Program-made: the position numbers and the translations under genes
DNA from: a bacterium
GTDB lineage: Bacteria > UBP6 > UBA1177
NCBI GenBank assembly: GCA_017405875.1
Contig: JAFQZM010000037.1
Location: 1-64,000 of the forward strand
Direction: 5' to 3'
Length of the DNA: 64,000 nt
Part shown: one piece after another, positions 1 to 64,000 of the stretch
Numbering within the stretch: position 1 is the first letter of the stretch
Layout of the letters: each line of letters starts with the position of its first letter
The notes under the pieces: generated by a model
Seen by the model: the letters and a program-made list of their open reading frames with translations, nothing else
What the model was told of the DNA's origin: nothing
Database searches by the model: none

Positions 1-439
1 AACACCTAAATTCTACAGATCCTTTTTTTGATGATTTGTATCATGTGATTGCTAAAATCAAGGCTTACGATTTTCATTATGGATACGAGAAAGAAAACCA
101 ACTCTTGGATAAAATTAAAGCTCATAATGCAGCCATAGATACGCCGAAATCGATTCAATGTGAGCAATCTGTTGTTCCACAAGAGCAAAAATTGCAAACT
201 GAACAAAAAAATTTGGACATTGACAACTATTATCAGAAAGGAAGATTGGACTTCTTAATTTATAGTTTCCATGCTCTCATGTCCAAACCGTTTCCCAATA
301 AACATCTGAATTCTACAGACTCTTTTTTTGATGAGTTTTATACTGCAATCGCAAAAATCAAAGGGTATGATTTCAAGTGTGGACGCGAGAAAGAAAATCA
401 ACTTTTGGAGAAGATTAAAGCTCATAATGCAAGCATAAC
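1..439 (+). repeat. Tandem intragenic duplication (about 140 bp unit, offset about 300 bp)
   Basis: Bases about 1-140 and 300-439 align closely without obvious gaps: both carry aattctacaga, then ctttttttgatga, then gagaaagaaaa and aaagctcataatgca. The encoded modules read NSTDPFFDDLYHVIAKIKAYD and NSTDSFFDEFYTAIAKIKGY. A third, diverged copy (SIYDSYFDSFKKQLKEIEKY) follows at about 730-860. The first two look like a recent duplication. The array may continue upstream of the window. Confidence 0.85.
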
Positions 440-2900
440 ATACTCTGAGTCAATTAACACTAATGTATTCAACAAACAAGAAGCAAAAATCAATTTTTCA
501 CCGTCAGTTAATAAGAAAATGAGTCTTGATGAGTTCATGGACAGTATAGGCGAAAATCCAGCGAAACCATCAGTTGTTAAAAAAGATCCTAAAATTAGCG
601 ATAGTTTGATGATTAACGCGAAAAACACGGAAAAAATAGGAAGCATAGAAAAAACAGAAGATTCCTCTGCATTTTCAATGTCTTTAATTCGGAAATTTCG
701 AGCATCTATTGCTGAACAACTTCCCGATAAATATTTTAGCATATATGATTCTTATTTTGATAGTTTTAAAAAACAATTGAAAGAGATAGAAAAATATTGT
801 GGAAATGACTCAAGTAAAGAAGAATCATATCGACTTGTGAGATCAATAGAATGGCATAATGAATATTTTATAAAAAACCACTTAAACGATCCTATTTTCG
901 ACAAAGTATGCGGTTATTCGCTGGATGAGGAGCAAAGAAGAGCGATTTTGTGCGATTCCAAACATAATTTGGTTGTTGCAGGTGCCGGAACGGGTAAAAC
1001 ACTGACAATATGCGGAAAAATCCAGTATTTACTGGAAAATAATCTGGCAAAAGAAGATGAAATCCTGCTGATGTCTTATTCCAGCGATTCAGTTGATGAT
1101 ATAAGCCGAAAAGTGGCAAAGGTTTCCGCAAATATGAAAGCCAAGACATTCCATTCTTTAGGAAATGAAATTTTAACCAAGCATTATGGGGAGAAAAAAG
1201 CTGTAGAAGATCAAATTCTCTCTCACATAAAAGCATTTCTTGAAGAACGGATTTCTTCTGACAACAAATTTGTTCAGAAGATATTTAAATATTTTTCATG
1301 CTATATTCGTTCAATCACCTTTGATTTTGAGAAAAAAGAAATCAATAAGGAAGAGCAGGATTGGACATTTAAAAAGCCATATAGGACATTGAAAGAAGCT
1401 CTGAAAAATCTCAATAAAGACCCCCAAAACAATGTTACAGCTAAAAAAGAATATGTTCGTAGCGTTCAGGAATTGGTTATAGCCAACTTCTTGTTTGTTA
1501 ACGGCATCGAATACGAGTATGAAAAACCTTATGAAATCAATACTGCAACTTTGGATAGACGCAGATATTGCCCTGATTTTTTCCTTCCTGATTACGGAAT
1601 TTATATAGAGCATTATGGCATAGATAAGGACGGACGAGCTCGTCAATATTCATACAATGAAGAACAAAATTACCTCGCAGGCATAGATTGGAAAAGAAAA
1701 ACGCATCGTGGAAACAATACTGTCTGTATCGAAACCTATTCTTATGAGTTCTCAAACGGAAAGATATTTACCAATTTAAAAAAGAAACTGGAAGAGCAGG
1801 AAGTTGAATTTAAACCATTGACTTCAAAACAGATCAAAGAAACAGTTTTAGACTTATATGAAGAACGTGATTTTTCAAAATTTATGGATGTTTTGGCAAC
1901 ATTCTTAGGACTTTATAAATCAAAATTCAGGGATAATACAAAGTTTGATTCATTTGTATATGGAACAGGTTACGAAAGAAAGAGAGCAACAATATTCCTC
2001 GAAATAGCGAAAGAAATCTATGATTACTATATCTCTCAGCTTAAAGAAAATGATAAAATTGATTTCGATGACATGATATTGCAGTCAACAGATTTTTTGG
2101 ATTTGCCGGAATTTCAGAACAAATACTGTTACAAATATATCCTTGTTGATGAATTTCAGGATATTTCTGAAAGCAGATTTAAGTTTTTGAAAAAATTGGT
2201 GGAACATGGAAATTCAAAACTGATGGTTGTAGGAGATGACTGGCAGTCTATATACAGATTTAACGGTTCCGATATAAATATTTTTGTAGATTTCAATAAA
2301 ACTACTTTCCCGGATGCTACAGTTAACTATATCACGACAACCCACAGAAATTCAGCTGAATTACAGGATATCGCAGGAAAGTTTATTATGAAAAATCCTC
2401 TGCAATTTAAAAAGCAGATCAAATCGGATAAACACCAGCAAGATCCTGTTCGAATAATAACTTACAAAGGCTATGATAATAGTTCGGTAGCATTGGAACA
2501 AGCTCTCCGTGAAATTTCCGGAATCAATTCTTCGGCTGAAATTTTGATATTGGGAAGAACTAATAACGATATCAATAAGAAATTCCAATCAGAAACAAAT
2601 CGGGCTTTTCCGAATTTTAAAATATCTTATAAAACGATTCACGGATCAAAAGGTTTGGAAAGCGATTTTGTCATACTGATCAACGCTGGCAATATTCCGA
2701 ACAAGATGATTGATGATCCGATAATTAACCGATTGCTGGCGACTCCTGAAGGTTTTATGTTCGCGGAAGAAAGACGTTTGTTTTATGTCACTCTGACAAG
2801 AACAAAATCGATAGTTTATATTTTAATGCAAGAGGAAAAACCATCTGTTTTTGTTGGAGAAATAAAGCCAGATTGTTGCGAAATGCATTTCGGTGAATAG
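3..2900 (+). CDS. UvrD/Rep-type (SF1) helicase with nuclease-like insertion; 5' end outside window
   Basis: Superfamily 1 DNA helicase. The frame is open to the window edge, so the true start lies upstream. Motifs seen: Walker A VAGAGTGKT (about residue 325 of the visible part), Walker B ILVDEFQD (about 712), GDDWQSIYRF (about 743), THRNS, HGSKGLESD, and motif VI RRLFYVTLTRTK near the C-terminus. Between motifs Ia and II (about residues 480-580) is an insertion with CPDFFLPDYGIYIEHYG, resembling the restriction-endonuclease-like insertions of some UvrD-like helicases. The N-terminal third has three copies of a roughly 50-residue helical module (FFDEFYTAIAKIKGYDF and relatives), the first two nearly identical at DNA level. 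The gene is AT-rich and sits next to a PARIS-like pair, so a role in phage defence is inferred. Which substrate it unwinds cannot be read. Confidence 0.85.
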   Translation, partial: HLNSTDPFFDDLYHVIAKIKAYDFHYGYEKENQLLDKIKAHNAAIDTPKSIQCEQSVVPQEQKLQTEQKNLDIDNYYQKGRLDFLIYSFHALMSKPFPNKHLNSTDSFFDEFYTAIAKIKGYDFKCGREKENQLLEKIKAHNASITYSESINTNVFNKQEAKINFSPSVNKKMSLDEFMDSIGENPAKPSVVKKDPKISDSLMINAKNTEKIGSIEKTEDSSAFSMSLIRKFRASIAEQLPDKYFSIYDSYFDSFKKQLKEIEKYCGNDSSKEESYRLVRSIEWHNEYFIKNHLNDPIFDKVCGYSLDEEQRRAILCDSKHNLVVAGAGTGKTLTICGKIQYLLENNLAKEDEILLMSYSSDSVDDISRKVAKVSANMKAKTFHSLGNEILTKHYGEKKAVEDQILSHIKAFLEERISSDNKFVQKIFKYFSCYIRSITFDFEKKEINKEEQDWTFKKPYRTLKEALKNLNKDPQNNVTAKKEYVRSVQELVIANFLFVNGIEYEYEKPYEINTATLDRRRYCPDFFLPDYGIYIEHYGIDKDGRARQYSYNEEQNYLAGIDWKRKTHRGNNTVCIETYSYEFSNGKIFTNLKKKLEEQEVEFKPLTSKQIKETVLDLYEERDFSKFMDVLATFLGLYKSKFRDNTKFDSFVYGTGYERKRATIFLEIAKEIYDYYISQLKENDKIDFDDMILQSTDFLDLPEFQNKYCYKYILVDEFQDISESRFKFLKKLVEHGNSKLMVVGDDWQSIYRFNGSDINIFVDFNKTTFPDATVNYITTTHRNSAELQDIAGKFIMKNPLQFKKQIKSDKHQQDPVRIITYKGYDNSSVALEQALREISGINSSAEILILGRTNNDINKKFQSETNRAFPNFKISYKTIHGSKGLESDFVILINAGNIPNKMIDDPIINRLLATPEGFMFAEERRLFYVTLTRTKSIVYILMQEEKPSVFVGEIKPDCCEMHFGE

Positions 2901-3159
2901 ATGAGTGAAATAAATTAAGGGGATTGATTTTGAAAATTTGCAATGGAATCGGTAAATACATTCTAATGATTAGAAACAAGCAACATTCTTATAATTTTTC
3001 TATGTCATCCGAAACGCCATATCGAATACTTTTATGACCGTTATTTTAAATAATTGTAATCAAAAGCACTCCAATTATAATATTTAGATTGTTGATTTTT
3101 TAGATAGCAGGGAAAAGCAATGAAAATGTTCTGTGAATATAAACAATAGGAGGATGTAT
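2901..3159. other. AT-rich intergenic region with promoter for the ariA-ariB pair
   Basis: There is no convincing gene here; the only open frames are a five-codon ORF right after the helicase stop and a 35-codon ORF without good start signals. A plausible promoter is TTGTAA (3054-3059), a 16-base spacer, then TATAAT (3076-3081), about 80 bases upstream of ariA. This suggests that the ATPase/DUF4435 pair is transcribed separately from the helicase. Confidence 0.45.
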
Positions 3160-4473
3160 ATGTTAAAATCATTAGAAATAACAAAACTTTTCAGACGCTT
3201 TGATTATAATTTATCTTTCAAAGCAGAAGGCATTATGATTATAACAGGTCCAAACGGATATGGAAAATCAACTATTTTGCGAATTCTCAACAATCTATGC
3301 AATGATAGTTTTGAAAAAGTACTTTCCTATTCATTTGAGACGCTGACAATAGTTTGCGAAAATGACAATGGTGAACCTCGCCTTAAAATCACAAAGGATG
3401 AAAATGAATTTAAGATTAATGACTATGCATTTCCATATCCTAAAAATAATCTTAGTAGAAGGCTTGATTTCTCTTCATTCATGGGGCAAATAACAATCAA
3501 TGACTTGTCAGAACATTGGAATTTTTTTAGGGAAGATACTGTTGAACAAAGATTTGTATCTTCAATTCTAGATACATTATCGGAAAAAAGGCTATCTTCA
3601 AATAAATTTCAAAGTGAAAGGAAAAAACTAAATACAGCAATGGGATTAATTAAAGACATTCAAAAAAGCATCGGCAATGTCCACTTTATTCAAGAGCAGA
3701 GGCTGATTGAAAAGAGAATGATTCCTGAAGATGAACAAAGATCTAGTCGTTCTAGAGTAAAATATGTTACCGTTATTAATGAAAATTCTGAAAAGCTCAA
3801 AGCCGAATTGGCAGAAATAATGAAAAAACATTCTTCATTATCCAGTAATCTTGATAGCACTTATATTAAGCGACTGTTTGAAACTAATAAAAACAAGCAA
3901 CTTCCAGCTGATATACTTGCCGGACTGAAAGAAATACAAGGTAAACAAGAGAAACTTCAAAAATACGGATTGGCAAAAATTCAAGATGCTTTAAATATGG
4001 ATAATTTGGCTGAAGATAAATTGCAAAGATTTGGCATAGAATTGTCTATTTATCTTGGAGATGCCAACAAGAAATACGAAGTCTTTGAATCAATAATCAA
4101 TAAATTGGACATATATGAGAGAATTGTTAACGAAAAGCTCACTTTCAAGAAAATGAAGCTTTCAAGTACTGACGGGATAGTCGTTGAAACGGATGATGGA
4201 AAGCCATTATCTCTAAATGATCTTTCTTCTGGAGAGCAAGAAATATTAGTGTTATTTTATAAATTAATTTTTGAATCGGATGTCAACCTTCTCCTAATAG
4301 ATGAACCTGAAATTTCATTGCACATTGCATGGCAAAAAGAACTAATGGAAAACCTTAAGAGTGTGGTAGATCTTAAAGAAAATATCCGGGTTGTGGTTGC
4401 TACTCATTCCCCTCAAATTATAACAAACAACTGGAATCTTCAGATTGATTTGGGAGAATTGTATAATGGTTAA
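3160..4473 (+). CDS. ariA: AriA-like ABC/AAA ATPase of a PARIS anti-phage system
   Basis: RecF/OLD-type ABC ATPase of 437 residues. Visible motifs are Walker A GPNGYGKST (about residue 31), VHFIQEQRL, the ABC signature LSSGEQE, Walker B LLLIDEPEISLH and the switch histidine in VVATHSPQI. Its partner is DUF4435, the pairing that defines PARIS, in which AriA holds AriB inactive until a phage anti-restriction protein is sensed. An upstream GTG (3133) would lengthen the protein, but AGGAGG at 3148-3153 is correctly spaced for ATG 3160. It overlaps ariB by 8 bases, implying translational coupling. AT-rich composition fits a transferred defence gene. Assignment rests on motifs plus gene pairing; another OLD-like ATPase/TOPRIM system is possible. 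Confidence 0.75.
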   Translation: MLKSLEITKLFRRFDYNLSFKAEGIMIITGPNGYGKSTILRILNNLCNDSFEKVLSYSFETLTIVCENDNGEPRLKITKDENEFKINDYAFPYPKNNLSRRLDFSSFMGQITINDLSEHWNFFREDTVEQRFVSSILDTLSEKRLSSNKFQSERKKLNTAMGLIKDIQKSIGNVHFIQEQRLIEKRMIPEDEQRSSRSRVKYVTVINENSEKLKAELAEIMKKHSSLSSNLDSTYIKRLFETNKNKQLPADILAGLKEIQGKQEKLQKYGLAKIQDALNMDNLAEDKLQRFGIELSIYLGDANKKYEVFESIINKLDIYERIVNEKLTFKKMKLSSTDGIVVETDDGKPLSLNDLSSGEQEILVLFYKLIFESDVNLLLIDEPEISLHIAWQKELMENLKSVVDLKENIRVVVATHSPQIITNNWNLQIDLGELYNG

Positions 4474-5284
4474 TTCTATTAGAGATTCACTTGACGAAAA
4501 CGACATAATTTCTGAAATTAAGTTAAAACTGAGTCAAGACAAAAAAAAAGTGTTTGTGGTAGTTGAAGGCGAAGATGATAAAAAGCTGTTTCTTCCTTTG
4601 CTTTCTGCAAATTCTGAAATATTGCAGTCCTACTCAAGCAGTATTGGAGTTAACAAAATAGTTCAATATTATTTTAAGGATAAAAGGGTAATTGGGATTC
4701 GAGATAAAGATTATTTCCAGAAACCAATAAATGAACAATGCTTTTTTTGTGATTATTCTTGCGCGGAAATGATGATTATTTCGGTGGATACTTGTTTTGA
4801 AAGGCTGTATTGTAACTGCTACAAAGGCGAAATGAGTAGTAATAAATTAAGAATTCATTGTCTCGAGCGATTGGAAAAACTAAGTAAACTTCGCAAGCTA
4901 AGCTTTATTAATGATTGGGGTGTTGAATTTGAGAAAACTAAACCTGGCAAGTTTTATCAAGAAAGCATTGATAACATGAATAACGCAATAATAGCTGATT
5001 TGAACATTAGGAATCCCCAAAGTCCAATTGATGCTGAAAGAGTAAGAATGTGTGAAGAACTCCCCAAATGTTCTGAACTGGCAGATTACCTATTGATAAC
5101 CAACGGTCATGATTTCATTAATTTGTTTTGCAATATTGTAACAACAAAACATCATCAAGTTGCAATAGATAAAATTGAGACAACTCTGAGAGCAACTTTT
5201 GGGAAAAATGAATTTAGTAGTACAAAGTTATATAAACAATTGCTTGATTATCAGAACGAAAATAACATAACTATTGTTCAGTAA
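4466..5284 (+). CDS. ariB: AriB-like DUF4435 (TOPRIM-type) effector nuclease of PARIS
   Basis: A 272-residue DUF4435 protein. The TOPRIM-like core is visible as FVVVEGEDDKKLF (conserved Glu and Asp pair), then IGIRDKDY, then DYSCAEMM, with the C-terminal signatures NGHDFINLF and TKLYKQLL. In studied PARIS systems AriB is the effector, released from AriA and cutting tRNA to abort infection. ATG 4466 is preceded by GGGAGA and overlaps the ariA stop; a TTG at 4445 in the same frame lacks a matching ribosome site. Composition stays AT-rich to the stop codon and then changes, so this is the right edge of the island. Specificity (which tRNA) cannot be judged from sequence alone. Confidence 0.75.
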   Translation: MVNSIRDSLDENDIISEIKLKLSQDKKKVFVVVEGEDDKKLFLPLLSANSEILQSYSSSIGVNKIVQYYFKDKRVIGIRDKDYFQKPINEQCFFCDYSCAEMMIISVDTCFERLYCNCYKGEMSSNKLRIHCLERLEKLSKLRKLSFINDWGVEFEKTKPGKFYQESIDNMNNAIIADLNIRNPQSPIDAERVRMCEELPKCSELADYLLITNGHDFINLFCNIVTTKHHQVAIDKIETTLRATFGKNEFSSTKLYKQLLDYQNENNITIVQ

Positions 5285-5290
5285 AGTGCC

Positions 5291-5398
5291 GTGAAAAAAG
5301 TTTTTCGTGCTTTGAAGTCACAAAACTTTATCCGTCGTGTTGAACCCGATAAAGGTGATCGTTTGGAGATTGTAATTAAAGAAAACGAGGCAAAATAG
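5291..5398 (+). pseudogene. Short ORF, probable gene remnant after ariB
   Basis: A 35-codon open frame from GTG 5291, starting VKKVFRALKSQNF, six bases after the ariB stop. There is no recognisable ribosome site and no known family. The positively charged start and abrupt ends suggest the 3' tail of a larger gene left by rearrangement at the island edge. It could be a real small protein; confidence is low. Confidence 0.25.
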
Positions 5399-5401
5399 AC
5401 C

Positions 5402-5666
5402 ATGTCAGACATATTTCCAAATGTCGATTTTTTCAATTTTCCACGCACCGTGTGTAAAAATTGTGGTGACACTGTCGCAACAATTGACATGGTCGCAATG
5501 CCTCCGCTCACTGAAATCAAATCCGGCGCATTCACCCTTGAATTTAAGCGGGAACTTCCACAGGATGAAGTATATGCACACATATAAAGAAGATATGCCC
5601 AACGAACCGGACAAATGGTATTGGCAGGAACGCGGCACTGCTGATCTGTATTGGATGTCATTTTAG
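5402..5666 (+). pseudogene. Frameshifted small gene of unknown function
   Basis: Frame one runs from ATG 5402 for 61 codons (MSDIFPNVDFFNF to DEVYAHI). A second frame overlapping its end continues HTYKEDMPNEPDKWYWQERG and stops at 5666. Reading through a single-base shift near 5575-5582 would give one protein of about 87 residues containing a CKNCG zinc-ribbon-like pair. I do not recognise the family. The composition is much richer in G+C than ariB. A frameshifted remnant fits best; two overlapping small genes is the alternative. Confidence 0.35.
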
Positions 5667-5731
5667 AACCTATAAAGAAATAGGCCGCGCGACTGAATGT
5701 TCTAGCCGCTATTTGCAGTCGGTCGAATAGG

Positions 5732-5869
5732 TTATATCGGTCGGGGTGCCGTTGAAGCCGCTTTTTGTCCGTTGATATCAATCGGAGCAATGCTTTTGAT
5801 GCTGTTTTCACAACCGATCAATAAAACAAATACACAAGCAAACAAAGCAGAAACCTTAAAAACTTTCAT
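5732..5869 (-). CDS. Very small lipoprotein (45 residues), lysis-protein-like in form
   Basis: On the minus strand, GGAGG followed by six bases and ATG opens a 45-residue frame: a signal peptide ending in the lipobox LLIGC, then about 25 polar residues rich in Ser, Ala and Pro. A strong ribosome site and a complete lipobox make expression likely. Size and layout resemble colicin-type lysis lipoproteins and entericidin-type peptides, but there is no sequence match I can name and no bacteriocin gene nearby. It could equally be a truncated lipoprotein gene left beside the island. Confidence 0.45.
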   Translation of the reverse strand: MKVFKVSALFACVFVLLIGCENSIKSIAPIDINGQKAASTAPRPI

Positions 5870-6079
5870 GAGTGCCTCCAAAAAAACAAACAATAAAAAA
5901 ACAGGTAACTAAAACAATCAATATTCCTTGGTTTTTTGTTAATAATTTCAGCTTGTTAGCTGGTTGAGCATGGATGCGCCGCGGTGCCGGATAAAAGTTT
6001 GACGCCGTATCAACTTCAATGTAGCTTTCTGCCGTTATGATGTCGCAATGTGAAGGAGTATGATAGTTGGAGGTGAGCA

Positions 6080-6652
6080 ATGAAAAATGGAGTTAAAACC
6101 ATTGAAACAGAAAGATTGATTCTGCGTCCGTTTGTTTTAAGTGACGCGGCGGATGTGTACGAATATCTGAAAGAACCAGCTGTAAATTGTTTCGCCAGTA
6201 TGAAGTTGAATTCGCTGAAAGAGGCTGAGAACGAAATGAAAAAGCGTGTCGGCGAGACGGAATATTACTTTGCTATCGTTCTGAAAGAAAACGGCAGAGT
6301 CATCGGCGAGATCTTTGCCTGCCCGGAAAGCGACGAGCCGCATGAGGATAAAGATTCGCCACGGGATACATTCAGTCCTTGCTGGATGCTTAACCTGAAC
6401 TACGCCGGAAAGGGTTACGCTTATGAAGCAGCAAGGGCTTTTTTTGACTATCTCTTCAATGAAAAAGGTGCAAGGCGAATATATGCCTATACCGAGGATT
6501 ACAATGTCCCGAGCCAGAAACTCTGCGAAAAGCTCGGTATGCGCCGCGAAGGGCTGTTTTTGGAGTTTATCTCATTCGTAAACAATCCGGACGGTACGCC
6601 GAGATATGAAAACACATATCAATACGCCATTTTGAAAAAAGAATGGAAATGA
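6080..6652 (+). CDS. GNAT family N-acetyltransferase (RimJ/RimL type)
   Basis: Acetyl-CoA-dependent acetyltransferase of 190 residues. It starts with the usual ETERLILRPF strand, has the substrate helix AADVYEYL, and the acetyl-CoA loop region appears as LNYAGKGYAYEAARAF, followed by GARRIYAYTEDYNVPSQKLCEKLGM, typical of the RimJ/RimL subgroup. GGAGG sits just ahead of ATG 6080. The natural substrate is unknown; relatives modify ribosomal proteins or small amines. It is monocistronic: the palindrome array begins 13 bases after its stop and serves the next gene. Confidence 0.85.
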   Translation: MKNGVKTIETERLILRPFVLSDAADVYEYLKEPAVNCFASMKLNSLKEAENEMKKRVGETEYYFAIVLKENGRVIGEIFACPESDEPHEDKDSPRDTFSPCWMLNLNYAGKGYAYEAARAFFDYLFNEKGARRIYAYTEDYNVPSQKLCEKLGMRREGLFLEFISFVNNPDGTPRYENTYQYAILKKEWK

Positions 6653-6665
6653 AAGTGTAAAAACC

Positions 6666-6728
6666 TGACACGGTGTCAAAATAAAAACTTGACACGGTGT
6701 CATTTTTATTTATTCTGACGCTGTGACG
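6666..6728 (+). promoter_or_regulatory. Palindromic operator array with embedded promoter, upstream of alcohol dehydrogenase
   Basis: Two exact copies of TGACACGGTGTCA lie at 6666-6678 and 6690-6702, and a degenerate copy (TGACGCTGTGACG) at 6716-6728. A promoter is embedded: TTGACA at 6689-6694, a 16-base spacer, TATTCT at 6711-6716. Operator 2 covers the -35 and operator 3 touches the -10, so a bound protein would block RNA polymerase. After operator 3 comes gataatgttcgtttt, a tail shared with other copies. Likely controls 6763-9284. Confidence 0.75.
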
Positions 6729-6762
6729 TGATAATGTTCGTTTTAACTAAAAGGAGGCTTTT

Positions 6763-7929
6763 ATGAACGGAAACTTTGTTTATTCAAACCCTACAAGGCT
6801 TTATTTCGGTGACAAATCTCTTGATTTCCTGAAAGACGAGCTTGCCAAATACGGCAGAAAAATCATGCTGAGTTACGGCGGCGGTTCTATCAAAAAGAAC
6901 GGGATTTACGATGCTGTCATGGAAATTCTCAAAAGCTCAGGCAAGGAGGTTTTCGAGGACCCCGGTGTTATGCCGAATCCGACGGTCGAAAAGCTGCTCG
7001 AAGGGTGCAGGATCGCACGCGAAAACGATGTCGATTTCATTCTTGCGGTAGGCGGCGGCTCTGTTGTCGACTATGCAAAAGGCGTTGCTGTGTCGGCATG
7101 GTATGACGGCGACCCGTGGGAAAAATACTATCTTAAAATGGAAAATCCGGCAAACAGGATCCTTCCTCTGGGATGCGTTCTTACGATGGTCGGAACAGGG
7201 AGCGAAATGAACGGCGGATCGGTCATCACGAACCACGAGCAGAAACTCAAAATCGGCCATGTTTTCGGCGAGGAACTCTACCCGAAATTCGCGATTTTAA
7301 ACCCGAAATACACTTTCTCGATCCCGAAAAAGCAGATGATCGCCGGATTTTTCGATATAATGTCGCACATAATGGAGCAGTATTTCTCTGGCGACGACGA
7401 CAACACTTCCGACTATATCGCAGAAGGTCTCATGCGCTCGCTCATCCACTCATCACGCATCGCTGTCAAAAATCCCGAGGATTACGAGGCGAGAAGCAAC
7501 ATCATGTGGATCGCGACATGGGCGCTCAACACCCTCATCGGAAAAGGAAAACCGCAGGACTGGATGGTCCACATGATCGGCCAATCGATAGGAGCTTTCA
7601 CCGATGCGACTCACGGAATGACTCTTTCGGGCGTATCGCTTCCTTACTACCGCGTTTCCATGAAAGATGCGCCGTGGAAATTCGCCCGTTTCGCGAAAAA
7701 TGTCTGGGATGTTGACTGCGCAGGCAAAAGCGAGGAGAAAATCGCGGAAGAAGGACTTCAGGCTATGGAAAATTGGATGAAGGAACTCGGTCTCTGCCTT
7801 CATATTGCGGAACTCGGCGTTACGGAAGATATGTTCGAAGGAATCGCTAAAGGGACTTTCCTCATCAATTCAGGCTATCACAAGTTCACGAAAGATGAAA
7901 TCGTTCAGATTCTGAAAGAAAGTATGTGA
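6763..7929 (+). CDS. Iron-containing alcohol dehydrogenase (butanol dehydrogenase/YqhD type)
   Basis: Group III metal-dependent alcohol/aldehyde oxidoreductase of 388 residues, normal length. The nucleotide site appears as LAVGGGSVVDYAKG; metal ligands fit the Asp and His of AGFFDIMSHIMEQ and the two His in VHMIGQSIGAFTDATHGM. The family reduces aldehydes with NADPH in the cytoplasm. AAGGAGG precedes ATG 6763. The exported AKR lipoprotein gene follows 35 bases later without its own palindrome, so the two are probably one operon under the 6666-6728 array. Substrate is unknown. Confidence 0.92.
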   Translation: MNGNFVYSNPTRLYFGDKSLDFLKDELAKYGRKIMLSYGGGSIKKNGIYDAVMEILKSSGKEVFEDPGVMPNPTVEKLLEGCRIARENDVDFILAVGGGSVVDYAKGVAVSAWYDGDPWEKYYLKMENPANRILPLGCVLTMVGTGSEMNGGSVITNHEQKLKIGHVFGEELYPKFAILNPKYTFSIPKKQMIAGFFDIMSHIMEQYFSGDDDNTSDYIAEGLMRSLIHSSRIAVKNPEDYEARSNIMWIATWALNTLIGKGKPQDWMVHMIGQSIGAFTDATHGMTLSGVSLPYYRVSMKDAPWKFARFAKNVWDVDCAGKSEEKIAEEGLQAMENWMKELGLCLHIAELGVTEDMFEGIAKGTFLINSGYHKFTKDEIVQILKESM

Positions 7930-7964
7930 TAAACCGGAAGAGTGTTCGTTCAATGGAGGGTTTT

Positions 7965-9284
7965 ATGAAAAAGATTGTAACTTTTGTTTTGGTGTTTTTC
8001 ATGCTTTTCGTGACATCATGCGGAGTTGAAGCCGCTGATTCCGAGAAGCCGTCTGAATACCAGAATGGTCAGAATTCCCAATCTGAAACGGAGGCTGCTA
8101 TGAAAATTTCAATCACGATAAACGGAAAGGATAAACTCTCCGCGACCCTTTCTGACAATTCCTCTGCCGCAGCGTTCTATGAACTGCTATCAAAAGGTGA
8201 TGTTACAGTGAATATGCATGATTACGGGAATTTCGAGAAGGTCGGCAACTTGCCGCACTCCCTTCCGCGGAACGATACGCAGATCACGACGAGACCCGGT
8301 GACATTATCCTTTATCAAGGGGATCAAATCACGATCTACTATGATGTGAACAGCTGGAATTTCACGCTGCTTGGCAGAGTTGACGGCAAAACACAGCAGG
8401 AACTTAAAACGATTTTGGGCGAAGGTGACGTGACGGCGGTATTTGCGGTTGCTGTGGCAGAAAAGACAATGAAATTACCGACAGTTAAACTCAATTCAGG
8501 CTATGAAATGCCTGTTCTCGGTCTCGGCACATGGGCTTTGAGCGGAAAAACGGCGGAAGATGCCGTCTATACTGCGCTGAAAGCGGGTTACAGACTGATT
8601 GATACCGCTAAATATTATGGAAATGAAGCCGAAGTAGGGAAGGCTCTCGGTCGTGCGGTCAAGGATGGAATTTGCAAAAGGGAAGAGGTTTTTGTCACAA
8701 CAAAACTTGTTCCGTGGAGCGACAATCCCGATGCTGATATTGACGACTCTTTGAAAAAACTCGGTGTTTCATACATCGATCTGGTTCTTCTCCATCAACA
8801 CGGAAGCAACGACGACACTGTCTACAAAGCAATGGTGAAAGCTGTGAAAAACGGAAAAATCCGCTCTGTTGGAATCTCGAATTTCTACAAGGAAGAATCG
8901 GTGAGCCGTTTTATCAATGATTTTGAAATTCCGCCTGCGGTTGTGCAGAATGAAAATCATCTGTTTTATCAGAATAACACTCTGCGCGACAGGGTTAAGA
9001 AGCAGAAAATCTATGTCGAAAGCTGGTATCCTTTCGGTGGACGCAGCCATGCAAAAGAACATTTGAAGAATCCGGCAGTCCTGAAAATTGCAGAATCACA
9101 CAAAAAGACGGCTGCACAGATTATAGTCCGCTGGCATATTCAGGCTGGATATATCGTGATCCCCGGCTCAGGCGATGCCGCTCACATCAAGGAAAATTAC
9201 GATATTCTTGATTTCGAACTGACTGAAAGCGAAATGAAGGAACTCAAATTGCTGAATACAGGAAAAAGATACGAAAACTGGTGA
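7965..9284 (+). CDS. Lipoprotein fusing a cyclophilin-like domain to an aldo-keto reductase
   Basis: Protein of 439 residues. Residues 1-20 are a Sec lipoprotein signal with lipobox FVTSC. Residues about 46-155 form a cyclophilin-like domain (ITINGKDKLSATL, MHDYGNFEKVG, PGDIILYQG) nearly the same as the stand-alone lipoprotein at 17712. From about 165 a complete AKR follows: GLGTWALSGKTAEDA, the active-site Asp and Tyr in LIDTAKYYGNEAEVG, Lys in VTTKL, His in LLHQHG, and the NADP-binding IPGSG. ATG 7965 follows GGAGGG; an upstream start at 7926 would remove the signal from the N-terminus. An NADPH enzyme outside the inner membrane is odd, since the cofactor is cytoplasmic. The gene may be a chimera; the signal may not be efficient. 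Confidence 0.85.
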   Translation: MKKIVTFVLVFFMLFVTSCGVEAADSEKPSEYQNGQNSQSETEAAMKISITINGKDKLSATLSDNSSAAAFYELLSKGDVTVNMHDYGNFEKVGNLPHSLPRNDTQITTRPGDIILYQGDQITIYYDVNSWNFTLLGRVDGKTQQELKTILGEGDVTAVFAVAVAEKTMKLPTVKLNSGYEMPVLGLGTWALSGKTAEDAVYTALKAGYRLIDTAKYYGNEAEVGKALGRAVKDGICKREEVFVTTKLVPWSDNPDADIDDSLKKLGVSYIDLVLLHQHGSNDDTVYKAMVKAVKNGKIRSVGISNFYKEESVSRFINDFEIPPAVVQNENHLFYQNNTLRDRVKKQKIYVESWYPFGGRSHAKEHLKNPAVLKIAESHKKTAAQIIVRWHIQAGYIVIPGSGDAAHIKENYDILDFELTESEMKELKLLNTGKRYENW

Positions 9285-9290
9285 AATAAA

Positions 9291-9303
9291 TGACACGGTG
9301 CCA
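9291..9303 (+). promoter_or_regulatory. Single palindromic operator (one mismatch) before flavodoxin gene
   Basis: TGACACGGTGCCA lies six bases after the stop of the preceding gene and 34 bases ahead of the flavodoxin ATG. It is followed by aaaatgatgttcattttt, matching the tail at 11032. No TTGAC -35 overlaps this copy, so the gene may be read from upstream with added local control. Confidence 0.6.
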
Positions 9304-9336
9304 AAATGATGTTCATTTTTTTTATTGGAGGCTGTT

Positions 9337-9957
9337 ATGAAATTCAAATCTTTTGTTGCTATTGTTTCAACATTGTTCGCGGCAAACGGAATGCTCGGTG
9401 CGGCTGAGGCGGCTCCGGCAAAAACTCCGGCGAAACCGAAAGTTCTCGTTGCATATTTTTCAAGAACGGGCGAGCAGTATTCGGTAGGCAATATTACCGA
9501 GGGAAATACGGCAATTATTGCAAAAATGATAGCGGCGAAAACAGGCGGAGACCTTTTTGAAATCAAAGTCGCGAAAGACAATTATCCGAAAGGCTATGCT
9601 GCGCTGACGGAGTATGCGAAAGATGAAAAACAGAAGAAGGCGAGACCTGAAATCGTCGGAAAAGTTGCGAAATTCGCGCAGTACGACACGGTCTTCATCG
9701 GCTATCCTAACTGGTGGGGCGATATGCCGATGCCTGTTTACACATTTCTGGAAAGCTACGATTTTGCAGACAAAAATGTTGTTCCGTTCTGTACCCACGA
9801 GGGAAGCGGAATGAGCGGAACCGAAAACAACGTCAAAAATGCAGCTAAAGGCGGAAAGGCTCTGAAAGGTCTCGCGATATACGGTCACACCGCGCAGAAC
9901 GAAAGGGCTGAAGCGGAGAAAAAAGTTTCGCAGTGGCTGAAAGAGATAGGGTTTTAG
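9337..9957 (+). CDS. Exported flavodoxin-like protein
   Basis: A 206-residue flavodoxin fold with a cleavable Sec signal (MKFKSFVAIVSTLFAANG, then AEA). The FMN phosphate loop is VAYFSRTGEQYSVG; the isoalloxazine-side loops are FIGYPNWWGDMPMP and CTHEGSGMSGTENNVK. Such proteins carry electrons through bound FMN. GGAGG precedes ATG 9337; the TTG at 9325 lies before the ribosome site and is rejected. Export of a flavin protein by Sec means FMN must be bound outside. It sits between two AKR genes and shares the palindrome. Confidence 0.88.
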   Translation: MKFKSFVAIVSTLFAANGMLGAAEAAPAKTPAKPKVLVAYFSRTGEQYSVGNITEGNTAIIAKMIAAKTGGDLFEIKVAKDNYPKGYAALTEYAKDEKQKKARPEIVGKVAKFAQYDTVFIGYPNWWGDMPMPVYTFLESYDFADKNVVPFCTHEGSGMSGTENNVKNAAKGGKALKGLAIYGHTAQNERAEAEKKVSQWLKEIGF

Positions 9958-9958
9958 C

Positions 9959-9971
9959 TGACACGGCTTGG
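9959..9971 (+). promoter_or_regulatory. Degenerate half operator
   Basis: TGACACGGCTTGG keeps the left arm and centre of the palindrome but has lost the right arm. It starts one base after the flavodoxin stop, the same position relative to a stop codon as other copies. Probably a decayed operator. Confidence 0.35.
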
Positions 9972-9996
9972 AAAACAACGGTTTAAGGAGGATTTT

Positions 9997-11010
9997 ATGC
10001 AATACACGGAATTAGGAAACACGGGGATCAAGGTGTCGCGCATCTGCGTCGGCGGAATGAGTTTCGGAGAAGCGTCTGAGAGGTTCCACCAGTGGACTCT
10101 GAATCAGGCTGACACACAGAAAATGATCGAACATGCCTACAGTCTCGGTGTGAATTTTATTGACACTGCAAACTGCTACAGCTTCGGCACGAGCGAAGAA
10201 TACATCGGAAAATCGCTGAAAAATCTCGGAATCGGGCGTGACAAGGTAGTGCTCGCGTCAAAAGTCTATTTTAATGAGGGCAGGCTCTCAAAAGCGGCTG
10301 TTCTGCGCGAAATCGACGGGACGCTCTCACGGCTCGGCACGGACTACCTTGACCTCTACCAGATTCACCGCTTCGATTATTCGACTCCGGTCGAAGAGAC
10401 GATGGAAACTCTTGACAGTCTCGTAAAAGCCGGGAAGGTAAGGGCTATCGGCGCGAGTGCTATGTACGGCTATCAGTTCCATAATATGCAGATCGCGGCG
10501 GAGAAAAACGGCTGGACGAAATTCTCAACTATGCAGAATCACTACAATCTTCTTTACCGCGAGGATGAACGTGAACTGATTCCCGTTTGCAGACAGTACG
10601 GGGTTTCGCTTATTCCGTACAGCCCTCTTGCCGGCGGACATCTTGCGCATAAAGGCTGGGAGTCGGGAAGCAGACGTTCTCAAACAGATAAAGTTATCCG
10701 CGACAAATACGATTCCGAAATGGAAAATAACCTTGAAATCATCGCAAAAGTGGCTGATATGGCTGAAAAATACGGAGTTTCTATGACTGAGATCGCGCTC
10801 GCATGGCATTTCACGAAGGGAGTGGCAGCTCCGATCGTCGGTGCAACAAGCATGGCGCATTTTGATGATGCAGTCAGGGCAGTTGATCTGAAACTCTCGG
10901 AAGATGATGCAAAGACACTCGAAAGTGCCTACAAACCGCACAAAATAACGGGTGCACTCAGTGAAGAAAGCGGCGACAAGAATTTCGACAGAATAACAGC
11001 AAAAAAATAG
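9997..11010 (+). CDS. Cytoplasmic aldo-keto reductase (YajO/Tas-like)
   Basis: NADPH-dependent AKR of 337 residues with no signal peptide. Family marks: TGIKVSRICVGGMSFG at the start, active-site Asp and Tyr in FIDTANCYSFGTSEE, Lys in LASKVYF, His in LYQIHRFD, and the cofactor loop IVGATSMAHFDDA. The length is normal and the AAGGAGG spacing is good. It belongs to the AKR branch that reduces aldehydes or ketones of unknown identity. Its neighbours are redox enzymes controlled by the same palindrome family. Confidence 0.9.
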   Translation: MQYTELGNTGIKVSRICVGGMSFGEASERFHQWTLNQADTQKMIEHAYSLGVNFIDTANCYSFGTSEEYIGKSLKNLGIGRDKVVLASKVYFNEGRLSKAAVLREIDGTLSRLGTDYLDLYQIHRFDYSTPVEETMETLDSLVKAGKVRAIGASAMYGYQFHNMQIAAEKNGWTKFSTMQNHYNLLYREDERELIPVCRQYGVSLIPYSPLAGGHLAHKGWESGSRRSQTDKVIRDKYDSEMENNLEIIAKVADMAEKYGVSMTEIALAWHFTKGVAAPIVGATSMAHFDDAVRAVDLKLSEDDAKTLESAYKPHKITGALSEESGDKNFDRITAKK

Positions 11011-11018
11011 TATAAACC

Positions 11019-11031
11019 TGACACGGTGTCA
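11019..11031 (+). promoter_or_regulatory. Palindromic operator before the CMD-cupin-flavodoxin operon
   Basis: Exact TGACACGGTGTCA eight bases after the AKR stop and 32 bases before the next ATG, with the shared tail aaaataatgttcatttttt. Likely controls 11064-13133. Confidence 0.65.
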
Positions 11032-11063
11032 AAATAATGTTCATTTTTTAATTCGGAGGTTTT

Positions 11064-11828
11064 ATGAGAAAATTTTTAGGAGTGATATTTATGAGTGCGA
11101 TTTTGACAACAACTGTTTCCGCAGGGTATTATCTGGACGAGTTGAAAAAAACAGACCCCGAATTTGCTCAGTTTTTCGCCGCTTTTTCGCAGAATGAAGT
11201 CGTAAATGAAAATGGTGTCAGGCTTGACGAAAAAACGAGGCATATCGCAATCTTAGCCGCTATGCTCGGGCGCGGCGCAGTCGATTTTTATCCGGAAATG
11301 CTTGCTGAATCGCTTGACAGCGGTGTAACTCCGGTCGAGGCAAGGGAAATTCTCTATCAGGCTGTAGCTTACTGCGGAATCGGCAGGATCTATCCTTTCT
11401 TCAAGGCGACAAACTATGTCTTCAAAAAGAAAAAAATCAGAATTCCTCTTGCCGGTCAGTCAACTACAACACCTGAAACACGTCTTCAGAAAGGAGCGGA
11501 GAAGCAGATCGAGATTTTTGGAGAGGGAATGCGCGATTTCTATAAAAAAGGCTATATGAACCGCTGGCTTGCAGACAACTGTTTCGGTGATTACTACACG
11601 AGGACAGGGCTTACGGTGCAGCAGCGCGAACTGGTGACATTCTGCTACATAGCGGCTGACGGCACGAACGAAGCGCAGCTCAGGGCACACATAAACGGCA
11701 ATAACCTTGTCGGTAACAACAAAGAGTTCCTTATTTCGGTCGCGTCTCAGATCATGCCGTATATCGGCTATCCGAGGACGCTTAATATCATTGCGGCTGT
11801 AAACGAAACTTTAGGAGATAAAAAATGA
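11064..11828 (+). CDS. Exported carboxymuconolactone decarboxylase-family protein (two domains)
   Basis: A 254-residue protein with a Sec signal (ending TTTVSAG) and two tandem CMD/AhpD-fold repeats: one around DEKTRHIAILAAMLGRGAVD to EILYQAVAYCGIGR, the second around LTVQQRELVTFCYIAADG to ISVASQIMPYIGYPR. The AhpD redox CxxC is not present, so peroxidase activity is unlikely; a lactonase/decarboxylase-like or binding role is possible. The last four bases overlap the cupin start (ATGA). CMD proteins are often paired or fused with cupins, as here. Real substrate unknown. Confidence 0.85.
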   Translation: MRKFLGVIFMSAILTTTVSAGYYLDELKKTDPEFAQFFAAFSQNEVVNENGVRLDEKTRHIAILAAMLGRGAVDFYPEMLAESLDSGVTPVEAREILYQAVAYCGIGRIYPFFKATNYVFKKKKIRIPLAGQSTTTPETRLQKGAEKQIEIFGEGMRDFYKKGYMNRWLADNCFGDYYTRTGLTVQQRELVTFCYIAADGTNEAQLRAHINGNNLVGNNKEFLISVASQIMPYIGYPRTLNIIAAVNETLGDKK

Positions 11829-12370
11829 GAAATTTTTCAGAAAAAACAATTGCATTCCTTCTTGCCGCAGCATTTGTCTGCATGACGGCGTGTGCATCAA
11901 CCCAAAAAACAGGAGAAAACACGATGAAAGAGAAAACGAACACCAAAGTTCAGGCTGAAAACATCAGCGATTATGCTGAAAAATCTATGTTCGCAGTCGG
12001 CGAACCGAACACTGCTTACGCAAAATATTTTATCGGAAACAGCTGGCTTGCGCCTCTCAACAGCGAGGATGCTTCGATAGCGAATGTCACTTTCGAGCCG
12101 GGCTGCCGCAACAACTGGCACATTCACCACTGCTCGTCGCAGATACTTGTCGGAGTAGGCGGAAAAGGGTGGATCCAGTTCGAAGGCAAAGAGCCGCAAG
12201 CAATCAACGAAGGTGACGTCATCCGCATTCCGCCTGAGGTCAAGCACTGGCACGGTGCGGCAGCAGACAGCTGGTTTTCGCACCTTTCGATAACGGTAAA
12301 CACCTGCGAAGGAGCCGGTTCTGAGTGGCTTGAGCCGGTAAGTGACGAAGAATACAGCAAAATCAAATAA
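11825..12370 (+). CDS. Cupin lipoprotein (mandelonitrile-lyase-like cupin)
   Basis: A 181-residue cupin with a lipoprotein signal (lipobox MTACA). The single cupin barrel shows metal-binding motif one as CRNNWHIHHCSSQILVGVGG and motif two as GDVIRIPPEVKHWHGA followed by WFSHLSI. This pattern matches small bacterial cupins of the hydroxynitrile-lyase type, which bind manganese or a similar metal through the three His and a Glu or Gln. Translational coupling to the CMD gene implies joint function at the cell envelope. Confidence 0.85.
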   Translation: MRNFSEKTIAFLLAAAFVCMTACASTQKTGENTMKEKTNTKVQAENISDYAEKSMFAVGEPNTAYAKYFIGNSWLAPLNSEDASIANVTFEPGCRNNWHIHHCSSQILVGVGGKGWIQFEGKEPQAINEGDVIRIPPEVKHWHGAAADSWFSHLSITVNTCEGAGSEWLEPVSDEEYSKIK

Positions 12371-12395
12371 GGAAATCGGAACAAAGGAGAAACTT

Positions 12396-13133
12396 ATGTT
12401 CTCAAAATTGCGGAGAGAAATTTCTGCGCACAAAGTGCGTTATTCGGTGATTTCAGCGGTTCTGGTGCTTGCGGTCGTGCTTTTTGCGCTTTTCGGAGTT
12501 TCCTACATCAGAAGGCACTTCCGGACGGTGAATATCGACCGTGAACAGGCGGCTCGTACTGAACAGATCGATATGAAAGGGAAGAAGGGGATCATCATTT
12601 ATTTTACCAGAGTCGGAAACACCGATTTTGCAAAGGATGTCGATGCAGTCTCCAGCGCCTCTTTAATGAATGACGGCGGAAAACTTGCGGGGAACAGCGA
12701 ACTTTTGTCGAAAATGATTGCAAATGCCACTGGTTATCCGCTCTACGCGATAAAGACAAAAAACAAATACCCTTCAAGCTACGTCGACACCGTTATCGAA
12801 GCCACCAAAGAGTTTCAGGGAGAAAAACCTGTTGAACTTGAAGACACTGCACCGGATCTTTCCGGTTATGACACGGTCATTCTGGTTTATCCGCTCTGGC
12901 ACTGGACGCTTCCCGTTCCGGTGCAGAAATTCCTGACTGAAAATAAACTTGAAGGCAAGACCATTTATTCTCTGGTAACGCACGGCGGCAGCGGTTTCGG
13001 AAACGCGATCCAGGATACATCGAAACGGACTGCGGCTAAAGTAAGCCCTCTGACACTTGCTGTATATGACGATGAGGTCACGGTCTCACTTCCGAAGATC
13101 GTCTCCTGGCTTGAAAAGATCGCAGACAATTGA
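12396..13133 (+). CDS. Membrane-anchored flavodoxin-like protein
   Basis: A 245-residue protein: one N-terminal transmembrane helix (YSVISAVLVLAVVLFALFG, about residues 17-36), then a flavodoxin domain with FMN loop IIYFTRVGNTDFAKDVD, ILVYPLWHWTLPVPVQ and VTHGGSGFGN. It resembles the exported flavodoxin at 9337 but stays tethered. Start at ATG 12396 after AAGGAG; an upstream in-frame ATG (12342) is inside the cupin gene and lacks a ribosome site. Last gene of the CMD-cupin operon. Confidence 0.85.
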   Translation: MFSKLRREISAHKVRYSVISAVLVLAVVLFALFGVSYIRRHFRTVNIDREQAARTEQIDMKGKKGIIIYFTRVGNTDFAKDVDAVSSASLMNDGGKLAGNSELLSKMIANATGYPLYAIKTKNKYPSSYVDTVIEATKEFQGEKPVELEDTAPDLSGYDTVILVYPLWHWTLPVPVQKFLTENKLEGKTIYSLVTHGGSGFGNAIQDTSKRTAAKVSPLTLAVYDDEVTVSLPKIVSWLEKIADN

Positions 13134-13231
13134 ACCAAGAGAGCCGGCAGAAGGCGAGATTCACAGAGATCCTTGCACTTTTGCCTGAATATCTATATCT
13201 TGGCGGGTTTTGTTTTTCGTAGGATTTTTTC

Positions 13232-14311
13232 ATGGTGATCAAGTATCGCAAGATCATTCATGTCGATATGGACGCCTTTTTCGTTTCAGTGGAAGAGCAC
13301 GATAATCCCGATTTGAAAGGACATCCTGTGGTAGTCGGGCATGACGGTCCGCGCGGAGTGGTCGCAACTGCAAACTATACGGCGCGCAAATTCGGGATCC
13401 ATTCGGCGCTTCCTATCGTTACGGCGCACCGTTTGTGCAAAGATCTCATCGTCGTCGAAGGCAGGTATTCGCGCTATAAGGAAATCTCGGAGCAGATACG
13501 GAATATTTTCAGGGAATACACTGATATGATCGAGCCTTTGAGTCTGGATGAGGCCTTTTTGGATGTGACGCGCAATAAAAAGGGGATCCCTCTGGCCGTC
13601 GATATCGCTTCAGAGATCAAGCGGCGGATATTTGAGGATACCGGACTCACCGCTTCTGCAGGGGTAAGCTACTGCAAGTTCCTTGCCAAGATCGCAAGCG
13701 ACTACCGCAAACCGGACGGGCTCTGCACGATCCATCCTGACCGTGCGCTCGGGTTTATCGACAGACTGAAGGTCGAACAGTTCTGGGGAGTCGGGGAAAA
13801 GACGGCTCAGCATCTGCACAAAATGGGAGTTTTTACCGGACGTGAACTTCGTGAAGTGCCGCTTGAGACATTGAGACGCGAGTTCGGAAAGACCGGGCAG
13901 ATCTTCTATGACTTTGCGAGAGGCATCGACGATCGTCCTGTCGTAACGGAGTTCATCCGCAAGTCGCTGGGGTGCGAGCGCACTTATGCAAAAGATCTTA
14001 AAAGTTGCGCGGAAATGCTTGAAGAACTGTCTCATCTGGCAAACGAATTGACAGAAAGGCTTAAAAAACACGGTTTTACGGGGCGTTCCCTGGTTTTGAA
14101 GATCAAATACAGTGATTTCAGGCAGACGACACACTGCCGCAGCTGCAATAAGCCGATCGAGACTTTTGAGGAGATCCTTTCAATTACTCGTGAGCTGCTC
14201 AATGAAGTCGATGCTGGTCAGCATCCGGTGAGACTTCTGGGGCTATCTGTCACCAATCCTGTTCAAACTGAAGATCCATGCTTTCCGCAACAGATGACCT
14301 TTGACTGGTAA
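13232..14311 (+). CDS. dinB: DNA polymerase IV (Y family)
   Basis: Translesion polymerase of 359 residues, full length. Catalytic carboxylates are in HVDMDAFFVSVEE (about residue 10-15) and PLSLDEAFLDVT (Asp-Glu near 106). The steric-gate Phe is in DAFFV. The thumb HhH (VGEKTAQHLHKMG) and little-finger domains are present. The C-terminal QQMTFDW resembles a beta-clamp binding motif. A 98-base gap with nothing recognisable precedes it, and no LexA-type box was noticed. It is unrelated to the redox genes on either side. Confidence 0.95.
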   Translation: MVIKYRKIIHVDMDAFFVSVEEHDNPDLKGHPVVVGHDGPRGVVATANYTARKFGIHSALPIVTAHRLCKDLIVVEGRYSRYKEISEQIRNIFREYTDMIEPLSLDEAFLDVTRNKKGIPLAVDIASEIKRRIFEDTGLTASAGVSYCKFLAKIASDYRKPDGLCTIHPDRALGFIDRLKVEQFWGVGEKTAQHLHKMGVFTGRELREVPLETLRREFGKTGQIFYDFARGIDDRPVVTEFIRKSLGCERTYAKDLKSCAEMLEELSHLANELTERLKKHGFTGRSLVLKIKYSDFRQTTHCRSCNKPIETFEEILSITRELLNEVDAGQHPVRLLGLSVTNPVQTEDPCFPQQMTFDW

Positions 14312-14349
14312 AGTTCAGACTGGCGCGTATCTAAAAGCGCGTTCTTACA

Positions 14350-15021
14350 TTATCCCAGCACTTTCTGCAATCCGGCAGAGTTCAGTATCCCGATGACCGG
14401 CGGTGCGTAGGAGATCAGCGACTGTTCTTCAAGCCGCTTCAATTCTCTGTGAAGCGAAGAGCGTGAGACATTCATAAGCATTGCCCATTTTGAGACAGAA
14501 CCTGGAATGAGGATCTTTGTTTTCCCGCTCTGTTTAGATTGCATCAACAGCCAGAATGCCGCTTTCTGCGCGATCCCGCTGTATGAAAAAAGTTCCAGAC
14601 GCTGCTGGAGCATGTATGCAGCGGAAGCGATCTCTGTGGCGAAATTTTCCATTATGCGGATATCTTTCTGCATGAGTTTCAGCAAATCTTCCTTCTGCAG
14701 GATCATTAGTGTGACGGGTTCAAGTGCGGCGATACCGCACGGATATTTTCTGTTCCGCGAAAATACTGCGGCGGCACCTATTATTTCGCCGGCTCCGAAA
14801 GAAGAGACATTGACCTTGGTTCCGTTTGTAAGCAGTTTCTGAACTTCAACACGTCCTTCGAGGATCACGGCGATCCGCGTGGCTGATTCCATCGGGCGGA
14901 ATATCAGCCTGCCTTTGTCGCATCGCACTATCCTGTAAAATATTTTTTCCAGATCATTGCTGATTTCATGCGCAGGGATCCCTCTGAACAGTGAACTTTT
15001 CTCAAGTATTGAATAATCCAT
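14350..15021 (-). CDS. Crp/Fnr-family transcription regulator, divergent from hcp
   Basis: A 223-residue regulator: a cyclic-nucleotide-binding-like beta barrel (about residues 10-120; VILEGRVEVQKL, FGAGEIIGAAAVF, a long dimer helix), then a winged helix (about 165-215; SVSKWAMLMNVSRSSLHRELKRLEEQSLI). It lacks the N-terminal Cys cluster of FNR, so it is not an Fe-S oxygen sensor of that kind. Its gene is divergent from hcp and shares a 167-base intergenic region with a palindrome at 15074-15089. Crp/Fnr proteins of the HcpR/Dnr type control hcp genes in many anaerobes, so the same role is inferred. Confidence 0.85.
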   Translation of the reverse strand: MDYSILEKSSLFRGIPAHEISNDLEKIFYRIVRCDKGRLIFRPMESATRIAVILEGRVEVQKLLTNGTKVNVSSFGAGEIIGAAAVFSRNRKYPCGIAALEPVTLMILQKEDLLKLMQKDIRIMENFATEIASAAYMLQQRLELFSYSGIAQKAAFWLLMQSKQSGKTKILIPGSVSKWAMLMNVSRSSLHRELKRLEEQSLISYAPPVIGILNSAGLQKVLG

Positions 15022-15073
15022 TTTTCCCTCCCTTCAATCTCTCTGCGGCATTATACGAAAAAAAATCCGTTTG

Positions 15074-15089
15074 TGTATCTGTAGATACA
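15074..15089. promoter_or_regulatory. Inverted repeat in the crp/hcp intergenic region, probable Crp/Fnr operator
   Basis: TGTATCT, two bases, AGATACA: a perfect seven-base-arm inverted repeat of 16 bases, about 53 bases upstream of the regulator start and 100 upstream of hcp. The size is right for a Crp/Fnr dimer site and it is the only such symmetry in the gap. Which promoter it controls is unknown. Confidence 0.55.
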
Positions 15090-15188
15090 GATTTTTGAAA
15101 TTTTCACTGTATTTTTGCATCGGAATGAGTGGGGAGAACCTTAGTGATCCTTAATGATGAAGTTGAAAACTTAACAATGGAGGAAAAA

Positions 15189-16826
15189 ATGGAGACAAAC
15201 AAAATGTTCTGCTTTCAGTGTCAGGAAACCGCACAGTGCAAAGGATGTACCGTTTCAGGTGTCTGCGGAAAGAGACCCGAAGTCGCTGCAATGCAGGATC
15301 TGCTTATCTATGTTACGAAGGGACTCTCCTCGGTAACGACTGCACTCCGCGCCGAAGGTAAAAAGATCGGGCTTGATGTCAATCATCTGGTCACGATGAA
15401 TCTCTTCATGACGATCACAAACGCGAACTTCGACCGTGAAGCGATAATAAAAGCGGTTGAAAAAACGCTCGCTGTGAAAGAGGAACTTCTTGCGCAAATC
15501 GACGACAGGTCAAAACTACCGGCAGCCGCTTTCTGGAACGGTTCGGTCGAAACCTTTGACGAAAAAGCGAAAACAGTAGGCGTTCTTGCCACGGAAAATG
15601 AAGATGTCCGCAGTCTGCGTGAACTTATCACCTACGGTTTGAAGGGACTTGCAGCCTATTTGAAGCACGCAAACGCCCTTCTGCAGGACAACGAGGAAAT
15701 TGATGCCTTCATTCAAAGTGCGCTTGCAAAGACTTTGGATGACTCTCTCTCGACAGACGATCTGGTCGCACTTACTCTGGAAACAGGAAAATCCGGTGTT
15801 GACGGCATGGCTCTTCTTGATAAAGCAAACACGGAAGCTTACGGCAATCCCGAAATCACCAAAGTTGATATCGGTGTCCGTAAAAACCCCGGCATCCTGA
15901 TTTCAGGTCACGATCTCAGAGATCTGGAAATGCTTCTGGAACAGACTTCCGGCACAGGAGTCGATGTCTATACCCATTCCGAAATGCTTCCTGCTCACTA
16001 TTATCCGGCATTCAGGAAATATCCGCACTTTGCAGGAAACTACGGCAACGCATGGTGGAAACAGAAAGAGGAATTTGAAAAATTCAACGGTCCTGTCCTT
16101 ATGACGACAAACTGCGTTGTGCCGCCTTCTGAAAGTTACAAAGACCGCCTCTGGACGACTGGAGCGACAGGATTCCCCGGATGCAGGCACATTGAAGGAA
16201 AATATGGAGAAACAAAGGATTTTTCTGCCATAATCGAGCAGGCGAAAGGATGTCAGGCACCGACAGAAATCGAAACGGGCACAATTACCGGCGGTTTTGC
16301 ACATGAGCAGGTTTTTGCTCTGGCTGAGCCGGTAGTCAACGCCGTAAAATCGGGCGCGATCCGCAAGTTCGTAGTCATGGCAGGCTGCGACGGAAGGCAG
16401 AAGAGCAGGGAATATTACGCTGAATTTGCGAAAAAACTTCCCAAAGATGTCGTGATCCTTACAGCCGGATGCGCAAAATACAAATACAACAAACTCGATC
16501 TGGGCGACATCGGCGGCATTCCGAGAGTATTGGATGCAGGGCAGTGCAACGACTCATACTCTCTTGCACTTATTGCCTTGAAATTAAAAGAGATTTTCGG
16601 TCTAGACGACATCAACAGACTGCCGCTTGCATTCAACATTGCGTGGTATGAGCAGAAAGCTGTTATCGTCCTGTTGGCACTTCTTTACCTCGGTGTAAAA
16701 AATATTCATCTCGGGCCGACACTTCCTGCATTTTTGAGTCCGAATGTTGCGAAAGTTCTGGTCGAAAACTTCGGTATCGCAGGTATCACAACAGTCGATG
16801 AAGATCTTAAGATTTTGATCGGATAA
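15189..16826 (+). CDS. hcp: Hydroxylamine reductase / hybrid cluster protein
   Basis: Hcp of 545 residues, a cytoplasmic enzyme linked to nitric oxide and hydroxylamine detoxification. The N-terminal Fe-S cluster Cys are in [19 protein letters not shown] and VCGK. The hybrid cluster ligands fit [50 protein letters not shown] and [13 protein letters not shown] 15189 is chosen because TGGAGG lies just upstream; the frame opens earlier at 15129 without such a site. It is followed 26 bases later by its usual ferredoxin partner, here frameshifted. Confidence 0.95.
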
Positions 16827-16852
16827 TAACCGGAATAAAGAGGAAAATCACG

Positions 16853-17568
16853 ATGATCCGCAAGATAATCCGCATTGATGAGGAAAAATGCAACGGCTGC
16901 GGCCTTTGTGCCAAAGCCTGTCATGAAGGTGCAATAGAAATGGTGAATGGAAAGGCGAAACTGGTGCGCGAAAATTTCTGCGACGGTTTCGGAGACTGTC
17001 TTCCGAACTGTCCGACTGGGGCGATCTCGTTTGAGGAAAGGGAAGCTCCCGCCTATGACGAAGCTGCCGTAACTGCTGCCAAAAAGGCTGAAAGCGTAGA
17101 ACAAGCTCCTTTTCAGGGTTGCCCCGGATCACGCTTCATGCAGATCAAAAGAGAAGGAGAGCTTCAGGAACCGCAGACTTCTGCTCCGGTTGTGCCGAAA
17201 ACAGCTTCCAGACTTAACCAGTGGCCGTGCCAGATCAAACTCCTTCCCGTTCATGCACCTTTTTTGACGGAGCCAAACTGCTGATCGCGGCAGACTGCAC
17301 CGCTTACGCTTACGCAAACATGCACGAAGATTTTATGAAAGGGAAGGTCACCATCATCGGATGCCCGAAACTGGATGCAGTAGATTATTCGGAAAAACTC
17401 ATCGAGATCATCAGAAACAACGACATCAAAAGCGTGACAGTCGTCCGCATGGAAGTTCCGTGCTGCGGTGGACTGCAAAGAGCAGCAGAAAATGCACTGC
17501 TGAACAGCGGAAAATTCATCCCGTGGCAGGTCGTCACGATTTCAAGAGACGGACGGATTCTCGACTGA
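16853..17568 (+). pseudogene. Hcp-associated 4Fe-4S protein, split by a frameshift at a T6 run
   Basis: The first frame (16853-17284) has two ferredoxin clusters, CNGCGLCAKACHEGAI and CDGFGDCLPNCPTGAI, then a linker and SRLNQWPCQIKLLPVHAPF. It ends shortly after the run of six T at 17260-17265. The -1 frame continues at once as DGAKLLIAADC, VTIIGCPKLDAVDYSEKL and MEVPCCGGL to 17568. Together they form a standard 238-residue Hcp-partner protein. A lost T (or a sequencing error) is the simplest cause; the site T TTT TTG is also a legal -1 slippery heptamer, so programmed shifting cannot be ruled out. Role: electron donor to Hcp, by association. Confidence 0.85.
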
Positions 17569-17604
17569 CCGGTGAAAGTATCGCAAAAACAGCAACCTGA
17601 TACC

Positions 17605-17679
17605 TGACACGATGTCAAAATAAAAAATTGACACGGTGTCATTTTTGTTTAAGATGACTCGAAACCTGACACGGTGTCA
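17605..17679 (+). promoter_or_regulatory. Palindromic operator array with embedded promoter, upstream of cyclophilin-like lipoprotein
   Basis: Three copies: TGACACGATGTCA (17605-17617), exact copies at 17629-17641 and 17667-17679. TTGACA (17628-17633), 16 bases, TAAGAT (17650-17655) form the promoter, with the second operator over the -35. The third copy lies after the start point. Likely controls 17712-19770 and perhaps 19805-20476. Confidence 0.72.
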
Positions 17680-17711
17680 GGATAATCGTTCTATGAAAAA
17701 AGGAGAGTGAA

Positions 17712-18200
17712 ATGAAAAAAATTCTCATTGTTTTCGCGGCATTAGTATTTGTACTGATCTCATGCGGCGAAGCTGAGGCGGAAAGTGCGGAATCAGAGAC
17801 TGAAAACAGCGGTTCAGCCTCTATGGAAAAGGAGGAGGCGATGAAAATCACGATTACGATAAACGGGAAAGAGAAACTTTCGGCGACGCTTGCCGGCAAT
17901 TCCTCTGCAAAAGCGTTTTTCGCGCTTCTCGAAAAAGGATCTGTGACTGTGAAGATGCACGATTACGGCAATTTTGAAAAGGTCGGTGAACTGCCGGAAT
18001 CTCTTCCGAAAAACGATACGGAGATCACGACGGAGCCGGGCGACATAATTCTTTATCAAGGTAACCAGATTACTATTTATTACGATACTAACAAGTGGAA
18101 TTTTACCCGTCTCGGCAAAATCGACTCTATTACTCAGGCAGAGCTGAAATCGATATTAGGTGCAGGTGATGTAACGGCTGTTTTTGAAATGAAGAACTGA
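17712..18200 (+). CDS. Cyclophilin-like fold lipoprotein
   Basis: A 162-residue lipoprotein (lipobox VLISC), a short acidic linker, then the cyclophilin-like domain (ITINGKEKLSATLAGNSSA, VKMHDYGNFEKVGELP, PGDIILYQGNQITIYYD). The domain is a close paralogue of residues 46-155 of the AKR fusion at 7965. Small cyclophilin-like proteins of this kind commonly sit beside flavodoxins and AKRs in gut anaerobes; whether they isomerise prolines is not established. GGAGAG precedes ATG 17712. The alpha/beta hydrolase gene follows in the same direction. Confidence 0.85.
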   Translation: MKKILIVFAALVFVLISCGEAEAESAESETENSGSASMEKEEAMKITITINGKEKLSATLAGNSSAKAFFALLEKGSVTVKMHDYGNFEKVGELPESLPKNDTEITTEPGDIILYQGNQITIYYDTNKWNFTRLGKIDSITQAELKSILGAGDVTAVFEMKN

Positions 18201-18221
18201 ATAACTGAATAGGAGGCTTAA

Positions 18222-19316
18222 ATGAAAAAAATTATCATTATTTTTGCGGTCTTCGTGTTTGCGCTGATTTCATGCGGCGACAAACATGAAACAAAACAGG
18301 AAAATGCGGAAGAAACCAAGGCGGCTCTGCAGCCGTTAAATGAAAAGGAGAAAGCTGTGAAAAAAGAAGAACATTACACATTCAAGCTTGCGGAAGGCGT
18401 GGTACGCACGAAAGTCCGCTTCAAAAATCATTTCGGAATAGAGCTTGCGGGCGATCTTTACACTCCGAAAAACGCGGCTGAAAAAGGGAATGCGGCAATC
18501 GCGGTTTCAGGACCTTTCGGCGCTGTGAAGGAGCAGTCAAGCGGTTTTTACGCGAACGAAATGGCGAAAAGAGGCTTCGTTGCACTTGCATTCGATCCTT
18601 CGTTTACAGGTGAAAGCGCAGGAGAGCCGCGTTATATGAACAGCCCTGACATAAATACCGAAGATTTCATGGCGGCAGTCGATTTCCTTTCGACGCGCGA
18701 CAGCATCGATCCCGAAAAAATCGGCATAATCGGCATCTGCGGATGGGGCGGAATGGCAATCAATACCGCTGCGATCGATACGAGAGTCAAGGCGACAGTC
18801 GCAAGCACGATGTACGACATGAGCCGCGTCACGGCTAACGGATACAACGACAGCGCTGACAGTGCGGAAGCAAGAAACGAAATGCGCAAAGCTCTGATGG
18901 CACAGAGGACCGAAGACTTCAAAAACGGCTCTTACAAACTCGGCGGAGGCGTCATTGACCCGCTTCCCGATGATGCTCCGCAGTTCGTGAAGGATTACTA
19001 CGCTTACTACAAGACTCCGCGCGGCTACCACGAACGCAGCCTCAATTCGAACGGCGGCTGGAACATCACGGCGGCGACATCGCTCCTCAATACGAAACTG
19101 CTTGCCTATGCCGGTGAGATCGAAAACGCGGTCATGGTCGTTCACGGAGAAAAGGCGCACAGCAGATACTTCGGCGAAACAGCGTTCAAGAAACTCAAAG
19201 GCGAGAACAAGGAACTCGTGATAATTCCCGGCGCAAGCCACGTTGACCTTTACGACAATCCTGAAAAGATCCCGTTCGGCAGGATAGACGAGTTTTTCAG
19301 AAAGTATTTGAAGTAG
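18222..19316 (+). CDS. Alpha/beta-hydrolase lipoprotein (YcjY/dienelactone-hydrolase-like)
   Basis: A 364-residue lipoprotein (lipobox ALISC). The hydrolase core starts about residue 55 (ELAGDLYTPKNA, AVSGPFG, GFVALAFDPSFTGES). The nucleophile elbow reads GIIGICGWGGMA, with Cys where most relatives have Ser, as in the dienelactone hydrolase branch. The catalytic His is in PGASHVDLYDN and a likely acid in MVVHGEKAHS is not clear. Close family members are YcjY-like and poorly studied. Located 21 bases after the cyclophilin-like gene, same operon. Confidence 0.82.
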   Translation: MKKIIIIFAVFVFALISCGDKHETKQENAEETKAALQPLNEKEKAVKKEEHYTFKLAEGVVRTKVRFKNHFGIELAGDLYTPKNAAEKGNAAIAVSGPFGAVKEQSSGFYANEMAKRGFVALAFDPSFTGESAGEPRYMNSPDINTEDFMAAVDFLSTRDSIDPEKIGIIGICGWGGMAINTAAIDTRVKATVASTMYDMSRVTANGYNDSADSAEARNEMRKALMAQRTEDFKNGSYKLGGGVIDPLPDDAPQFVKDYYAYYKTPRGYHERSLNSNGGWNITAATSLLNTKLLAYAGEIENAVMVVHGEKAHSRYFGETAFKKLKGENKELVIIPGASHVDLYDNPEKIPFGRIDEFFRKYLK

Positions 19317-19362
19317 CCGGAAGTACTGGAAACGGAAAGACAAATATAAGGTAGGAAAAAGT

Positions 19363-19770
19363 ATGAAAAAACTGATTTTTTTGCTGATTTTGGGTTTGTT
19401 TTCGGTCGTGCTGGCTGAGGGGAAGACGATCGAGAAAGACGGAGACCTTGTTGTCCGTATTGCCGAAATAGAAGTCCATCCTCAGTATCTGCAGGAATAT
19501 CTGGCTTATGCGGAAGAGGTCGACCGCCTTTCAATAGAGCGTGAACCTGGAGTTATATGCCTTTTCCCGATGCAGCATGCTGATGATCCGAATAAAATAA
19601 GCATACTGGAAATTTACGCTTCCGAAGAGCTCTACAAACAGCATCTGAACACCGCGCATTTTCAGAAATACAAAAAGGGGACGCTGCACATGGTCAAAAG
19701 CCTGAAACTGCCTGAAATGCGCCCGCTCGATAAAAAAACGATGAAGCAGATATTCAAAAAACTCAAGTGA
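19363..19770 (+). CDS. Exported antibiotic-biosynthesis-monooxygenase-domain protein
   Basis: A 135-residue protein with a Sec signal (MKKLIFLLILGLFSVVLAEG) and one ABM dimeric ferredoxin-like domain: VRIAEIEVHPQYLQEYLAYA, REPGVICLFPMQ, ISILEIYASEELYKQHLNT and HFQKY. Cytoplasmic relatives such as YgiN oxidise quinols without a cofactor; exported versions are uncharacterised. It lies 46 bases after the hydrolase gene and probably shares its promoter. Confidence 0.82.
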   Translation: MKKLIFLLILGLFSVVLAEGKTIEKDGDLVVRIAEIEVHPQYLQEYLAYAEEVDRLSIEREPGVICLFPMQHADDPNKISILEIYASEELYKQHLNTAHFQKYKKGTLHMVKSLKLPEMRPLDKKTMKQIFKKLK

Positions 19771-19804
19771 TTTCGGTGAAATAGTTGGAAAAACAGGAGG
19801 AATC

Positions 19805-20476
19805 ATGAAAACAGTCATTATCAATGCAAGTCCGCGTAAAAACTGGAATACAGCTCAACTTTTAAAAGAGGCATTGAAAGGTGCCGGATCCGCAGGGGCG
19901 GAAACGGAATATGTTGATTTGTATGATTTGAATTTTTCCGGCTGCCGCAGCTGTCTTGCGTGCAAGCGCAAGGGGATGGGAGAAATCTGCAGATGTTATT
20001 GGAAGGACGGGCTTTCACCGGTGTTGGATAAAATACTTGAGGCTGATCATCTGATAATCGGTTCACCTGTCTATTTCAGTGAACCGACGGGAGGTCTTCG
20101 CTCATTTATGGAGCGCTTGATTTTTCCTGCTCTTTCCTATAACGACTATTCAAGCCGTTTCCGCGGAAAGATTAATGTCGATGTTTTTCTGACAATGAAT
20201 ATGCCTTCGAACCTATACGGTCAGATGTATGAAAAACGGATGCAGGAGTATTTCGCACCATTCGGATTTTTGAACGGATCGCTGCGGATTTTCCCGGTTT
20301 GCGATACACTTCAGGTAGAGGATTATTCCAAATACGACATGGCGGCTTTTTCCGAAGAACATAAAAGATCTGTCAAAGAAACAGAGTTCCGTCAGGCTTT
20401 GGAAAAGGCGTTCGAAATCGGTTCCAGCAAAGAACAGGTCGGCGAGTGGCTTTCGTCGATCGGTCTTGCGGAATAA
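19805..20476 (+). CDS. NADPH-dependent FMN reductase / iron-sulfur flavoprotein-like
   Basis: A 223-residue flavodoxin-fold reductase without a signal. FMN loop INASPRKNWNTAQLL, then a Cys-rich segment SGCRSCLACKRKG with ICRCYW, as in iron-sulfur flavoproteins, and IIGSPVYFSEPTGGLRSFMERL. Five Cys in that segment could bind a cluster. AGGAGG precedes ATG 19805. Possibly the cytoplasmic electron source for neighbouring exported redox proteins, though nothing shows a route across the membrane. Confidence 0.83.
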   Translation: MKTVIINASPRKNWNTAQLLKEALKGAGSAGAETEYVDLYDLNFSGCRSCLACKRKGMGEICRCYWKDGLSPVLDKILEADHLIIGSPVYFSEPTGGLRSFMERLIFPALSYNDYSSRFRGKINVDVFLTMNMPSNLYGQMYEKRMQEYFAPFGFLNGSLRIFPVCDTLQVEDYSKYDMAAFSEEHKRSVKETEFRQALEKAFEIGSSKEQVGEWLSSIGLAE

Positions 20477-20500
20477 TCTGCTGTCGCACTATTCTTTAAC

Positions 20501-20528
20501 TTGCATCATCATTGCTTTTCCCTATAAT
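20501..20528 (+). promoter_or_regulatory. Promoter for the GrpB-like gene
   Basis: TTGCAT (20501-20506), 16 bases, TATAAT (20523-20528), 25 bases ahead of ATG 20553. It has no palindrome, so this gene is outside the TGACAC regulon. Confidence 0.5.
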
Positions 20529-20552
20529 TTTTCGGTTTTTTAGACGGTAAGC

Positions 20553-21119
20553 ATGGCAAAAGAACTTTCCGAAATGACTTTGCAGGAATTGTGGAATTTG
20601 TTTCCGATATTTTTGGTTCCGCACGACGACAAATGGAAAGTTTATTATAATGAAATCAGGAACTTTTTAGAAAAAACACTGTCCGGATATCCTGTAGAAA
20701 GAATCAGTCACATTGGCAGTACTGCAATCTTTGGAATATGGGCAAAAAATATTGTCGATGTCATGGTTGAAATCTCCAGATGTGCGGATATTGACAATGT
20801 CGCAAAAAAAATCGAGGAAAACGGTTTTATTCGAATGTCAACAGAAAAAGACAGGATATCATTTAATCGCGGATATACAAAAAACGGTTTTGCCGAAAAA
20901 GTCTTTCATTTGCATCTTCGCTTTGCAGGGGACAACGACGAACTATATTTCAGGGATTACTTGAAGGAACATCCTCAAACAGCCCGGGAATACGAAGCAC
21001 TGAAATTGAAACTTTGGAAGCAGTTCGAACATAACAGAAACGCTTACACCGAAGCTAAAACGGAGTTCATTCAGAAATGGACACGCGAAGCAAAAAGAAT
21101 TTACAAGGGAAGGTATTAA
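20553..21119 (+). CDS. GrpB/UPF0157 family nucleotidyltransferase-like protein
   Basis: A 188-residue protein of the GrpB family, a nucleotidyltransferase-fold group of unclear reaction. Typical features are VPHDDKWKVYYNEIRNFLE, the IGSTAIFGIWAKNIVDVMVE segment (the family usually reads GSTAVPGLxAKPIIDI) and LHLRFAG with YFRDYLKEHPQTAREYEALK. The usual Pro-Gly in the loop is replaced by FG. It is followed three bases later by a GNAT gene, so the two are probably one operon. Confidence 0.85.
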   Translation: MAKELSEMTLQELWNLFPIFLVPHDDKWKVYYNEIRNFLEKTLSGYPVERISHIGSTAIFGIWAKNIVDVMVEISRCADIDNVAKKIEENGFIRMSTEKDRISFNRGYTKNGFAEKVFHLHLRFAGDNDELYFRDYLKEHPQTAREYEALKLKLWKQFEHNRNAYTEAKTEFIQKWTREAKRIYKGRY

Positions 21120-21122
21120 ATA

Positions 21123-21815
21123 ATGGATAAGATAATAAAGGCAGAACGGCTGATCCTGCGGCAGTTCAGAGATACAGATTGTGACTTCAGACAAAATATA
21201 TGCTTCCATAAAGATGAAAACTGTGCGTCGAAGCGGAAAGATACCTATGTCTATGCTGCTTTATCCGAAGATCAATTAAAGAGTTCGGCTGACCACATTC
21301 TCGAAACAGAAAGACTTTTCCTTCGTGAATTGAATAACGATGATTTCGATGCACTTTATCGTGTTTTCGCGGACAAAGATTCCATGCGCCATTATCCATA
21401 TACATTCGATGAAGAACGGGTTCGTAAATGGATAGAAACAAATATCGAGCGTTATCGCGTATTCGGGTTCGGTCTATGGGCGGTATGCCTGAAAGAAACA
21501 GGAGAAATGATAGGCGACTGCGGACTTACAATGCAGAATATCAACGGCTTTATCCGACCCGAGATCGGATACCATATAAGATCAGATAAACAGCGCTGCG
21601 GATATGCAAAAGAAGCCGCTTCCGCAGTAAGAGACTGGGCGTTTTCACACACGACATTTAAGATCGTTTACTCTTATATGAGAGCCGAGAATATCCCTTC
21701 CGTGAAAACAGCTGAATCTATCGGCATGTACCTTGTCAATAAATATGCGGACGATGAGGGCATTGAAATTTCCGTATATGCAATAGAGAAAATGAAAAAT
21801 GAACAAATACAATAA
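21123..21815 (+). CDS. GNAT acetyltransferase with a duplicated N-terminal strand
   Basis: A 230-residue GNAT protein. The complete domain starts near residue 60 (ETERLFLRELNNDDF) and contains GDCGLTMQ, RPEIGYHIRSDKQRCGYAKEA and AENIPSVKTAESIGM. In front of it is a second start-like segment, IIKAERLILRQFRDTD, then about 35 unrelated residues. This looks like a fusion to the beginning of another GNAT gene, or a deletion that joined two tandem GNAT genes. Substrate unknown. Confidence 0.78.
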   Translation: MDKIIKAERLILRQFRDTDCDFRQNICFHKDENCASKRKDTYVYAALSEDQLKSSADHILETERLFLRELNNDDFDALYRVFADKDSMRHYPYTFDEERVRKWIETNIERYRVFGFGLWAVCLKETGEMIGDCGLTMQNINGFIRPEIGYHIRSDKQRCGYAKEAASAVRDWAFSHTTFKIVYSYMRAENIPSVKTAESIGMYLVNKYADDEGIEISVYAIEKMKNEQIQ

Positions 21816-21864
21816 TCTTTGGAAATGTTTTTTGCAGGCGGGCTGCCCGCTCTCAGACAAAAAA

Positions 21865-21904
21865 TTGACGTGGTGTCATTTTTATTTATTCTGACACGGT
21901 GTCA
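21865..21904 (+). promoter_or_regulatory. Operator pair with embedded promoter upstream of larE
   Basis: TGACGTGGTGTCA (21866-21878, two mismatches) and exact TGACACGGTGTCA (21892-21904). TTGACG (21865-21870), 16 bases, TATTCT (21887-21892). It is preceded by a GC-rich inverted repeat (GCGGGCTGCCCGC near 21837-21849) also found, degraded, before larC. The two lar promoters are copies of one module of about 80 bases. Confidence 0.72.
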
Positions 21905-21921
21905 GGATCGTGGAGAGTGAT

Positions 21922-22737
21922 TTGACAGAAATTTATAAGAAACTTTCGGACTTGCGGAAACTTCTGAAATCTTTCGGAAGTGCCGCTATCGCCTTTTCAG
22001 GCGGGGTCGATTCGACTTTTCTCTTGAAAGTGGCACACGACGAACTTGGTGAAAAAGCTGTCGCAGTTACGGTTGTTTCGCCGCTTATTCCTAAAAAAGA
22101 GGCGCAGGATGCCGAAAATTTCTGCAAAAATGAGAATATCAGGCAGTTTGTTCTTGAACTGGATCCGCTCAAAATCACCGGTTTTAAAGAAAATCCAGAA
22201 AACCGCTGCTATATCTGCAAAAAAGAAATCTTTAATAAAATCAAAGATTTGGCTTCAAAAAACGGCATTTTTACAGTTTGTGAAGGAAGCAACGCCGACG
22301 ATACAGGTGACTACCGCCCCGGAATGCAGGCTATTCGTGAGCTCGGCATAAAAAGCCCGCTTCTGGAATGCGGACTTACGAAAAACAAGATCCGTATCCT
22401 TTCAAAAGAGATGGATCTTCCGTGCTGGAACAAACCGAGCGCGGCGTGTCTTGCTTCGAGATTCGTCTACGGCGAGGAAATCACGGAAAAAAAACTGAAG
22501 ATGGTTGAAAAGGCGGAAGATTTTCTGCGCGAAAAAGGCTTTTCGCAGCAGCGCGTGAGGATCCACGGCAAAAACCTTGCTCGGATCGAGATCGAGAAGA
22601 ACGATTTTGAGAAAATTCTTGCCGTAAAAGATGAGATCAACAGTTTTTTCAAAGAGTTAGGTTTTGTCTACACAACTTTGGATTTGACCGGTTTCAGAAG
22701 CGGCAGCATGAACGAGGTGATCAATGAGCGGAACTGA
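21922..22737 (+). CDS. larE: LarE, sulfur transferase for nickel-pincer nucleotide synthesis
   Basis: PP-loop ATPase/sulfur transferase of 271 residues that converts the carboxylates of the LarB product to thiocarboxylates. Motifs: PP-loop AIAFSGGVDSTFL, RCYICKKEIF, EGSNADDTGDYRPG, and the Cys of SAACLASRF that corresponds to the sacrificial sulfur donor of studied LarE. An extra Cys seven residues before it (LPCWNKPSAACL) might point to the Fe-S-dependent type, unproven. TTG 21922 has GGAGAG upstream and leaves a reasonable leader after the promoter; GTG 21910 is the alternative. It overlaps larB by 14 bases. Confidence 0.92.
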   Translation: MTEIYKKLSDLRKLLKSFGSAAIAFSGGVDSTFLLKVAHDELGEKAVAVTVVSPLIPKKEAQDAENFCKNENIRQFVLELDPLKITGFKENPENRCYICKKEIFNKIKDLASKNGIFTVCEGSNADDTGDYRPGMQAIRELGIKSPLLECGLTKNKIRILSKEMDLPCWNKPSAACLASRFVYGEEITEKKLKMVEKAEDFLREKGFSQQRVRIHGKNLARIEIEKNDFEKILAVKDEINSFFKELGFVYTTLDLTGFRSGSMNEVINERN

Positions 22738-23422
22738 TATTTTGAACTTCGCAGAACTTGACCTTGAACGCAAAAAACGGACGGGTTTCGCCGAAGTGGT
22801 CTTCTGTCAGGGAAAAAAGGATGAGTTTCTGAAGGATATTTTCACGAAACTCTATGCTGCAAACGGCGAAGTGCTTGGAACAAGGGCGACGAAAGAGCAG
22901 TTTGAAATCGTGAAAAGCGTCCTTGAAAACGCAAAGTACGATGAAATTTCGAGAATCATAACTGTGCGGAAAGAGAAGAAAAATCTTATCGGCAACATAG
23001 CGGTCTGCTCTGCCGGAACCGCAGACATTCCCGTTGCCGAGGAAGCTGCGCAGAGTGCCGAATTTTTCGGCTGCTTCGTCGAAAGGATATACGATGTCGG
23101 TGTCAGCGGGATCCACCGGCTTCTTTCAAAAACGGAACTTCTGCAGAAGGCTAACTGCATCGTAGCGGTTGCCGGAATGGAGGGGGCTCTTGCAAGTGTG
23201 ATCGGAGGTCTGGTTGCAGTTCCAGTCATAGCTGTCCCGACATCGGTGGGCTACGGAGCGAGCTTCGACGGGCTTTCCGCACTTCTCACGATGATAAATT
23301 CGTGCGCAAACGGCATTTCTGTCGTCAATATCGACAACGGCTACGGCGCAGGCTATATCGCATCGCAGATAAACTTTTTGGCTGAGAGAGGAAGAGATAA
23401 ACGTCAAACTGGAACGGATTAA
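22724..23422 (+). CDS. larB: LarB, pyridinium-3,5-biscarboxylic acid mononucleotide synthase
   Basis: A 232-residue PurE-fold protein. LarB carboxylates and hydrolyses nicotinic acid adenine dinucleotide to begin the nickel-pincer cofactor. The core shows IAVCSAGTADIPVAEEAA, GVSGIHRLL, IVAVAGMEGALASVIGGLV, PTSVGYGASFDGLSALLTM and VVNIDNGYGAGYIA, all typical. Starts inside the larE end, so the two are co-translated. larC is 0.9 kb downstream with its own promoter, separated by a toxin-antitoxin pair on the other strand. Confidence 0.94.
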   Translation: MSGTDILNFAELDLERKKRTGFAEVVFCQGKKDEFLKDIFTKLYAANGEVLGTRATKEQFEIVKSVLENAKYDEISRIITVRKEKKNLIGNIAVCSAGTADIPVAEEAAQSAEFFGCFVERIYDVGVSGIHRLLSKTELLQKANCIVAVAGMEGALASVIGGLVAVPVIAVPTSVGYGASFDGLSALLTMINSCANGISVVNIDNGYGAGYIASQINFLAERGRDKRQTGTD

Positions 23423-23428
23423 AACGGT

Positions 23429-23989
23429 TTAAATTTTTACCAAATCTTTGATTTTGCTCTCAGACCAGTATTCGTTAGACCAAAAAAAATACTCGGTTTT
23501 ACGCTTTTTGAATATTCGGAAGGGAACTTTTGAGTTGTCATAAATATGAACAATGTCACATATGTTGATGAGTTCGGGTAAAAGTTTGAGTGCTTTTTTG
23601 TAGCGTGAAACGATTTTTTCTTCTGGAACTCCGTGTCCGCCGTTTGCTTCGCGTGATTTTACACGGGCAATATTGATGTTGCAATCGCAGGTAAGCACAT
23701 AAATACAGCGGATGAAATAGCCTTGTTCCTTTGCTTTTTTGAGCAGATTCAGATTTCTTTCTGTGGAAAGCACGGTTTCAAAGGTGAAACTCTTTTGCTC
23801 GGACAGTGCTTTCTCGCGCATTTTCTCTGCAAGTTGTGCAGCTTCAATATCTGAACAGTGGTTGACGCTTTTGATGTTATCTGCGTTGATATAAGGTTCG
23901 ATAATTTTTGCAAAACGCGTGATAGTCGATTTTCCGCTGCCGTTAGGACCGGCGAAAACGATTATTTCAGGCTTCTTCTGATTTTGCAT
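23429..23989 (-). CDS. Zeta-toxin-family P-loop kinase
   Basis: A 187-residue P-loop kinase. Walker A IIVFAGPNGSGKST, substrate-side Asp in YINADNIK, FTFETVLSTERNL, and the Arg-rich lid RVKSREANGGHGVPEEKIVSRY, as in zeta toxins that phosphorylate UDP-N-acetylglucosamine or related nucleotide sugars. ATG 23989 is chosen as it sits right at the Walker domain; a longer start (24022) is inside the upstream gene. It overlaps the small upstream gene by 23 bases, typical of a toxin-antitoxin pair. It ends 7 bases from the larB stop, convergent. Confidence 0.82.
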   Translation of the reverse strand: MQNQKKPEIIVFAGPNGSGKSTITRFAKIIEPYINADNIKSVNHCSDIEAAQLAEKMREKALSEQKSFTFETVLSTERNLNLLKKAKEQGYFIRCIYVLTCDCNINIARVKSREANGGHGVPEEKIVSRYKKALKLLPELINICDIVHIYDNSKVPFRIFKKRKTEYFFWSNEYWSESKIKDLVKI

Positions 23990-24179
23990 GGATATATTCT
24001 CTGTGACCGTCGGCGTATTCAAGGTAAGCCATCTTTTTCTCAGCGTCGTAACCGGCGATAGGAGTGCCTTTTATGCGCTTGATTTCATTGTCTATTCTGA
24101 CAGCTTCTTTGAAGAGTTTGGTCAACTCGTCGTCTGAAATTCCGCACATTGAATCAAGTTCATTGGTCTGTTCGTTCAT
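23967..24179 (-). CDS. Small protein, likely antitoxin partner of the zeta toxin
   Basis: A 70-residue acidic-basic protein, N-terminal half helical (SDDELTKLFKEAVRIDNEIKRI), then a short strand-rich tail (MAYLEYADGHREYIH). AGGAG lies just upstream of the start. Small genes of this type often precede and overlap zeta-like kinases and are thought to neutralise them; it does not look like the classical epsilon antitoxin. Function is by association. Confidence 0.6.
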   Translation of the reverse strand: MNEQTNELDSMCGISDDELTKLFKEAVRIDNEIKRIKGTPIAGYDAEKKMAYLEYADGHREYIHAKSEEA

Positions 24180-24276
24180 TGGAATCTCCTTACTAACAAA
24201 AAACGCGATATTTTAAGGAAAATTGGTGAAAATGCAAGATTTTGCAGGCGAGCCGCCCGCGCTCCGACAAAAAAAA

Positions 24277-24316
24277 TTGACACGGTGTCATTTTTATTTA
24301 TTCTGACACGGTGTCG
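24277..24316 (+). promoter_or_regulatory. Operator pair with embedded promoter upstream of larC
   Basis: Exact TGACACGGTGTCA (24278-24290) and TGACACGGTGTCG (24304-24316). TTGACA (24277-24282), 16 bases, TATTCT (24299-24304). The preceding 35 bases (gcaggcgagccgcccgc, then gacaaaaaaa) match the sequence before the larE promoter. Confidence 0.74.
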
Positions 24317-24348
24317 GGATAAGTTCGTTGGTGAAAATGGAGTATAAA

Positions 24349-25617
24349 ATGACTGGAAAAAACCTGTATTTCGAGTGCAATTCGGGAATAAGCGGTGATA
24401 TGGCTGTTGCCGCGCTGCTTGACCTTGGTGCTGATAAAGAGGCACTTCTCAAAACGCTTGATTCGATCCCTGCGGAGGGTTTTAAGATAGAGATTACGGA
24501 TGTGCTAAAAAACGGGATAAGGTGCTGCGACTTCAATGTGATTCTGGATCATAAGCACGAAAACCACGACCACGACACCGAGTATCTTTTCGGTCATAAA
24601 CACGCAGATGAAGAAGAACACCACCATCACCATGAACACAGGCATTTAAGCGATATTATTGAAATTATTGCTAAAACCGAGCTTTCAGAAAACGCGAAAA
24701 ATCTGGCTGAAAAAATATTCAGGATAGTCGCTGCCTCTGAAGCCAAGGCTCACGCAGTGCCGCTTGAAGAAGTCCATTTCCACGAAGTCGGCGCGATCGA
24801 TTCGATCGTTGATATAATCGCGTTCGCATTCTGCTTTGACGATCTGGGGATCGGGCGTGTTTTCATTCCGGAACTTTGCGAAGGGCACGGTGAAATCAGG
24901 TGCCAGCACGGGATCCTGCCGGTTCCCGTTCCCGCAGTCGTAAACATTGTTGAAAAATACGCTCTTCCGCTTCGGATCACAGGAACTCACGGAGAACTTG
25001 TTACTCCGACCGGTGCCGCGATCGCCGCCGCAGTCAGGACAGACGGGACACTCCCCGAACTTTTCAAAATCGCAAAAACGGGACTTGGCGCAGGGAAAAG
25101 AAACTATGAAAAACCGAGCATCCTCCGCGCGTTTCTTATCGAAGAACCTGAGAAATTAGAAGAAACGCATGAAGAAACTCCGAATAAAATCACCAAGCTG
25201 GAAGCCAACATCGATGATTCGACAGGAGAGGCTTTGGGGTTCGCGATGGAGCAGCTTTTTGAAGCCGGTGCGCTCGACGCATTCTACACACCGTGCTTCA
25301 TGAAGAAAAACCGCCCGGCATACATGCTGACAGTCCTCTGCAAAAACGAGGATGCCGAAAAAATGGAGGATGTGATCTTCAACAACACTACGACAATCGG
25401 TATCCGCCGCTGCGTGACGGAGCGGACAGTGCTCGAACGGGAGTCGCTTCTTATTGATACTCCGTATGGCGAAGCGAGAATAAAACTCATTTATCACAAC
25501 AACAAAAAGCGTTTCGCGCCGGAATACGAAGATGTCGCCGGAATCAGCCGCAAAACCGGCATTTCTTTCGGCAAAATATACAATGAACTCATAAGTTTGT
25601 GCAAAGCACAGTTCTAA
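24349..25617 (+). CDS. larC: LarC, nickel insertase (single-frame form)
   Basis: A 422-residue LarC, the CTP-dependent cyclometallase that puts nickel into the pincer nucleotide. It starts with LYFECNSGISGDMAVAALLDLGAD, has a His-rich nickel-binding stretch (about residues 65-100, several HxH and a run of five His), HFHEVGAIDSIVDII, TGAAIAAAVR, and a C-terminal domain with EANIDDSTGEALGFAMEQL. In Lactiplantibacillus the gene is read through a frameshift; here it is one frame. ATG 24349 follows GGAG; an upstream TTG (24328) is less likely. Confidence 0.95.
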   Translation: MTGKNLYFECNSGISGDMAVAALLDLGADKEALLKTLDSIPAEGFKIEITDVLKNGIRCCDFNVILDHKHENHDHDTEYLFGHKHADEEEHHHHHEHRHLSDIIEIIAKTELSENAKNLAEKIFRIVAASEAKAHAVPLEEVHFHEVGAIDSIVDIIAFAFCFDDLGIGRVFIPELCEGHGEIRCQHGILPVPVPAVVNIVEKYALPLRITGTHGELVTPTGAAIAAAVRTDGTLPELFKIAKTGLGAGKRNYEKPSILRAFLIEEPEKLEETHEETPNKITKLEANIDDSTGEALGFAMEQLFEAGALDAFYTPCFMKKNRPAYMLTVLCKNEDAEKMEDVIFNNTTTIGIRRCVTERTVLERESLLIDTPYGEARIKLIYHNNKKRFAPEYEDVAGISRKTGISFGKIYNELISLCKAQF

Positions 25618-25619
25618 CC

Positions 25620-25681
25620 TGACACGGTGTCAAAATAAAACTTGACGCGGTGTCGATTTTGTTTATCCTGACACGGTGTCA
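25620..25681 (+). promoter_or_regulatory. Triple operator array with embedded promoter upstream of the TetR-ending operon
   Basis: TGACACGGTGTCA (25620-25632, exact), TGACGCGGTGTCG (25643-25655), TGACACGGTGTCA (25669-25681, exact). TTGACG (25642-25647), 16 bases, TATCCT (25664-25669). It starts two bases after the larC stop. It drives 25725-28130, whose last gene is the TetR regulator, giving a route for autoregulation. Confidence 0.75.
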
Positions 25682-25724
25682 ATATAGAAAAGTTCGTTTT
25701 TAACTGATCCTACAGGAGGAAATC

Positions 25725-26099
25725 ATGGCATGTTTTACAGTTCCGCTTGCCGAGGCTGTTATTGTTTCGGCGGCAAAAAAAGTTGCTAAAAAGGCTAACT
25801 GCAGCGAAAAGACGCTCGATTTTATCGACAAAAAAGTGGGCTGGCTTGAAAAAATGCTCTACGGCGGTTCCGCTCTGCTTGCTGTTGAGCACCTTTATCA
25901 CGGTGAAATTTCGGTTTTCCCGCCTTTTCTCACTGCTCTCAATACACCGGAGGAAATTCCGGTAATGCTGCATGAAATGGCAACTTCAGGCGTTGCGATG
26001 GCACTTCTTACAACAGCCGTCTGGGGAATAATAGTCGGTGTTTCGAGTGTGTTCGAACGCAGCAAACAGCAGGTCCCGGCTAAAGAGGGAGGTAAGTGA
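25725..26099 (+). CDS. Small membrane protein of unknown function
   Basis: A 124-residue protein starting MACFTVPLAEAVIVSAAKK. After a charged segment it has a hydrophobic stretch near residues 45-55 (LYGGSALLAVEHLYHG) and a clear transmembrane helix at about 87-109 (SGVAMALLTTAVWGIIVGVSSVF), then a basic tail. I do not recognise a family. AGGAGG precedes it; its stop overlaps the next start by one base (TGATG), and both are membrane proteins, suggesting a complex. It heads the operon that ends with the TetR gene. Confidence 0.7.
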   Translation: MACFTVPLAEAVIVSAAKKVAKKANCSEKTLDFIDKKVGWLEKMLYGGSALLAVEHLYHGEISVFPPFLTALNTPEEIPVMLHEMATSGVAMALLTTAVWGIIVGVSSVFERSKQQVPAKEGGK

Positions 26100-26374
26100 T
26101 GTGCCTCATAATGACAATGATCGCAGCGGTCGTTTTTACCGCACTCTGGGCTAAAATGAGAAAGCAGAGCCTTCTTACGACAACGCTCATGTTCTGGGCT
26201 GCAGCTCTGATGTGGAGCGTTGACGGCATCGCTTCTCTTCTTGAAGGGGAGCCTTTTTTCGATATCAGCCGCGAAGACACAGTTTTGGGCTTCATCATTG
26301 TCGTTTGCGGACTTGCTGTTTTTGCGTTTCTTACTGCAATGGAAAAACGCGGACACAAACTTAAAACAAACTAA
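26099..26374 (+). CDS. Small membrane protein of unknown function, partner of the previous gene
   Basis: A 91-residue protein with probable transmembrane helices: MCLIMTMIAAVVFTALWA, then LLTTTLMFWAAALMWSVDGI, and VLGFIIVVCGLAVFAFLTAM. A short extramembrane turn (EGEPFFDISREDT) separates the last two. No family recognised. Start codon overlaps the previous stop, so the two products are likely made in equal amount. It lies 10 bases ahead of the DUF362 lipoprotein gene. Confidence 0.7.
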   Translation: MCLIMTMIAAVVFTALWAKMRKQSLLTTTLMFWAAALMWSVDGIASLLEGEPFFDISREDTVLGFIIVVCGLAVFAFLTAMEKRGHKLKTN

Positions 26375-26384
26375 GGAGAGAATT

Positions 26385-27479
26385 ATGAAAAAATATTTGT
26401 TTTTGATCGCGATAGTTGCGCTTTTTTCGTTCATATCTTGCTCTTCATCAGAGAAGAAAGAGGAAAAATCAAACACTTCACAGACTTCAACTGAGCAGAC
26501 CGAAGCTCCCGCTCAGAATGAGCCTGCAGCAGCAGCTGAAGAAACTGCAAAACCGGAGGAAAAAGCCATGCTTCCTCATCAGACAAACGATGAAAACGCG
26601 CCGGTAGTATATTTCATAAAAGAGATAACTCCTGAAGCACTCGTAAAAATCTACGACAAACTCGGCTGGAGACCCGAAGGCAAAACGGGAGTCAAAATCA
26701 GCACTGGCGAATCGGAAAAATCGAACCACCTGAGACCCGCATTGATAAAGGATCTTATCCAGAAAATCGGCGGCACGATAGTCGAGTGCAACACCGCTTA
26801 CCCCGGCAACCGCAACACGAACAAAGCCCATCTCGAGGCTCTCAAACAGCGCGGATACCTTGAAATCGCTCCGTTCGACCTTCTTGACGAAGAGGGCGAG
26901 ATGCTGATCCCGATCGAGGGTGCAAAACATCTGGTCAAAGGCGATTATGTCGGAACGCACTTCAAAAATTACGGCTCATACCTCGTTCTTTCGCACTTCA
27001 AAGGACACCAGATGGCCGGTTTCGGCGGTGCGATAAAGAACCTTTCCATCGGTTTCGGAAGCGGGACCGACGTCGAACATTCAGGCAAGATCTACATCCA
27101 TTCTGCCGGTCAGGCGACAAAAGGCTGGGTCACGGCAGATCAGCTTGACTTCCTTGAATCTATGGCTGAAGCGGCTAAAGGAGTATGTTCGGCTATGAAC
27201 GGCGGCAAAAACATCGCTTTCATCAACGTTCTCAACCGTCTCAGCGTTGACTGCGACTGCAACGGAAGCCCGACAGAACCCGACATGCACGATATCGGAA
27301 TCGTCGCTTCACTTGACCCGCTTGCAATAGATCAGGCTTCGATAGACATGGTCTGGGCGGCGACTGATTCAAAATCGCTGAAAGAGCGCATCGAATCCCG
27401 CCAGGGGCTTCACACTCTCGACTACGCAGCAGAAATCAAACTTGGGAACAGAAACTACAGACTTGTCGAGATAAAATAA
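26385..27479 (+). CDS. DUF362-domain lipoprotein with LarA-like His-x9-Lys motif
   Basis: A 364-residue protein: lipoprotein signal (lipobox FISCS), a Glu/Ala/Pro linker to about residue 65, then a DUF362 domain (VGVKISTGE-like GVKISTGES, CNTAYPGNRNTNKAHLEAL, DYVGTHFKNYGSYLVLSHF, GHQMAGFGGAIKNLSIGFGS, later NVLNRLSVDCDCNGSPTEPD). There is no ferredoxin insertion, unlike many DUF362 proteins. The segment HQMAGFGGAIK has the same spacing of His and Lys as the LarA segment that holds His174 and the cofactor-tethering Lys184. ATG 26385 follows AAGGAGAG; an upstream start runs through the previous gene. Function unknown; a nickel-cofactor link is inference. Confidence 0.82.
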   Translation: MKKYLFLIAIVALFSFISCSSSEKKEEKSNTSQTSTEQTEAPAQNEPAAAAEETAKPEEKAMLPHQTNDENAPVVYFIKEITPEALVKIYDKLGWRPEGKTGVKISTGESEKSNHLRPALIKDLIQKIGGTIVECNTAYPGNRNTNKAHLEALKQRGYLEIAPFDLLDEEGEMLIPIEGAKHLVKGDYVGTHFKNYGSYLVLSHFKGHQMAGFGGAIKNLSIGFGSGTDVEHSGKIYIHSAGQATKGWVTADQLDFLESMAEAAKGVCSAMNGGKNIAFINVLNRLSVDCDCNGSPTEPDMHDIGIVASLDPLAIDQASIDMVWAATDSKSLKERIESRQGLHTLDYAAEIKLGNRNYRLVEIK

Positions 27480-27506
27480 AAAATTCGTTTGGTATAGGAG
27501 AAGAAA

Positions 27507-28130
27507 ATGCCGAAATGTTCACTTGAAACAATGGTGTGCAGGAGGGAAAAGCTGATCGATGCCTGTGAAAAGCTCTATCAGACAAAGACTTTCGATGAGA
27601 TAACTTTAAAAGAAATCGGAGATGAAGCTGAGTTTACACGCACTGCGATATACAGCTATTTTCAGACAAAAGAGGAGATTTTTCTTGCACTTTTGCAGCG
27701 CGAATACGGAAAGTGGATCAAAGAACTTGAAAATATAGAACAGACGAAAGTAAAGCTCACGGCTTCAAAACTCGCAAAAATGCTGGCACTTTCGCTGCAG
27801 AACAGGGTGCAGCTCCTGAAACTTCTCAGCATGAACCTTTATGTGATCGAAGAAAACAGCCGTGATGAAAATCTGCTGGAGTTCAAAAGGGTCTACAAAG
27901 CCTCTCTCGATGCAGTTGACAGGTGCTTCATGAAGTTCGATCCGAAGGCGTCTCCGACCGAAAGTTATGCTTTCAGCTATCACTTCTTTCCCTTCATGTA
28001 CGGCATTTATCCTTATGTTTTCCCGTCTGAAAAGCAGATCAAAGCGATGAAAACAGCCGGAATGAAACTGAAAAAACGGACGGTCTACCAGCTTGCGTAT
28101 CCCGCAATTCTCAAAATGCTCGAGAAATAA
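27507..28130 (+). CDS. TetR-family transcription regulator, candidate binder of the TGACAC palindrome
   Basis: A 207-residue regulator. The N-terminal helix-turn-helix is clear: KLIDACEKLYQTKTFDEITL, KEIGDEAEFTRTAIYSYFQ, TKEEIFLALL. The C-terminal ligand domain is helical, with a hydrophobic end and no family I can name. TetR dimers bind short palindromes, and the only repeated palindrome nearby sits on the promoter of this gene's own operon (25620-25681). It lies 27 bases after the DUF362 gene. Repression relieved by an unknown ligand is the simplest model. Confidence 0.88.
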   Translation: MPKCSLETMVCRREKLIDACEKLYQTKTFDEITLKEIGDEAEFTRTAIYSYFQTKEEIFLALLQREYGKWIKELENIEQTKVKLTASKLAKMLALSLQNRVQLLKLLSMNLYVIEENSRDENLLEFKRVYKASLDAVDRCFMKFDPKASPTESYAFSYHFFPFMYGIYPYVFPSEKQIKAMKTAGMKLKKRTVYQLAYPAILKMLEK

Positions 28131-28143
28131 TTGCTTGATTTCT

Positions 28144-30093
28144 TTAAGGATTTATTTCTACTGCCGGAAGATCACCAATAAATGAGTTTACGATCGGAAT
28201 TTTGTTGTTGATACTTTCTTTCAGGTATTCGACATATTCATCAAAAACTTTCACGTTGTTGTTATACAGAGAGGTGTTTATGTAATCGTGACGCCCCGTC
28301 CAGAGCATTGCGTCGTATTTTGCGGAAAGTGCGATTCTGCTTTGTATCATTTCGATTATCGGTTCAATGTCGATGCGTCCGGAATATTCGTTCCACAGCT
28401 CTTTTGTGCGGGCGATGAATTTTGGAGATTTGAAGAGGGCGTTGTAGTAAAGAGCTTCGTTCAAGCGGCATGATGCCGATCTGTTGCTTCCCGCCAGATC
28501 GAAATCCCAGACAGGCCCTGCTTTTAAAATGTTGTTTGTACTGTCGAAAGTGAAAAAATCACTTCGGGGATGTCCTGAATCCCAGTTGTCCATGATTTCG
28601 ATCACGAGCCAGAATTTTACCCATGAATCAATGTCGATAATATCTGAATAGGATTCGTCAGGCGCAGAGCAGTTGTTTGTATCCAATACTCCGGTAAAAT
28701 CGGGATAAAGCAGTTCTTCGAGATCGTTTATTTTGGATTGCAGCCGTTCAAGTCTGGCTTCTCCGCCGGTTGTTATTTCATCGTTTTCATCAACCATGTA
28801 GTCGTCATTTTTTACCATGTATGGAAATTCTCTGATTTCACTTTTGAATTTGAGAGTTTCATCAAAATAAGTGTCGATTTCGATAAGATAGTCTTTGTCT
28901 TCGTCATCTGTCATTTCCGGATTTCCGTCGTTGATGTTGACGCGGTTTTTATCTGCTTTGATTGCCTCGCCGAGCCAGTAGAGACCGTTATATTTTCCGT
29001 TTAAAACAAGATTGACGAATTCGCCGTGGGGAGTCCAGTCCAGTTCAAAGAGTTCACTGAAATAGAAGGCGAGTTCGTTGCGCATGAAAGAGCTGTCCCA
29101 GTAGTTTGCAAGCAGAACCCAGCGTTTGTGCTTGGGCATTCCCATAATTTCACGGGATTTTTTAAGCTTCAGCGCATAAGGTTTTTTGGGTCTTTTCCAG
29201 GACGAATTGCCTCTGCCTTTGATACTGGTTTCAATTTCGCCGAAGTTCCAGCTTTCGTTGTCCGCTCCGGCAATGGACATGGATGCGTCTGTTATCCACT
29301 CTTCTTTGGAAGTGATTTCGATTCCGTCGGGAGTGTTGATATACAAGGTCGGAATGTCGGTGTAAGCCACGCTTGCGATTCTGGAATTTGAAGTTTTGCT
29401 GTCGCCTGTTGGAGCTGCAGCGGTTACGGCGCAGTAATAGTAATAAATCCCTTTTTCAGTAACTTCGGGCGTTTCAAAAGTCTGGTTCGTCGCACCGGGG
29501 ATCGCAATTCCTGAATCTGCCGGGTTATCCGGTGTTGCATACCATTGATAGGTTATCTCACAGCCTGTCAGTTTTGCTTCGCATGAGAGGGAAACGCTGC
29601 GTCCGTTCGGTGCAATATTCATTTTGACGGGTTGTTTGGTAAATCTTATTAAATTATTGAGATTGCAGCCGGAATCGTTAAGGATGTCTTCATCAGCCGG
29701 TATCTCATCGTCTGTCGAAACATCTTCGTCATCAGTATCACCAGTCAAAATATCTTCTTCCGGAATATCTTCGTCAGTCGTTGAGTCAGAATCCGCGGCA
29801 CTATCTTCGTCTTCAGCATCAGCCGGCGTGTCATCGTCAGTTGTCAGATCGCTGTCTGCGGTCAAATCTTCATCTGTAGTGATATCTTCATCATCCGGGA
29901 TCTCTTCGTCTGCTGCAATACCGGTGTCAGGAGCATTATCGTCATCAGTTGTCGTGTCATAATCCGCAGAAATACCGCTGTCGTTTGTTGTCTCGCTGGA
30001 ATCGTTGTTCAGGTCGGTTTGGTTTTCAGTGGTTTTGTCGCCGCAGCTGATAACAAAGACTAAAAGAAATAAATAAAAAATGCCCTTTTTCAT
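28144..30093 (-). CDS. CotH-kinase-family lipoprotein with acidic linker and Ig-like domain
   Basis: A 649-residue lipoprotein (lipobox FVISC). Residues about 20-140 are a low-complexity Asp/Glu/Thr/Ser linker. Next is an Ig-like domain (SLSCEAKLTGCEITYQWYAT to GIYYYYCAVTA). From about 255 comes the CotH domain: TSIKGRGNSSWKRPKKPYAL, KRWVLLANYWDSSFMRNELA, NLVLNGKYNGLYWLGEAI, and the metal-binding GPVWDFDLAGS. CotH proteins are atypical secreted protein kinases; the target here is unknown. It is 7 bases downstream of a paralogue, so a two-gene operon. Confidence 0.85.
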   Translation of the reverse strand: MKKGIFYLFLLVFVISCGDKTTENQTDLNNDSSETTNDSGISADYDTTTDDDNAPDTGIAADEEIPDDEDITTDEDLTADSDLTTDDDTPADAEDEDSAADSDSTTDEDIPEEDILTGDTDDEDVSTDDEIPADEDILNDSGCNLNNLIRFTKQPVKMNIAPNGRSVSLSCEAKLTGCEITYQWYATPDNPADSGIAIPGATNQTFETPEVTEKGIYYYYCAVTAAAPTGDSKTSNSRIASVAYTDIPTLYINTPDGIEITSKEEWITDASMSIAGADNESWNFGEIETSIKGRGNSSWKRPKKPYALKLKKSREIMGMPKHKRWVLLANYWDSSFMRNELAFYFSELFELDWTPHGEFVNLVLNGKYNGLYWLGEAIKADKNRVNINDGNPEMTDDEDKDYLIEIDTYFDETLKFKSEIREFPYMVKNDDYMVDENDEITTGGEARLERLQSKINDLEELLYPDFTGVLDTNNCSAPDESYSDIIDIDSWVKFWLVIEIMDNWDSGHPRSDFFTFDSTNNILKAGPVWDFDLAGSNRSASCRLNEALYYNALFKSPKFIARTKELWNEYSGRIDIEPIIEMIQSRIALSAKYDAMLWTGRHDYINTSLYNNNVKVFDEYVEYLKESINNKIPIVNSFIGDLPAVEINP

Positions 30094-30100
30094 GCCGGCT

Positions 30101-31618
30101 CTACAAATTTTCTATGAACTTGTTCACTACGGAGACTTTTTTGCTCAAAGTCTCTTTCAAAAAATCTACGTATGCGTCGAAATCCTTCCTGTTTATGCCG
30201 GAAGGGTCGTTGCTTTTGCTTCCCCATAGCATCATGTCGTACCGCGCGGCTGTGGAAATGGTGTCGCGCGTCGATTCGATAAAGGTTTCAATATCCGTCC
30301 TGCTGTAGTATGTGTCCCACAATTCTTTGGTTCTTGCGGTAAACGCCGGTGATTTGAAAAGTGCGTCGTAATAAAGCGTGTTCTGCAGTCTGCACGATGA
30401 ACGCTGATAAACCGAAGCTGTCTCGAAATCCCAGACCGGACCTGCTTTGAAGATGTTCTGTCTGTCGAAAGTGAAAAAACAGCTTTCGGGAGTCTCAAGT
30501 TTTTTGTTATCCATGATTTCATTCACGAACCAGAATTTTATCCAGGAATCGATGTCGATCATGCTTGAGTAACCTTCATTCGGCGCGGAGCATTTGTTGG
30601 TATCCGTTCCTTCGGTAAAATCAGGGTAAAGCAGCTTTTCCAAAACATTTATTTTTGCGTTCAGCCGTTCAAGTCTTCCTTTGCCGCCGCTTGAGATATT
30701 ACCGTCGTTATCAAGCATCCATACTTCGTTTTTGACAATGTACGGTATTTTGCGTATTTCGCTTTTGAAATAGAGATGATCTTCTGAGTCTTCTTCCGTT
30801 TCCAGAAGATAGCTTTTGTCTTCATCGTTAAATATATCGAGAGGTTCGTAGATGTTGACGCGGTTTTCATCGACTTTGACAGTCTCGCCGAACCAGTACA
30901 AACCTTTGTATTCGCCGTTTAAAACGAGATCGACGAATTCTCCGTGAGGAGTCCAGCTCAATTTGAAAGTTTCGCTTAAATAAAGGGCTGTTTCGATCCG
31001 CATGAAGGATTTGTCACGGTAGTTTGCAAGCAGGATCCAGCGTTTTTCTTCCGGCATACCCATGATTTCGGAGTTTTTCTGAAGTCTTAAGGTGTAGTTT
31101 TTTTTCGGGCGCTCCCACGAAGCGTTTCCCTTGCCGCGGATGCTTGTTGTTACGTTTTCGAAATTCCATTCTTCCTCATACGCTCCCACAACGGAAATCG
31201 TCGCGTCATCCAGCCACTCTTCATTTGAGGTGATTTCAACGCCGTCAGGAGTGTTCAGATAAAGAGTCGGAAGGGCTGTATATGCCACGCTTACAACGTC
31301 AGAAACAGAAGTGTTGCCGTCAGCGGCAGCAGAGCAGTAATAGTAATAAATCCCTTTTTTGTGATAGTTCGGCGTCGTAAAAATTTTATCTGTCGCACCC
31401 TGCACGGCAACTCCGGAAGATGTCGAGCCGTCGGAACTTTCATACCACTGATAAGCTGTGTTTCCGCCTTTCGTTTCCGCTTTGCACGGGATGGCGATGC
31501 TGTGAATGTACGGCGCGATATACATGTTTTCAGGCAGGATAGTATTTGAACTGCCGCCGCAGCTGGCGGCAAAAAATAAAACGAAAAAAATAAGCAGAGA
31601 GAAAAAAACTTTTTTCAC
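30101..31618 (-). CDS. CotH-kinase-family lipoprotein, second copy
   Basis: A 505-residue paralogue of the next gene, lacking most of the acidic linker. Lipobox AASCG, an Ig-like domain (IPCKAETKGGNTAYQWYESS to GIYYYYCSAA), then the CotH domain (TSIRGKGNASWERPKKNYTL, LANYRDKSFMRIETA, VLNGEYKGLYWFGETV). At the metal site it reads GPVWDFETASV: the second Asp of WDFD is Glu, so activity may be altered or lost. First gene of the minus-strand pair; its upstream region faces that of the protease at 31782. Confidence 0.84.
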   Translation of the reverse strand: MKKVFFSLLIFFVLFFAASCGGSSNTILPENMYIAPYIHSIAIPCKAETKGGNTAYQWYESSDGSTSSGVAVQGATDKIFTTPNYHKKGIYYYYCSAAADGNTSVSDVVSVAYTALPTLYLNTPDGVEITSNEEWLDDATISVVGAYEEEWNFENVTTSIRGKGNASWERPKKNYTLRLQKNSEIMGMPEEKRWILLANYRDKSFMRIETALYLSETFKLSWTPHGEFVDLVLNGEYKGLYWFGETVKVDENRVNIYEPLDIFNDEDKSYLLETEEDSEDHLYFKSEIRKIPYIVKNEVWMLDNDGNISSGGKGRLERLNAKINVLEKLLYPDFTEGTDTNKCSAPNEGYSSMIDIDSWIKFWFVNEIMDNKKLETPESCFFTFDRQNIFKAGPVWDFETASVYQRSSCRLQNTLYYDALFKSPAFTARTKELWDTYYSRTDIETFIESTRDTISTAARYDMMLWGSKSNDPSGINRKDFDAYVDFLKETLSKKVSVVNKFIENL

Positions 31619-31781
31619 GCCGATTCTCCAAAATGATCCGACATCCTCAAAGGATTTTAAAAAACTTTCAAAAGGAAAACAAGAGTTTTTGTTGCCGGAG
31701 AAAGAATAAAAAATTACTCGAAAAAAAATAAAAGCAGTATATAATCGCCCGTTTTTTTTGAAATTTGATTGGAGAAACTAA
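31619..31781. other. Divergent intergenic region between CotH pair and protease
   Basis: AT-rich, 163 bases, no gene. A TATAAT hexamer is at 31740-31745 on the plus strand, 40 bases before the protease ATG, without a convincing -35. TGGAGAAAC just before 31782 is the ribosome site. Confidence 0.35.
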
Positions 31782-34319
31782 ATGAAAAAGATTTTTCTTA
31801 TGTTCGCGCTCATTATGAGTGTTTTTGCGGTAAACGGTGCAGAACTTTTCTACAGCAACGGCACGAGTCTTACCATGCAGAAGGCCGAAGGTTTCAGTGC
31901 AGTCAGCCGCATAGCTTCAGACGCTTTTGTTCCGAAAAACGAAATTTACCGTCTGAATCTCGGGAAAAAAGTGTTTTCCATTGTTAAAGGCAGCGGCGAA
32001 CTTCCCGTTTATTTCCTCGGCGATATGCCGGTCGTAGCTGAAAAAACAATTTTCTGGCGCGGTGAAAAATCTGTCGAATATATGGAAAAAAATTATGGAT
32101 TGAAACTTGTCGAAGTTTTTCCGACTTATCCGCTTTATTCTTTTTCAGTGCAGGGTGACAGCGTTGAAGTTGCCGAAAAAATCGTGAAGAACGGCGACGG
32201 TTACGCATTCCCCGACCTCGTGCGCGAAACGACTCTCAGATTCGTTCCCGAAAAAACTCCGAAAGATCCTTATTTTGATATGCAATGGCACCTTCAGAAC
32301 ACAGGAAAAGTTACCGATTATCAGGGAAAAGAGGTGCAGATAATAAAAAATGCCGACACGAAATTCATCCAGATGCTAGAATTCCTGAATGCCAACAAAA
32401 TCGAGGTCGATACAGACACGAAAATCGCGATAATGGATACCGGAATCGTTCCGGATCACGAAGATTTGACCAATATCGAACCCGGTTATGATGCGATAAA
32501 CGATGAAGAAGGCGGTTATCCCGACCTTGACGAGTTGGAACAATATGCCGGTACGCCGTACATACAGTATCTGGCATCTGCTGTCGGTCACGGAACGACC
32601 TGCGCCGGTGTCAGCGCCGGTGTCGGCAATGATATCGGAATGAGCGGAATGTGCCCGTGGTGCAGACTTTACCCAGTCAGATATCTCGAAGGGTTGCAGG
32701 GAACTGCTATGTCTGACGCCACGATGGTCGATGTTTATGAAAAATATGTGGAAGATCCCGATATTACAACGATAAACTGCAGTTTCGGTCCCGATTCCTC
32801 TTACGGAACGATCCCTGTCACGCCGGGCGAAGTCGAATCTCATGAAAATTTCATGCAGAACGGAAGAAACGGTAAAGGCGGCGTCATCGTCTACGCTTCA
32901 GGAAACGACGGAGTCGATTCTTCTTACGAACAACTTCTGGGACACAATTTCACTATTGAAAGAAACGGGAAAGAATTTACAGACAGAGTCGTAACAGTCA
33001 ATGCGGCGAGCGCTTGGGATTCGAGAGTCGAATATTCGAATTACGGACCTTTTTCGACAGTTACCGCTCCGTCGCTTTCCGAGACTCCGATTGTCGGCAT
33101 TGCAACGACTTCGATTCCGGGTTACGGCGACTACAAAAACGACTACACGCTTCTTTTTTCCGGAACTTCCGCGGCTGCTCCCGTCGTTTCGGGCTTTTTC
33201 GGCGCGGTATTCAGTATAAATCCCGAACTTACTCTTGAAGAAGCAATCGAAATTCTGAAGAAAAGTGCAGATAAAATCAATCCCGAAACAGGTCTTTGGG
33301 ATGAGAACGGTTTCAGTGTGAAATACGGCTACGGCAGAGTAAACCTCGAAAAGGCGGCCCGTCTCGCAGCAGGATTGAAAATGTGTGCCGAAGAAAAGGA
33401 AGAAGTCTGCGGAAACCATCTTGATGACGACTGCGACGGCTATGTCGATGAAGGATGTGCAGAGCCGCTTAAAATCGGTCAGGCCTGCGAAAGCAGCGAA
33501 GACTGTCTGACATCTTCAAACACTATCGACGATGTCGAATGTTTGAAAGCGCGCCGCTACTGGGCTTTTGAAGGCGGTTACTGCATTGAAAAGAGTAAAA
33601 ACGCTCCGTGTTCCGACGGAACGGTAGCTTTCGATGTCCAGAACAACGAATATTATCTCTGCGCTCTTGAATGCAGCGATGTCAAACCATGCGAAAGAGA
33701 AGGTTACTACTGCACAAATGAAGTATTGGGCGTTTGTCTGCCGAGCTGCAAGAAAAATTCAGACTGCAACGAGGGTTCATACTGCAATGATGAAGAAAGA
33801 TGCGAAAAACTTCCTTCATCGATCGGCGGAAGCTGCGCGGACGACAGCGAATGTGCGGGCGATTTCACATCCTGCAACACCAGGTTCGAAGGCGGCTACT
33901 GCACGGAAGAATGCACCGGTGAAGACAGTGAGTGTCCGGACGGCGCAAAATGCGTAACGTACGGCAACAGACGTAAGACCACATCGTGTCTGGCTTCATG
34001 CGCTTCCGATAAGGATTGCAGAACAGACGAAGGTTATCTCTGCCATCCTCAGTTCGGTTCAAAAAGCGGAGTCTGCTACAGAAAGTGCATGGGAGATTCC
34101 GACTGCAACGATGAAAATGCTGTATGCAACGAAGACGGATACTGCGCTTCCGAAAATTGGGAAGGCTGGCCGGAAGAACCGGAAGATACCGATGAAACTC
34201 CCGACGACGACACAATCGGAAGTAATCCTGAAAACGATGAAGATGAAGAAGATATGACTTATAGCGATGACAGCAAACCTGAGAAGAAAAGCGACGGCTG
34301 TTCTGTTGTCGTGATGTAA
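31782..34319 (+). CDS. Secreted subtilisin-like serine protease with Cys-rich C-terminal repeats
   Basis: An 845-residue S8 protease. Sec signal to about residue 20, a propeptide-like region, then the catalytic Asp in IAIMDTGIVPDHED, His in GHGTTCAGVSAG, oxyanion Asn in YASGNDG and Ser in SGTSAAAPVVSG. After about residue 540 comes a MopE-like unit (CGNHLDDDCDGYVDEGC) and several Cys-rich units with CxSDxDC patterns, probably disulfide-bonded. A tail of Asp/Glu ends in DGCSVVVM. The tail has a lone Cys close to the C-terminus but no following membrane helix, unlike MYXO-CTERM sorting signals. Likely a surface or extracellular enzyme. Confidence 0.9.
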   Translation: MKKIFLMFALIMSVFAVNGAELFYSNGTSLTMQKAEGFSAVSRIASDAFVPKNEIYRLNLGKKVFSIVKGSGELPVYFLGDMPVVAEKTIFWRGEKSVEYMEKNYGLKLVEVFPTYPLYSFSVQGDSVEVAEKIVKNGDGYAFPDLVRETTLRFVPEKTPKDPYFDMQWHLQNTGKVTDYQGKEVQIIKNADTKFIQMLEFLNANKIEVDTDTKIAIMDTGIVPDHEDLTNIEPGYDAINDEEGGYPDLDELEQYAGTPYIQYLASAVGHGTTCAGVSAGVGNDIGMSGMCPWCRLYPVRYLEGLQGTAMSDATMVDVYEKYVEDPDITTINCSFGPDSSYGTIPVTPGEVESHENFMQNGRNGKGGVIVYASGNDGVDSSYEQLLGHNFTIERNGKEFTDRVVTVNAASAWDSRVEYSNYGPFSTVTAPSLSETPIVGIATTSIPGYGDYKNDYTLLFSGTSAAAPVVSGFFGAVFSINPELTLEEAIEILKKSADKINPETGLWDENGFSVKYGYGRVNLEKAARLAAGLKMCAEEKEEVCGNHLDDDCDGYVDEGCAEPLKIGQACESSEDCLTSSNTIDDVECLKARRYWAFEGGYCIEKSKNAPCSDGTVAFDVQNNEYYLCALECSDVKPCEREGYYCTNEVLGVCLPSCKKNSDCNEGSYCNDEERCEKLPSSIGGSCADDSECAGDFTSCNTRFEGGYCTEECTGEDSECPDGAKCVTYGNRRKTTSCLASCASDKDCRTDEGYLCHPQFGSKSGVCYRKCMGDSDCNDENAVCNEDGYCASENWEGWPEEPEDTDETPDDDTIGSNPENDEDEEDMTYSDDSKPEKKSDGCSVVVM

Positions 34320-34320
34320 A

Positions 34321-35112
34321 ATGGTCGATCTGAAAGGAAAAAAAGCCCTTATCACGGGCGCTTCAAGCGGTTTCGGAGCCGATTTTGCCGACATTCTCGC
34401 CGAAAAGGGAATGGATCTCGTCATCACGGCGCGGCGCGAAGACAAACTCAACGCTCTCAAAGAAAAAATCGTTGAAAAATACGGCGTGAACGTCAGTGTC
34501 ATCGTCATGGATCTCTCAGGATTCGATGCGGCTGAAAAACTTTATACCGAAGTGAAAAACGAAAATATCGACATGCTCATAAACAACGCGGGTTACGGTA
34601 TGTACGGCTGGTTCGAGCGGCAGGATGCGGCGGCGCTCAACAGAATGGTGCAGCTCAACGTCGTTTCGGCTTTTGTCCTCGCCAATCTTTTCGCGAAGGA
34701 TTTTTCTGCAAAAAATTCGGGCTGGATTTTGAACACTGCCTCTTTTGCGGCGTTCAATCCGACTCCTTTTTATGCGGTTTACGGTGCAACGAAGGCATTT
34801 TTGATGAATTTTTCGGTCGCTCTCCGCACCGAACTCAGAAAACAGGGAAAAAACGTCTGTGTAACGGCGCTCTGCCCCGGTTTTACCGACACCGAATTCG
34901 TTCAGACGGCCAATCAGAAACGCTCGAAACTTCTCGAAATGATTATCGGAAAAAGCTATCCCGCCGCAGTTGAAGCGGTAAACGGTCTTCTCAAAAACAA
35001 GCCGGTAGTCATGCCGCGCCTGATGAACCGCTTCGCCGCGTTTTTCCTCCGCTTCCTGCCGAGAAGCGTTGCGGCTGAAGCTGCGTTTATGTCGATAAGG
35101 GATAAAGATTGA
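34321..35112 (+). CDS. Short-chain dehydrogenase/reductase
   Basis: Classical SDR, 263 residues, cytoplasmic. NAD(P) site ALITGASSGFGADFA, then TARRED (an NADP-type Arg pair), NNAG in MLINNAGYGMYG, the Ser in NTASFAAF, and the catalytic YxxxK in YAVYGATKAF. The C-terminal LCPGFTDTEFV is typical of the DltE/YqjQ-like branch. It starts two bases after the protease stop without an obvious ribosome site. Substrate unknown. Confidence 0.88.
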   Translation: MVDLKGKKALITGASSGFGADFADILAEKGMDLVITARREDKLNALKEKIVEKYGVNVSVIVMDLSGFDAAEKLYTEVKNENIDMLINNAGYGMYGWFERQDAAALNRMVQLNVVSAFVLANLFAKDFSAKNSGWILNTASFAAFNPTPFYAVYGATKAFLMNFSVALRTELRKQGKNVCVTALCPGFTDTEFVQTANQKRSKLLEMIIGKSYPAAVEAVNGLLKNKPVVMPRLMNRFAAFFLRFLPRSVAAEAAFMSIRDKD

Positions 35113-35128
35113 AAAACAGGAGATAAAT

Positions 35129-35806
35129 ATGAAAAAAATTATTCTGGTGCTTTTGATCGCGGTTTTTGCGGTAATGTCCTGCAACAAGGAAAAAACTGCT
35201 GAAGTAAAAAACACGGAAACGTCTGAAAACAAAGAGAATATTCAACCAATTCAGGAGGAGAAAAACATGACTATTTACGATTTTACGGTGAAAGACAGAA
35301 AGGGAAACGATGTTCCGATGGCAACTTTCAAAGGTAAAGTGCTCCTTATCGTGAACACTGCTACCGGCTGTGGTTTTACTCCGCAGTATGAAGGACTTGA
35401 AAACCTCTGGGAAGAATATCACGACAAAGGCCTGGAAATACTTGATTTTCCGTGTGACCAGTTCGGTCATCAGGCGCCCGGAACTGACGACGAAATACAT
35501 GAATTCTGCCAGATGAAGTTCAACACCGGTTTCGAAAACTTCAAAAAAATCGAAGTAAACGGCGAAAACGAACATCCGCTCTACACTTTTCTCAAAAATA
35601 AGAAGAGTTTCGCGGGTTTTACCGGTGAAAAAGCCGAATTTATGGATGGTTTTATTTCAAAACAGGATCCCGACTACAAAAACAACGCCGAAATCAAATG
35701 GAATTTCACAAAATTTCTCGTAAACCGCGAAGGCGAGGTTATAGAGCGCTTCGAATCGACAACGGAACCTGCTGAGATCGCTGACAAGATTCTTTCGCTC
35801 CTCTAA
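35129..35806 (+). CDS. Glutathione-peroxidase-family lipoprotein
   Basis: A 225-residue thiol peroxidase of the GPx family with a lipoprotein signal (lipobox AVMSC). Active-site Cys in NTATGCGFTPQYEGLE, Gln in FPCDQFGHQAPGT, and Trp/Asn in IKWNFTKFLV. It has Cys rather than selenocysteine, so probably thioredoxin-type reduction. Anchoring at the envelope implies a periplasmic thiol donor. GGAG precedes the ATG; it is 16 bases after the SDR gene and may share its transcript. Confidence 0.9.
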   Translation: MKKIILVLLIAVFAVMSCNKEKTAEVKNTETSENKENIQPIQEEKNMTIYDFTVKDRKGNDVPMATFKGKVLLIVNTATGCGFTPQYEGLENLWEEYHDKGLEILDFPCDQFGHQAPGTDDEIHEFCQMKFNTGFENFKKIEVNGENEHPLYTFLKNKKSFAGFTGEKAEFMDGFISKQDPDYKNNAEIKWNFTKFLVNREGEVIERFESTTEPAEIADKILSLL

Positions 35807-35833
35807 TAATTTCCAAAAAATTTTATTTCCTTG

Positions 35834-35885
35834 TTGACATCCGTTTTTTCTGTGCTATAAACAGTTGGTTGAATGGTTGTTCAAC
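35834..35885 (+). promoter_or_regulatory. Promoter and ArsR-type operator of the metal efflux operon
   Basis: TTGACA (35834-35839), 16 bases, TATAAA (35856-35861). Seven bases on is the inverted repeat GTTGAA-N6-TTCAAC (35868-35885), right at the expected start of transcription. ArsR/SmtB regulators bind such imperfect 12-2-12-like repeats over start sites, so the product of 35907 probably represses its own operon here. Confidence 0.65.
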
Positions 35886-35906
35886 TATTGAAATTTGGAG
35901 GCTGTT

Positions 35907-36260
35907 ATGGAAGAAAGAGCTTGTTGCGATTGTGATGTCATCCACGAGAAGATCGTTAAGGCGGTGAAAAAGAAAGTTCCGCCGATGGAAGAGTATCTGC
36001 TCGTGTCTGATCTTTTCAAAATGTTCGGAGACCCTTCCCGGATGAGGCTTATGCATGCCCTGTCGATTCACGAAATGTGCGTATGTGACCTTGCAGTTTT
36101 TCTCGGCATCACGAAATCGGCTGTTTCGCATCAGCTCAAGTCGCTGAGACTTTTAAACCTTGTGAAATACAGGAAGGAAGGGCAGGTCGCCTTTTATTCT
36201 CTTGCGGACGACCATGTCGAAGCAATAATAAATATCGGTTTTGAACATATTCGTGAATAA
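35907..36260 (+). CDS. ArsR/SmtB-family metal-sensing repressor (CadC/CzrA-like)
   Basis: A 117-residue winged-helix repressor. N-terminal Cys in ERACCDCDVIHE and ELCVCD-type EMCVCDLAVF match the cadmium/lead site of CadC. The C-terminal DDHVEAIINIGFEHIRE also has the Asp-His/His-Glu pattern of the zinc site on helix 5. Recognition helix ITKSAVSHQLKSLRLLNLV. ATG 35907 follows GGAGG; the TTG at 35895 precedes that site. First gene of an operon with an HMA protein and a P-type ATPase, so it releases DNA when Zn, Cd or Pb binds. Confidence 0.9.
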   Translation: MEERACCDCDVIHEKIVKAVKKKVPPMEEYLLVSDLFKMFGDPSRMRLMHALSIHEMCVCDLAVFLGITKSAVSHQLKSLRLLNLVKYRKEGQVAFYSLADDHVEAIINIGFEHIRE

Positions 36261-36276
36261 ATTTATGGAGAGAAAA

Positions 36277-36495
36277 ATGAAAAAGAGATTCAGATGTGAA
36301 GTCGACTGCGCGAACTGCGCGGCAAAGATCGAAGATGCTATCCGCGGGATCGACGGAGTTCAGGATGTAACGCTCAACTTTATCGCTCAGAAACTGACGA
36401 TCGTTGCCGATGACGACAAATTTGACGAAATTCTGAAATCGGCGGTCGCAAAGGCAAGGAAGATAGAGCCCGACGCAACGATTTTTGTGGAATAG
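36277..36495 (+). CDS. Heavy-metal-associated (HMA) domain protein
   Basis: A 72-residue ferredoxin-like metallochaperone domain. Metal site CEVDCANCAAKIE, followed by DGVQDVTLNFIAQKLTIV. The downstream ATPase lacks its own N-terminal HMA domain, so this looks like that domain encoded as a separate gene. ATG 36277 follows GGAGAG; the frame is open from 36241 but without a site. Two bases separate it from the ATPase gene. Confidence 0.88.
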   Translation: MKKRFRCEVDCANCAAKIEDAIRGIDGVQDVTLNFIAQKLTIVADDDKFDEILKSAVAKARKIEPDATIFVE

Positions 36496-36497
36496 CC

Positions 36498-38381
36498 ATG
36501 AACGCGAAGCAAAAAAGAACGATCATTGAAATCGTTGTCACAGTTCTGCTTTTTGCGGCTGTTTTTGTCTGCGATCATTCCGGTTTGTTCGACTGTCCCC
36601 GCATAAAACTTGCCCTTTACCTTGTTCCCTACATCGTGATCGGCCGCAGCGTGCTGAAAAAGGCGGTTCTCAACATTGTCAGCGGAAACGCTTTCGACGA
36701 GAGTTTTCTTATGACTGTGGCGACTGTGGCGGCGTTTGCGATAGGCGAATATTCCGAGGCGACGGCGGTCATGCTTTTCTACCAGATAGGTGAATTTTTC
36801 CAGAGCTATGCTGTAGGAAAATCGAGGGCTTCTATTGCCGAAATGATGAGTATCGCTCCTGAATACGCGAACCTTGAGACTCCAGACGGGATAAAAGAAG
36901 TCGATCCCGAAGAAGTGAATATCGGCGATATCATCGTGATAAGAGCTGGAGAAAAGATTCCGCTTGACGGAGTTGTTACCGAAGGTGAATCGTTTGTCGA
37001 TACGGCGGCTCTTACCGGTGAATCGGTGCCGCGCAGAGTTTCTGCCGGTGATGACGTCATAAGCGGGTGCGTCAACGGGGAAGGGATATTAAAAGTAAAA
37101 GTTGCAAAAAAATACGAGGATTCAACAGTTGCGAAGATCCTCGAACTTGTCGAAAACGCAAGCTCCAAAAAAGCCCGACTTGAAAATTTCATCACCCGTT
37201 TTGCAAGAGTCTATACCCCGATAGTTACTGTGAGTGCGCTTCTTCTAGCGGTGATCCCGCCGCTTCTATTCGGTTACAGCTTTGCCGATTGGATCGAAAG
37301 AGCCTGCATTTTTCTTATCGTGTCGTGTCCGTGCGCCCTTGTGATTTCGGTTCCTTTAGGCTTTTTCGGCGGGATCGGTGCCGCTTCAAAGATCGGAGTG
37401 CTCGTAAAAGGAAGCAGCTATTTGGAAGCGGTATCGGAAGTCAAAACTATAGTTTTCGACAAAACCGGAACTCTCACAAAAGGGGAATTCAAAGTCAGCA
37501 GGGTTCTTCCGAATACGGCGGCAGGCTTTTCCTCTGAAGAGCTTCTCCGTCTTGCTGCTCACGCGGAAAGTTTGTCCAACCACCCGATAGCGAAATCTAT
37601 TGCAAACGCTTACGGAGGCAAGATTGAGACAGAAAAAGTCTCTCTCGCCAAAGAAACTGCGGGGCGCGGTGTTGCGGTCAATTATGACGGCAAAAACATA
37701 GCTGCCGGGAACTGCCTTCTTCTGGATGAACTCGGGGTCGAATACAATAGCAGCGAGGATGCCGGAACAGTCGTTCATGTTGCCTGCGACGGCACTTATG
37801 CAGGATGCATCGTGATCTCAGACGAGATCAAAAACGGGGTCAGAGAGGCACTCTCAGAAATGCGTTCGGCAGGTATCAGAAAGCTAGTCATGCTTTCGGG
37901 AGACCGCGTTGAAGCGGCGGAATCAGTTGCAGGAACTCTTGGGATAGACGAATTCCGCGCACAGCTTCTGCCTGTGGACAAAGTTTCCGAAGTCGAAAAG
38001 CTGATCTCGGAGGAAAAAAACGGAAAAGTCGCATTCGTCGGCGACGGGATCAACGATGCACCCGTTCTCATGCGTGCCGATGTCGGTATCGCGATGGGAA
38101 GTCTGGGCTCTGATGCGGCTATCGAAGCGGCAGATGTGGTTCTTATGGACGATGATATCAGAAAAATTTCGTCGATAATCCGCATTTCAAGAAAAACAAT
38201 GGCTATCGTTCGTGAAAACATAACTTTCGCTCTTGCTGTGAAATTCCTTGTGCTGATTCTCGGTGCAATAGGAGTCGCAAACATGTGGGAGGCCGTTTTC
38301 GGAGATGTCGGGGTTACTGTGCTTGCTATATTCAATTCGATGCGTGCGATGAGAAGCGGAAAAAAGCCTGCAAATCTGTAA
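36498..38381 (+). CDS. P-type ATPase, Zn/Cd/Pb exporter (ZntA/CadA type) without HMA domain
   Basis: P1B-type ATPase, 627 residues. Actuator loop TGESVPRR, the transmembrane metal motif SCPCALVIS, phosphorylation site DKTGTLTKGE, nucleotide-domain SNHPIAKS, hinge GDGINDAPVL, and the last helices with FGDVGVTVLAIFNSMR, whose Asp is typical of the Zn/Cd/Pb group. It begins directly with membrane helices; the HMA domain is the separate gene upstream. It exports divalent metals from the cytoplasm, controlled by the ArsR-type repressor of the operon. Confidence 0.94.
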   Translation: MNAKQKRTIIEIVVTVLLFAAVFVCDHSGLFDCPRIKLALYLVPYIVIGRSVLKKAVLNIVSGNAFDESFLMTVATVAAFAIGEYSEATAVMLFYQIGEFFQSYAVGKSRASIAEMMSIAPEYANLETPDGIKEVDPEEVNIGDIIVIRAGEKIPLDGVVTEGESFVDTAALTGESVPRRVSAGDDVISGCVNGEGILKVKVAKKYEDSTVAKILELVENASSKKARLENFITRFARVYTPIVTVSALLLAVIPPLLFGYSFADWIERACIFLIVSCPCALVISVPLGFFGGIGAASKIGVLVKGSSYLEAVSEVKTIVFDKTGTLTKGEFKVSRVLPNTAAGFSSEELLRLAAHAESLSNHPIAKSIANAYGGKIETEKVSLAKETAGRGVAVNYDGKNIAAGNCLLLDELGVEYNSSEDAGTVVHVACDGTYAGCIVISDEIKNGVREALSEMRSAGIRKLVMLSGDRVEAAESVAGTLGIDEFRAQLLPVDKVSEVEKLISEEKNGKVAFVGDGINDAPVLMRADVGIAMGSLGSDAAIEAADVVLMDDDIRKISSIIRISRKTMAIVRENITFALAVKFLVLILGAIGVANMWEAVFGDVGVTVLAIFNSMRAMRSGKKPANL

Positions 38382-38470
38382 AAAATCATCAGTAGTGTAA
38401 CCTGCTTAATTGAAAAATATCTAATAATCGTTATATTCCGTTGTTTGTTTTTTTATCACTGGAGGGGAAA

Positions 38471-39469
38471 ATGATAGTTATCACGGGCGCAAGCGGTCAT
38501 GTAGGCAACAATCTTGTCCGCGAACTGAACAAAAGAGGCATAAAACCCAGAATCCTCATTCACGAGGAAACGACGGTCAGAAAGGCGATCGAAGGGCTTG
38601 ATTTCGAGGAAGTCAAGGGCGACACGAGAGATCTCGAATCGCTGAAAAAGGCTTTCGAAGGTGCCGATCTCGTCTACAACTGCGCAGCTGCGATCTCAAT
38701 AAAATGCGGTGTCTACGACAAAATCAAAACAGTCAACGTCGACGGCGTCAGAAATGTCGTCGAAGCGTGCATCGCAGACAAAGTCAGAAGACTCGTCCAC
38801 GTCAGCTCGATCGAAGCTCTGGGCGATCCGGGCGAAGGTGTCGTCGCGACTGAAGAAATGGGCTTCAACCCCGACAGAGCGATGCTCGAATACGGGATCA
38901 CGAAGGCGGAAGGCTCTCTTATCGTCCAGAAAGCGGTGGAAGAGGGAAAAATCGACGCGGTCACGGTATGTCCGGTAGGAATTCTGGGACCTAACGACTT
39001 CCGTCCGTCGCAGATGGGAACAATGGAGATGAACTTCCGCAAAGGCAAACTTCCCGCTTATCCGGCTTACGGCGGATTCGACTGGGTCGATGTCAGAGAC
39101 GTTGTTGAAGCGATAATCCTGGCCGGCGAAAAGGGTAAAACCGGTGAATTTTATCTTCTTTCGGGCGGTCACGTGACAAACGACGAAATGATGGGGATCC
39201 TTGAAAAACTTTCAGGCAGGAAACGCCCGAAAGTTTCACTTCCTTACTGGCTTATGTACACCGCAGGATTTTTGGCTGAAAACTGCTTCTACCGCTTTTT
39301 CAAGAGCGTTGAACCCGTCATCACCCGCGGCAGTGCAAGAATCCTCAAAAGCGACCTTCACGCATCATCAGAAAAGGCTCAGAAAGAACTCGGAATGAAG
39401 TTCAGAGGTGTCGAAGAAATCTTCCGCGACCACTACAACTGGATGGTGGAATACACTTCCAAAAATTAA
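38471..39469 (+). CDS. NAD-dependent epimerase/dehydratase (extended SDR)
   Basis: A 332-residue extended SDR. Nucleotide site MIVITGASGHVGNNLV, then VKGDTRD, YNCAAAIS, the catalytic YxxxK in LEYGITKAEGSLI, and VRDVVEAI. The pattern is closest to dihydroflavonol-reductase/hydroxysteroid-dehydrogenase-like bacterial proteins. GGAGGGG precedes ATG 38471; an earlier in-frame start (38441) is before that site. Stands alone; substrate unknown. Confidence 0.87.
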   Translation: MIVITGASGHVGNNLVRELNKRGIKPRILIHEETTVRKAIEGLDFEEVKGDTRDLESLKKAFEGADLVYNCAAAISIKCGVYDKIKTVNVDGVRNVVEACIADKVRRLVHVSSIEALGDPGEGVVATEEMGFNPDRAMLEYGITKAEGSLIVQKAVEEGKIDAVTVCPVGILGPNDFRPSQMGTMEMNFRKGKLPAYPAYGGFDWVDVRDVVEAIILAGEKGKTGEFYLLSGGHVTNDEMMGILEKLSGRKRPKVSLPYWLMYTAGFLAENCFYRFFKSVEPVITRGSARILKSDLHASSEKAQKELGMKFRGVEEIFRDHYNWMVEYTSKN

Positions 39470-39502
39470 CTGCTTGATTCTATTTTGATTTTTCTTCATG
39501 CT

Positions 39503-39530
39503 TTGACTTTTCGCGCTATTTCAATATAAT
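39503..39530 (+). promoter_or_regulatory. Promoter for the 39556-41909 run
   Basis: TTGACT (39503-39508), 16 bases, TATAAT (39525-39530), 25 bases ahead of ATG 39556. A strong housekeeping-type promoter for the following tightly packed genes. Confidence 0.6.
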
Positions 39531-39555
39531 GCCGCGTCTTTTTTAGGAGTGCTTA

Positions 39556-40026
39556 ATGAGACGTTTTTTTTCACTTTTTCTCTTTCTGTTTTTTCTTTTC
39601 CCCATTTTTGCGGAAAGTGCCGAAACAACGCTTCTCACTTTGAAATATCAGGCAACTGCGATAGGCGAGATCTCGCTTGCATACAGGCTTGAAACACTCA
39701 CTATGAGCCTTGCCGCGGCAAAGGCGGTCGATAAAGAATATATAACGGCGATCCTTGATGAAGTCGATGCGACGGTAGAAAACGGAAAATCGATAATTAC
39801 AACCAAAAACGCTTCGCCGGATCAACTTACGAAAGAGATAATCGCGGCATTTGACCAGCTTCTGAAGTGCTCCGGAGAGATAAAAAAATATTCATCGGCA
39901 CAAGGAAAAACCGGCAGGGAAGAAGTTGAAAAATGTCTTGAAATTTCACGCGATAACATAGACAAACTCACGGATATGTATCAGAAAATTCAGAATAAAA
40001 ACAAAGTAAACGGAGTAAACAAATGA
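39556..40026 (+). CDS. Exported helical protein of unknown function
   Basis: A 156-residue protein with a Sec signal (a run of Phe and Leu, cut about FAES). The rest is mostly helical with two Cys (LLKCSGE and VEKCLEI) and no family I recognise. Its stop overlaps the purE start by four bases (ATGA), so it is co-translated with purE although no functional link is evident. Confidence 0.7.
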   Translation: MRRFFSLFLFLFFLFPIFAESAETTLLTLKYQATAIGEISLAYRLETLTMSLAAAKAVDKEYITAILDEVDATVENGKSIITTKNASPDQLTKEIIAAFDQLLKCSGEIKKYSSAQGKTGREEVEKCLEISRDNIDKLTDMYQKIQNKNKVNGVNK

Positions 40027-40511
40027 ACAAAGTAATGATCATCATGGGCAGCGATTCCGACTGGAAAGTAATGCAGAAAGCGGTTGCAGTCCTCAAGGAA
40101 TTCGGCGTTGATTTCGAAGTTCACGTAAGTTCGGCTCACAGAACTCCCGAAAAAACGGTTGCTCTGGTCGAAAATTTCGACGGTGCGTGCTTTATCGCCG
40201 GCGCCGGTGCTGCGGCTCATCTTGCAGGAGTCGTTGCGGCTCACACGACAAAACCTGTCATAGCTGTTCCTCTTGATTCAGGCGCGCTTCACGGGCTTGA
40301 CGCGCTTTATGCGACTGTTCAGATGCCTTCCGGTGTTCCCGTTGCGACGATGGCTATCGACGGCGCGAAAAATGCAGGTCTTTTCGCTGTTCAGATCCTT
40401 GCTTTGAACGATGAAAAACTTGCTTCGGCATTGAAGTCATACAAGATGAAAATGAAAGATGAAGTTGAAGTAAAAGATAATAAAATTCAAGACTTGGCTA
40501 AAGAGGTGTAG
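40023..40511 (+). CDS. purE: N5-carboxyaminoimidazole ribonucleotide mutase
   Basis: PurE, 162 residues, of the de novo purine pathway. Signature segments: IIMGSDSDWKVM, VSSAHRTPEKT, IAGAGAAAHLAGVVAAHT, PVIAVPLDSGALHGLDALYATVQMP read in two pieces, and GVPVATMAIDGAKNAGLFA. The C-terminus has an added acidic helix. No purK is in view. It is distantly related to LarB at 22724 but clearly a separate family by these motifs. Confidence 0.94.
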   Translation: MNKVMIIMGSDSDWKVMQKAVAVLKEFGVDFEVHVSSAHRTPEKTVALVENFDGACFIAGAGAAAHLAGVVAAHTTKPVIAVPLDSGALHGLDALYATVQMPSGVPVATMAIDGAKNAGLFAVQILALNDEKLASALKSYKMKMKDEVEVKDNKIQDLAKEV

Positions 40512-40512
40512 T

Positions 40513-41145
40513 ATGGAGATTCTTTCAATCGAAGAAGCTGCGTGGAAAGTCAGAAACGGTCAGGTTATCGCATATCCGACTGAAACGGTTTACGGTCTAG
40601 GTTCGATAATTTTTGAAGAAGAACCTGTCATGAGAATCAAGCAGATCAAGGGAATTCCGGCGAACAAGCCGCTTTCCGTCCTCATTTCGAACAACAAAAA
40701 AGAGGAGATGCTTTCAGAACTTATCGAAGGATTTCTTCCTGTTGCACAGAGACTTGCAAAATTTTTCTGGCCGGGACCGCTTACGATTATCCACGAATGC
40801 AGACCCGATCTTCCCGATTTTATAACCGGCGGAACAGGCTATGTCGGAATCCGCTGCTCACCATACTCTTTTGTCAATAGTTTCATTGACTTAGTCGGTC
40901 ATCCGATTGTCAGCACGAGCGCAAATATCACCGGCCAGGCTCCGGCGACGAACTATACCGACGTTTTTTCGTACTTTGACGGTTCTATCGACGGCGTTCT
41001 CATCTGCGACGACTCGATTTCGATTGAGCATCACGCAAGTCCGACGAATATTCCTTCGACAATCGTCAGAGTCGAGCACCACAATTTTGAAATACTCCGT
41101 GAAGGGGCGATCAAGAAAGAAGATATTTTCAGAAAAATCCTTTAA
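40513..41145 (+). CDS. Sua5/YciO/YrdC-family threonylcarbamoyl-AMP synthase-like protein
   Basis: A 210-residue YrdC-domain protein. Motifs: VIAYPTETVYGLGS, RIKQIKGIPANKPLSVLI, FWPGPLTII, GIRCSPYSF and VSTSANITGQAPA. The family makes threonylcarbamoyl-adenylate for the t6A modification of tRNAs that read ANN codons. It lacks the C-terminal Sua5 domain. One base after the purE stop; next gene two bases further. Confidence 0.9.
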   Translation: MEILSIEEAAWKVRNGQVIAYPTETVYGLGSIIFEEEPVMRIKQIKGIPANKPLSVLISNNKKEEMLSELIEGFLPVAQRLAKFFWPGPLTIIHECRPDLPDFITGGTGYVGIRCSPYSFVNSFIDLVGHPIVSTSANITGQAPATNYTDVFSYFDGSIDGVLICDDSISIEHHASPTNIPSTIVRVEHHNFEILREGAIKKEDIFRKIL

Positions 41146-41147
41146 TT

Positions 41148-41909
41148 ATGGTTCTGCCTGATCTTACTCTAAACAAAATCTATAACAAAAACACAGAGTT
41201 GTATCAAAGTAAAAACGGTTACCGCTTCAATTCCGATTCGATGATTTTGTCTTGGTTTACAAACAGAATCTGCTCCGGTTTGTGTTCTGAAAACTCCGCA
41301 CTTGAGATAGGGGCGGGGAGCGGAATAGTTTCGATCGTCCTGAAAAGACGCGGCTTTCTGCCCAAAATCGACTGCGTTGAAATTCAGAAGTCTCTTTGCG
41401 AAATTCTCGAAAAAAATATCGAAAGAAACTCTCTTTCAAATGAAATTGCAACGTTTTGTGCCGATTTTACCGATTTTGCCAGTACAAAAAGGAAAAAATA
41501 CGACCTCGTTTTTGTAAATCCGCCTTATTTTGCCAAAGAAAGCGGGCACTTGAGCGCTGATTCAGAAAAAACGCTTGCCAAGCACGAAGTCGCGGGAAGC
41601 CTCGCCGATTTTTTTGAAATTTCCAAAAACATTCTGCGCAAAGGCGGAAAATTTATCGTGATTTTTCCCGCTTCAAGAGTGCAGTTCGCCCTTTTTTCTG
41701 CTGCAAAATCGGGCTACACTTTGAAAAATATCGCATTTTTCCGCGAAAACGCCTCAACAAAACCGGCAACTTTCGCCGCATCGTTTGTTTTGGGCTCAGA
41801 AACAGCACTTTTTTCACTTTCCGATGCAGAAATTTTCGAACTCCGAAATTCAGACGGAGAATATTCAGAAACCGGAATGGAAATCATGTATGAAAAAACG
41901 CCCGAATAA
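41148..41909 (+). CDS. TrmN6-like tRNA1(Val) adenine-N6 methyltransferase
   Basis: A 253-residue class I SAM methyltransferase. SAM site ALEIGAGSGIVSIVLKRRG, acidic residue in KIDCVEIQKS, and the amino-group methylase motif FVNPPYFAKESG. The N-terminal NKIYNKNTELYQSKNGYRFN matches the YfiC/TrmN6 group that methylates A37 of tRNA Val. The position after a t6A-type gene fits a tRNA-modification role. RsmC-type enzymes are an alternative. Confidence 0.85.
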   Translation: MVLPDLTLNKIYNKNTELYQSKNGYRFNSDSMILSWFTNRICSGLCSENSALEIGAGSGIVSIVLKRRGFLPKIDCVEIQKSLCEILEKNIERNSLSNEIATFCADFTDFASTKRKKYDLVFVNPPYFAKESGHLSADSEKTLAKHEVAGSLADFFEISKNILRKGGKFIVIFPASRVQFALFSAAKSGYTLKNIAFFRENASTKPATFAASFVLGSETALFSLSDAEIFELRNSDGEYSETGMEIMYEKTPE

Positions 41910-41979
41910 TTTTTGCGGGTTGACTTTCACGAATATTGCACTAAAAAAATAGCTGCAACTGATGAATAAGGAGGTTTTC

Positions 41980-42405
41980 ATGTACGAAGAGAAAGAAAAA
42001 GCTGCTGCTCAGGAAGTTATCGACAACGGTGCAAAGTACTCGAAGCATTTCAGCGAAGATTCGTTTTTCAGCAAGATAGTTGAATACGGCAAGGCTGCGG
42101 GAACGAAGGTCGTTTTTGCGGCGCTTCTCCTTTTTTACGCGATGAAAAGCGACAAAATGCCGATGACCGAAAAGGCTCTCGTTGTCGCCGCGCTCGGCTA
42201 CTTCATTCTTCCGATCGACCTCATTCCCGATTTTATTCCTGTTGTAGGTTATGCCGATGACTTGACGGCGCTTTATGTCGCGCTCAAAAAAGTTACGTCC
42301 TATATCGACAACGAAATAATCAATCAGGCACGTGACAAACTTTCCGGCTGGTTCGGAACAGTTGACGAAAACGACATCCAGAGTGTTCTGAATATCCTGC
42401 TGTAA
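41980..42405 (+). CDS. DUF1232 (YkvA-like) membrane protein
   Basis: A 141-residue protein with a central hydrophobic DUF1232 segment: KALVVAALGYFILPIDLIPD, FIPVVGYADDLTALYVAL. The start at ATG 41980 follows AAGGAGG; an ATG at 41962 comes before the ribosome site. A candidate promoter (TTGACT at 41920, 16 bases, TAAAAA) lies just upstream. Function of the family is unknown. One base separates it from holA. Confidence 0.85.
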   Translation: MYEEKEKAAAQEVIDNGAKYSKHFSEDSFFSKIVEYGKAAGTKVVFAALLLFYAMKSDKMPMTEKALVVAALGYFILPIDLIPDFIPVVGYADDLTALYVALKKVTSYIDNEIINQARDKLSGWFGTVDENDIQSVLNILL

Positions 42406-42406
42406 C

Positions 42407-43429
42407 ATGAAAAACTATCCTCCTTCGATAAAAGATTTCATTGATTTCAGCAAAACCGGCGGGATTTTCTTTGTCCACTGTCCGGAGCGCTACGTTTTAA
42501 AGACGATGAAAGCGGAGATCGCCGCTTTGTCAAACGGTGAAAACGGTGTCGAAGTATGCTTTTTCGATGCCGGCGAAAACAAAAACGCGGTTACGGATGC
42601 GGTCGGTTATGCAAGCGAAATGACGATTTTTGCAACATGCAGAATTGTTCTGCTCGATATCCCCGAAAAAATTGCCGAAACGGATCAGAAAATTCTGGAA
42701 AAATATATAGATTCCTGCGAAACGGCGAACTTTCTCATAGTCTTTCTAAATGAAGTGGATAAAAGGCTCAAGTTCTTTAAATCTTTGCAGAAAATGACTA
42801 AAATCTATTTTCCTGTTCCGCTTCCGTCACCGGTTGAACTCAAAAATTTCATAAAGAACGAGTTCCAGCCGTTTTCGCCGGACGAAAATCTGACAGCGTT
42901 TTTCTTAAACGGCGCCAATCAGGATATGTTTTTCATCCACAACGAGATAGAAAAACTGAAACTTTACGCTGAAGCAAAGCAGATAAAGGCTATGACTTAC
43001 GACGCGGTGTCAGTTGTTCTCAACGATCTCAGCGAGCAGGTGATCTTCAAGATCATGGATTTTCTCGTTTCAGGGAAAAAGGCTGCGGCGATCTCGCTTT
43101 ACCGCGAAACTCTGATCGTTGAAGCGGAGCAGAAGGTCAATCCCGTCATGATTTCGATGTTTTTCAAGCATTTCAAGGCGCTTATGCAGATAAAGATCAT
43201 GGCTCACGAAGGGAGGACCGGCGAAATTTCATCATATTTAGCCGCTTCGAAAGTCTTTTATCTTAGAAACAACGCAACGGCAGTAGCTGCAAAATATAAA
43301 AATTCGACCATTCTTCAGGCGCTGAAACGCATTTCTAAAATAGAACTCGGCATGAAAGGCGCGGCAGAAACGGGAACCACCGAAACGAACATCGAAATTG
43401 AACGCTTCATGTCCGAATTTTTCCTTTAA
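42407..43429 (+). CDS. holA: DNA polymerase III delta subunit
   Basis: A 340-residue clamp-loader delta subunit: IFFVHCPERYVLKTMKAEI, RIVLLDIPEK, LIVFLNEVDKRLKFFKSLQK, then the AAA+ lid (DMFFIHNEIEKLKLYA) and the C-terminal helical domain with VIFKIMDFLVSGKKAAAISLYR. The family has no Walker A lysine, as here. Opens the beta clamp during loading. Follows the DUF1232 gene directly. Confidence 0.85.
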   Translation: MKNYPPSIKDFIDFSKTGGIFFVHCPERYVLKTMKAEIAALSNGENGVEVCFFDAGENKNAVTDAVGYASEMTIFATCRIVLLDIPEKIAETDQKILEKYIDSCETANFLIVFLNEVDKRLKFFKSLQKMTKIYFPVPLPSPVELKNFIKNEFQPFSPDENLTAFFLNGANQDMFFIHNEIEKLKLYAEAKQIKAMTYDAVSVVLNDLSEQVIFKIMDFLVSGKKAAAISLYRETLIVEAEQKVNPVMISMFFKHFKALMQIKIMAHEGRTGEISSYLAASKVFYLRNNATAVAAKYKNSTILQALKRISKIELGMKGAAETGTTETNIEIERFMSEFFL

Positions 43430-43443
43430 TTCCTATTCAATTT

Positions 43444-43471
43444 TTGACTTAGCACTTCTTTGTGCTATATT
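43444..43471 (+). promoter_or_regulatory. Promoter for glyQ-glyS
   Basis: TTGACT (43444-43449), 16 bases, TATATT (43466-43471), 29 bases before the glyQ ATG. No T-box or leader structure is visible in the short 5' leader. Confidence 0.6.
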
Positions 43472-43499
43472 CGCGCGCTAATTTTTTTGGGAGGCCGAA

Positions 43500-44357
43500 A
43501 TGAAAGGACTTACCTTTCAGGAAATGATTGTCAGACTCGAAAAATTCTGGATGGAACGAGGCTGCATATTGGTTCAGCCGTGGGATCTGGAAATGGGCGC
43601 CGGAACATTTCACCCCGCGACGTTTTTTTACGCGCTAAATCCGGCGAATATAAGCTCCGTCTACGTTCAGCCGTCGCGCAGACCTACTGACGGCAGATAC
43701 GGCGAAAGCCCTAACAGGATGCAGAGGTTCTATCAGCTTCAGGTGCTGATAAAACCGAGCCCGAAGGATGCTCAGAAACTTTATCTCGAAAGTCTCAAAG
43801 TTATCGGCATCGACCCTGCGGAACACGATATCCGCTTTGTTGAAGACGACTGGGAAAGCCCGACGCTCGGCGCCTGGGGACTCGGCTGGGAAGTCTGGCT
43901 CGACGGCATGGAGATCAGCCAGTTCACATACTTCCAGCAGGTCGGCGGCATCGATCTGAAGCCGGTTCCGGTCGAACTTACATACGGTCTGGAGAGGATC
44001 TGCATGTATCTGCAGGGCGTCGAAAACGTCTATGATCTCCAGTGGAACGACAAAATAACTTACGGAACGGTGCACAAGGCTGACGAAGTCGAATTTTCGA
44101 CTTTCAACTTCAAAGAGGCTCCGGTCGAAGATTTCTTCGCGTTTTTCGACAAGTACGAGAAGATCTCGAAGGAACTCATCGAAAAGTCGCTGCCGCGTCC
44201 GGCTTATGAATTCTGCATAAAGGCAAGCCACGCGTTCAACATCCTCGATGCGAGAAGCGCGATCTCGGTCACCGAAAGGCAGAGATACATCATGCGCATC
44301 AGAGACCTTGCGTGTGCTGCTGCACAGAAATACGTCGAAAGTTTTAAGGAGGGATAA
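43500..44357 (+). CDS. glyQ: Glycyl-tRNA synthetase alpha subunit
   Basis: A 285-residue alpha chain of the alpha2-beta2 bacterial enzyme. Start [18 protein letters not shown], then [38 protein letters not shown] and [21 protein letters not shown] carry the class II active site. GGGAGG precedes the ATG. Charges tRNA Gly together with GlyS, whose gene starts on the next base. Confidence 0.97.
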
Positions 44358-46403
44358 ATGTCGGATTTTATTTTTGAAATCGGTTATGAAGAGTTTCCTG
44401 CAAGTTTTATTCTTCCTTTCGTTTCGCAGATCAAGGAAAAGATACTTTCTGACCTTGAAAAACAGAGGATAACCGTCGGAGAATGCAGAGAATTTTCGAC
44501 TTGTTCGAGAACCGCTCTCGTCTGCACGGGACTTCCTGAAAAACAGCCCGACATCCGCGAAAAAGTTACAGGCGCACCGAAAAAAGTCGCTCTGAACGCC
44601 GACGGAACACTTTCCAAAGCGGGCGAAGCGTTTCTTGCAAAGAACAAGATCACAGAATATTTCTTTGAAAACAGCGAAAAAGGTGAAGTTATCGCGGGAT
44701 ACGTCGAAGAAAAGGGAAAAGAGCTTGCCGAAGTTATCGCTCCCATCGTAAAAGCGGCTCTCCATGCTGCAAATTTCAAAAAAAGCATGCGCTGGGCGGA
44801 GAACACTTTCGCATTCGCAAGACCGATCAGATGGATAATGCTTTCTATCGACGGAAAACCGGTCGAAGACGATTTCGAAGGGATAAAATTCTCCTCTACT
44901 TCTTTCGGTCACCGCTTCCTTTCGAACGGCGCTTTGCAAGTAAATGCCCAGAATTACTGTGAAACTCTTGAAGCTCACTACATTTTTGCAGACAGGGCGA
45001 AAAGACGTGAATACATCAATTCGGAAGTCGCGAAAAAGGCGGCTGAGTTCGGACTCACGGCAAATATCGATGAAAATCTTCTCGATGAAGTCACCGACAT
45101 GGTCGAATATCCGCACGTAGTCATCGGCAACATTCCCGAAAAATACAAAAATCTGCCGGTCGAACTCGTCGTGAAAGTCCTCAAGAAGGATCAGAGATAC
45201 TTCACTCTCTGCGACAAAAACGGACAGGTCGTCAAATTCGCAAGCGTTCTCAACAACATTCCGCGTGACGATTCAGTCGTTGTCGAAGGAAACGAAAAAG
45301 TCGTTTCCGCCCGTCTTTCCGATGCGGCGTTCTACTTCAACGACGACCTTGCAAAAGATTTTGCAGCTCTTTCCGAAAGGCTCAAAGGTGTGCTTTTCCA
45401 GAAGGATCTCGGAACTTACAGCGACAAAGTCGAGCGTATCTGCAAGATCGCGAAATTCATTGCAGACAAATGCTTCTCGCTTGATACTGCTGCATGTGAC
45501 AGGCTGCTTACTGCCGGAAAAATGATCAAAAACGATCTCGTCACGGGCGTTGTTTTTGAATTTCCCGATCTTCAGGGGATCATGGGCAGATACTACGCAA
45601 GACACGCCGGTTTTGAAAGCGATGTCTGCGAAGCGATGTACGAGCATTATCTTCCGATAAACGCAGGTGACGAACTTCCGAAGACCGAGATCGGAACTAT
45701 TTTAAGCATGGCTGACAAAATAGACACGATCGTCGGCGGATTCATGGCCGGAATGAAGCCGAGCGGCTCCAAAGACAAATTCGCTATCCGCAGAAATGCG
45801 ATCGGATTCCTCACCGTTGCGCAGAATTACGGCCTCAACATCAAGGAAGTCGTCGATTTTGCCTGGGAACTCGTAAAACCGCGCATCAAAAACCTTAAAA
45901 GTGAGATGAAGCAGGAGATAATCGACTTTATCGTTGCGAGATACAGCGCAGTCCTCAGTTTCGATACTCCTGTCATCCAGGCTGCCGCAGCGCGTGACGC
46001 CGAACTTCCGAAAACAGTTGCAAAACGCGCCGAGACCATCGCAAAAGTTCTCAAAGAGAGCGACATTTCAGGTCTGGTACAACTTTACAAACGCGGCTGC
46101 AACATACTGAAAAAACAGGAAGTCGTGCCCGGTGAAGTCAACGAATCGCTTTTCGAACAGGATGAAGAGAAAAAACTTTTCGCCGAAGTCTGCAAAGTCG
46201 AAAACGAGATAAAGACCATGAACGACAACTTCGAGATCGCGATGAAGATTCTCTCGCTCAAACCCGCGCTCGACGCATTTTTCGATGCGGTCTTCGTAAT
46301 GCACGACGACATTAAGATCAGGGCGAACAGAATGAACCTCATCGGCAAAGTTACCGGTCTGGTTGCCGAAAATATCGGTGAAATAAGCTTTTTGAATATT
46401 TAA
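44358..46403 (+). CDS. glyS: Glycyl-tRNA synthetase beta subunit
   Basis: A 681-residue beta chain. FIFEIGYEEFPASFI at the N-terminus, MRWAENTFAFARPIRWIM, EVTDMVEYPHVVIG, LPVELVVKVLKKDQRYFTL and the HD-like segment MGRYYARHAGF are all typical. It binds tRNA and supports the alpha chain. The next gene lies in an AT-rich block that does not resemble this one in composition. Confidence 0.96.
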   Translation: MSDFIFEIGYEEFPASFILPFVSQIKEKILSDLEKQRITVGECREFSTCSRTALVCTGLPEKQPDIREKVTGAPKKVALNADGTLSKAGEAFLAKNKITEYFFENSEKGEVIAGYVEEKGKELAEVIAPIVKAALHAANFKKSMRWAENTFAFARPIRWIMLSIDGKPVEDDFEGIKFSSTSFGHRFLSNGALQVNAQNYCETLEAHYIFADRAKRREYINSEVAKKAAEFGLTANIDENLLDEVTDMVEYPHVVIGNIPEKYKNLPVELVVKVLKKDQRYFTLCDKNGQVVKFASVLNNIPRDDSVVVEGNEKVVSARLSDAAFYFNDDLAKDFAALSERLKGVLFQKDLGTYSDKVERICKIAKFIADKCFSLDTAACDRLLTAGKMIKNDLVTGVVFEFPDLQGIMGRYYARHAGFESDVCEAMYEHYLPINAGDELPKTEIGTILSMADKIDTIVGGFMAGMKPSGSKDKFAIRRNAIGFLTVAQNYGLNIKEVVDFAWELVKPRIKNLKSEMKQEIIDFIVARYSAVLSFDTPVIQAAAARDAELPKTVAKRAETIAKVLKESDISGLVQLYKRGCNILKKQEVVPGEVNESLFEQDEEKKLFAEVCKVENEIKTMNDNFEIAMKILSLKPALDAFFDAVFVMHDDIKIRANRMNLIGKVTGLVAENIGEISFLNI

Positions 46404-46419
46404 ATGCTGAAATAACCCC

Positions 46420-46447
46420 TTGTTTTTCGTCAGTTTTTCACTATAAT
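46420..46447 (+). promoter_or_regulatory. Promoter for the mscS-RyR-TIR block, copy of the lysS promoter
   Basis: TTGTTT (46420-46425), 16 bases, TATAAT (46442-46447). The stretch 46417-46465 aligns with 51595-51643 ahead of lysS, including 15 identical bases gtttttcactataat and a similar start region. It fits a duplication of the lysS promoter when the block was inserted. Confidence 0.6.
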
Positions 46448-46481
46448 TTGCAGGTGTGACTTTATTTGATGAATTTATGAT

Positions 46482-47528
46482 ATGTGTAAAATCATGAGTA
46501 ATCGATTAATGGCTTCTAAAAACATGTTTTGTCAGATTTTGGGAGCTCTGTTTAAACCATCGGCAATTTCCGTAATAGGCTGGTTTTTGTTGTTATGTCT
46601 AGGTGTTGTCGCTTGTTTTCAATTTGCTGGTCTTCAAATTTTCGGGAATTTGATAGAACTTCCTTGTAAATTGTATATCTTTGGTGGCGTAACTATCGCA
46701 GCTCTGCTTGCCATATCTGCATGTTCCACCCTGACAGATGTGTTCAGCCTTCTCAAAAAGGAGGTGGAACTTACTCGTTGTCAAATTGCAATTCTTGTTG
46801 TGATTGGACTTTGGATTATTAGCTTTTTGCTAATTTTCGATATACGGCAAGACACTACGTACTATCTGGCTTTGTTAGTTTTAGGATCGATGGTTGGATG
46901 GATATTTAAAGATATTCTTAGAGGAGTGACAGCGTTTGTACATCTTCGTATAAACCACCTCTTGAATATTGGAGATTGGGTTCAGGTGCCTAAATACAAT
47001 GTGGATGGCGAGGTTAGGCGAGTGACATTAACTACGGTGACTATTCTTAATTGGGACACCACGACATCTTCCTTGCCTATTGCAGCGCTGCATACGGAAC
47101 ATTTTGTGAATATGCAAAGGATGGCTGAAGGGAAAACATACGGACGTCAAATGGTTAAAACATTTTATATAAACAATAAATATATTCATTCGCTGTCTGC
47201 TCAAGAAGCTGATAGCTTAAGAAAGAAATTAATATTAAATGATGCTCCTCATTATTTGCAAGAGTGTGATATTCAAGAAGGAGCTCTCAACATTCGATTG
47301 TTTCGTCTATATATTTACCATTGGTTAATGAACCACCCAGATGTTTCTCAGAAGCCATGGGTTCTTGCTCGCTGGATGGATCCTGGCGAGCACGGTACTC
47401 CACTACAAATATACATTTACCTGACTAAATCTAATCTGTCCGCTTATGAGTGGTCTCAATCTCAAATTATAGAACATATAATTAGTTCATTAGATTTGTT
47501 CGGTTTGGAACTCTTTCAGAGTAGTTAA
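46482..47528 (+). CDS. MscS-family mechanosensitive channel (YbdG-like)
   Basis: A 348-residue channel. Three to four transmembrane helices at about 25-50, 62-80, 100-120 and 125-145 end in the pore helix, then the cytoplasmic beta domain: HLLNIGDWVQVPKYNVDGEVRRVTLTTVTILNWD, given here in parts as NIGDWVQVPKYNVDGEV and TTVTILNWDTTTSSLP. This matches the YbdG/MscM group. The gene is visibly AT-rich like its three downstream neighbours and faces the same way, 60 bases ahead of the next. In a defence setting such a pore could collapse the membrane, but a plain osmotic role cannot be excluded. Confidence 0.82.
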   Translation: MCKIMSNRLMASKNMFCQILGALFKPSAISVIGWFLLLCLGVVACFQFAGLQIFGNLIELPCKLYIFGGVTIAALLAISACSTLTDVFSLLKKEVELTRCQIAILVVIGLWIISFLLIFDIRQDTTYYLALLVLGSMVGWIFKDILRGVTAFVHLRINHLLNIGDWVQVPKYNVDGEVRRVTLTTVTILNWDTTTSSLPIAALHTEHFVNMQRMAEGKTYGRQMVKTFYINNKYIHSLSAQEADSLRKKLILNDAPHYLQECDIQEGALNIRLFRLYIYHWLMNHPDVSQKPWVLARWMDPGEHGTPLQIYIYLTKSNLSAYEWSQSQIIEHIISSLDLFGLELFQSS

Positions 47529-47588
47529 GATGTTAAGGAGAGCAATTCTCAGGAAACAAGCAATGAAAAATAAAAATAAGGAAAAAAT

Positions 47589-48707
47589 ATGAAAAAATAT
47601 TCAAAAAAACAATTGGAACAGCCTTTTGAGTATCTAAGGAGAAAAAAAGGAGAACTTTTCGAACCTGAAATTATAGCTAATTGGTATAAAGCTCGTGCAT
47701 TTGTGCTAAATGAGTTCCGTAACATAGCGTTTCTTCCCGACAACACAAACCATTTTCATCCAATTGTAATGGTAGATGACGATTGCGGGCTAATGCTGTC
47801 GGTTGCGCGAAAACTGGCTTTGTATGCACACTTCTTAAATTACAATGAAAACAGTCACGATATCAAAGGGCGTAATCGTACATGTATTACTTTAGTCACA
47901 AGCGATCCCAATATACTCGAGAAAATGCAGGAAGAGGAGTACCTTTGTAATCTGCCAAAGTATTGCTGCCTTTCTTTTTATGATGACAAACCGAAAAATA
48001 CTGACTCATATGTAGATATTGAGATAGAAATAGTTAAAGATTGTCCTGATCTAAGTGCTGATTATGAGTTTTTAATAACTGCTGATAAAGTAAGGGCGTT
48101 TTGTGACTCTAAGGATTCCGAAGATATTTATTTCATTGATACCCGACGGGCTGTATGGACAGAAAGAATTTATAATTTGGGAGCCGGGATAGACAATCTT
48201 CCGTATGAAGACATACATAATATCGAACGCTATGCGATGGCTTTGGATATATTCCAATTCAGAGAAATGAAAAAGAAGATGACAGCATTGATTCCTGAAA
48301 ATCTGAGTCAAAATAAGGTGAAAGAACATCTTTCGAGTTTGTTCTGCTCAGATTGTTTTGATTCGCGCTTTCAGGCTATAGAACAATTTTGCAGCAACAA
48401 ACAAGCTATGCAAATAGACAGATGGAAGCCTTTTCATGATGCTCTTTGTATGAGCGAACATGCTAGGTGGGTTACGGAAAAACTAATTATGGGTTATCGC
48501 CCGCTTAGTGAAGAAGAACGTCTATATGAAGAATGCCTTTTCGATAATGAAAAAATTCAATATCGAAAACAATTAAAGAACAATCCCGATGATTTGGTGC
48601 ATATTGACATTTGTTCACTTGCTGACTTATACCGTATTGATCCGGATAGCTTGAAATATGACAGTTTTCTTATGTTAAGTATTCCCACAATTATCAGGAA
48701 TGGGTAA
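47589..48707 (+). CDS. Rossmann-like protein with a C-terminal RyR-like domain
   Basis: A 372-residue protein of no firmly named family. The N-terminal half (HPIVMVDDDCGLMLSVARKL, ALYAHFLNY, TCITLVTSDPNIL) looks like a degenerate nucleotide-binding Rossmann unit, as in the TrkA-N part of some bacterial RyR proteins. The C-terminal hundred residues (FHDALCMSEHARWVTEKLIMGYRP, quoted here in part as SEHARWVTEKLIMGYRP, then DDLVHIDICSLADLY and LMLSIPTII) follow the EHxRW...GW...HPDLVPW pattern of RyR-like repeats. A true RyR-domain gene follows 5 bases later. AT-rich. Role as a nucleotide sensor is inferred. Confidence 0.55.
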   Translation: MKKYSKKQLEQPFEYLRRKKGELFEPEIIANWYKARAFVLNEFRNIAFLPDNTNHFHPIVMVDDDCGLMLSVARKLALYAHFLNYNENSHDIKGRNRTCITLVTSDPNILEKMQEEEYLCNLPKYCCLSFYDDKPKNTDSYVDIEIEIVKDCPDLSADYEFLITADKVRAFCDSKDSEDIYFIDTRRAVWTERIYNLGAGIDNLPYEDIHNIERYAMALDIFQFREMKKKMTALIPENLSQNKVKEHLSSLFCSDCFDSRFQAIEQFCSNKQAMQIDRWKPFHDALCMSEHARWVTEKLIMGYRPLSEEERLYEECLFDNEKIQYRKQLKNNPDDLVHIDICSLADLYRIDPDSLKYDSFLMLSIPTIIRNG

Positions 48708-48712
48708 TAATT

Positions 48713-49003
48713 ATGAAAATTAATAACTATAAACCTCAACCTATAGACGTATCAGGCATCGCTTTACCGACAGAGTTGGAACCATTAATTGAACAAATCG
48801 CGCAGAATGTGCATGAAGTTTGGGCAGAGACACGTATTCGGCAAGGTTGGATCTATGGGGTTGAGCGGAATGACATGCTTAAGACTCACCCATGCATTAT
48901 CCCATACGAGAAATTAAGCGAAAATGAAAAAGATTATGATCGCAATACTGCTATCAATACGCTTAAACTGATTGTTAAATTGGGTTTTAAAATAGTGAGG
49001 TAA
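48713..49003 (+). CDS. Stand-alone RyR-domain protein
   Basis: A 96-residue single RyR domain (the repeat named after ryanodine receptors). Matching features: YKPQPIDVSGIALPTELEPL, IEQIAQNVHEVWAETRIRQG, WIYGVERNDMLKTHPCIIPY, EKLSENEKDYDRNTAINTLK and a closing GFKI. The length is exactly one domain, with nothing attached. Prokaryotic RyR domains are rare and unstudied; in animal receptors this region has been linked to nucleotide binding. Five bases after the RyR-like gene and 95 before the TIR gene, so probably one operon. Confidence 0.85.
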   Translation: MKINNYKPQPIDVSGIALPTELEPLIEQIAQNVHEVWAETRIRQGWIYGVERNDMLKTHPCIIPYEKLSENEKDYDRNTAINTLKLIVKLGFKIVR

Positions 49004-49098
49004 TACCATGCAAACGAAAAATCATCCCCAAAAATATTTTGCATTTATTAAAAAGCGTTATTATATAGATTGATTTAGCATTTTAAGGAAATAATAAA

Positions 49099-51219
49099 AT
49101 GAAAAACACAGTATTTATATCGTATAAACATTCCATTGACGGAATGCCGACGGAAGATTCAAAGATGGCTAAAGAGTTATATGGAGAATTGGTTCGTAAC
49201 GGTATCAATACATTTTTTGCCGACAAAACTCTTTTGGAAGTTGGAGCGGATGGATATAAGGAACAAATTGATGCTGAGTTAGATGTTTGTCTGATTCTTG
49301 TCGTTGTTGGAACATCTGTTGATAATATGATGTCGGGCTGGGTTAAATATGAGTGGAACGGGTTCCAAACGGACATTTTAAATGGTTGTAAAAAAGGGAA
49401 GATCTTCACATATGTAGATAATATTAATCCGCATGATTTACCAAGGGCGTTGCGCGGGGTGCAATCTTTTGATAGGAAAAAAGATTCTTTGGGTAAAATT
49501 GTGGAATTTATAAAAAATGCGATTGTTAGTTTGGAAGCTGAAAATAATGATTCCGGTGAAATATATAATAAAATTGTTAATGATGAAAGAGAAAATCCAC
49601 CTGTTCTAGAAAATCCTTTCGCGGCAAGATTGCTAAAAAAATTTAAAACTATTAGCAATGTTTTTACTTTGTTAGATTTAGATTATTTACCTTCTAAATC
49701 ACCTGTTGATTCTTTTGATTTAAATGATTTGGTGCAAATATTTCAAGAAGAAAAAGAGGAAAAGTTTCTCTCCACAACATCTATTATTTACAAACAAGTA
49801 AGGTGTATTATATATGGTGAAGGTGGTTCTGGTAAAACGACATTCTTACAACACAAGGCTTTTGAGGTGTCCTCGGAATTAATAGATAACAATATTGTTT
49901 TTCCGCTTTATATTAGATTGGCTGAATGTGATGAGGATACATTTGCAAGTATTAATACTCTTTTGATCGCTTGTAACAAATCTATATATGAAATTTGTTT
50001 TGATGAAATATGTGATATATTTAAAAATAAAAAACTAATTCTGTTTCTCGATGGTCTTGATGAGTATTCTGTTGATAATAACATGAAGACTTCTCTTTTG
50101 TTTGAGAGCATTAATAAGTTTTCTTTGGAATATGATTGTTCTGTTATAATAACATGCAGAACTAAGTATTTGCCGGAAAATACATCTTATCAAAAATATA
50201 AAATATCACCGTTGTCTAACAACCTGATAAAAGAATTTATAAAAAGGTATTTTGACTTCTTTAATATTAACATGAATCCTGATAAATTTTTGTCATTGCT
50301 TCCTCGTGAAGTTTTGGCTTTAACCACATCACCACTTATTCTGTCAATGGTTGTTGCTCAATATTATATGACAAAATCAATCCCATCTAATAAAGATGAA
50401 TTGTATGAGAAAATTATGACACAACTGTTGAAGAAAAAACCAATTATTTCAGACGAATTACTTCAGGTAGGTGAAAAATTCTATCTACTTTGCTATTTGG
50501 CATTTTCAATCTTATTAAGCGGCAAATTATCTTTCAATTATTTTGATGCAATCAAAGTTGTTGATGAACGAAATTCATATAACTTGCCTTCAACAAAAAT
50601 TCTGGATGATTTTATTCATTCTGGTATATTGAGTAAAAATGATAATTTTGTTTCTTTTTTTCATTCAAGCGTCTTGGAATTTTTTTCTTCTCAGGAAATC
50701 AATAAAGAATATTCTTTTGTAGCAAAAGCATCCATGGATCAATATTTCTTAAGGAATGAGCAAAAAATTGACCGCATAATAAGATGTATCAGGCCCTCGG
50801 ATAATGATGAAATAATAGAAATCGGTGCTGGAATAGGCACAGTCAGTTTGCAGTTAAATAATTATAAAAAACTATATTTGGTTGATTTGGATGAAGGTCT
50901 TTGTAAAATACTAAATTATAATTTTAGACATAGAAAAAATTGTGAAATAATCCAAGATGACGCTATTAAAATGTTGCAAAATTTAAGATTTAATAAGGTC
51001 ATTAGCAATTTGCCATTTTTTCTAACTAAAGATGTTCTCAGGGCATTAGAAACAGTTGATTTTCAAATAGCTGTAATGTCAATTAAGGAGGATGATAATC
51101 TTTCGGAATTTAGTGATATTTTCAAAATTGAGGAGTTATGCGTACTTCTTGAAGATGATTTTTTCCCGCGTCAACCATTTAAATCGAGATTAATTAAAGC
51201 TACAAAAATATTAAAATAA
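49099..51219 (+). CDS. TIR-NACHT STAND protein with C-terminal KsgA/Dim1-like methyltransferase domain
   Basis: A 706-residue three-part protein. TIR domain at 1-145 (VFISYKHS, FADKTLLEVG, candidate NADase Glu85 in WVKYEW). NACHT ATPase at about 235-400: Walker A GEGGSGKTT (240-248), Walker B LILFLDGLDEYS (313-324), sensor ITCRTKYLP, winged helix to about 535. From about 545 a KsgA/Dim1-like SAM domain: SMDQYFLRNEQKIDRII, EIGAGIGTVS (574-583), NLPFFLT (637-643), and FFPRQPFKSRLIKA near the end. The usual QxExAxR region and C-terminal helical domain of KsgA are missing. TIR-NACHT architecture is that of anti-phage STAND sensors; a methyltransferase in place of the repeat sensor is unusual. Strongly AT-rich (17 G+C in 60 bases at 50641). 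Confidence 0.85.
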   Translation: MKNTVFISYKHSIDGMPTEDSKMAKELYGELVRNGINTFFADKTLLEVGADGYKEQIDAELDVCLILVVVGTSVDNMMSGWVKYEWNGFQTDILNGCKKGKIFTYVDNINPHDLPRALRGVQSFDRKKDSLGKIVEFIKNAIVSLEAENNDSGEIYNKIVNDERENPPVLENPFAARLLKKFKTISNVFTLLDLDYLPSKSPVDSFDLNDLVQIFQEEKEEKFLSTTSIIYKQVRCIIYGEGGSGKTTFLQHKAFEVSSELIDNNIVFPLYIRLAECDEDTFASINTLLIACNKSIYEICFDEICDIFKNKKLILFLDGLDEYSVDNNMKTSLLFESINKFSLEYDCSVIITCRTKYLPENTSYQKYKISPLSNNLIKEFIKRYFDFFNINMNPDKFLSLLPREVLALTTSPLILSMVVAQYYMTKSIPSNKDELYEKIMTQLLKKKPIISDELLQVGEKFYLLCYLAFSILLSGKLSFNYFDAIKVVDERNSYNLPSTKILDDFIHSGILSKNDNFVSFFHSSVLEFFSSQEINKEYSFVAKASMDQYFLRNEQKIDRIIRCIRPSDNDEIIEIGAGIGTVSLQLNNYKKLYLVDLDEGLCKILNYNFRHRKNCEIIQDDAIKMLQNLRFNKVISNLPFFLTKDVLRALETVDFQIAVMSIKEDDNLSEFSDIFKIEELCVLLEDDFFPRQPFKSRLIKATKILK

Positions 51220-51597
51220 TTGATTGTTCTATCTGGAGAAACTTCATTAGATGGTGTATAGTGGTAAACAAAAACTGGACAGAGGTTGAGTATAATAGCC
51301 AGCATTTCCAGCCAAAAAATCCCATATATCTTAAAAAAAATTATTGATTCTCTCATCTAAAAAGATATGGAAAAAATGTCGGTCTTTTGGGGGTGGGGTA
51401 TTTGGTGTTCCTGTTTTTTCGGAAAAATAAGAATATAAACACTGGAATTTACAAAATTTTTTTATGCCATCGAAAGAAAAAATGAATCAAATTTCTTGGC
51501 ACAAAAATCCTTGACAGCAAATTTTTATTTCGACGGTTCGACTAAGCTCACCGACCGAAACTTAACACCATTAGCCATGAAGTAATTCGTTTCGCCC
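51220..51597. other. AT-rich intergenic stretch after the TIR-NACHT gene
   Basis: About 380 bases with no supported gene. It is AT-rich up to about 51530, then holds a REP-like element and composition becomes like the host genome. This is the likely right junction of the inserted block. No tRNA, integrase or clear terminator was found. Confidence 0.5.
51531..51557. repeat. REP-like palindromic element
   Basis: cgacggttcgactaagctca followed by ccgaccg. CGGT and ACCG arms enclose tcgactaagctc. It resembles the widespread intergenic repeat type with the core TCGACTGAGCTCACC found in many bacterial genomes. Only one copy was seen in the window, so the call is by resemblance. Confidence 0.4.
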
Positions 51598-51625
51598 TTG
51601 TTTTCAAATCGTTTTTCACTATAAT
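51598..51625 (+). promoter_or_regulatory. lysS promoter
   Basis: TTGTTT (51598-51603), 16 bases, TATAAT (51620-51625). The transcript would start near 51632, just ahead of the leader-peptide ribosome site. See the matching copy at 46420. Confidence 0.6.
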
Positions 51626-51655
51626 CCTCCGCTGTAACTTTGATTGGAGGAGAGT

Positions 51656-51697
51656 ATGAGTTACAAAGCACTTTTAAAGTGTTTCAATAAAAAATAA
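51656..51697 (+). CDS. Lys-rich leader peptide upstream of lysS
   Basis: A 13-residue frame, MSYKALLKCFNKK, with four Lys, after a very strong ribosome site (GGAGGAGAG at 51646). The gap to lysS is 26 bases. TCCTCC at 51625-51630 is complementary to GGAGGA at 51646-51651 and could hide the site. There is no room for an attenuator hairpin between the peptide and lysS, so if it regulates, it would be through translation coupling. Could be chance. Confidence 0.4.
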   Translation: MSYKALLKCFNKK

Positions 51698-51723
51698 CTT
51701 GATGTTGCTTAATGGAGAAAAAA

Positions 51724-53256
51724 ATGGCTGAAAACAAAGCTCCGGAAACAAAAGTAGTTCCGCAGATGGATGAAAACGAGATCATAGCCCGCAAAAAAGA
51801 GAAAGTTAAAATGCTGCGCGAAGAGGGAATCCACCCTTACGCAAATAATTTTGCTCCCGATTCGACGGTAGAAAAGGTCGTTGAATACTGTAAGACCCAG
51901 ACGAAAGAAGAACTTGAGCAGACGGGAAAACCGCTTGAATTCGCAGTTGCAGGCAGGATCATGTTCCTTCGCATCATGGGAAAACTCGCGTTTGCAAATC
52001 TCAAGGACGAGACGGGCTCCATCCAGATCCTTTTCGCAAAAGACTTCCTCGGTGAAGATTTCGCGAAGTTCAAAAAGGCTTTCGATGTCGGTGATATAGT
52101 CTGGGTAAAAGGCGAAGTTTTCGTTACGAGAACGGGCGAATACTCGATCCTTGCTCACAAAACCGAGCTTCTCACGAAAAATATCCGTCCGCTTCCAGAA
52201 AAATTCCACGGACTTACCGATAAAGAGCTCCGCTACCGCCAGAGATACCTCGACCTCATCATGAACGATGATGTCAGAGCGACTTTCAAAAAGAGAGTGA
52301 AAATCATCAATTTCATCAGAAACTACATGAATAATGCCGGTTTCATGGAAGTCGAGACCCCGATGATGCACCCGCTCGTCAGCGGTGCCGCGGCGAAACC
52401 TTTCATCACGCACCACAACGCGCTCGACATTCCGCTTTACATGAGAATTGCGCCTGAGTGCTACCTCAAAAGACTTCTTGTCGGCGGACTCGGCAAAGTT
52501 TACGAGATCAACCGCAGCTTCAGAAACGAGGGAATGGACCTCAAACACAACCCGGAATTCACGATGATGGAGTTCTACTGGCCGTATGCGACCTACGAAG
52601 ACCAGATCCGCTTTACGCAGGAAATGATAAGCAAACTCTGCGTTGAGATAAACGGCTCGACCGAAGTTGAATACGACGGAATGAAAATCGATTTCAAAGC
52701 TCCGTGGAACAGAATGACGGTCGAAGAAAGCATCGTAAAATCGGGCGTTTGCACCGAAGAAGACCTCAAAGACAGAGAAAAACTCATTGAAATCGGTGTC
52801 AAAAACGGTCTCGACAAGGCAACGCTTGAAGGAATGTCACGCTACAAAATCATCATGGAATTCTTTGACAACTTTGTCGAAGAGCACCTGATCCAGCCGA
52901 CATTCATCACGAAATATCCGACCGAAGTGAGCCCGCTCGCCCGCAGAAATGACGTAGAGCCGGAATACACCGACAGATTCGAACTTTTCGTCGCAGGGCG
53001 TGAGCTTTCCAACGCATTCAGCGAACTCAACGACCCGAAACAGCAGTACGATTCGTTTGCGGCTCAGGTCGAAGCAAAGAAAGCGGGCGATGACGAAACC
53101 GTCGACATGGATAGCGACTACATCCGCGCTCTCGAATACGGAATGCCGCCGGCAGCAGGTCAGGGCATCGGTATCGACAGACTCGTCATGCTCATGACCA
53201 ATTCGCCGAGCATCCGTGATGTCATCCTCTTCCCCACAATGAAACCGGAAAAATAA
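51724..53256 (+). CDS. lysS: Lysyl-tRNA synthetase (class II)
   Basis: A 510-residue class II LysRS. Anticodon-binding OB fold at about 55-160 (VAGRIMFLRIMGKLAFANLKD). Class II motif 1 near FMEVETPMMHPLVSGAAAKP, motif 2 FRNEGMDLKHNPEFTMMEFY, motif 3 GQGIGIDRLVMLM. ATG 51724 is chosen because GGAG at 51714-51717 is its ribosome site; ATG 51712 lies before that. Codon use and G+C (about half in the line at 52501) are like the host, unlike the block upstream. Confidence 0.96.
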   Translation: MAENKAPETKVVPQMDENEIIARKKEKVKMLREEGIHPYANNFAPDSTVEKVVEYCKTQTKEELEQTGKPLEFAVAGRIMFLRIMGKLAFANLKDETGSIQILFAKDFLGEDFAKFKKAFDVGDIVWVKGEVFVTRTGEYSILAHKTELLTKNIRPLPEKFHGLTDKELRYRQRYLDLIMNDDVRATFKKRVKIINFIRNYMNNAGFMEVETPMMHPLVSGAAAKPFITHHNALDIPLYMRIAPECYLKRLLVGGLGKVYEINRSFRNEGMDLKHNPEFTMMEFYWPYATYEDQIRFTQEMISKLCVEINGSTEVEYDGMKIDFKAPWNRMTVEESIVKSGVCTEEDLKDREKLIEIGVKNGLDKATLEGMSRYKIIMEFFDNFVEEHLIQPTFITKYPTEVSPLARRNDVEPEYTDRFELFVAGRELSNAFSELNDPKQQYDSFAAQVEAKKAGDDETVDMDSDYIRALEYGMPPAAGQGIGIDRLVMLMTNSPSIRDVILFPTMKPEK

Positions 53257-53266
53257 TCTTTTTCGA

Positions 53267-53328
53267 CGCCGCCAGATTTTTTGTCGATATATCGAAATTT
53301 CGAAATATCGATATATCGAGAGGCGGCG
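53267..53328. repeat. Large nested inverted repeat downstream of lysS
   Basis: CGCCGCC (53267-53273) pairs with GGCGGCG (53322-53328). Inside, TCGATATATCGA occurs at 53284-53295 and 53308-53319, each self-complementary, around ATTTCGAAAT (53297-53306). The RNA could fold as one long stem or three small ones. It lies 11 bases after the lysS stop and may serve as a transcription end or a protein-binding site. Confidence 0.55.
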
Positions 53329-53401
53329 AACCGATAATAACGAAAAAAGCGCCTGTTACGGCGAAACGGCGCGACGACGTTACGATAATAATGGCGCGCA
53401 T

Positions 53402-53430
53402 AAAAAAAACCGCCGCATTACGCGGCGGCT
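53402..53430 (-). terminator. Intrinsic terminator of the EF-G-like gene
   Basis: Read on the minus strand: GCCGCCGC, loop GTAAT, GCGGCGG, then eight T. The stem has seven or eight G-C pairs. It lies about 35 bases after the stop of the gene ending at 53465. Confidence 0.85.
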
Positions 53431-53464
53431 TAAAAAAGAAGTGCGCTGGCGCGCTAAGTGAGAA

Positions 53465-55534
53465 CTATTCGTCTTTGTTGTCTTTGTTTGCTTCGTATTC
53501 GTCGATGATCTTCTTCTGGATGTCAGCGGGAACCTGTTCGTAGTGGTCGTATTTGATGGTGTAGGTTCCGCGGCCGTTTGTCATCGAACGGAGCTGAGTC
53601 GAATATCCGTGAACTTCTTTGAGAGGAACGAGTGCTTTGATGACTGTGAGTCTGCCTTCGCTCTCCATGCCCTGCGGTTTGCCGCGGCGGCTGGAGATAT
53701 CACCCATTACCGAACCTGCGAATTCTTCAGGAACGGTGATCTTGATCTCGTAGATGGGTTCAAGGATTATCGGGTTAGCTCTCTTGACGGCGTCTTTGAA
53801 TGCCATCTGAGCAGCTTTTTTGAACGCGACTTCCTTACTGTCAACGGGGTGTTCCTTACCGTCGTTGAGTGTTACTTTGCAGTTGATGAATTTGCAGCCC
53901 GAAAGAACGCCTTCAGCGAGAACTTCGCGGATACCTTTTTCAACTGCGGGGATGAATCTGCCGGAAATTACGCCGCCGACGATAGCGTCAACGAATTCGA
54001 ATTCGCTTTCGCTGTTCGGTTCGAGAACGATGTTGACTTCTGCGAATTCGCCCGATCCGCCCGACTGTTTTTTGTGACGGTAACGTGCTTCTGCTTTTCC
54101 TTTGATCGTTTCTCTGTAGGGGATTCTCGGTTCAAGTATTTTGACGTCAAGTCCGAACTGGTTCTTGATTTTCTTTGCAAGGACTTCGAGGTGAAGTTCG
54201 CCGAGACCGTCAACGAAAAGCTGTTTGAGCTCGGGATCGTTGACCATTCTGAACGATGCGTCTTCGATCTGCATCTTTTTGATAGCAGCTGCGACTTTAT
54301 CGGTATCTTCCTTCGAAGCACCTGCGAATGCGCCGCGGACGATTGCTTCGGGCCATTCGATGAGCGGGAACGGATAAACTTCGGCAGCTTTGTTGTCGGA
54401 GAACTGATCTCCCGTTTTGCTGTTTTTAAGTTTAACGGTTACAGCGATCTGACCTGCAACGACATTTTTGATCGGGAATCTGTCTTTGCCTCTCGTGTAG
54501 AAAAGCTGACCGAATTTTTCAGCCGATGCCGAGGACATATTGTAAACGTCTGCGCCTTCTGCAAGGTTGCCCTGAAGAAGTTTGAATGCATAGACTTCGC
54601 CGAACTGTGGGATCGAGTTGACTTTGAAGATGATGCCTTTCGTTACGGAATCATCATTCGTGTCAATTTCGCCTTCGCCGAACTGCATGATCTTGCCTTC
54701 CGGTGACGGGAAGAAGTCAACGACTGAATCAAGAACGATGTCAACGCCGATACCTTTGTTCGGTGCGCCGAAGAATACCGGATAGATCGTTCCGTTCGAG
54801 AAAGCCTTGTGGAGACCGGTGTTGATCTCTTCTTCCGAAAGCGAACCTTCGTCGAAGTATTTGGTCATAAGCTCTTCATCGCTCTCGGCAACTGCTTCCA
54901 TGAGCTTTTCCTTGAGTTCTGCGACTTTGTCTGCGAACTGAGCCGGGATTTCGCTTTCCGAAGCTCTTTTGCCGTTAGCGTATTTAACGAGTTTGCCTTT
55001 GAAAATGTCGATGATCGAATCCGCGTTCTGGCCGGTTGCAGCCGGATAGGTGATCGGAGCGAGCGAAATTTCGAGTTCTTTCGCGATGCTGTCGAAAGCC
55101 GATTCAAGGTTTATGTTGTCACGGTCTACTTCGTTGATGAAGAAAGCGATCGATTTTCCGAGTCTTTTCGCAAGTTTGAAAGCCTTTTCGGTACCAGCGT
55201 CGATGCCGGTCGAGCCTTCAACGGTAAGAAGAGCTGCTTCGCAGAAAGGCATTGAAGCTGCAAGTTCGCCGCCGAAATCGAAGTATCCGGGAGTATCAAT
55301 GAAGGTGAGGAGATTCTGTTTGTACTCAACTGAGTTGATTGATGCAGAAATCGAAATTCCTCTGTTTTTCTCTTCTTCGGTGAAGTCCGAAACGGTGTTT
55401 CCGTCAGTGACAGTTCCCTGTCTGTTGATTGCGCCTGCGTTGTAAAGCAGCGATTCGACGAGAGTCGTTTTTCCCGATGTGCCGTGTCCTGCGACACAAA
55501 CGTTGCGTAAAGAGCTTTTGTTGAAATCAGCCAT
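53465..55534 (-). CDS. Elongation factor G-like translational GTPase (EF-G2 type)
   Basis: A 689-residue EF-G homologue with all five domains. G1 is AGHGTSGKTTLVE, G2 RGISISASI, G3 DTPGYFDFGGE, but G4 reads NEVDRDN where EF-G has NKMD, a departure seen in the EF-G-like paralogue group. Domain IV carries HKKQSGGSGEFAEV, domain V GRGTYTIKYDHYEQVP. Such paralogues may serve ribosome recycling or a special state; a main EF-G probably exists elsewhere. Ends in a strong terminator; AGGAGG precedes the ATG. Confidence 0.88.
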   Translation of the reverse strand: MADFNKSSLRNVCVAGHGTSGKTTLVESLLYNAGAINRQGTVTDGNTVSDFTEEEKNRGISISASINSVEYKQNLLTFIDTPGYFDFGGELAASMPFCEAALLTVEGSTGIDAGTEKAFKLAKRLGKSIAFFINEVDRDNINLESAFDSIAKELEISLAPITYPAATGQNADSIIDIFKGKLVKYANGKRASESEIPAQFADKVAELKEKLMEAVAESDEELMTKYFDEGSLSEEEINTGLHKAFSNGTIYPVFFGAPNKGIGVDIVLDSVVDFFPSPEGKIMQFGEGEIDTNDDSVTKGIIFKVNSIPQFGEVYAFKLLQGNLAEGADVYNMSSASAEKFGQLFYTRGKDRFPIKNVVAGQIAVTVKLKNSKTGDQFSDNKAAEVYPFPLIEWPEAIVRGAFAGASKEDTDKVAAAIKKMQIEDASFRMVNDPELKQLFVDGLGELHLEVLAKKIKNQFGLDVKILEPRIPYRETIKGKAEARYRHKKQSGGSGEFAEVNIVLEPNSESEFEFVDAIVGGVISGRFIPAVEKGIREVLAEGVLSGCKFINCKVTLNDGKEHPVDSKEVAFKKAAQMAFKDAVKRANPIILEPIYEIKITVPEEFAGSVMGDISSRRGKPQGMESEGRLTVIKALVPLKEVHGYSTQLRSMTNGRGTYTIKYDHYEQVPADIQKKIIDEYEANKDNKDE

Positions 55535-55667
55535 CTGTTCCTCCTATATTGGCTAAAAAAATAACAATTATCAGCTGTTAAGTCATTCCCGATGCCGGAA
55601 AACGCGATGCCGGCATAGAAAGTCCGCTAAAAGCGCGAAATATTACTCTTTTTTTGATTTATTGCAA

Positions 55668-56417
55668 TTATTTTTTTATCTGCCGGCGGGGATCGATCTT
55701 CAGTTTTTTGATTTTCTGAGTCAGAGTGTTGCGGTGGACGCTTAGGAATTCAGCCGTTTTTGAAACCGAGCCGCCGCAGTATTTCAGTGACTCTTCGATG
55801 AAAACTCCTTCGACCGAATCAATGAAAAGCTGATAAATTTTTCCGGCATTCGACTCTTTGCCGAGGTCATCGAAAAGGTTGCCGATTTTTGCCCTTAAAA
55901 TCTCGGTCGCGCTGTAGTTCGAGAGTATTCTTCCGATATTCTGGTAAGGCAGCAGTTTGTAGCCGTCTTCCGTTCCGACGACACGTTTGAGTTCCTGGAT
56001 GTTGAAAGGCCACCAGTAGGATGAAAGCAGATGAAGCGCGTCTTTTTCATACCAGCGCGTCGAGACTACGCCTCCTTCCTGAATGAAGTATTCGATAAGT
56101 TCCGACATGTCGCCTTTGCGTTCACGAAGCGGCAGCAGCCAGAGCGAAGCGGTGAATTTTCCGGCACGCATATCGAAAAGAGCGCGGTTTTCGGTGATGA
56201 AAACGAGACCGTTTTTTCTGAAATCCTCTATTTTTTTGACGCGGATGATGTTTTTTTCAGCTTCGTCTTTGCCTATTTTCGAAGCGATAAGCCCTGCCAG
56301 AAAGCCTTTTCCGGTGCCGGGTTCGCCGCCTATGAGATAAGTTCCGCCAGGCTCGGCGCTGCGCAGCAGTTTTCTCATCTCTTTTGCAGTTTCGCTTTGT
56401 CCGAGAATTTTCTTCAT
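55668..56417 (-). CDS. Degenerate sigma-54-activator-like regulator with Fis-type HTH
   Basis: A 249-residue protein. Walker A GEPGTGKGFLAG, a shortened AAA+ region that keeps LWLLPLRERKGDMSELIEYF and WWPFNIQELKRVV but lacks the GAFTGA loop needed to contact sigma-54. The C-terminus is a Fis-type helix-turn-helix (IEESLKYCGGSVSKTAEFLS, VHRNTLTQKIKKLKI). So it may bind DNA without remodelling polymerase. Its start overlaps the dus stop by four bases; a Fis-type gene after dus recalls the dusB-fis operon of enterobacteria. Confidence 0.8.
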   Translation of the reverse strand: MKKILGQSETAKEMRKLLRSAEPGGTYLIGGEPGTGKGFLAGLIASKIGKDEAEKNIIRVKKIEDFRKNGLVFITENRALFDMRAGKFTASLWLLPLRERKGDMSELIEYFIQEGGVVSTRWYEKDALHLLSSYWWPFNIQELKRVVGTEDGYKLLPYQNIGRILSNYSATEILRAKIGNLFDDLGKESNAGKIYQLFIDSVEGVFIEESLKYCGGSVSKTAEFLSVHRNTLTQKIKKLKIDPRRQIKK

Positions 56418-57325
56418 AATTTTATTTCAAAGAAATCTTCAATAATTTTAACAACTTTTTTGATGTCGTTGTCGAGGTCGAAAATAGATTTTCTGAATTC
56501 GGCGCTTCCGTGAAATCCCGAAGAATACCACGAAGCGTGCCGCCTGATCATCGTGTGTGCGGTTTTCGTGTCAAGTTCCAGATAATATTGGAAATGCTTT
56601 TTCATCATCTCCTTTTTTTCTTCAATGCTCACTGTTTCACCTTTGAGTTCGCGGAATATCCACGGTTTTCCGAGTGCGCCTCGCCCGACCATGACTCCTG
56701 CGATTTTCGTTCCCTTGAATCTGTCGAGATCGTCAATCTGTCTGATGTCGCCTGAATGGAAGACCGGTATCGGCAGTTTTTCGGCAAGTTTTATCGAAAC
56801 GTCAAAATCGCATGTCCCGGACGAGAACATATCGGTCCTGAGACGCGGATGAATTGTGAGAAAATCGGCGCCGTTATCCACTGCCTCGGCTGCACAGCGC
56901 TCGTAATTCGGAGTCTTGAACCCTTTTCTTATCTTGACTGAAAGCGGAAGATCGGTGACGCTGCGGAGAGTTTTTACGATCTTTCCGAGTCTTTCGGGGT
57001 CGTCCATGAGGGCAGAACCGGCGCGCGCCGCAACGACTTTTCTAACCGGACACCCTGCATTTATGTCGATTCCGGCAGGTTTTACCAGTTCCAGAATCTT
57101 TTCGGCAGCTTCTTTCATGACCTCGGGATCACCGCCGAAAAACTGCAGAAAAGTTTTCGGCTCCGATTCATCGATTTCCGAAAGAGAGATGGTTTTTCTG
57201 TTGCGAAGAGTGACTGCTTTAGCAGAAATCATCTCGCTGAAACAGCCGTCAGCACCGCCTTCGTAGCTTAGCATCCTGAATTCCTTCGAAGTTATTTCCG
57301 CGAGAGGGGCAAAATATATTTCCAA
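56414..57325 (-). CDS. tRNA-dihydrouridine synthase
   Basis: A 303-residue Dus enzyme, FMN and NADPH dependent, reducing uridines in tRNA. FAPLAEITSKEFRML start, catalytic Cys in DINAGCPVRKVVAARAGSAL, Lys in LSVKIRKGF, His in LTIHPRLR, phosphate site VMVGRGALGKPWIF. The frame opens at GTG 57352, but AAGGCGG is correctly placed for TTG 57325. Minus-strand promoter TTGCAG-N16-TATAAT ends at 57365. Coupled to the Fis-type regulator downstream. Confidence 0.92.
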   Translation of the reverse strand: MEIYFAPLAEITSKEFRMLSYEGGADGCFSEMISAKAVTLRNRKTISLSEIDESEPKTFLQFFGGDPEVMKEAAEKILELVKPAGIDINAGCPVRKVVAARAGSALMDDPERLGKIVKTLRSVTDLPLSVKIRKGFKTPNYERCAAEAVDNGADFLTIHPRLRTDMFSSGTCDFDVSIKLAEKLPIPVFHSGDIRQIDDLDRFKGTKIAGVMVGRGALGKPWIFRELKGETVSIEEKKEMMKKHFQYYLELDTKTAHTMIRRHASWYSSGFHGSAEFRKSIFDLDNDIKKVVKIIEDFFEIKL

Positions 57326-57364
57326 AATGCACCGCCTTAAAAGAGTTTGCACAAAAAACTGTGC

Positions 57365-57427
57365 ATTATAGCATAAAATCCGATCACTGCAAATCAGCGT
57401 GGATTTTCCCGAAAAAGCGGCTATAAT
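57365..57427. promoter_or_regulatory. Divergent promoters between dus and the histidine kinase
   Basis: On the minus strand TTGCAG (57392-57387), 16 bases, TATAAT (57370-57365). On the plus strand TATAAT at 57422-57427, 30 bases ahead of the kinase ATG, with only a poor -35. The gap is about 130 bases. Confidence 0.5.
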
Positions 57428-57456
57428 GCTCTGCTTTTTGTTTTTCAGAGGTGCGA

Positions 57457-59268
57457 ATGTCGATAAATATAAGAAAAGGTCTAGATGCGGAGTTGTTGAA
57501 AAAATTCGATATAGACAACGATTTCAGCAACTTCAAAAGGTCGATCCACATTTCGATTGCGCTGACGGTTATAAATTTTCCTCTGCTCATCATGGATATT
57601 TACAGGTATTTGTATTCGAGGGAGCTTTTTTCGCAATACGGATACACTGAAATAACCGTAATTCATTTTATTTCATGTATTGTCTTTCCTGCGATATTCA
57701 TTGCGGGCAGAGTCATAACCGGAAACGGCACGCTGCCTCCGGAAAGTCCGTTTTACAAATATTTCTGGCGTGTTTTCTTCTCATCGGCTTATCTTTATGC
57801 TCTTACGACTTCAGCCCCATGCCTTGATCTTTATCAGAATCTGACGACGCTCTTTGTCGCAGTTCTTGTTCTCGCATCGTCGTTCAAGATAAGGATGAGA
57901 GAGTATCTTGCACATTCTCTGCTTTTGTGTTGTCTGGATCTTTTTTCAATCTGGATTTTTGTTCCTGGTGTCGCGAAAATTTACCCCGGAATAATTTCCG
58001 ACGTCACGAGTACTATCGTGGTTGCCATATTCATAAATTACATTGCATACAGCGAAAGTCTGAAATCTTTTCTAAACAAAATCAACTTTGAAAAGGAGCA
58101 GGCTGAAAAAATCGTCGAGAGAGAGGCGAACAAAGCTAAATCGGAGTTCTTGGCCAACATGAGCCACGAAATCAGAACTCCGATAAACGGAATACACGGA
58201 ATGCTTGCAATGCTTCAGGAAGAGCCACTGACCGAAAATCAGAAAGACTACATAAAATACGCACAGTCAAGTTGCGAAGTGCTTATCAACATAGTGAACG
58301 ACCTTTTCGACATGGTTCTTATCAAGTCGGGTAAAATCGTTCTTGACAACAAGCCCTATTCTCTGGCGGAACTGGTGAATGCATCGGTTTCGACTGTAAA
58401 TCATCAGAAAATAAAGGATATAGAATTCAGGATAAGTATCGACAACTCTCTTCCGAAGTTCGTGCTCGGCGATAAAAACAGGGTGGCGCAGATTCTCAAC
58501 AATCTGCTTTCGAATGCGTGGAAATTCACGTCTGCGGGAAGTATTTCGGTCGACTGCCGCAGAATAATAGAGGATAACGGCGAATTTATCCGTTTTGAAG
58601 TCAAAGACACCGGTATCGGCATACCTCAGGACAAAATCAATTTCGTTTTTGACAACTTTTTTCAGATCGATTCCACTCTGAAAAAGAAATACCGCGGTGC
58701 CGGACTAGGACTTGCCATCTGCAGGAATCTGGTTGACATGATGGGAGGAAAAATATCCGTAAGATCGAACAGTCCGGAACCCGGAACGACTTTTGCCTTC
58801 CTGCTTCCGCTGGTTCTTCCCGATGAAAGCTGGGAGAAAGTCGAAACGCAGTATGTGGCTATGCCGAAAGATTTTCTCGCCGGAAAAAGCGTGCTTTGTG
58901 CCGAAGACAACGAGACGAACCTGAAATTCATAACGAATATTCTGAGCAGGCGCGGTGCGAATATCCGTACTGCTTCTGACGGAAAGATTGCACTCGGCAT
59001 AATGGAAAAAAACGATTTCGACATTGTTCTGCTCGACATCAGGATGCCTGTCATGGACGGTATAGAAACTATCAAAACCATCAGAGAACTTGAAAAGAAC
59101 GGCGGAGGTTATACTCCTGTAATTGCTGTTACGACATACACGATGAAGAAAAACAGGGATATGATAATGAGTAACGGTTTCGACGGATATTTGTCAAAGC
59201 CGTTTTCCGAAGCCGATCTGATGCTTGAAATTTATAACAACATCAACAAAAAACGGAGTTCAGAATGA
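57457..59268 (+). CDS. Hybrid sensor histidine kinase
   Basis: A 603-residue membrane kinase. About six transmembrane helices (residues 30-205), a short coiled coil, then the His box FLANMSHEIRTPINGI, N box LNNLLSNAWKFT, G boxes DTGIGIPQDK and GAGLGLAICRNLVDMMGG. The receiver domain follows (VLCAEDNETN; phosphorylated Asp in VLLDIRMPVMDG; Lys in LSKPFSE). No output domain, so a phosphotransfer partner is needed. ATG 57457 is preferred over GTG 57451. Overlaps the next start by four bases. The signal is unknown. Confidence 0.93.
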   Translation: MSINIRKGLDAELLKKFDIDNDFSNFKRSIHISIALTVINFPLLIMDIYRYLYSRELFSQYGYTEITVIHFISCIVFPAIFIAGRVITGNGTLPPESPFYKYFWRVFFSSAYLYALTTSAPCLDLYQNLTTLFVAVLVLASSFKIRMREYLAHSLLLCCLDLFSIWIFVPGVAKIYPGIISDVTSTIVVAIFINYIAYSESLKSFLNKINFEKEQAEKIVEREANKAKSEFLANMSHEIRTPINGIHGMLAMLQEEPLTENQKDYIKYAQSSCEVLINIVNDLFDMVLIKSGKIVLDNKPYSLAELVNASVSTVNHQKIKDIEFRISIDNSLPKFVLGDKNRVAQILNNLLSNAWKFTSAGSISVDCRRIIEDNGEFIRFEVKDTGIGIPQDKINFVFDNFFQIDSTLKKKYRGAGLGLAICRNLVDMMGGKISVRSNSPEPGTTFAFLLPLVLPDESWEKVETQYVAMPKDFLAGKSVLCAEDNETNLKFITNILSRRGANIRTASDGKIALGIMEKNDFDIVLLDIRMPVMDGIETIKTIRELEKNGGGYTPVIAVTTYTMKKNRDMIMSNGFDGYLSKPFSEADLMLEIYNNINKKRSSE

Positions 59269-60335
59269 AAAAAACAGCTCTCCTTTTTATCTTTTTGGCC
59301 TTTATTTTCGCAGCATGCGGAAGCGATGACGAGGAAGAAACCAATGTAAACGACAATGAGAATGAAAACACGGAAAATCCGGATGATTCTCTTCCTGATG
59401 TGATAATTGACAACGGGCAGGAAACACCGGATGAAGACGCCGAAGAGACGCCGGAATCCGTCTGTTATGCCGGAGGCGCACTACTTTATGAAGGCGATTC
59501 ACAATTCAAACTGTGCTCCGGCGACAGCGGAAAATTCCAGAAACAGCTCTGCAAAAACGGAAAGTGGGTCGATGAGGGAGAGTGCGTTTCGGGAAGTGTC
59601 ACAATTGCTGCCGGTTCTTTCAAAATGGGCTGTGACAAAGATGTCGAGGGAAACTGCCCGGAAGACGCCGAACCTGTGCATGAAGTAGCGCTTTCAAGCT
59701 ATGCTATGGACAAATTCGAAGTTCCGGTCGAACTTTTCGAGCTCTGCATTGCCGAAAATGTCTGCACGAATGATGATCCTGAAAAACCGCACTACCGCAC
59801 ATCGTCCGATTCATACCAGTGCAATATCGGAAATCCCGAAAGAAAAAATCATCCTGCAAACTGTGTAACGTGGTACGGCGCAAAGGCTTACTGCGAATGG
59901 CTCGGAAAGCGCCTCCCGACAGAAGCAGAGTGGGAAAATGCCGCGAAGTCGGGCAAAGTTCAGATCTATCCGTGGGGAAACACGCCCGCTGCAAGCTGCG
60001 ACAACACCGTAATGAAAGGAAGCGCCAACGGATGCGGCTCAAATACGACATCTCCGATCGGCTCGAAAGCCGCAGGCGTTTCGGAACAGGGGATTTTCGA
60101 CCTTTCGGGAAACGTCTCGGAATATACAGGCGACTGGTATGAAAAGAAGTTCTATTCAACTGAAGAAGCGTCAAAAGCCGATCCTCTTGGTCCGGATGAA
60201 CCCGAAAAAGACAAGTTTAAAGTCTTTCGCGGCGGCTCTTATATTTACGGCGAAAATCATACACGTTCGTCGTTCCGGGGTTCGGCAAAACTTGATGCCA
60301 TGGATACGGACTTCGGTTTCAGATGCGTAAAATAA
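59265..60335 (+). CDS. Formylglycine-generating-enzyme (SUMF1)-like lipoprotein
   Basis: A 356-residue lipoprotein (lipobox FAACG), an acidic Asn/Glu/Asp linker to about 65, a small Cys pair region, then an FGE/sulfatase-modifying-factor domain: TIAAGSFKMGCDKD, PVHEVALSSYAMDKFEV, PANCVTWYGAKAYCEWLGKR, LPTEAEWENAAKSG, FDLSGNVSEYTGDWY and FRGGSYIYGENHTRSSFRG. Most such lipoproteins are not true FGEs. ATGA overlap with the kinase gene suggests that it works at the cell surface with that sensor. Confidence 0.88.
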   Translation: MKKTALLFIFLAFIFAACGSDDEEETNVNDNENENTENPDDSLPDVIIDNGQETPDEDAEETPESVCYAGGALLYEGDSQFKLCSGDSGKFQKQLCKNGKWVDEGECVSGSVTIAAGSFKMGCDKDVEGNCPEDAEPVHEVALSSYAMDKFEVPVELFELCIAENVCTNDDPEKPHYRTSSDSYQCNIGNPERKNHPANCVTWYGAKAYCEWLGKRLPTEAEWENAAKSGKVQIYPWGNTPAASCDNTVMKGSANGCGSNTTSPIGSKAAGVSEQGIFDLSGNVSEYTGDWYEKKFYSTEEASKADPLGPDEPEKDKFKVFRGGSYIYGENHTRSSFRGSAKLDAMDTDFGFRCVK

Positions 60336-60347
60336 ACGGAGCGAAAA

Positions 60348-61949
60348 ATGCAGAGTGAAAAATTCCCGCTTGTTTTCGCAGGTCACGTCGACCACGGAAA
60401 AAGCACGATAATAGGCAGGCTTCTGAGCGAAACGGGAAGCCTTCCCGAAGGAAAGCTCGAAGCGATAAAAAATTACTGCAAAATCAATTCGCGCCCGTTT
60501 GAATACGCCTTTCTCATCGATGCGCTCAAAGACGAGCAGTCGCAGGGGATAACGATCGACACCGCGCGTGTTTTTTTCAGCACGAAAAAGCGCGATTTCG
60601 TAATAATCGATGCTCCCGGACACATCGAATTTTTGAAAAACATGGTGACCGGAGCAAGCAGGGCTGAAGCAGCTTTTTTAGTCATTGCGGCAGATGAGGG
60701 AGTCCGCGAAAATTCAAGGCGCCACGGCTACATGCTTTCGATTCTGGGAATCAGACAGATCGTCGTTTTAGTCAACAAAATGGATCTCGTCGGTTATTCC
60801 GAAGAGGTTTTCAACAAAATCAGGGACGAATACACCGCATTCCTTGATGAAATCGGAATAAAACCGCTCGGATTTGTTCCGGTAAGCGGCATAAACGGAG
60901 TCAACATAAGCTTGAAAAGCCCCGAAACACCATGGTATGACGGCAAAACGCTGTATGAATTTCTCGATGTTTTCAAAGCGAAGGAGCACAGCGCGAAACA
61001 GTCTTTCAGAATGTTTCTTCAGGACATCTACCGATTCACTGAAAGCGGCGACAACCGCAGGATCTATGCGGGAACGGTGAACAGCGGAACATTGAAAAAA
61101 GGGGATGAAGTCGTTTTTTACCCGTCAGGCAAAAAAAGCAGGATTGCAAAGATAGAAACATTTCCTGAAAGTGATAAAACCTCAGTCGAAGCAGGGTCTG
61201 CGGCTGGTTTCACGCTGGAAGAACAGATTTATGCCGTCCGCGGAGAACTTGTCGCAAAGGCAACTGAGCCTGCACCGCTCTGCGCATCACGCTTCAGCGC
61301 CGCTGTATTCTGGCTCGGCAGCGAGCCTTTGAGCAAAAACCGCACATACTTCATCAAAGTCGGAACCGCGCGGACGACTTTGAGGCTTGTCGAAGTGACG
61401 AAACTTATCGACACATCGTCTCTTGAAAGCAAGAGAGGATCTGAAGTAGGGAAGTTCGAGGCTGCCGAGTGCATTTTCGAAGCGGGCAAACCTATCGCAT
61501 TCGATCTAATCGGCGACAACCAGGAAACGGGAAGATTCGTTATTGTCGGAGACTATGAGATCAGAGGCGGAGGAATAATACTCAAACCCTTATCCGATGC
61601 ACCTTCCGCGGCAAAAATCGACGAGTCGGTGCGTGAGCGCAGATTTGGTCATAAAGCTGCGGTTATCGCTGTTGACAGTGAAAATTTTGCAGTAGAACTT
61701 GAAAAAAATCTCTTTGCACTCGGAGCTTTCGTCTGTTATTTCCCCGATCTTGACATATCGCGAAACCTGCATGAATTGGAGCTTCTTATGAAGTCGGGAA
61801 TGCTTGTCATCGTTAAATCTAAGGGTAATGATCATGAAAACGTCAAAAACGGAGAAAACCTAGAATTCATGCGCCTTTCAGAGGATAAAAACGGCTCAGT
61901 CGAAGCCGCTGTCAACGAACTCAGAGCTTCTGGAATTTTAGGGTTATAA
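60348..61949 (+). CDS. CysN-like GTPase with a degenerate APS-kinase-like tail
   Basis: A 533-residue GTPase. G1 [12 protein letters not shown]2 near [13 protein letters not shown]3 [13 protein letters not shown]4 VNKMDLV, then EF-Tu-like barrels: the order and motifs of the sulfate adenylyltransferase large subunit (CysN). Residues about 420-490 recall the APS kinase part of CysNC ([23 protein letters not shown]), but the P-loop that should lie between is absent. No cysD or other sulfur gene is near. A new function for an orphan CysN-type GTPase is possible; it lies between two lipoprotein genes. Confidence 0.75.
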
Positions 61950-61969
61950 TCCATTTTATGGAGGTCGGT

Positions 61970-63610
61970 ATGAAAAAAATTGTTTTTGCACTTTTTTGCA
62001 TCTCCTTTCTTATGTTTGGCTGTGGAGACGGCAACAAGAAAAATAACGCTGACGAACCCGGAGAACAGGATCTCGACATTGTTGATGAAGATGAGTCTGT
62101 GAGTGAACCTGACGATGAGCAGGAACTGTCTGGTGATGACGATGCCGAAGTGTCTGATCATGATTCTACAGAGCCTGAGCCGGAACCCGAACCTGAAACT
62201 AAAAAAACATGTTCGGAAATCTTCACATGCTATATAGCCTGCAGATCAGAGGAGTGTCTTAAATCGTGCCTTAAAAAAGGCAGAGAAGGCGAGGCAGAGA
62301 AGTTTTCAGAAATGTACGACTGCTGGCTTAAAAAGTGCGGGAACACGGTCCTTGACGACGAATTCGTTTCCTGTGCCGAAGAAAACTGCAAAGAAAAAAC
62401 TGAAAGTTGCGAAGTTTCGCTCAAACCTGAGGATGCTGTGAAGCGTTTCCCAAAGCCTTACGGAAAAGTTACGGTGAGTCTGGCGAGCGGTTATATTATA
62501 ACAGTAAGTGATACCGAAGTGCCAAAAGAAGCTCTTAAGGTGACTGATTTCGCTCGGGGATATATCGGAAGTGTTGCGACAGAACCTGATTACTATTCGA
62601 CAGATTCATTTTACGCTACTGATTTGGCGGAGTTTGAGAACGGTAAATTTTTAAGAACAGTGCAATATCATTCTGATGAAGATTACAATTTTTTCATAAG
62701 CGCGATGCTGCTTCTTCCCGAAAATGTTGAAAAAGGCAAAGTCAAGATAGGTCTGGACGATGACTCTGTCGGAAGGCTTATTTTCGGCGTATTCAATGGC
62801 GAAACAGGCGAGATTGTCTGTGCTGACGGCTTCGGCGAGGGCGAGCTGGATATCAAGGCAGTCAAAGCACTTCCCGGAACCGAAGGAAAACTTGCTGTCA
62901 GCGGAGAGCTTGACATTTTTACTCCTTACAACGAACCTGAAAAATTTGATGAACTCATGTCTAAACTCGACAAGCCTCTCTGTGCCCCGAAATATCCCAA
63001 ATTCGCAGGAAGGCTGATGTATGAATCGACATTCGCATCTGAGGATTGGGAACTTGACGAGACCACTACCATTATCGATGCCGAGAAATACTTCGCATTT
63101 GAGGGTTCTGGAACTCCGGGCGAAGGTGATATCTATGTCGATCTGAAAGAGCTTGTCGGGCTTGGTTACGGTATCGGTCCGAGTTCAAGCGGTGAGGGTT
63201 CAAGTTTGTCGTATTTCTTTAAAGGAACGGCTGAGACGCCTGCTCATCCTGAAGGCGAGCCTGCGATAGTTCTTTCGGTAACCGGAGATGAAGTCCTTGT
63301 CGGGGCTAATATTCTGCTTTCCGATATCCAGAAAGCATATATAAAACCTCTGAAATATGCGCCGGAAGTTATAGTTTACAAGATAATCTCCTGTTCATAC
63401 GACTCATGCGATGTCTGCATCCTTGCCGGAAACAAGGTCGAAAACGGTGTTAGGGTGGGAGAATTCCAGTCATCATACTATTCAAAACACGATTTCGATT
63501 CCACTGATACCATAGCAAACCTGAGCATTGCAATGTCGGCTGAACTTGTTGACGGAGAAGAACTTCTTGAACTTTATCCCGAAGAACAGCTCTGCATAAG
63601 CATGGAGTGA
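61970..63610 (+). CDS. Large lipoprotein of unknown function with acidic linker and Cys-rich module
   Basis: A 546-residue lipoprotein (lipobox LMFGC). Residues about 20-75 are Asp/Glu/Pro rich, then a helical Cys-rich module (CSEIFTCYIACRSEECLKSC and a matching half with CWLKKCG and CAEENCKEKTESC), then about 400 residues of mixed strands without known motifs. ATG 61970 follows GGAGG. The layout (signal, acidic tether, folded domain) is the same as in other lipoproteins of the window. Confidence 0.78.
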   Translation: MKKIVFALFCISFLMFGCGDGNKKNNADEPGEQDLDIVDEDESVSEPDDEQELSGDDDAEVSDHDSTEPEPEPEPETKKTCSEIFTCYIACRSEECLKSCLKKGREGEAEKFSEMYDCWLKKCGNTVLDDEFVSCAEENCKEKTESCEVSLKPEDAVKRFPKPYGKVTVSLASGYIITVSDTEVPKEALKVTDFARGYIGSVATEPDYYSTDSFYATDLAEFENGKFLRTVQYHSDEDYNFFISAMLLLPENVEKGKVKIGLDDDSVGRLIFGVFNGETGEIVCADGFGEGELDIKAVKALPGTEGKLAVSGELDIFTPYNEPEKFDELMSKLDKPLCAPKYPKFAGRLMYESTFASEDWELDETTTIIDAEKYFAFEGSGTPGEGDIYVDLKELVGLGYGIGPSSSGEGSSLSYFFKGTAETPAHPEGEPAIVLSVTGDEVLVGANILLSDIQKAYIKPLKYAPEVIVYKIISCSYDSCDVCILAGNKVENGVRVGEFQSSYYSKHDFDSTDTIANLSIAMSAELVDGEELLELYPEEQLCISME

Positions 63611-63630
63611 TTCTTATTTCGGAGGAAACA

Positions 63631-64000
63631 ATGGCGAATCCAAAAAATATATCCATTTTTGAAGACACAGTGAACCTTGTGGAGAACACAAAACGCCTGC
63701 GTGAAGCAGTCGCCGCAAGCCTGAGATCGCAAAAATTCATCGCCGAGAACGATTCCGTGCCGGACGGAAGTCACATCGAACGCTTTGAAACGTCTGCACA
63801 GATCGTTGTGAGCAAAAAACGCACCTTCGAGGCAGTTTCCGCCTACACGGGAAAAGGTGACAGGCTGTGCGTGCTAAATTTCGCATCCGCAACGAATCCC
63901 GGCGGCGGAGTGGTGAACGGCTCAAGTGCGCAGGAAGAGTCTTTGTGCCGTGTTTCCACGCTTTATTTTACGCTCGATACTGACGAAAACCGGGAGCGCT
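63631..64000 (+). CDS. Microbial-type PARG / TIGR02452 macrodomain protein, 3' end outside window
   Basis: First 123 residues of a poly(ADP-ribose) glycohydrolase-like protein. The family signature is VLNFASATNPGGGVVNGSSA then QEESLCRVSTLYF; the tandem Glu (QEE) are the catalytic residues of PARG macrodomains. Such enzymes remove ADP-ribose from proteins. GGAGG precedes ATG 63631. The frame is open at the window end. Confidence 0.85.
   Translation, partial: MANPKNISIFEDTVNLVENTKRLREAVAASLRSQKFIAENDSVPDGSHIERFETSAQIVVSKKRTFEAVSAYTGKGDRLCVLNFASATNPGGGVVNGSSAQEESLCRVSTLYFTLDTDENRER

Follow-up and report, generated by a model that had tools for sequence, protein, structure and literature searches.

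Four AT-rich genes lie between glyS and lysS in the 64,000-nucleotide stretch of bacterial DNA analysed here (the window), and they raise the question of whether a TIR protein, RyR-type proteins and an ion channel work together in defence against phage. The sequence-only reading had proposed that they do so as an operon, with the TIR protein making a nucleotide from NAD, RyR domains binding it and an MscS pore responding. We give a probability of roughly 0.6 to the reading that these genes, here named A to D, form a Thoeris-like acquired immunity cassette in which a TIR signal would act through an RyR receptor on an MscS pore.

The inserted block between glyS and lysS

The four open reading frames are co-directional on the plus strand, flanked by glyS (44358-46403) on one side and lysS (from 51712) on the other. 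Their GC content is 0.38 for A, 0.36 for B, 0.38 for C and 0.30 for D, whereas glyS has 0.47, lysS 0.49 and the ORFs of the window a median of 0.458. Coordinates, strand and composition agree with the sequence-only reading, as does the spacing of 95 bases between C and D. The parts it named also hold up: the MscS, RyR and TIR-NACHT-methyltransferase assignments are borne out by Pfam for A, C and D, and the RyR-like assignment of B by profile comparison.

The entire inserted block spans 46404-51711, with no strand assigned. In congeners G014 and G022 the site is empty and glyS leads directly to lysS; in G013 and G015 no more than about 15 bases separate the end of glyS from the lysS match. The same junction holds other cargo in G020, G017, G018, G011 and further congeners, which by ORF reading consists of VapC-like toxin-antitoxin pairs and ATPases. 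Compared across the genus (positions 44358-53256 of the window), the junction is a cargo hotspot that is either empty or filled with toxin-antitoxin genes, ATPases or the A-D block. Since the site is empty in some congeners, the block is an insertion at this hotspot and, on comparative sequence evidence, a horizontally acquired one. B and C are missing from all 27 relatives of the same phylum. The host phylum comprises 28 genomes in the collection searched, and on that count it differs from the phylum of the Bacteroidales loci described below.

A 52-base leader containing TTTTTCA-TATAAT, a possible promoter of A, precedes the block on the plus strand (46417-46468), and a second copy with 73% identity is found upstream of lysS (51595-51646). 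The same leader occurs in G020 and G017, where a toxin-antitoxin-like gene pair follows glyS and the leader stands 5' of its first member. Because the leader also precedes other cargo, A may be driven by a captured promoter. Promoter and terminator scans gave no signal above chance.

Two further regions of the window are recorded here as separate observations. Positions 3-5284, at the window edge, contain a low-GC UvrD/GajB-like helicase, an AAA_15/OLD-like ATPase and an unknown 279-aa gene, possibly a second defence cluster. A zeta-toxin-like gene is located at 23429-24022 on the minus strand.

A predicted pore and gate, a free RyR domain and a TIR fusion

Gene A (46482-47528, plus strand) encodes a YbdG-like MscS channel of 348 aa, the predicted pore. 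It matches MS_channel_2nd (PF00924) with an E value of 9.5e-9 and a score over the cut-off, and is conserved in all 11 homologues. It is 32% identical to E. coli YbdG across 231 aa and has a PDB match to YnaI. The pore helix and beta domain of the MscS family are present, as in YbdG/YnaI-type channels; the housekeeping YbdG-like channels, however, branch separately from A and its relatives with a support of 1.0, and the MscS class of A is assigned by sequence. MscS matches on plasmids turned out to be ordinary YbdG-type channels, and the four whose surroundings were inspected had neither TIR nor RyR genes nearby.

Gene B (47589-48707, plus strand) encodes a previously unannotated protein of 372 aa that has no match in Pfam, NCBIfam or PADLOC. 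Profile comparison with hhalign aligns B 48-378 to positions 314-677, in the soluble half, of a group of channel-RCK-RyR proteins (99.6%, E 5e-24), which in one piece combine transmembrane helices with an RCK domain, another Rossmann region and a domain resembling RyR. The C-terminal third of B (48414-48704, plus strand) is RyR-like in this comparison, though without a Pfam match, and its residues H291, W294, H338 and D358 are invariant in the 11 B proteins and also kept in the one-piece proteins. By profile homology, B appears to be the detached RCK-like and RyR gating half of channel-RCK-RyR proteins. The A-B pair therefore looks like a split version of such a channel, with a pore gene followed by the gene for its predicted gate. 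A model of one channel-RCK-RyR protein matches GsuK (ADP- or NAD-bound), CASTOR and Slo1 with E values of 1e-9 to 1e-6 and a TM-score of only about 0.35. The AlphaFold model of B itself was poor (pLDDT 61) and a fold search with it returned no match, RCK folds included; PDB sequence searches with the B profile and with the TIR of D yielded nothing useful.

Gene C (48713-49003, plus strand) encodes a free-standing RyR domain of 96 aa (PF02026, E 3.4e-35). Its residues H34, W37, H59 and D76 correspond with identical spacing to H75, W78, H100 and D117 of the phage protein RyDEP; B keeps H, W, H and D at these positions too, with longer loops. RyR domains bind 2'/3'cADPR, and in RyDEP these four residues hold the ligand; RyDEP breaks down cADPR isomers, which its homologues sequester, in a counter-defence role (PMC13232231). 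Among eight RyR homologues in that study, two bound no signal and none cleaved the signals (PMC13232231), so conservation of the residues proves neither binding nor cleavage. C could be a co-receptor, a sponge or buffer, or a reset that destroys the signal and acts as an off-switch. On a Priestia plasmid (L005, NZ_CP128553), an RyR gene with 53% identity to C directly follows a Pycsar-type cyclase and a Pycsar effector and adjoins a TIR gene.

Gene D (49099-51219, plus strand) encodes a protein of 706 aa with a TIR domain (residues 1-145), a NACHT domain (236-385) and a KsgA/Erm-like region (542-706). The TIR domain (49099-49533, plus strand; PF13676) scores 26.3 bits on the protein (TIR_2, E 1.1e-5), slightly below the 28-bit cut-off, and 30 bits, above the cut-off, in the genome search. 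Alignment to the TIR proteins found at the other loci places a putative catalytic residue at Glu85 (SGWVKYE), which lines up with a Glu in these partners. The ThsB_TIR Pfam model matches the partner TIRs of G029, G233 and G820, and D has no match to it. The NACHT ATPase (49804-50253, plus strand; PF05729, E 1.4e-13) has the Walker A motif GEGGSGKTT. The C-terminal region (50722-51219, plus strand; RrnaAD, PF00398, E 2.1e-14) spans positions 4-115 of the 263-position model, with the motifs EIGAGIG and NLPF, and has a KsgA/Erm-like methyltransferase fold from which the target-recognition domain is absent. Of the NACHT domain and C-terminal sensor of bacterial NLR defence proteins, D has a NACHT match, and its C-terminus is a methyltransferase-like domain. 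The methyltransferase may be a sensor, an effector or a relic. MADS membership was considered and rejected: in PADLOC, mad2 matches the methyltransferase stretch of D only, no further mad match occurs in A-D and the mad gene set is absent.

Composition changes within D, from a GC content of 0.36 in the TIR part, like that of A-C, to 0.28 in the remainder. This step suggests that D may be a fusion created by sensor exchange, in which the NACHT-methyltransferase half looks swapped. The best match to the TIR of D, at 42-43%, is a TIR-FGE protein of G381; its gene shares a cluster (L100) with another TIR gene and with a TM-TrkA_N-RyR channel, which is related to the A-B system but made in one piece. 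The TIR-NACHT-methyltransferase architecture was not found elsewhere, the other loci use other TIR proteins, and the sequence-only reading's placing of D as a fixed fourth member is not supported. Because the architecture of D turned up nowhere else and its NACHT-methyltransferase half has a GC content unlike that of A-C, the four genes of the window may not be one operon.

Neighbourhoods of A and B in other genomes

Scanning genome contigs with C gave 30 RyR loci, all in Bacteroidales and mainly from rumen and gut. A TIR gene lies within 10 kb at 21 of them (counting the TIR of L064, confirmed by Pfam), and one-piece channel-RCK-RyR proteins were detected at 10. The gene order is A-B-C-TIR at L052 and TIR-TIR-RyR-A-B-TIR at L041. 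B is rare, occurring in 3 of 393 genomes of the order sample with the seed genome counted. Outside the window it was found in 10 genomes, all Bacteroidales, three of which were reached through RyR and seven more through a genome search with the B profile. A stands immediately 5' of B at all 10 of these loci (11/11 with the window), with a 4-base overlap in five, and A and B distances are correlated (Mantel p 3e-4, excluding the outlier G551). Viral contigs searched with D, with the A alignment, and with B and its alignment held no relatives, and no relatives of B were found on plasmids or in phages.

The wider neighbourhood recurs as well. An RyR gene and a TIR gene are each present at the locus in eight of the 10 further genomes, which makes nine of 11 for each with the window. 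Genome-wide searches of the 11 genomes placed 19 of 23 TIR_2 matches within about 12 kb of A-B. For RyR the count is 11 of 14, and the remaining three share the contig with A-B at distances of up to 21 kb. In G028, G030, G233, G551 and G820, the window genome apart, the sole TIR of the genome is at the A-B locus. Uniform placement would put TIR at the locus in nine of 11 genomes with a probability of about 3e-16, and RyR with one of about 4e-18. The RyR count is biased for the three genomes found through RyR (G028-G030); of the seven reached only by way of B, five have TIR at the locus and five have RyR there. The exceptions, G035 and G556 for TIR and G556 and G820 for RyR, all have A-B near a contig end. 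In G035 the contig stops just downstream of A-B, and the one TIR of this genome sits close to the start of a different contig, following a TPR gene of the same kind, so G035 is probably a sixth TIR locus among these seven. In the window, G028, G686, G029 and G820, the set has a TIR gene as its immediate neighbour. Cargo other than A-B, RyR and TIR differs between loci.

The sequence-only reading had named as evidence against itself the finding that homologues of its four genes are rarely neighbours elsewhere. A co-occurrence search gave the opposite result, since pore, RyR-like, RyR and TIR genes recur together at the frequencies given above. Such clustering is an association within islands and by itself is not proof of one pathway.

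Several other genes at these loci also deserve description. Anti-sigma-like proteins with a C-terminal RyR domain are encoded inside TIR/A-B clusters (L041:17896-19456, L079:12278-14037 and L081:3675-5414); zf-HC2 is weak in the L041 protein, and a sigma-factor-like neighbour gene is backed by Pfam in L079. This arrangement suggests ADPR-controlled transcription. ADPR-handling genes (PARP, PARG and NrtR) occur near TIR/RyR clusters, and together with the anti-sigma-RyR proteins beside sigma factors they fit an ADPR-type signal. In three genomes, paralogous TPR proteins with TQQGYVKTKGRMVNGQLVPGQGLKGA-like N-termini (L069, L070, L084 and L085) are encoded next to TIR or in the interval that separates it from RyR. 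After the TIR-WD40 gene at the A-B-C locus of G686 comes a DUF4062 protein (L078:13787-15688), a family reported to be a TIR-like NADase (PMC13174449).

A candidate TIR-RyR-pore pathway and its relation to known systems

In the cassette that we favour, the variable NACHT/methyltransferase half of D would act as the infection sensor. The TIR domain of D would turn NAD+ into a signal of the ADP-ribose type, for which a cyclic ADPR isomer is the likeliest candidate. This signal would be bound by the RyR-like domain of B, whose RCK-like Rossmann and RyR regions are predicted to form the gating subunit of A, and also by the free RyR domain C, as a co-receptor or as a buffer or off-switch. Binding would open the MscS-type pore and cause an ion leak, and the infected cell would arrest growth or die ahead of phage release. 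This route from TIR to pore gains in specificity from the published finding that RyR domains bind 2'/3'cADPR (PMC13232231) and from the homology of B to a gating half.

It is unlikely, in our judgement, that D acts alone as an NLR-like NADase in TIR-NACHT abortive infection while A-B-C is a separate osmotic channel that senses ADPR or NAD status and shares the island. D does unite a sensor, a switch and a TIR domain in a single protein; a gap of 95 bases and the difference in GC set it apart from C, and its architecture is not conserved alongside A-B. Genomes with different TIR proteins nevertheless have their single TIR beside A-B, and the TIR part of D has the GC content of A-C and its closest relative in a cluster with an RyR channel. 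A different division of labour, which we consider quite improbable, would make B and C protective off-switches that bind or destroy the TIR product, with the channel restoring ion balance instead of killing. It draws on RyDEP, which cleaves cADPR isomers with the same residues and has homologues that sequester them (PMC13232231), and on the catalytic pair H34/D76 carried by C. Against it, B is tied to the pore gene at 11/11 loci and matches the gating halves of ligand-gated channels, an effector arrangement. That unrelated genes came together by chance or through general defence-island clustering is scarcely credible: the glyS-lysS junction is a genus hotspot that also takes up toxin-antitoxin and ATPase genes, but uniform placement gives P of about 1e-15, the A-B order is fixed and the A-B-C order recurs across 11 genomes, and the remaining cargo at those loci varies.

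If the cassette reading is true, RyR domains are host-side receptors of immune signals, beyond their part in phage counter-defence, and MscS-type ion pores join the effectors of TIR signals. It would also give a likely function to the unannotated B family and to the Bacteroidales channel-RCK-RyR proteins, and provide a compact system in which to test an old question, whether cyclic ADP-ribose acts directly on ryanodine-receptor domains. A bolder proposal, possible but doubtful, is an undescribed class of bacterial immunity: a cyclic ADPR isomer made by TIR would open a pore via RyR, in a one-piece channel-RCK-RyR form and a split MscS plus RCK-RyR form, and the class would be a prokaryotic root of the link between cADPR and the ryanodine receptor in animals.

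We provisionally regard the system as a candidate new variant of TIR-signal defence. An RyR-MscS-TIR system is absent from the literature searched, and papers on NAD/ADPR networks and conflict systems describe no prokaryotic RyR or MscS in such a role. Outside that scope are the Yirmiya 2025 preprint, reportedly a systematic survey of TIR systems, and a 2015 NAR paper by Burroughs and colleagues, which may discuss such contexts. A, B and C draw no match from PADLOC, and Pfam, NCBIfam and PADLOC find none of the ThsA-type effector domains (SIR2-SLOG, macro or caspase-like) in A-C.

Among known systems, RCK-gated K+ channels (GsuK, CASTOR and Slo1) are comparable through B, which aligns with the second RCK-like and RyR part of one-piece proteins whose model resembles them; here, in contrast, separate genes encode the predicted gate and an MscS-like pore, and an extra RyR domain is present. 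Phage RyDEP proteins (PF02026) have the RyR family and the four ligand residues in common with C, but serve phage counter-defence, whereas the RyR domains described here are host-side, beside a TIR and a pore. Pycsar likewise uses a nucleotide signal that acts on a membrane effector, and the Priestia plasmid RyR gene follows a Pycsar-type cyclase; the window, however, has neither a cyclase nor a Pycsar effector. As in Thoeris, a TIR protein lies next to a gene pair, here a putative effector whose RyR-like domain is predicted to bind a signal of the ADPR type, and the partners are interchangeable. The differences are that the predicted effector here is a separate MscS pore with an RCK-RyR receptor, not a SIR2-SLOG, TM-macro or caspase-like protein, and that the TIR is fused to NACHT and methyltransferase domains.

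What the first reader, a model, noticed from the sequence alone, without database searches (positions are those of the whole stretch)
47589..49003. Paired RyR-type domains in adjacent genes
48713 is a clean single RyR domain; the C-terminus of 47589 has the EHxRW...GY...DDLV pattern of a diverged RyR-like unit behind a Rossmann-like half. Two such units side by side suggest a heteromeric sensor.
Basis: partly seen in the sequence, partly recalled or inferred. Interest (0 to 1): 0.6.

Follow-up and report, generated by a model that had tools for sequence, protein, structure and literature searches.

The report
Split channel with paired RyR sensors
A horizontally acquired bacterial gene cluster pairs a membrane pore with two proteins carrying the ligand pocket of animal ryanodine receptors, next to a TIR enzyme, and so looks like a bacterial signal-gated channel of the kind used in antiviral defence.

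Summary
48713-49003 is a canonical single RyR domain (PF02026, 3.4e-35). The 47589 protein misses every Pfam model, but its last ~130 residues are a diverged RyR-superfamily domain. A profile built without any RyR-detected protein retrieves the RyR genes, hhalign gives 96.9%, and a tail-only AlphaFold model finds RyR structures in 30 of 35 PDB hits. Both units keep the four residues that hold the ligand in phage RyDEP (H, W, H, D).

The pair belongs to something larger. The standalone 47589-type gene was found nine times, each time directly after an MscS-like channel gene (9 of 9); a RyR gene lies within three genes in 8 of 9. In 67 of 86 distinct homologues the same module ends a fused transmembrane protein: 47589 matches its C-terminal half (hhalign 99.4%). 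So the window carries a split, probably ligand-gated channel: MscS pore, Rossmann/RyR-like gating subunit and RyR subunit, followed by a TIR-NACHT-methyltransferase. The 5.3-kb AT-rich island sits between glyS and lysS, which abut in four of 13 relatives.

Most likely mechanism (inferred): a TIR-made ADP-ribose nucleotide binds the paired RyR pockets and opens the pore as an antiphage effector. Ligand, heteromer and defence are untested; TIR linkage is frequent but not constant.

The parts
44358..46403 (+). glyS (glycyl-tRNA synthetase beta), left flank; its stop abuts lysS in the closest relative
   Evidence: gene name recalled from sequence
46404..51711 (.). acquired island of 5,308 bp, GC 33.6% against 44.1% for the window
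46482..47528 (+). MscS-like channel, 348 aa; predicted pore
   Evidence: PF00924 E 9.5e-9; 9 of 9 loci
47589..48707 (+). Rossmann/RyR-like protein, 372 aa; predicted gating and sensor subunit
47736..48143 (+). Rossmann-like half (residues 50-185), homologous to the second Rossmann/RCK-like domain of the fused proteins
   Evidence: (weak)
48288..48704 (+). RyR-like tail (residues 234-372)
48459..48461 (+). H291, counterpart of RyDEP H75 (W294 at 48468-48470 is the counterpart of W78)
   Evidence: 90 of 91 and 91 of 91 homologues; RyDEP numbering from PMC13232231
48600..48602 (+). H338, counterpart of RyDEP H100
   Evidence: 89 of 91; aligned by hhalign
48660..48662 (+). D358, counterpart of RyDEP D117
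   Evidence: 87 of 91
48713..49003 (+). single RyR domain, 96 aa; pocket residues H34, W37, H59, D76
   Evidence: PF02026 E 3.4e-35; 78, 78, 66 and 78 of 78 single-domain RyR
49099..51219 (+). TIR (residues 1-~130, catalytic-type Glu E85), NACHT (236-385), KsgA/Erm-like methyltransferase (542-646), 706 aa; predicted infection sensor and signal producer
51712..53256 (+). lysS (lysyl-tRNA synthetase), right flank
   Evidence: gene name recalled from sequence

Best explanation
A split, nucleotide-gated channel module. The MscS-like protein is the pore. The 47589 protein is the detached cytosolic half of a family of fused transmembrane-Rossmann-Rossmann-RyR proteins and acts as the gating subunit. 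Its RyR-like tail and the separate RyR protein together form a two-domain clamshell like the paired repeats of animal ryanodine receptors, which binds an ADP-ribose-type nucleotide. The neighbouring TIR protein makes that nucleotide from NAD+ when its NACHT/C-terminal part senses phage infection; binding opens the pore, depolarises or leaks the cell and stops the phage. Shown here: homology of the tail to RyR, retention of all four ligand residues in both units, constant linkage to an MscS-like gene, frequent linkage to RyR, acquisition as an island. Inferred: ligand identity, heteromer, gating, defence role, and that this particular TIR protein is the signal source.
For: RyR identity of both units. 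Ligand quartet kept in both, the residues shown to bind 3'cADPR in RyDEP and adenine ligands in human RyR3 (PMC13232231). Standalone 47589-type genes directly downstream of MscS-like genes in 9 of 9 loci, the eight others at 29-68% identity to the window protein. 47589 aligns with columns 363-745 of the fused profile, 99.4%, E 7e-22; 67 of 86 distinct homologues carry two or more predicted TM helices before the tail, in the same chain. The same tail domain occurs in proteins with a Card1-like nuclease domain, a known nucleotide-activated effector type, in L086 (7.7e-10) and L106 (1.2e-4, below cut-off), each beside a RyR gene. In RyR-seeded loci TIR genes cluster near the module: 22 per 298 kb within 3.5 kb against 3 per 210 kb at 3.5-7 kb. 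TIR genes within five genes in 4 of 9 MscS-type loci (5 of 9 within 4 kb), with different partner domains: TIR-NACHT-methyltransferase, TIR-Sel1 and TIR-WD40, SIR2-TIR. The window TIR keeps the conserved Glu (E85; 56 of 57). Empty site and low GC mark an acquired island.
Against: TIR is not constant: in tail-seeded loci it is not enriched (7 per 235 kb near, 7 per 160 kb far), and one MscS pair (L167) has neither RyR nor TIR nearby. RyR is absent within three genes from 23 of 36 tail-seeded homologues. The window's own TIR protein has no match at 1e-20 in 399 Bacteroidaceae genomes, and its gene is more AT-rich (30.1% GC) than the other three (36-38%), so it may have arrived separately. PADLOC has no model for the channel, 47589 or RyR proteins. 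Foldseek E-values for the tail are weak (about 1) and Z is 6.1, below the level the tool calls safe. RyDEP homologues that keep the pocket mostly bind rather than cleave, so the pocket residues do not tell sensor from sponge.
Confidence: 0.55

Rival explanations
1. Sensor plus off-switch. Only the 47589 tail senses the signal; the separate RyR protein is a RyDEP-like hydrolase or sponge that removes the nucleotide and resets or restrains the channel, as ring nucleases do in type III CRISPR.
For: The window RyR keeps H34 and D76, the counterparts of the RyDEP catalytic dyad H75/D117, at the same spacing (PMC13232231). Channel-like homologues often lack a RyR neighbour, as expected if RyR is not needed for gating.
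Against: PMC13232231 reports that the other tested homologues did not degrade the signals although well conserved. Tight coupling (4-bp overlap in L057, 5-bp gap in the window) and 6 of 9 direct adjacency suggest a stoichiometric partner.
Confidence: 0.2
2. A metabolic or osmotic channel rather than a defence system: the module reads NAD+ breakdown products or adenine nucleotides and adjusts solute leak; TIR neighbours are bystanders in variable islands.
For: L167 carries MscS plus 47589-type gene alone among housekeeping-looking genes; TIR not enriched in tail-seeded loci; adenine nucleotides were co-crystallised with human RyR3 Repeat12 (titles).
Against: Present in only 1 of 28 genomes of its phylum and in a hotspot with changing cargo; strong TIR clustering in RyR-seeded loci; Card1-like nuclease as alternative effector.
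Confidence: 0.2
3. The tail's RyR likeness is a chance helical arrangement and the two genes are unrelated.
For: No Pfam hit at E 10; no PDB sequence hit at E 10; modest fold scores.
Against: Independent profile, profile-profile and fold searches agree, and the four pocket residues are kept in 87-91 of 91 homologues.
Confidence: 0.03

Closest known systems
RyDEP and phage RyR-domain proteins (PMC13232231; parts 1, 2 and 5 of 6 read)
   Same: RyR-domain proteins with the H/W/H/D pocket, acting on TIR-made 2'/3'cADPR
   Different: RyDEP is a phage counter-defence enzyme or sponge, a homodimer, not tied to a channel
Animal ryanodine receptor, repeat domains R12/R34
   Same: two RyR repeats form one unit, part of an ion channel
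   Different: one giant chain with a different pore and calcium release; here pore, gating half and RyR are separate genes and the pore is MscS-like
Thoeris (TIR plus cADPR-sensing effector)
   Same: TIR domain with conserved Glu next to a putative ADPR-nucleotide effector
   Different: known effectors use SIR2-SLOG or other sensors (abstract of PMC11204291); here RyR plus MscS. New TIR systems of Yirmiya 2025 (bioRxiv) could not be read
Cam1, CARF-gated membrane effector of type III CRISPR (PMC10808066; abstract and passages seen)
   Same: nucleotide sensor coupled to a membrane pore that depolarises the cell
   Different: CARF sensor and cA4, single fused chain, predicted tetrameric pore
bCNG channels (Caldwell 2010, Malcolm 2012; only reference titles seen in PMC4560390)
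   Same: MscS-superfamily pore gated by a nucleotide
   Different: sensor is a fused cyclic-nucleotide-binding domain (recalled), not separate RyR subunits

Membership tests
Pfam RyR (PF02026), protein 48713 | score over the curated cut-off | tested here: met
   120.6 bits against 27.4, positions 1-90 of 91
Pfam RyR (PF02026), protein 48713 | ligand residues H, W, H, D as in RyDEP | tested here: met
   H34, W37, H59, D76 (spacing 3, 25 and 42 as in H75, W78, H100, D117 of PMC13232231)
Pfam RyR (PF02026), tail of 47589 | score over the curated cut-off | tested here: not met
   no family at E 10; so it is not filed as a Pfam RyR member
RyR superfamily, tail of 47589 | profile and fold similarity to RyR | tested here: met
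   (30 of 35 PDB hits are RyR; 4n05_B Z 6.1, rmsd 2.4, 72 aligned)
RyR superfamily, tail of 47589 | ligand residues H, W, H, D | tested here: met
   H291, W294, H338, D358 in 90, 91, 89 and 87 of 91 homologues
MscS superfamily, protein 46482 | MS_channel beta domain over cut-off | tested here: met
   PF00924 35.7 bits against 20.2
MscS superfamily, protein 46482 | conducts and gates | not testable with these tools
   -
RCK / TrkA_N Rossmann domain, N-half of 47589 | Pfam TrkA_N or RCK match | tested here: not met
   related only through the fused family, of which L051 and L096 pass Slo-like_RCK for the first domain
RCK / TrkA_N Rossmann domain, N-half of 47589 | Rossmann fold | tested here: inconclusive
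   best Z 4.2 to NAD(P) Rossmann enzymes
Thoeris | TIR domain with the conserved catalytic-type glutamate | tested here: met
   E85 conserved in 56 of 57 TIRs; TIR_2 1.1e-5 but just below Pfam's cut-off (26.3 against 28 bits); activity not tested
Thoeris | effector matching a known Thoeris model | tested here: not met
   no PADLOC Thoeris hit for the four proteins (models of 2023)
Thoeris | phage protection through an ADPR nucleotide | not testable with these tools
   -
CASTOR/POLLUX-like channels (fused relatives) | pore signature and RCK pair | tested here: inconclusive
   a D[PS]G motif found in 32 of 73 proteins, in many of them within a W-S-V-Y-x-H-x-x-DPGN stretch, likeness recalled; no PDB sequence match

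The most novel reading that the evidence does not exclude
Bacteria use a ryanodine-receptor-like signalling chain: a TIR enzyme makes a cyclic ADP-ribose isomer that is read by a heterodimer of RyR domains and opens a separate MscS-type pore, an antiphage system built on the same ligand pocket as animal RyR, with the effector exchangeable (fused channel, MscS, or nuclease).
Probability: 0.4. Interest if true: 0.88.

Novelty: new variant of a known kind. Interest (0 to 1): 0.72.

Why it matters
Whether and where cyclic ADP-ribose acts on ryanodine receptors is an old open question in animal physiology. A small bacterial channel whose only evident sensors are two RyR pockets, encoded beside a TIR enzyme, would let that be tested with purified parts. 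It also offers a function for bacterial RyR proteins (the 3nrt structure is labelled only 'putative ryanodine receptor'), and would help explain why phages carry RyR-domain decoys.

Tried and rejected
First searches for 47589 relatives found nothing: whole-protein tblastn of plasmids and phages, viral contigs, genome contigs with patterns from unconserved stretches, PDB by sequence. Relatives came only by going through the RyR partner. The RyR alignment found nothing in viral contigs.

The Priestia plasmid locus, with genes of similar lengths round a RyR gene, looked like the same operon; direct comparison showed no homology of three of its other proteins, and it is a Pycsar/TPR-S type locus instead.

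A strict TIR-47589 link was expected and not found: enrichment holds only in RyR-seeded loci. A relative of the window's TIR protein next to other modules was sought and not found.

Whole-model fold search of 47589 gave only weak Rossmann matches and no RyR row, so the tail was predicted alone. The fused family has no PDB sequence match. Literature: no paper on an MscS-RyR-TIR module was seen in searches; Yirmiya 2025, the Hobbs and Kranzusch review and a DOI tried for Burroughs 2015 were not held, so I do not claim it is unpublished.

Dropped before counts: of the 91 tail proteins, 5 near-duplicates at 90% identity were dropped, leaving 86; proteins detected by the RyR profile (29 of them over 200 aa, some of them transmembrane) were excluded from the 91; genes under 60 aa are not counted as neighbours. 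The 'tail-seeded' fetch covered 40 stretches chosen from the 59 match rows, and 8 stretches chosen from the 21 rows. The TM counts are a simple hydropathy scan. The structure alignments used part of the available tails (32 rows in A4; 38 rows in A5, of 47 tails listed plus the window).

Full report
WHAT IS THERE. Four genes on the + strand lie between glyS (ends 46403) and lysS (starts 51712): an MscS-like channel (46482-47528), the 372-aa protein of the finding (47589-48707), a 96-aa RyR protein (48713-49003) and a 706-aa TIR-NACHT-methyltransferase (49099-51219). The stretch has 33.6% GC against 44.1% for the window. Among 13 relatives of the same genus in which glyS was found, glyS and lysS abut in four (G007, G008, G009, G016), other DNA lies between them in six, and three could not be judged (contig end, or lysS not in the fetched stretch). 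The 47589 protein and the RyR family were found in only this genome of 28 searched in the phylum. It is an acquired island at a hotspot.

IS THE TAIL A RyR DOMAIN? Pfam says nothing. An iterated profile was grown from the tail in 1,501 predicted genes, leaving out of the model every protein that a RyR profile detects; from the third search on it reports 77 to 80 matches to single-domain RyR proteins (under 150 aa) at E below 1, best 1e-8. The database is small, so E-values are lenient. Profile against profile (91 tails, 78 single RyR) gives 96.9% and E 2e-10 for that one comparison. A model of the tail alone, from 38 sequences without canonical RyR (pLDDT 88, pTM 0.78), matches RyR domains in 30 of 35 PDB hits; E-values are near 1, but the first four rows are B. 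thetaiotaomicron RyR, and VIA-align gives Z 6.1, rmsd 2.4 over 72 residues for 4n05_B, with RyR entries filling the first 15 rows (Z 4.3-6.1) and the best other match at Z 4.3.

POCKET. In the RyDEP-3'cADPR structure H75, W78, H100 and D117 hold the ligand and are reported as conserved in animal RyR (PMC13232231). The spacing 3, 25 and 42 fits H34, W37, H59, D76 of the window RyR, kept in 78, 78, 66 and 78 of 78 single-domain proteins. The aligned positions of the tail, H291, W294, H338, D358, are kept in 90, 91, 89 and 87 of 91 homologues. Both units look competent to bind an adenine/ADP-ribose ligand; this is inference from residues.

THE LARGER UNIT. Eighty RyR loci from named genomes (the best 80 of 201, mostly Bacteroidales), two searches of 399 Bacteroidaceae and 393 Bacteroidales genomes (42 and 20 with a match; the family labels are inferred from the record title of L057) and fetched contexts gave nine standalone 47589-type genes including the window. 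All nine follow directly an MscS-like gene; the eight others are 29-68% (47589) and 33-69% (MscS) identical to the window's. A RyR gene is directly downstream in six (window, L057, L094, L168, L225, L226), within three genes in two more (L165; L166, as a fusion), and absent in L167. A TIR gene is within five genes in four (window, L057 on both sides, L094, L226) and at 3.8 kb in L166. The TIR proteins differ in their other domains, as expected if the producer is exchangeable, but also if neighbours change by chance.

Most relatives of 47589 are not standalone. Of 86 distinct homologues, 67 carry at least two predicted TM helices before the tail in the same chain, 7 have the MscS neighbour, 4 a small multi-TM neighbour, 4 are cut by a contig end and 4 are other (the two loci come on top). 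A2 (window, L057, L094) aligns with the C-terminal half of the fused proteins over 308 columns at 99.4%. Two fused proteins pass the Slo-like RCK model for their first cytosolic domain. In L086 and L106 the tail domain is instead in a protein with a C-terminal Card1-like nuclease domain, over Pfam's cut-off in L086 only, beside a RyR gene. Sensor kept, effector exchanged: this is the main reason to read the tail as a sensor.

RyR-TAIL AND TIR LINKAGE. In loci fetched through RyR, a RyR gene lies within three genes of 41 of 50 tails, which is biased by the fetch; in loci fetched through the tail it is 13 of 36 (14 of 39 within 3 kb by a direct scan, duplicates kept). TIR genes: 22 per 298 kb within 3.5 kb against 3 per 210 kb further out in the first set, but 7 per 235 kb against 7 per 160 kb in the second. 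So TIR goes with the RyR-containing form, not with every tail protein.

MECHANISM. I read the window as the split form of a ligand-gated channel: MscS-like pore, 47589 as detached cytosolic gate, RyR as second half of a two-domain clamshell, and the TIR protein as producer of an ADP-ribose nucleotide. Precedents: Cam1 couples a CARF sensor to a membrane pore and depolarises the cell (PMC10808066, abstract and passages), and nucleotide-gated MscS relatives are named bCNG (titles in the reference list of PMC4560390; details recalled). The chief rival is that the separate RyR is an off-switch like RyDEP. Nothing here measures ligand, complex, gating or phage protection.

WHAT IS KNOWN. RyR-domain proteins acting on Thoeris signals are reported for phages (PMC13232231, a preprint, parts 1, 2 and 5 of 6 read). 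I recall that Burroughs and colleagues (2015) treated prokaryotic RyR among nucleotide-centred conflict systems; not held, not checked. New TIR systems of Yirmiya 2025 could not be read and might include RyR effectors. Novelty is therefore put at variant level.

Noticed in passing
49099-51219: One protein joins TIR, NACHT and a KsgA/Erm-like rRNA methyltransferase domain (ksgA model 3.4e-20, below its cut-off), with the NLPF motif typical of that family (recalled) present; no match at 1e-20 in 399 Bacteroidaceae genomes.
   Followed up: partly
46404-51711; L031-L037: The glyS-lysS junction is an insertion hotspot in this genus: empty in 4, other cargo in 6, undetermined in 3 of 13 relatives.
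   Followed up: partly
46404-46481; L031, L035, L039: The first ~60 bases after glyS, with a promoter-like TTGTTT...TATAAT, recur after glyS in three relatives; in two of them they precede a gene for a PIN-like protein (recognised by eye), perhaps an older insertion.
   Followed up: no
L086 4088-6709; L106 3823-6771: RyR-like tail domain in proteins with a C-terminal Card1-like endonuclease domain, beside RyR genes.
   Followed up: partly
L166 8445-9927; also L064, L069, L071, L085, L090, L110, L113, L175, L180, L200: Recurrent pair: a 184-208 aa protein resembling an RNA polymerase sigma factor by eye, then a 312-386 aa protein ending in RyR; in L166 the latter has a weak peptidase C39-like match (0.0029).
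   Followed up: no
L182 5904-6974; L072 1308-2498: RyR domain at the C-terminus of a multi-TM protein resembling PrsW-type intramembrane proteases (recalled motif).
   Followed up: no
L003 1656-6282 (Priestia plasmid NZ_CP128553): RyR gene (53% identical to the window's) in an operon with a Pycsar TM effector and a cyclase/TPR-S protein, next to a TIR gene.
   Followed up: partly
fused relatives, e.g. L076 5861-7975 (residues 72-111), L078 1963-4515 (residues 141-180): Conserved W-S-V-x-x-H-x-x-DPGN stretch between the first TM helices, reminiscent of CASTOR/POLLUX pores (recalled).
   Followed up: partly
L122, L123 (MT837259, MT836850): Two unverified faecal contigs labelled as phage encode RyR proteins 58-60% identical to the window's.
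   Followed up: no
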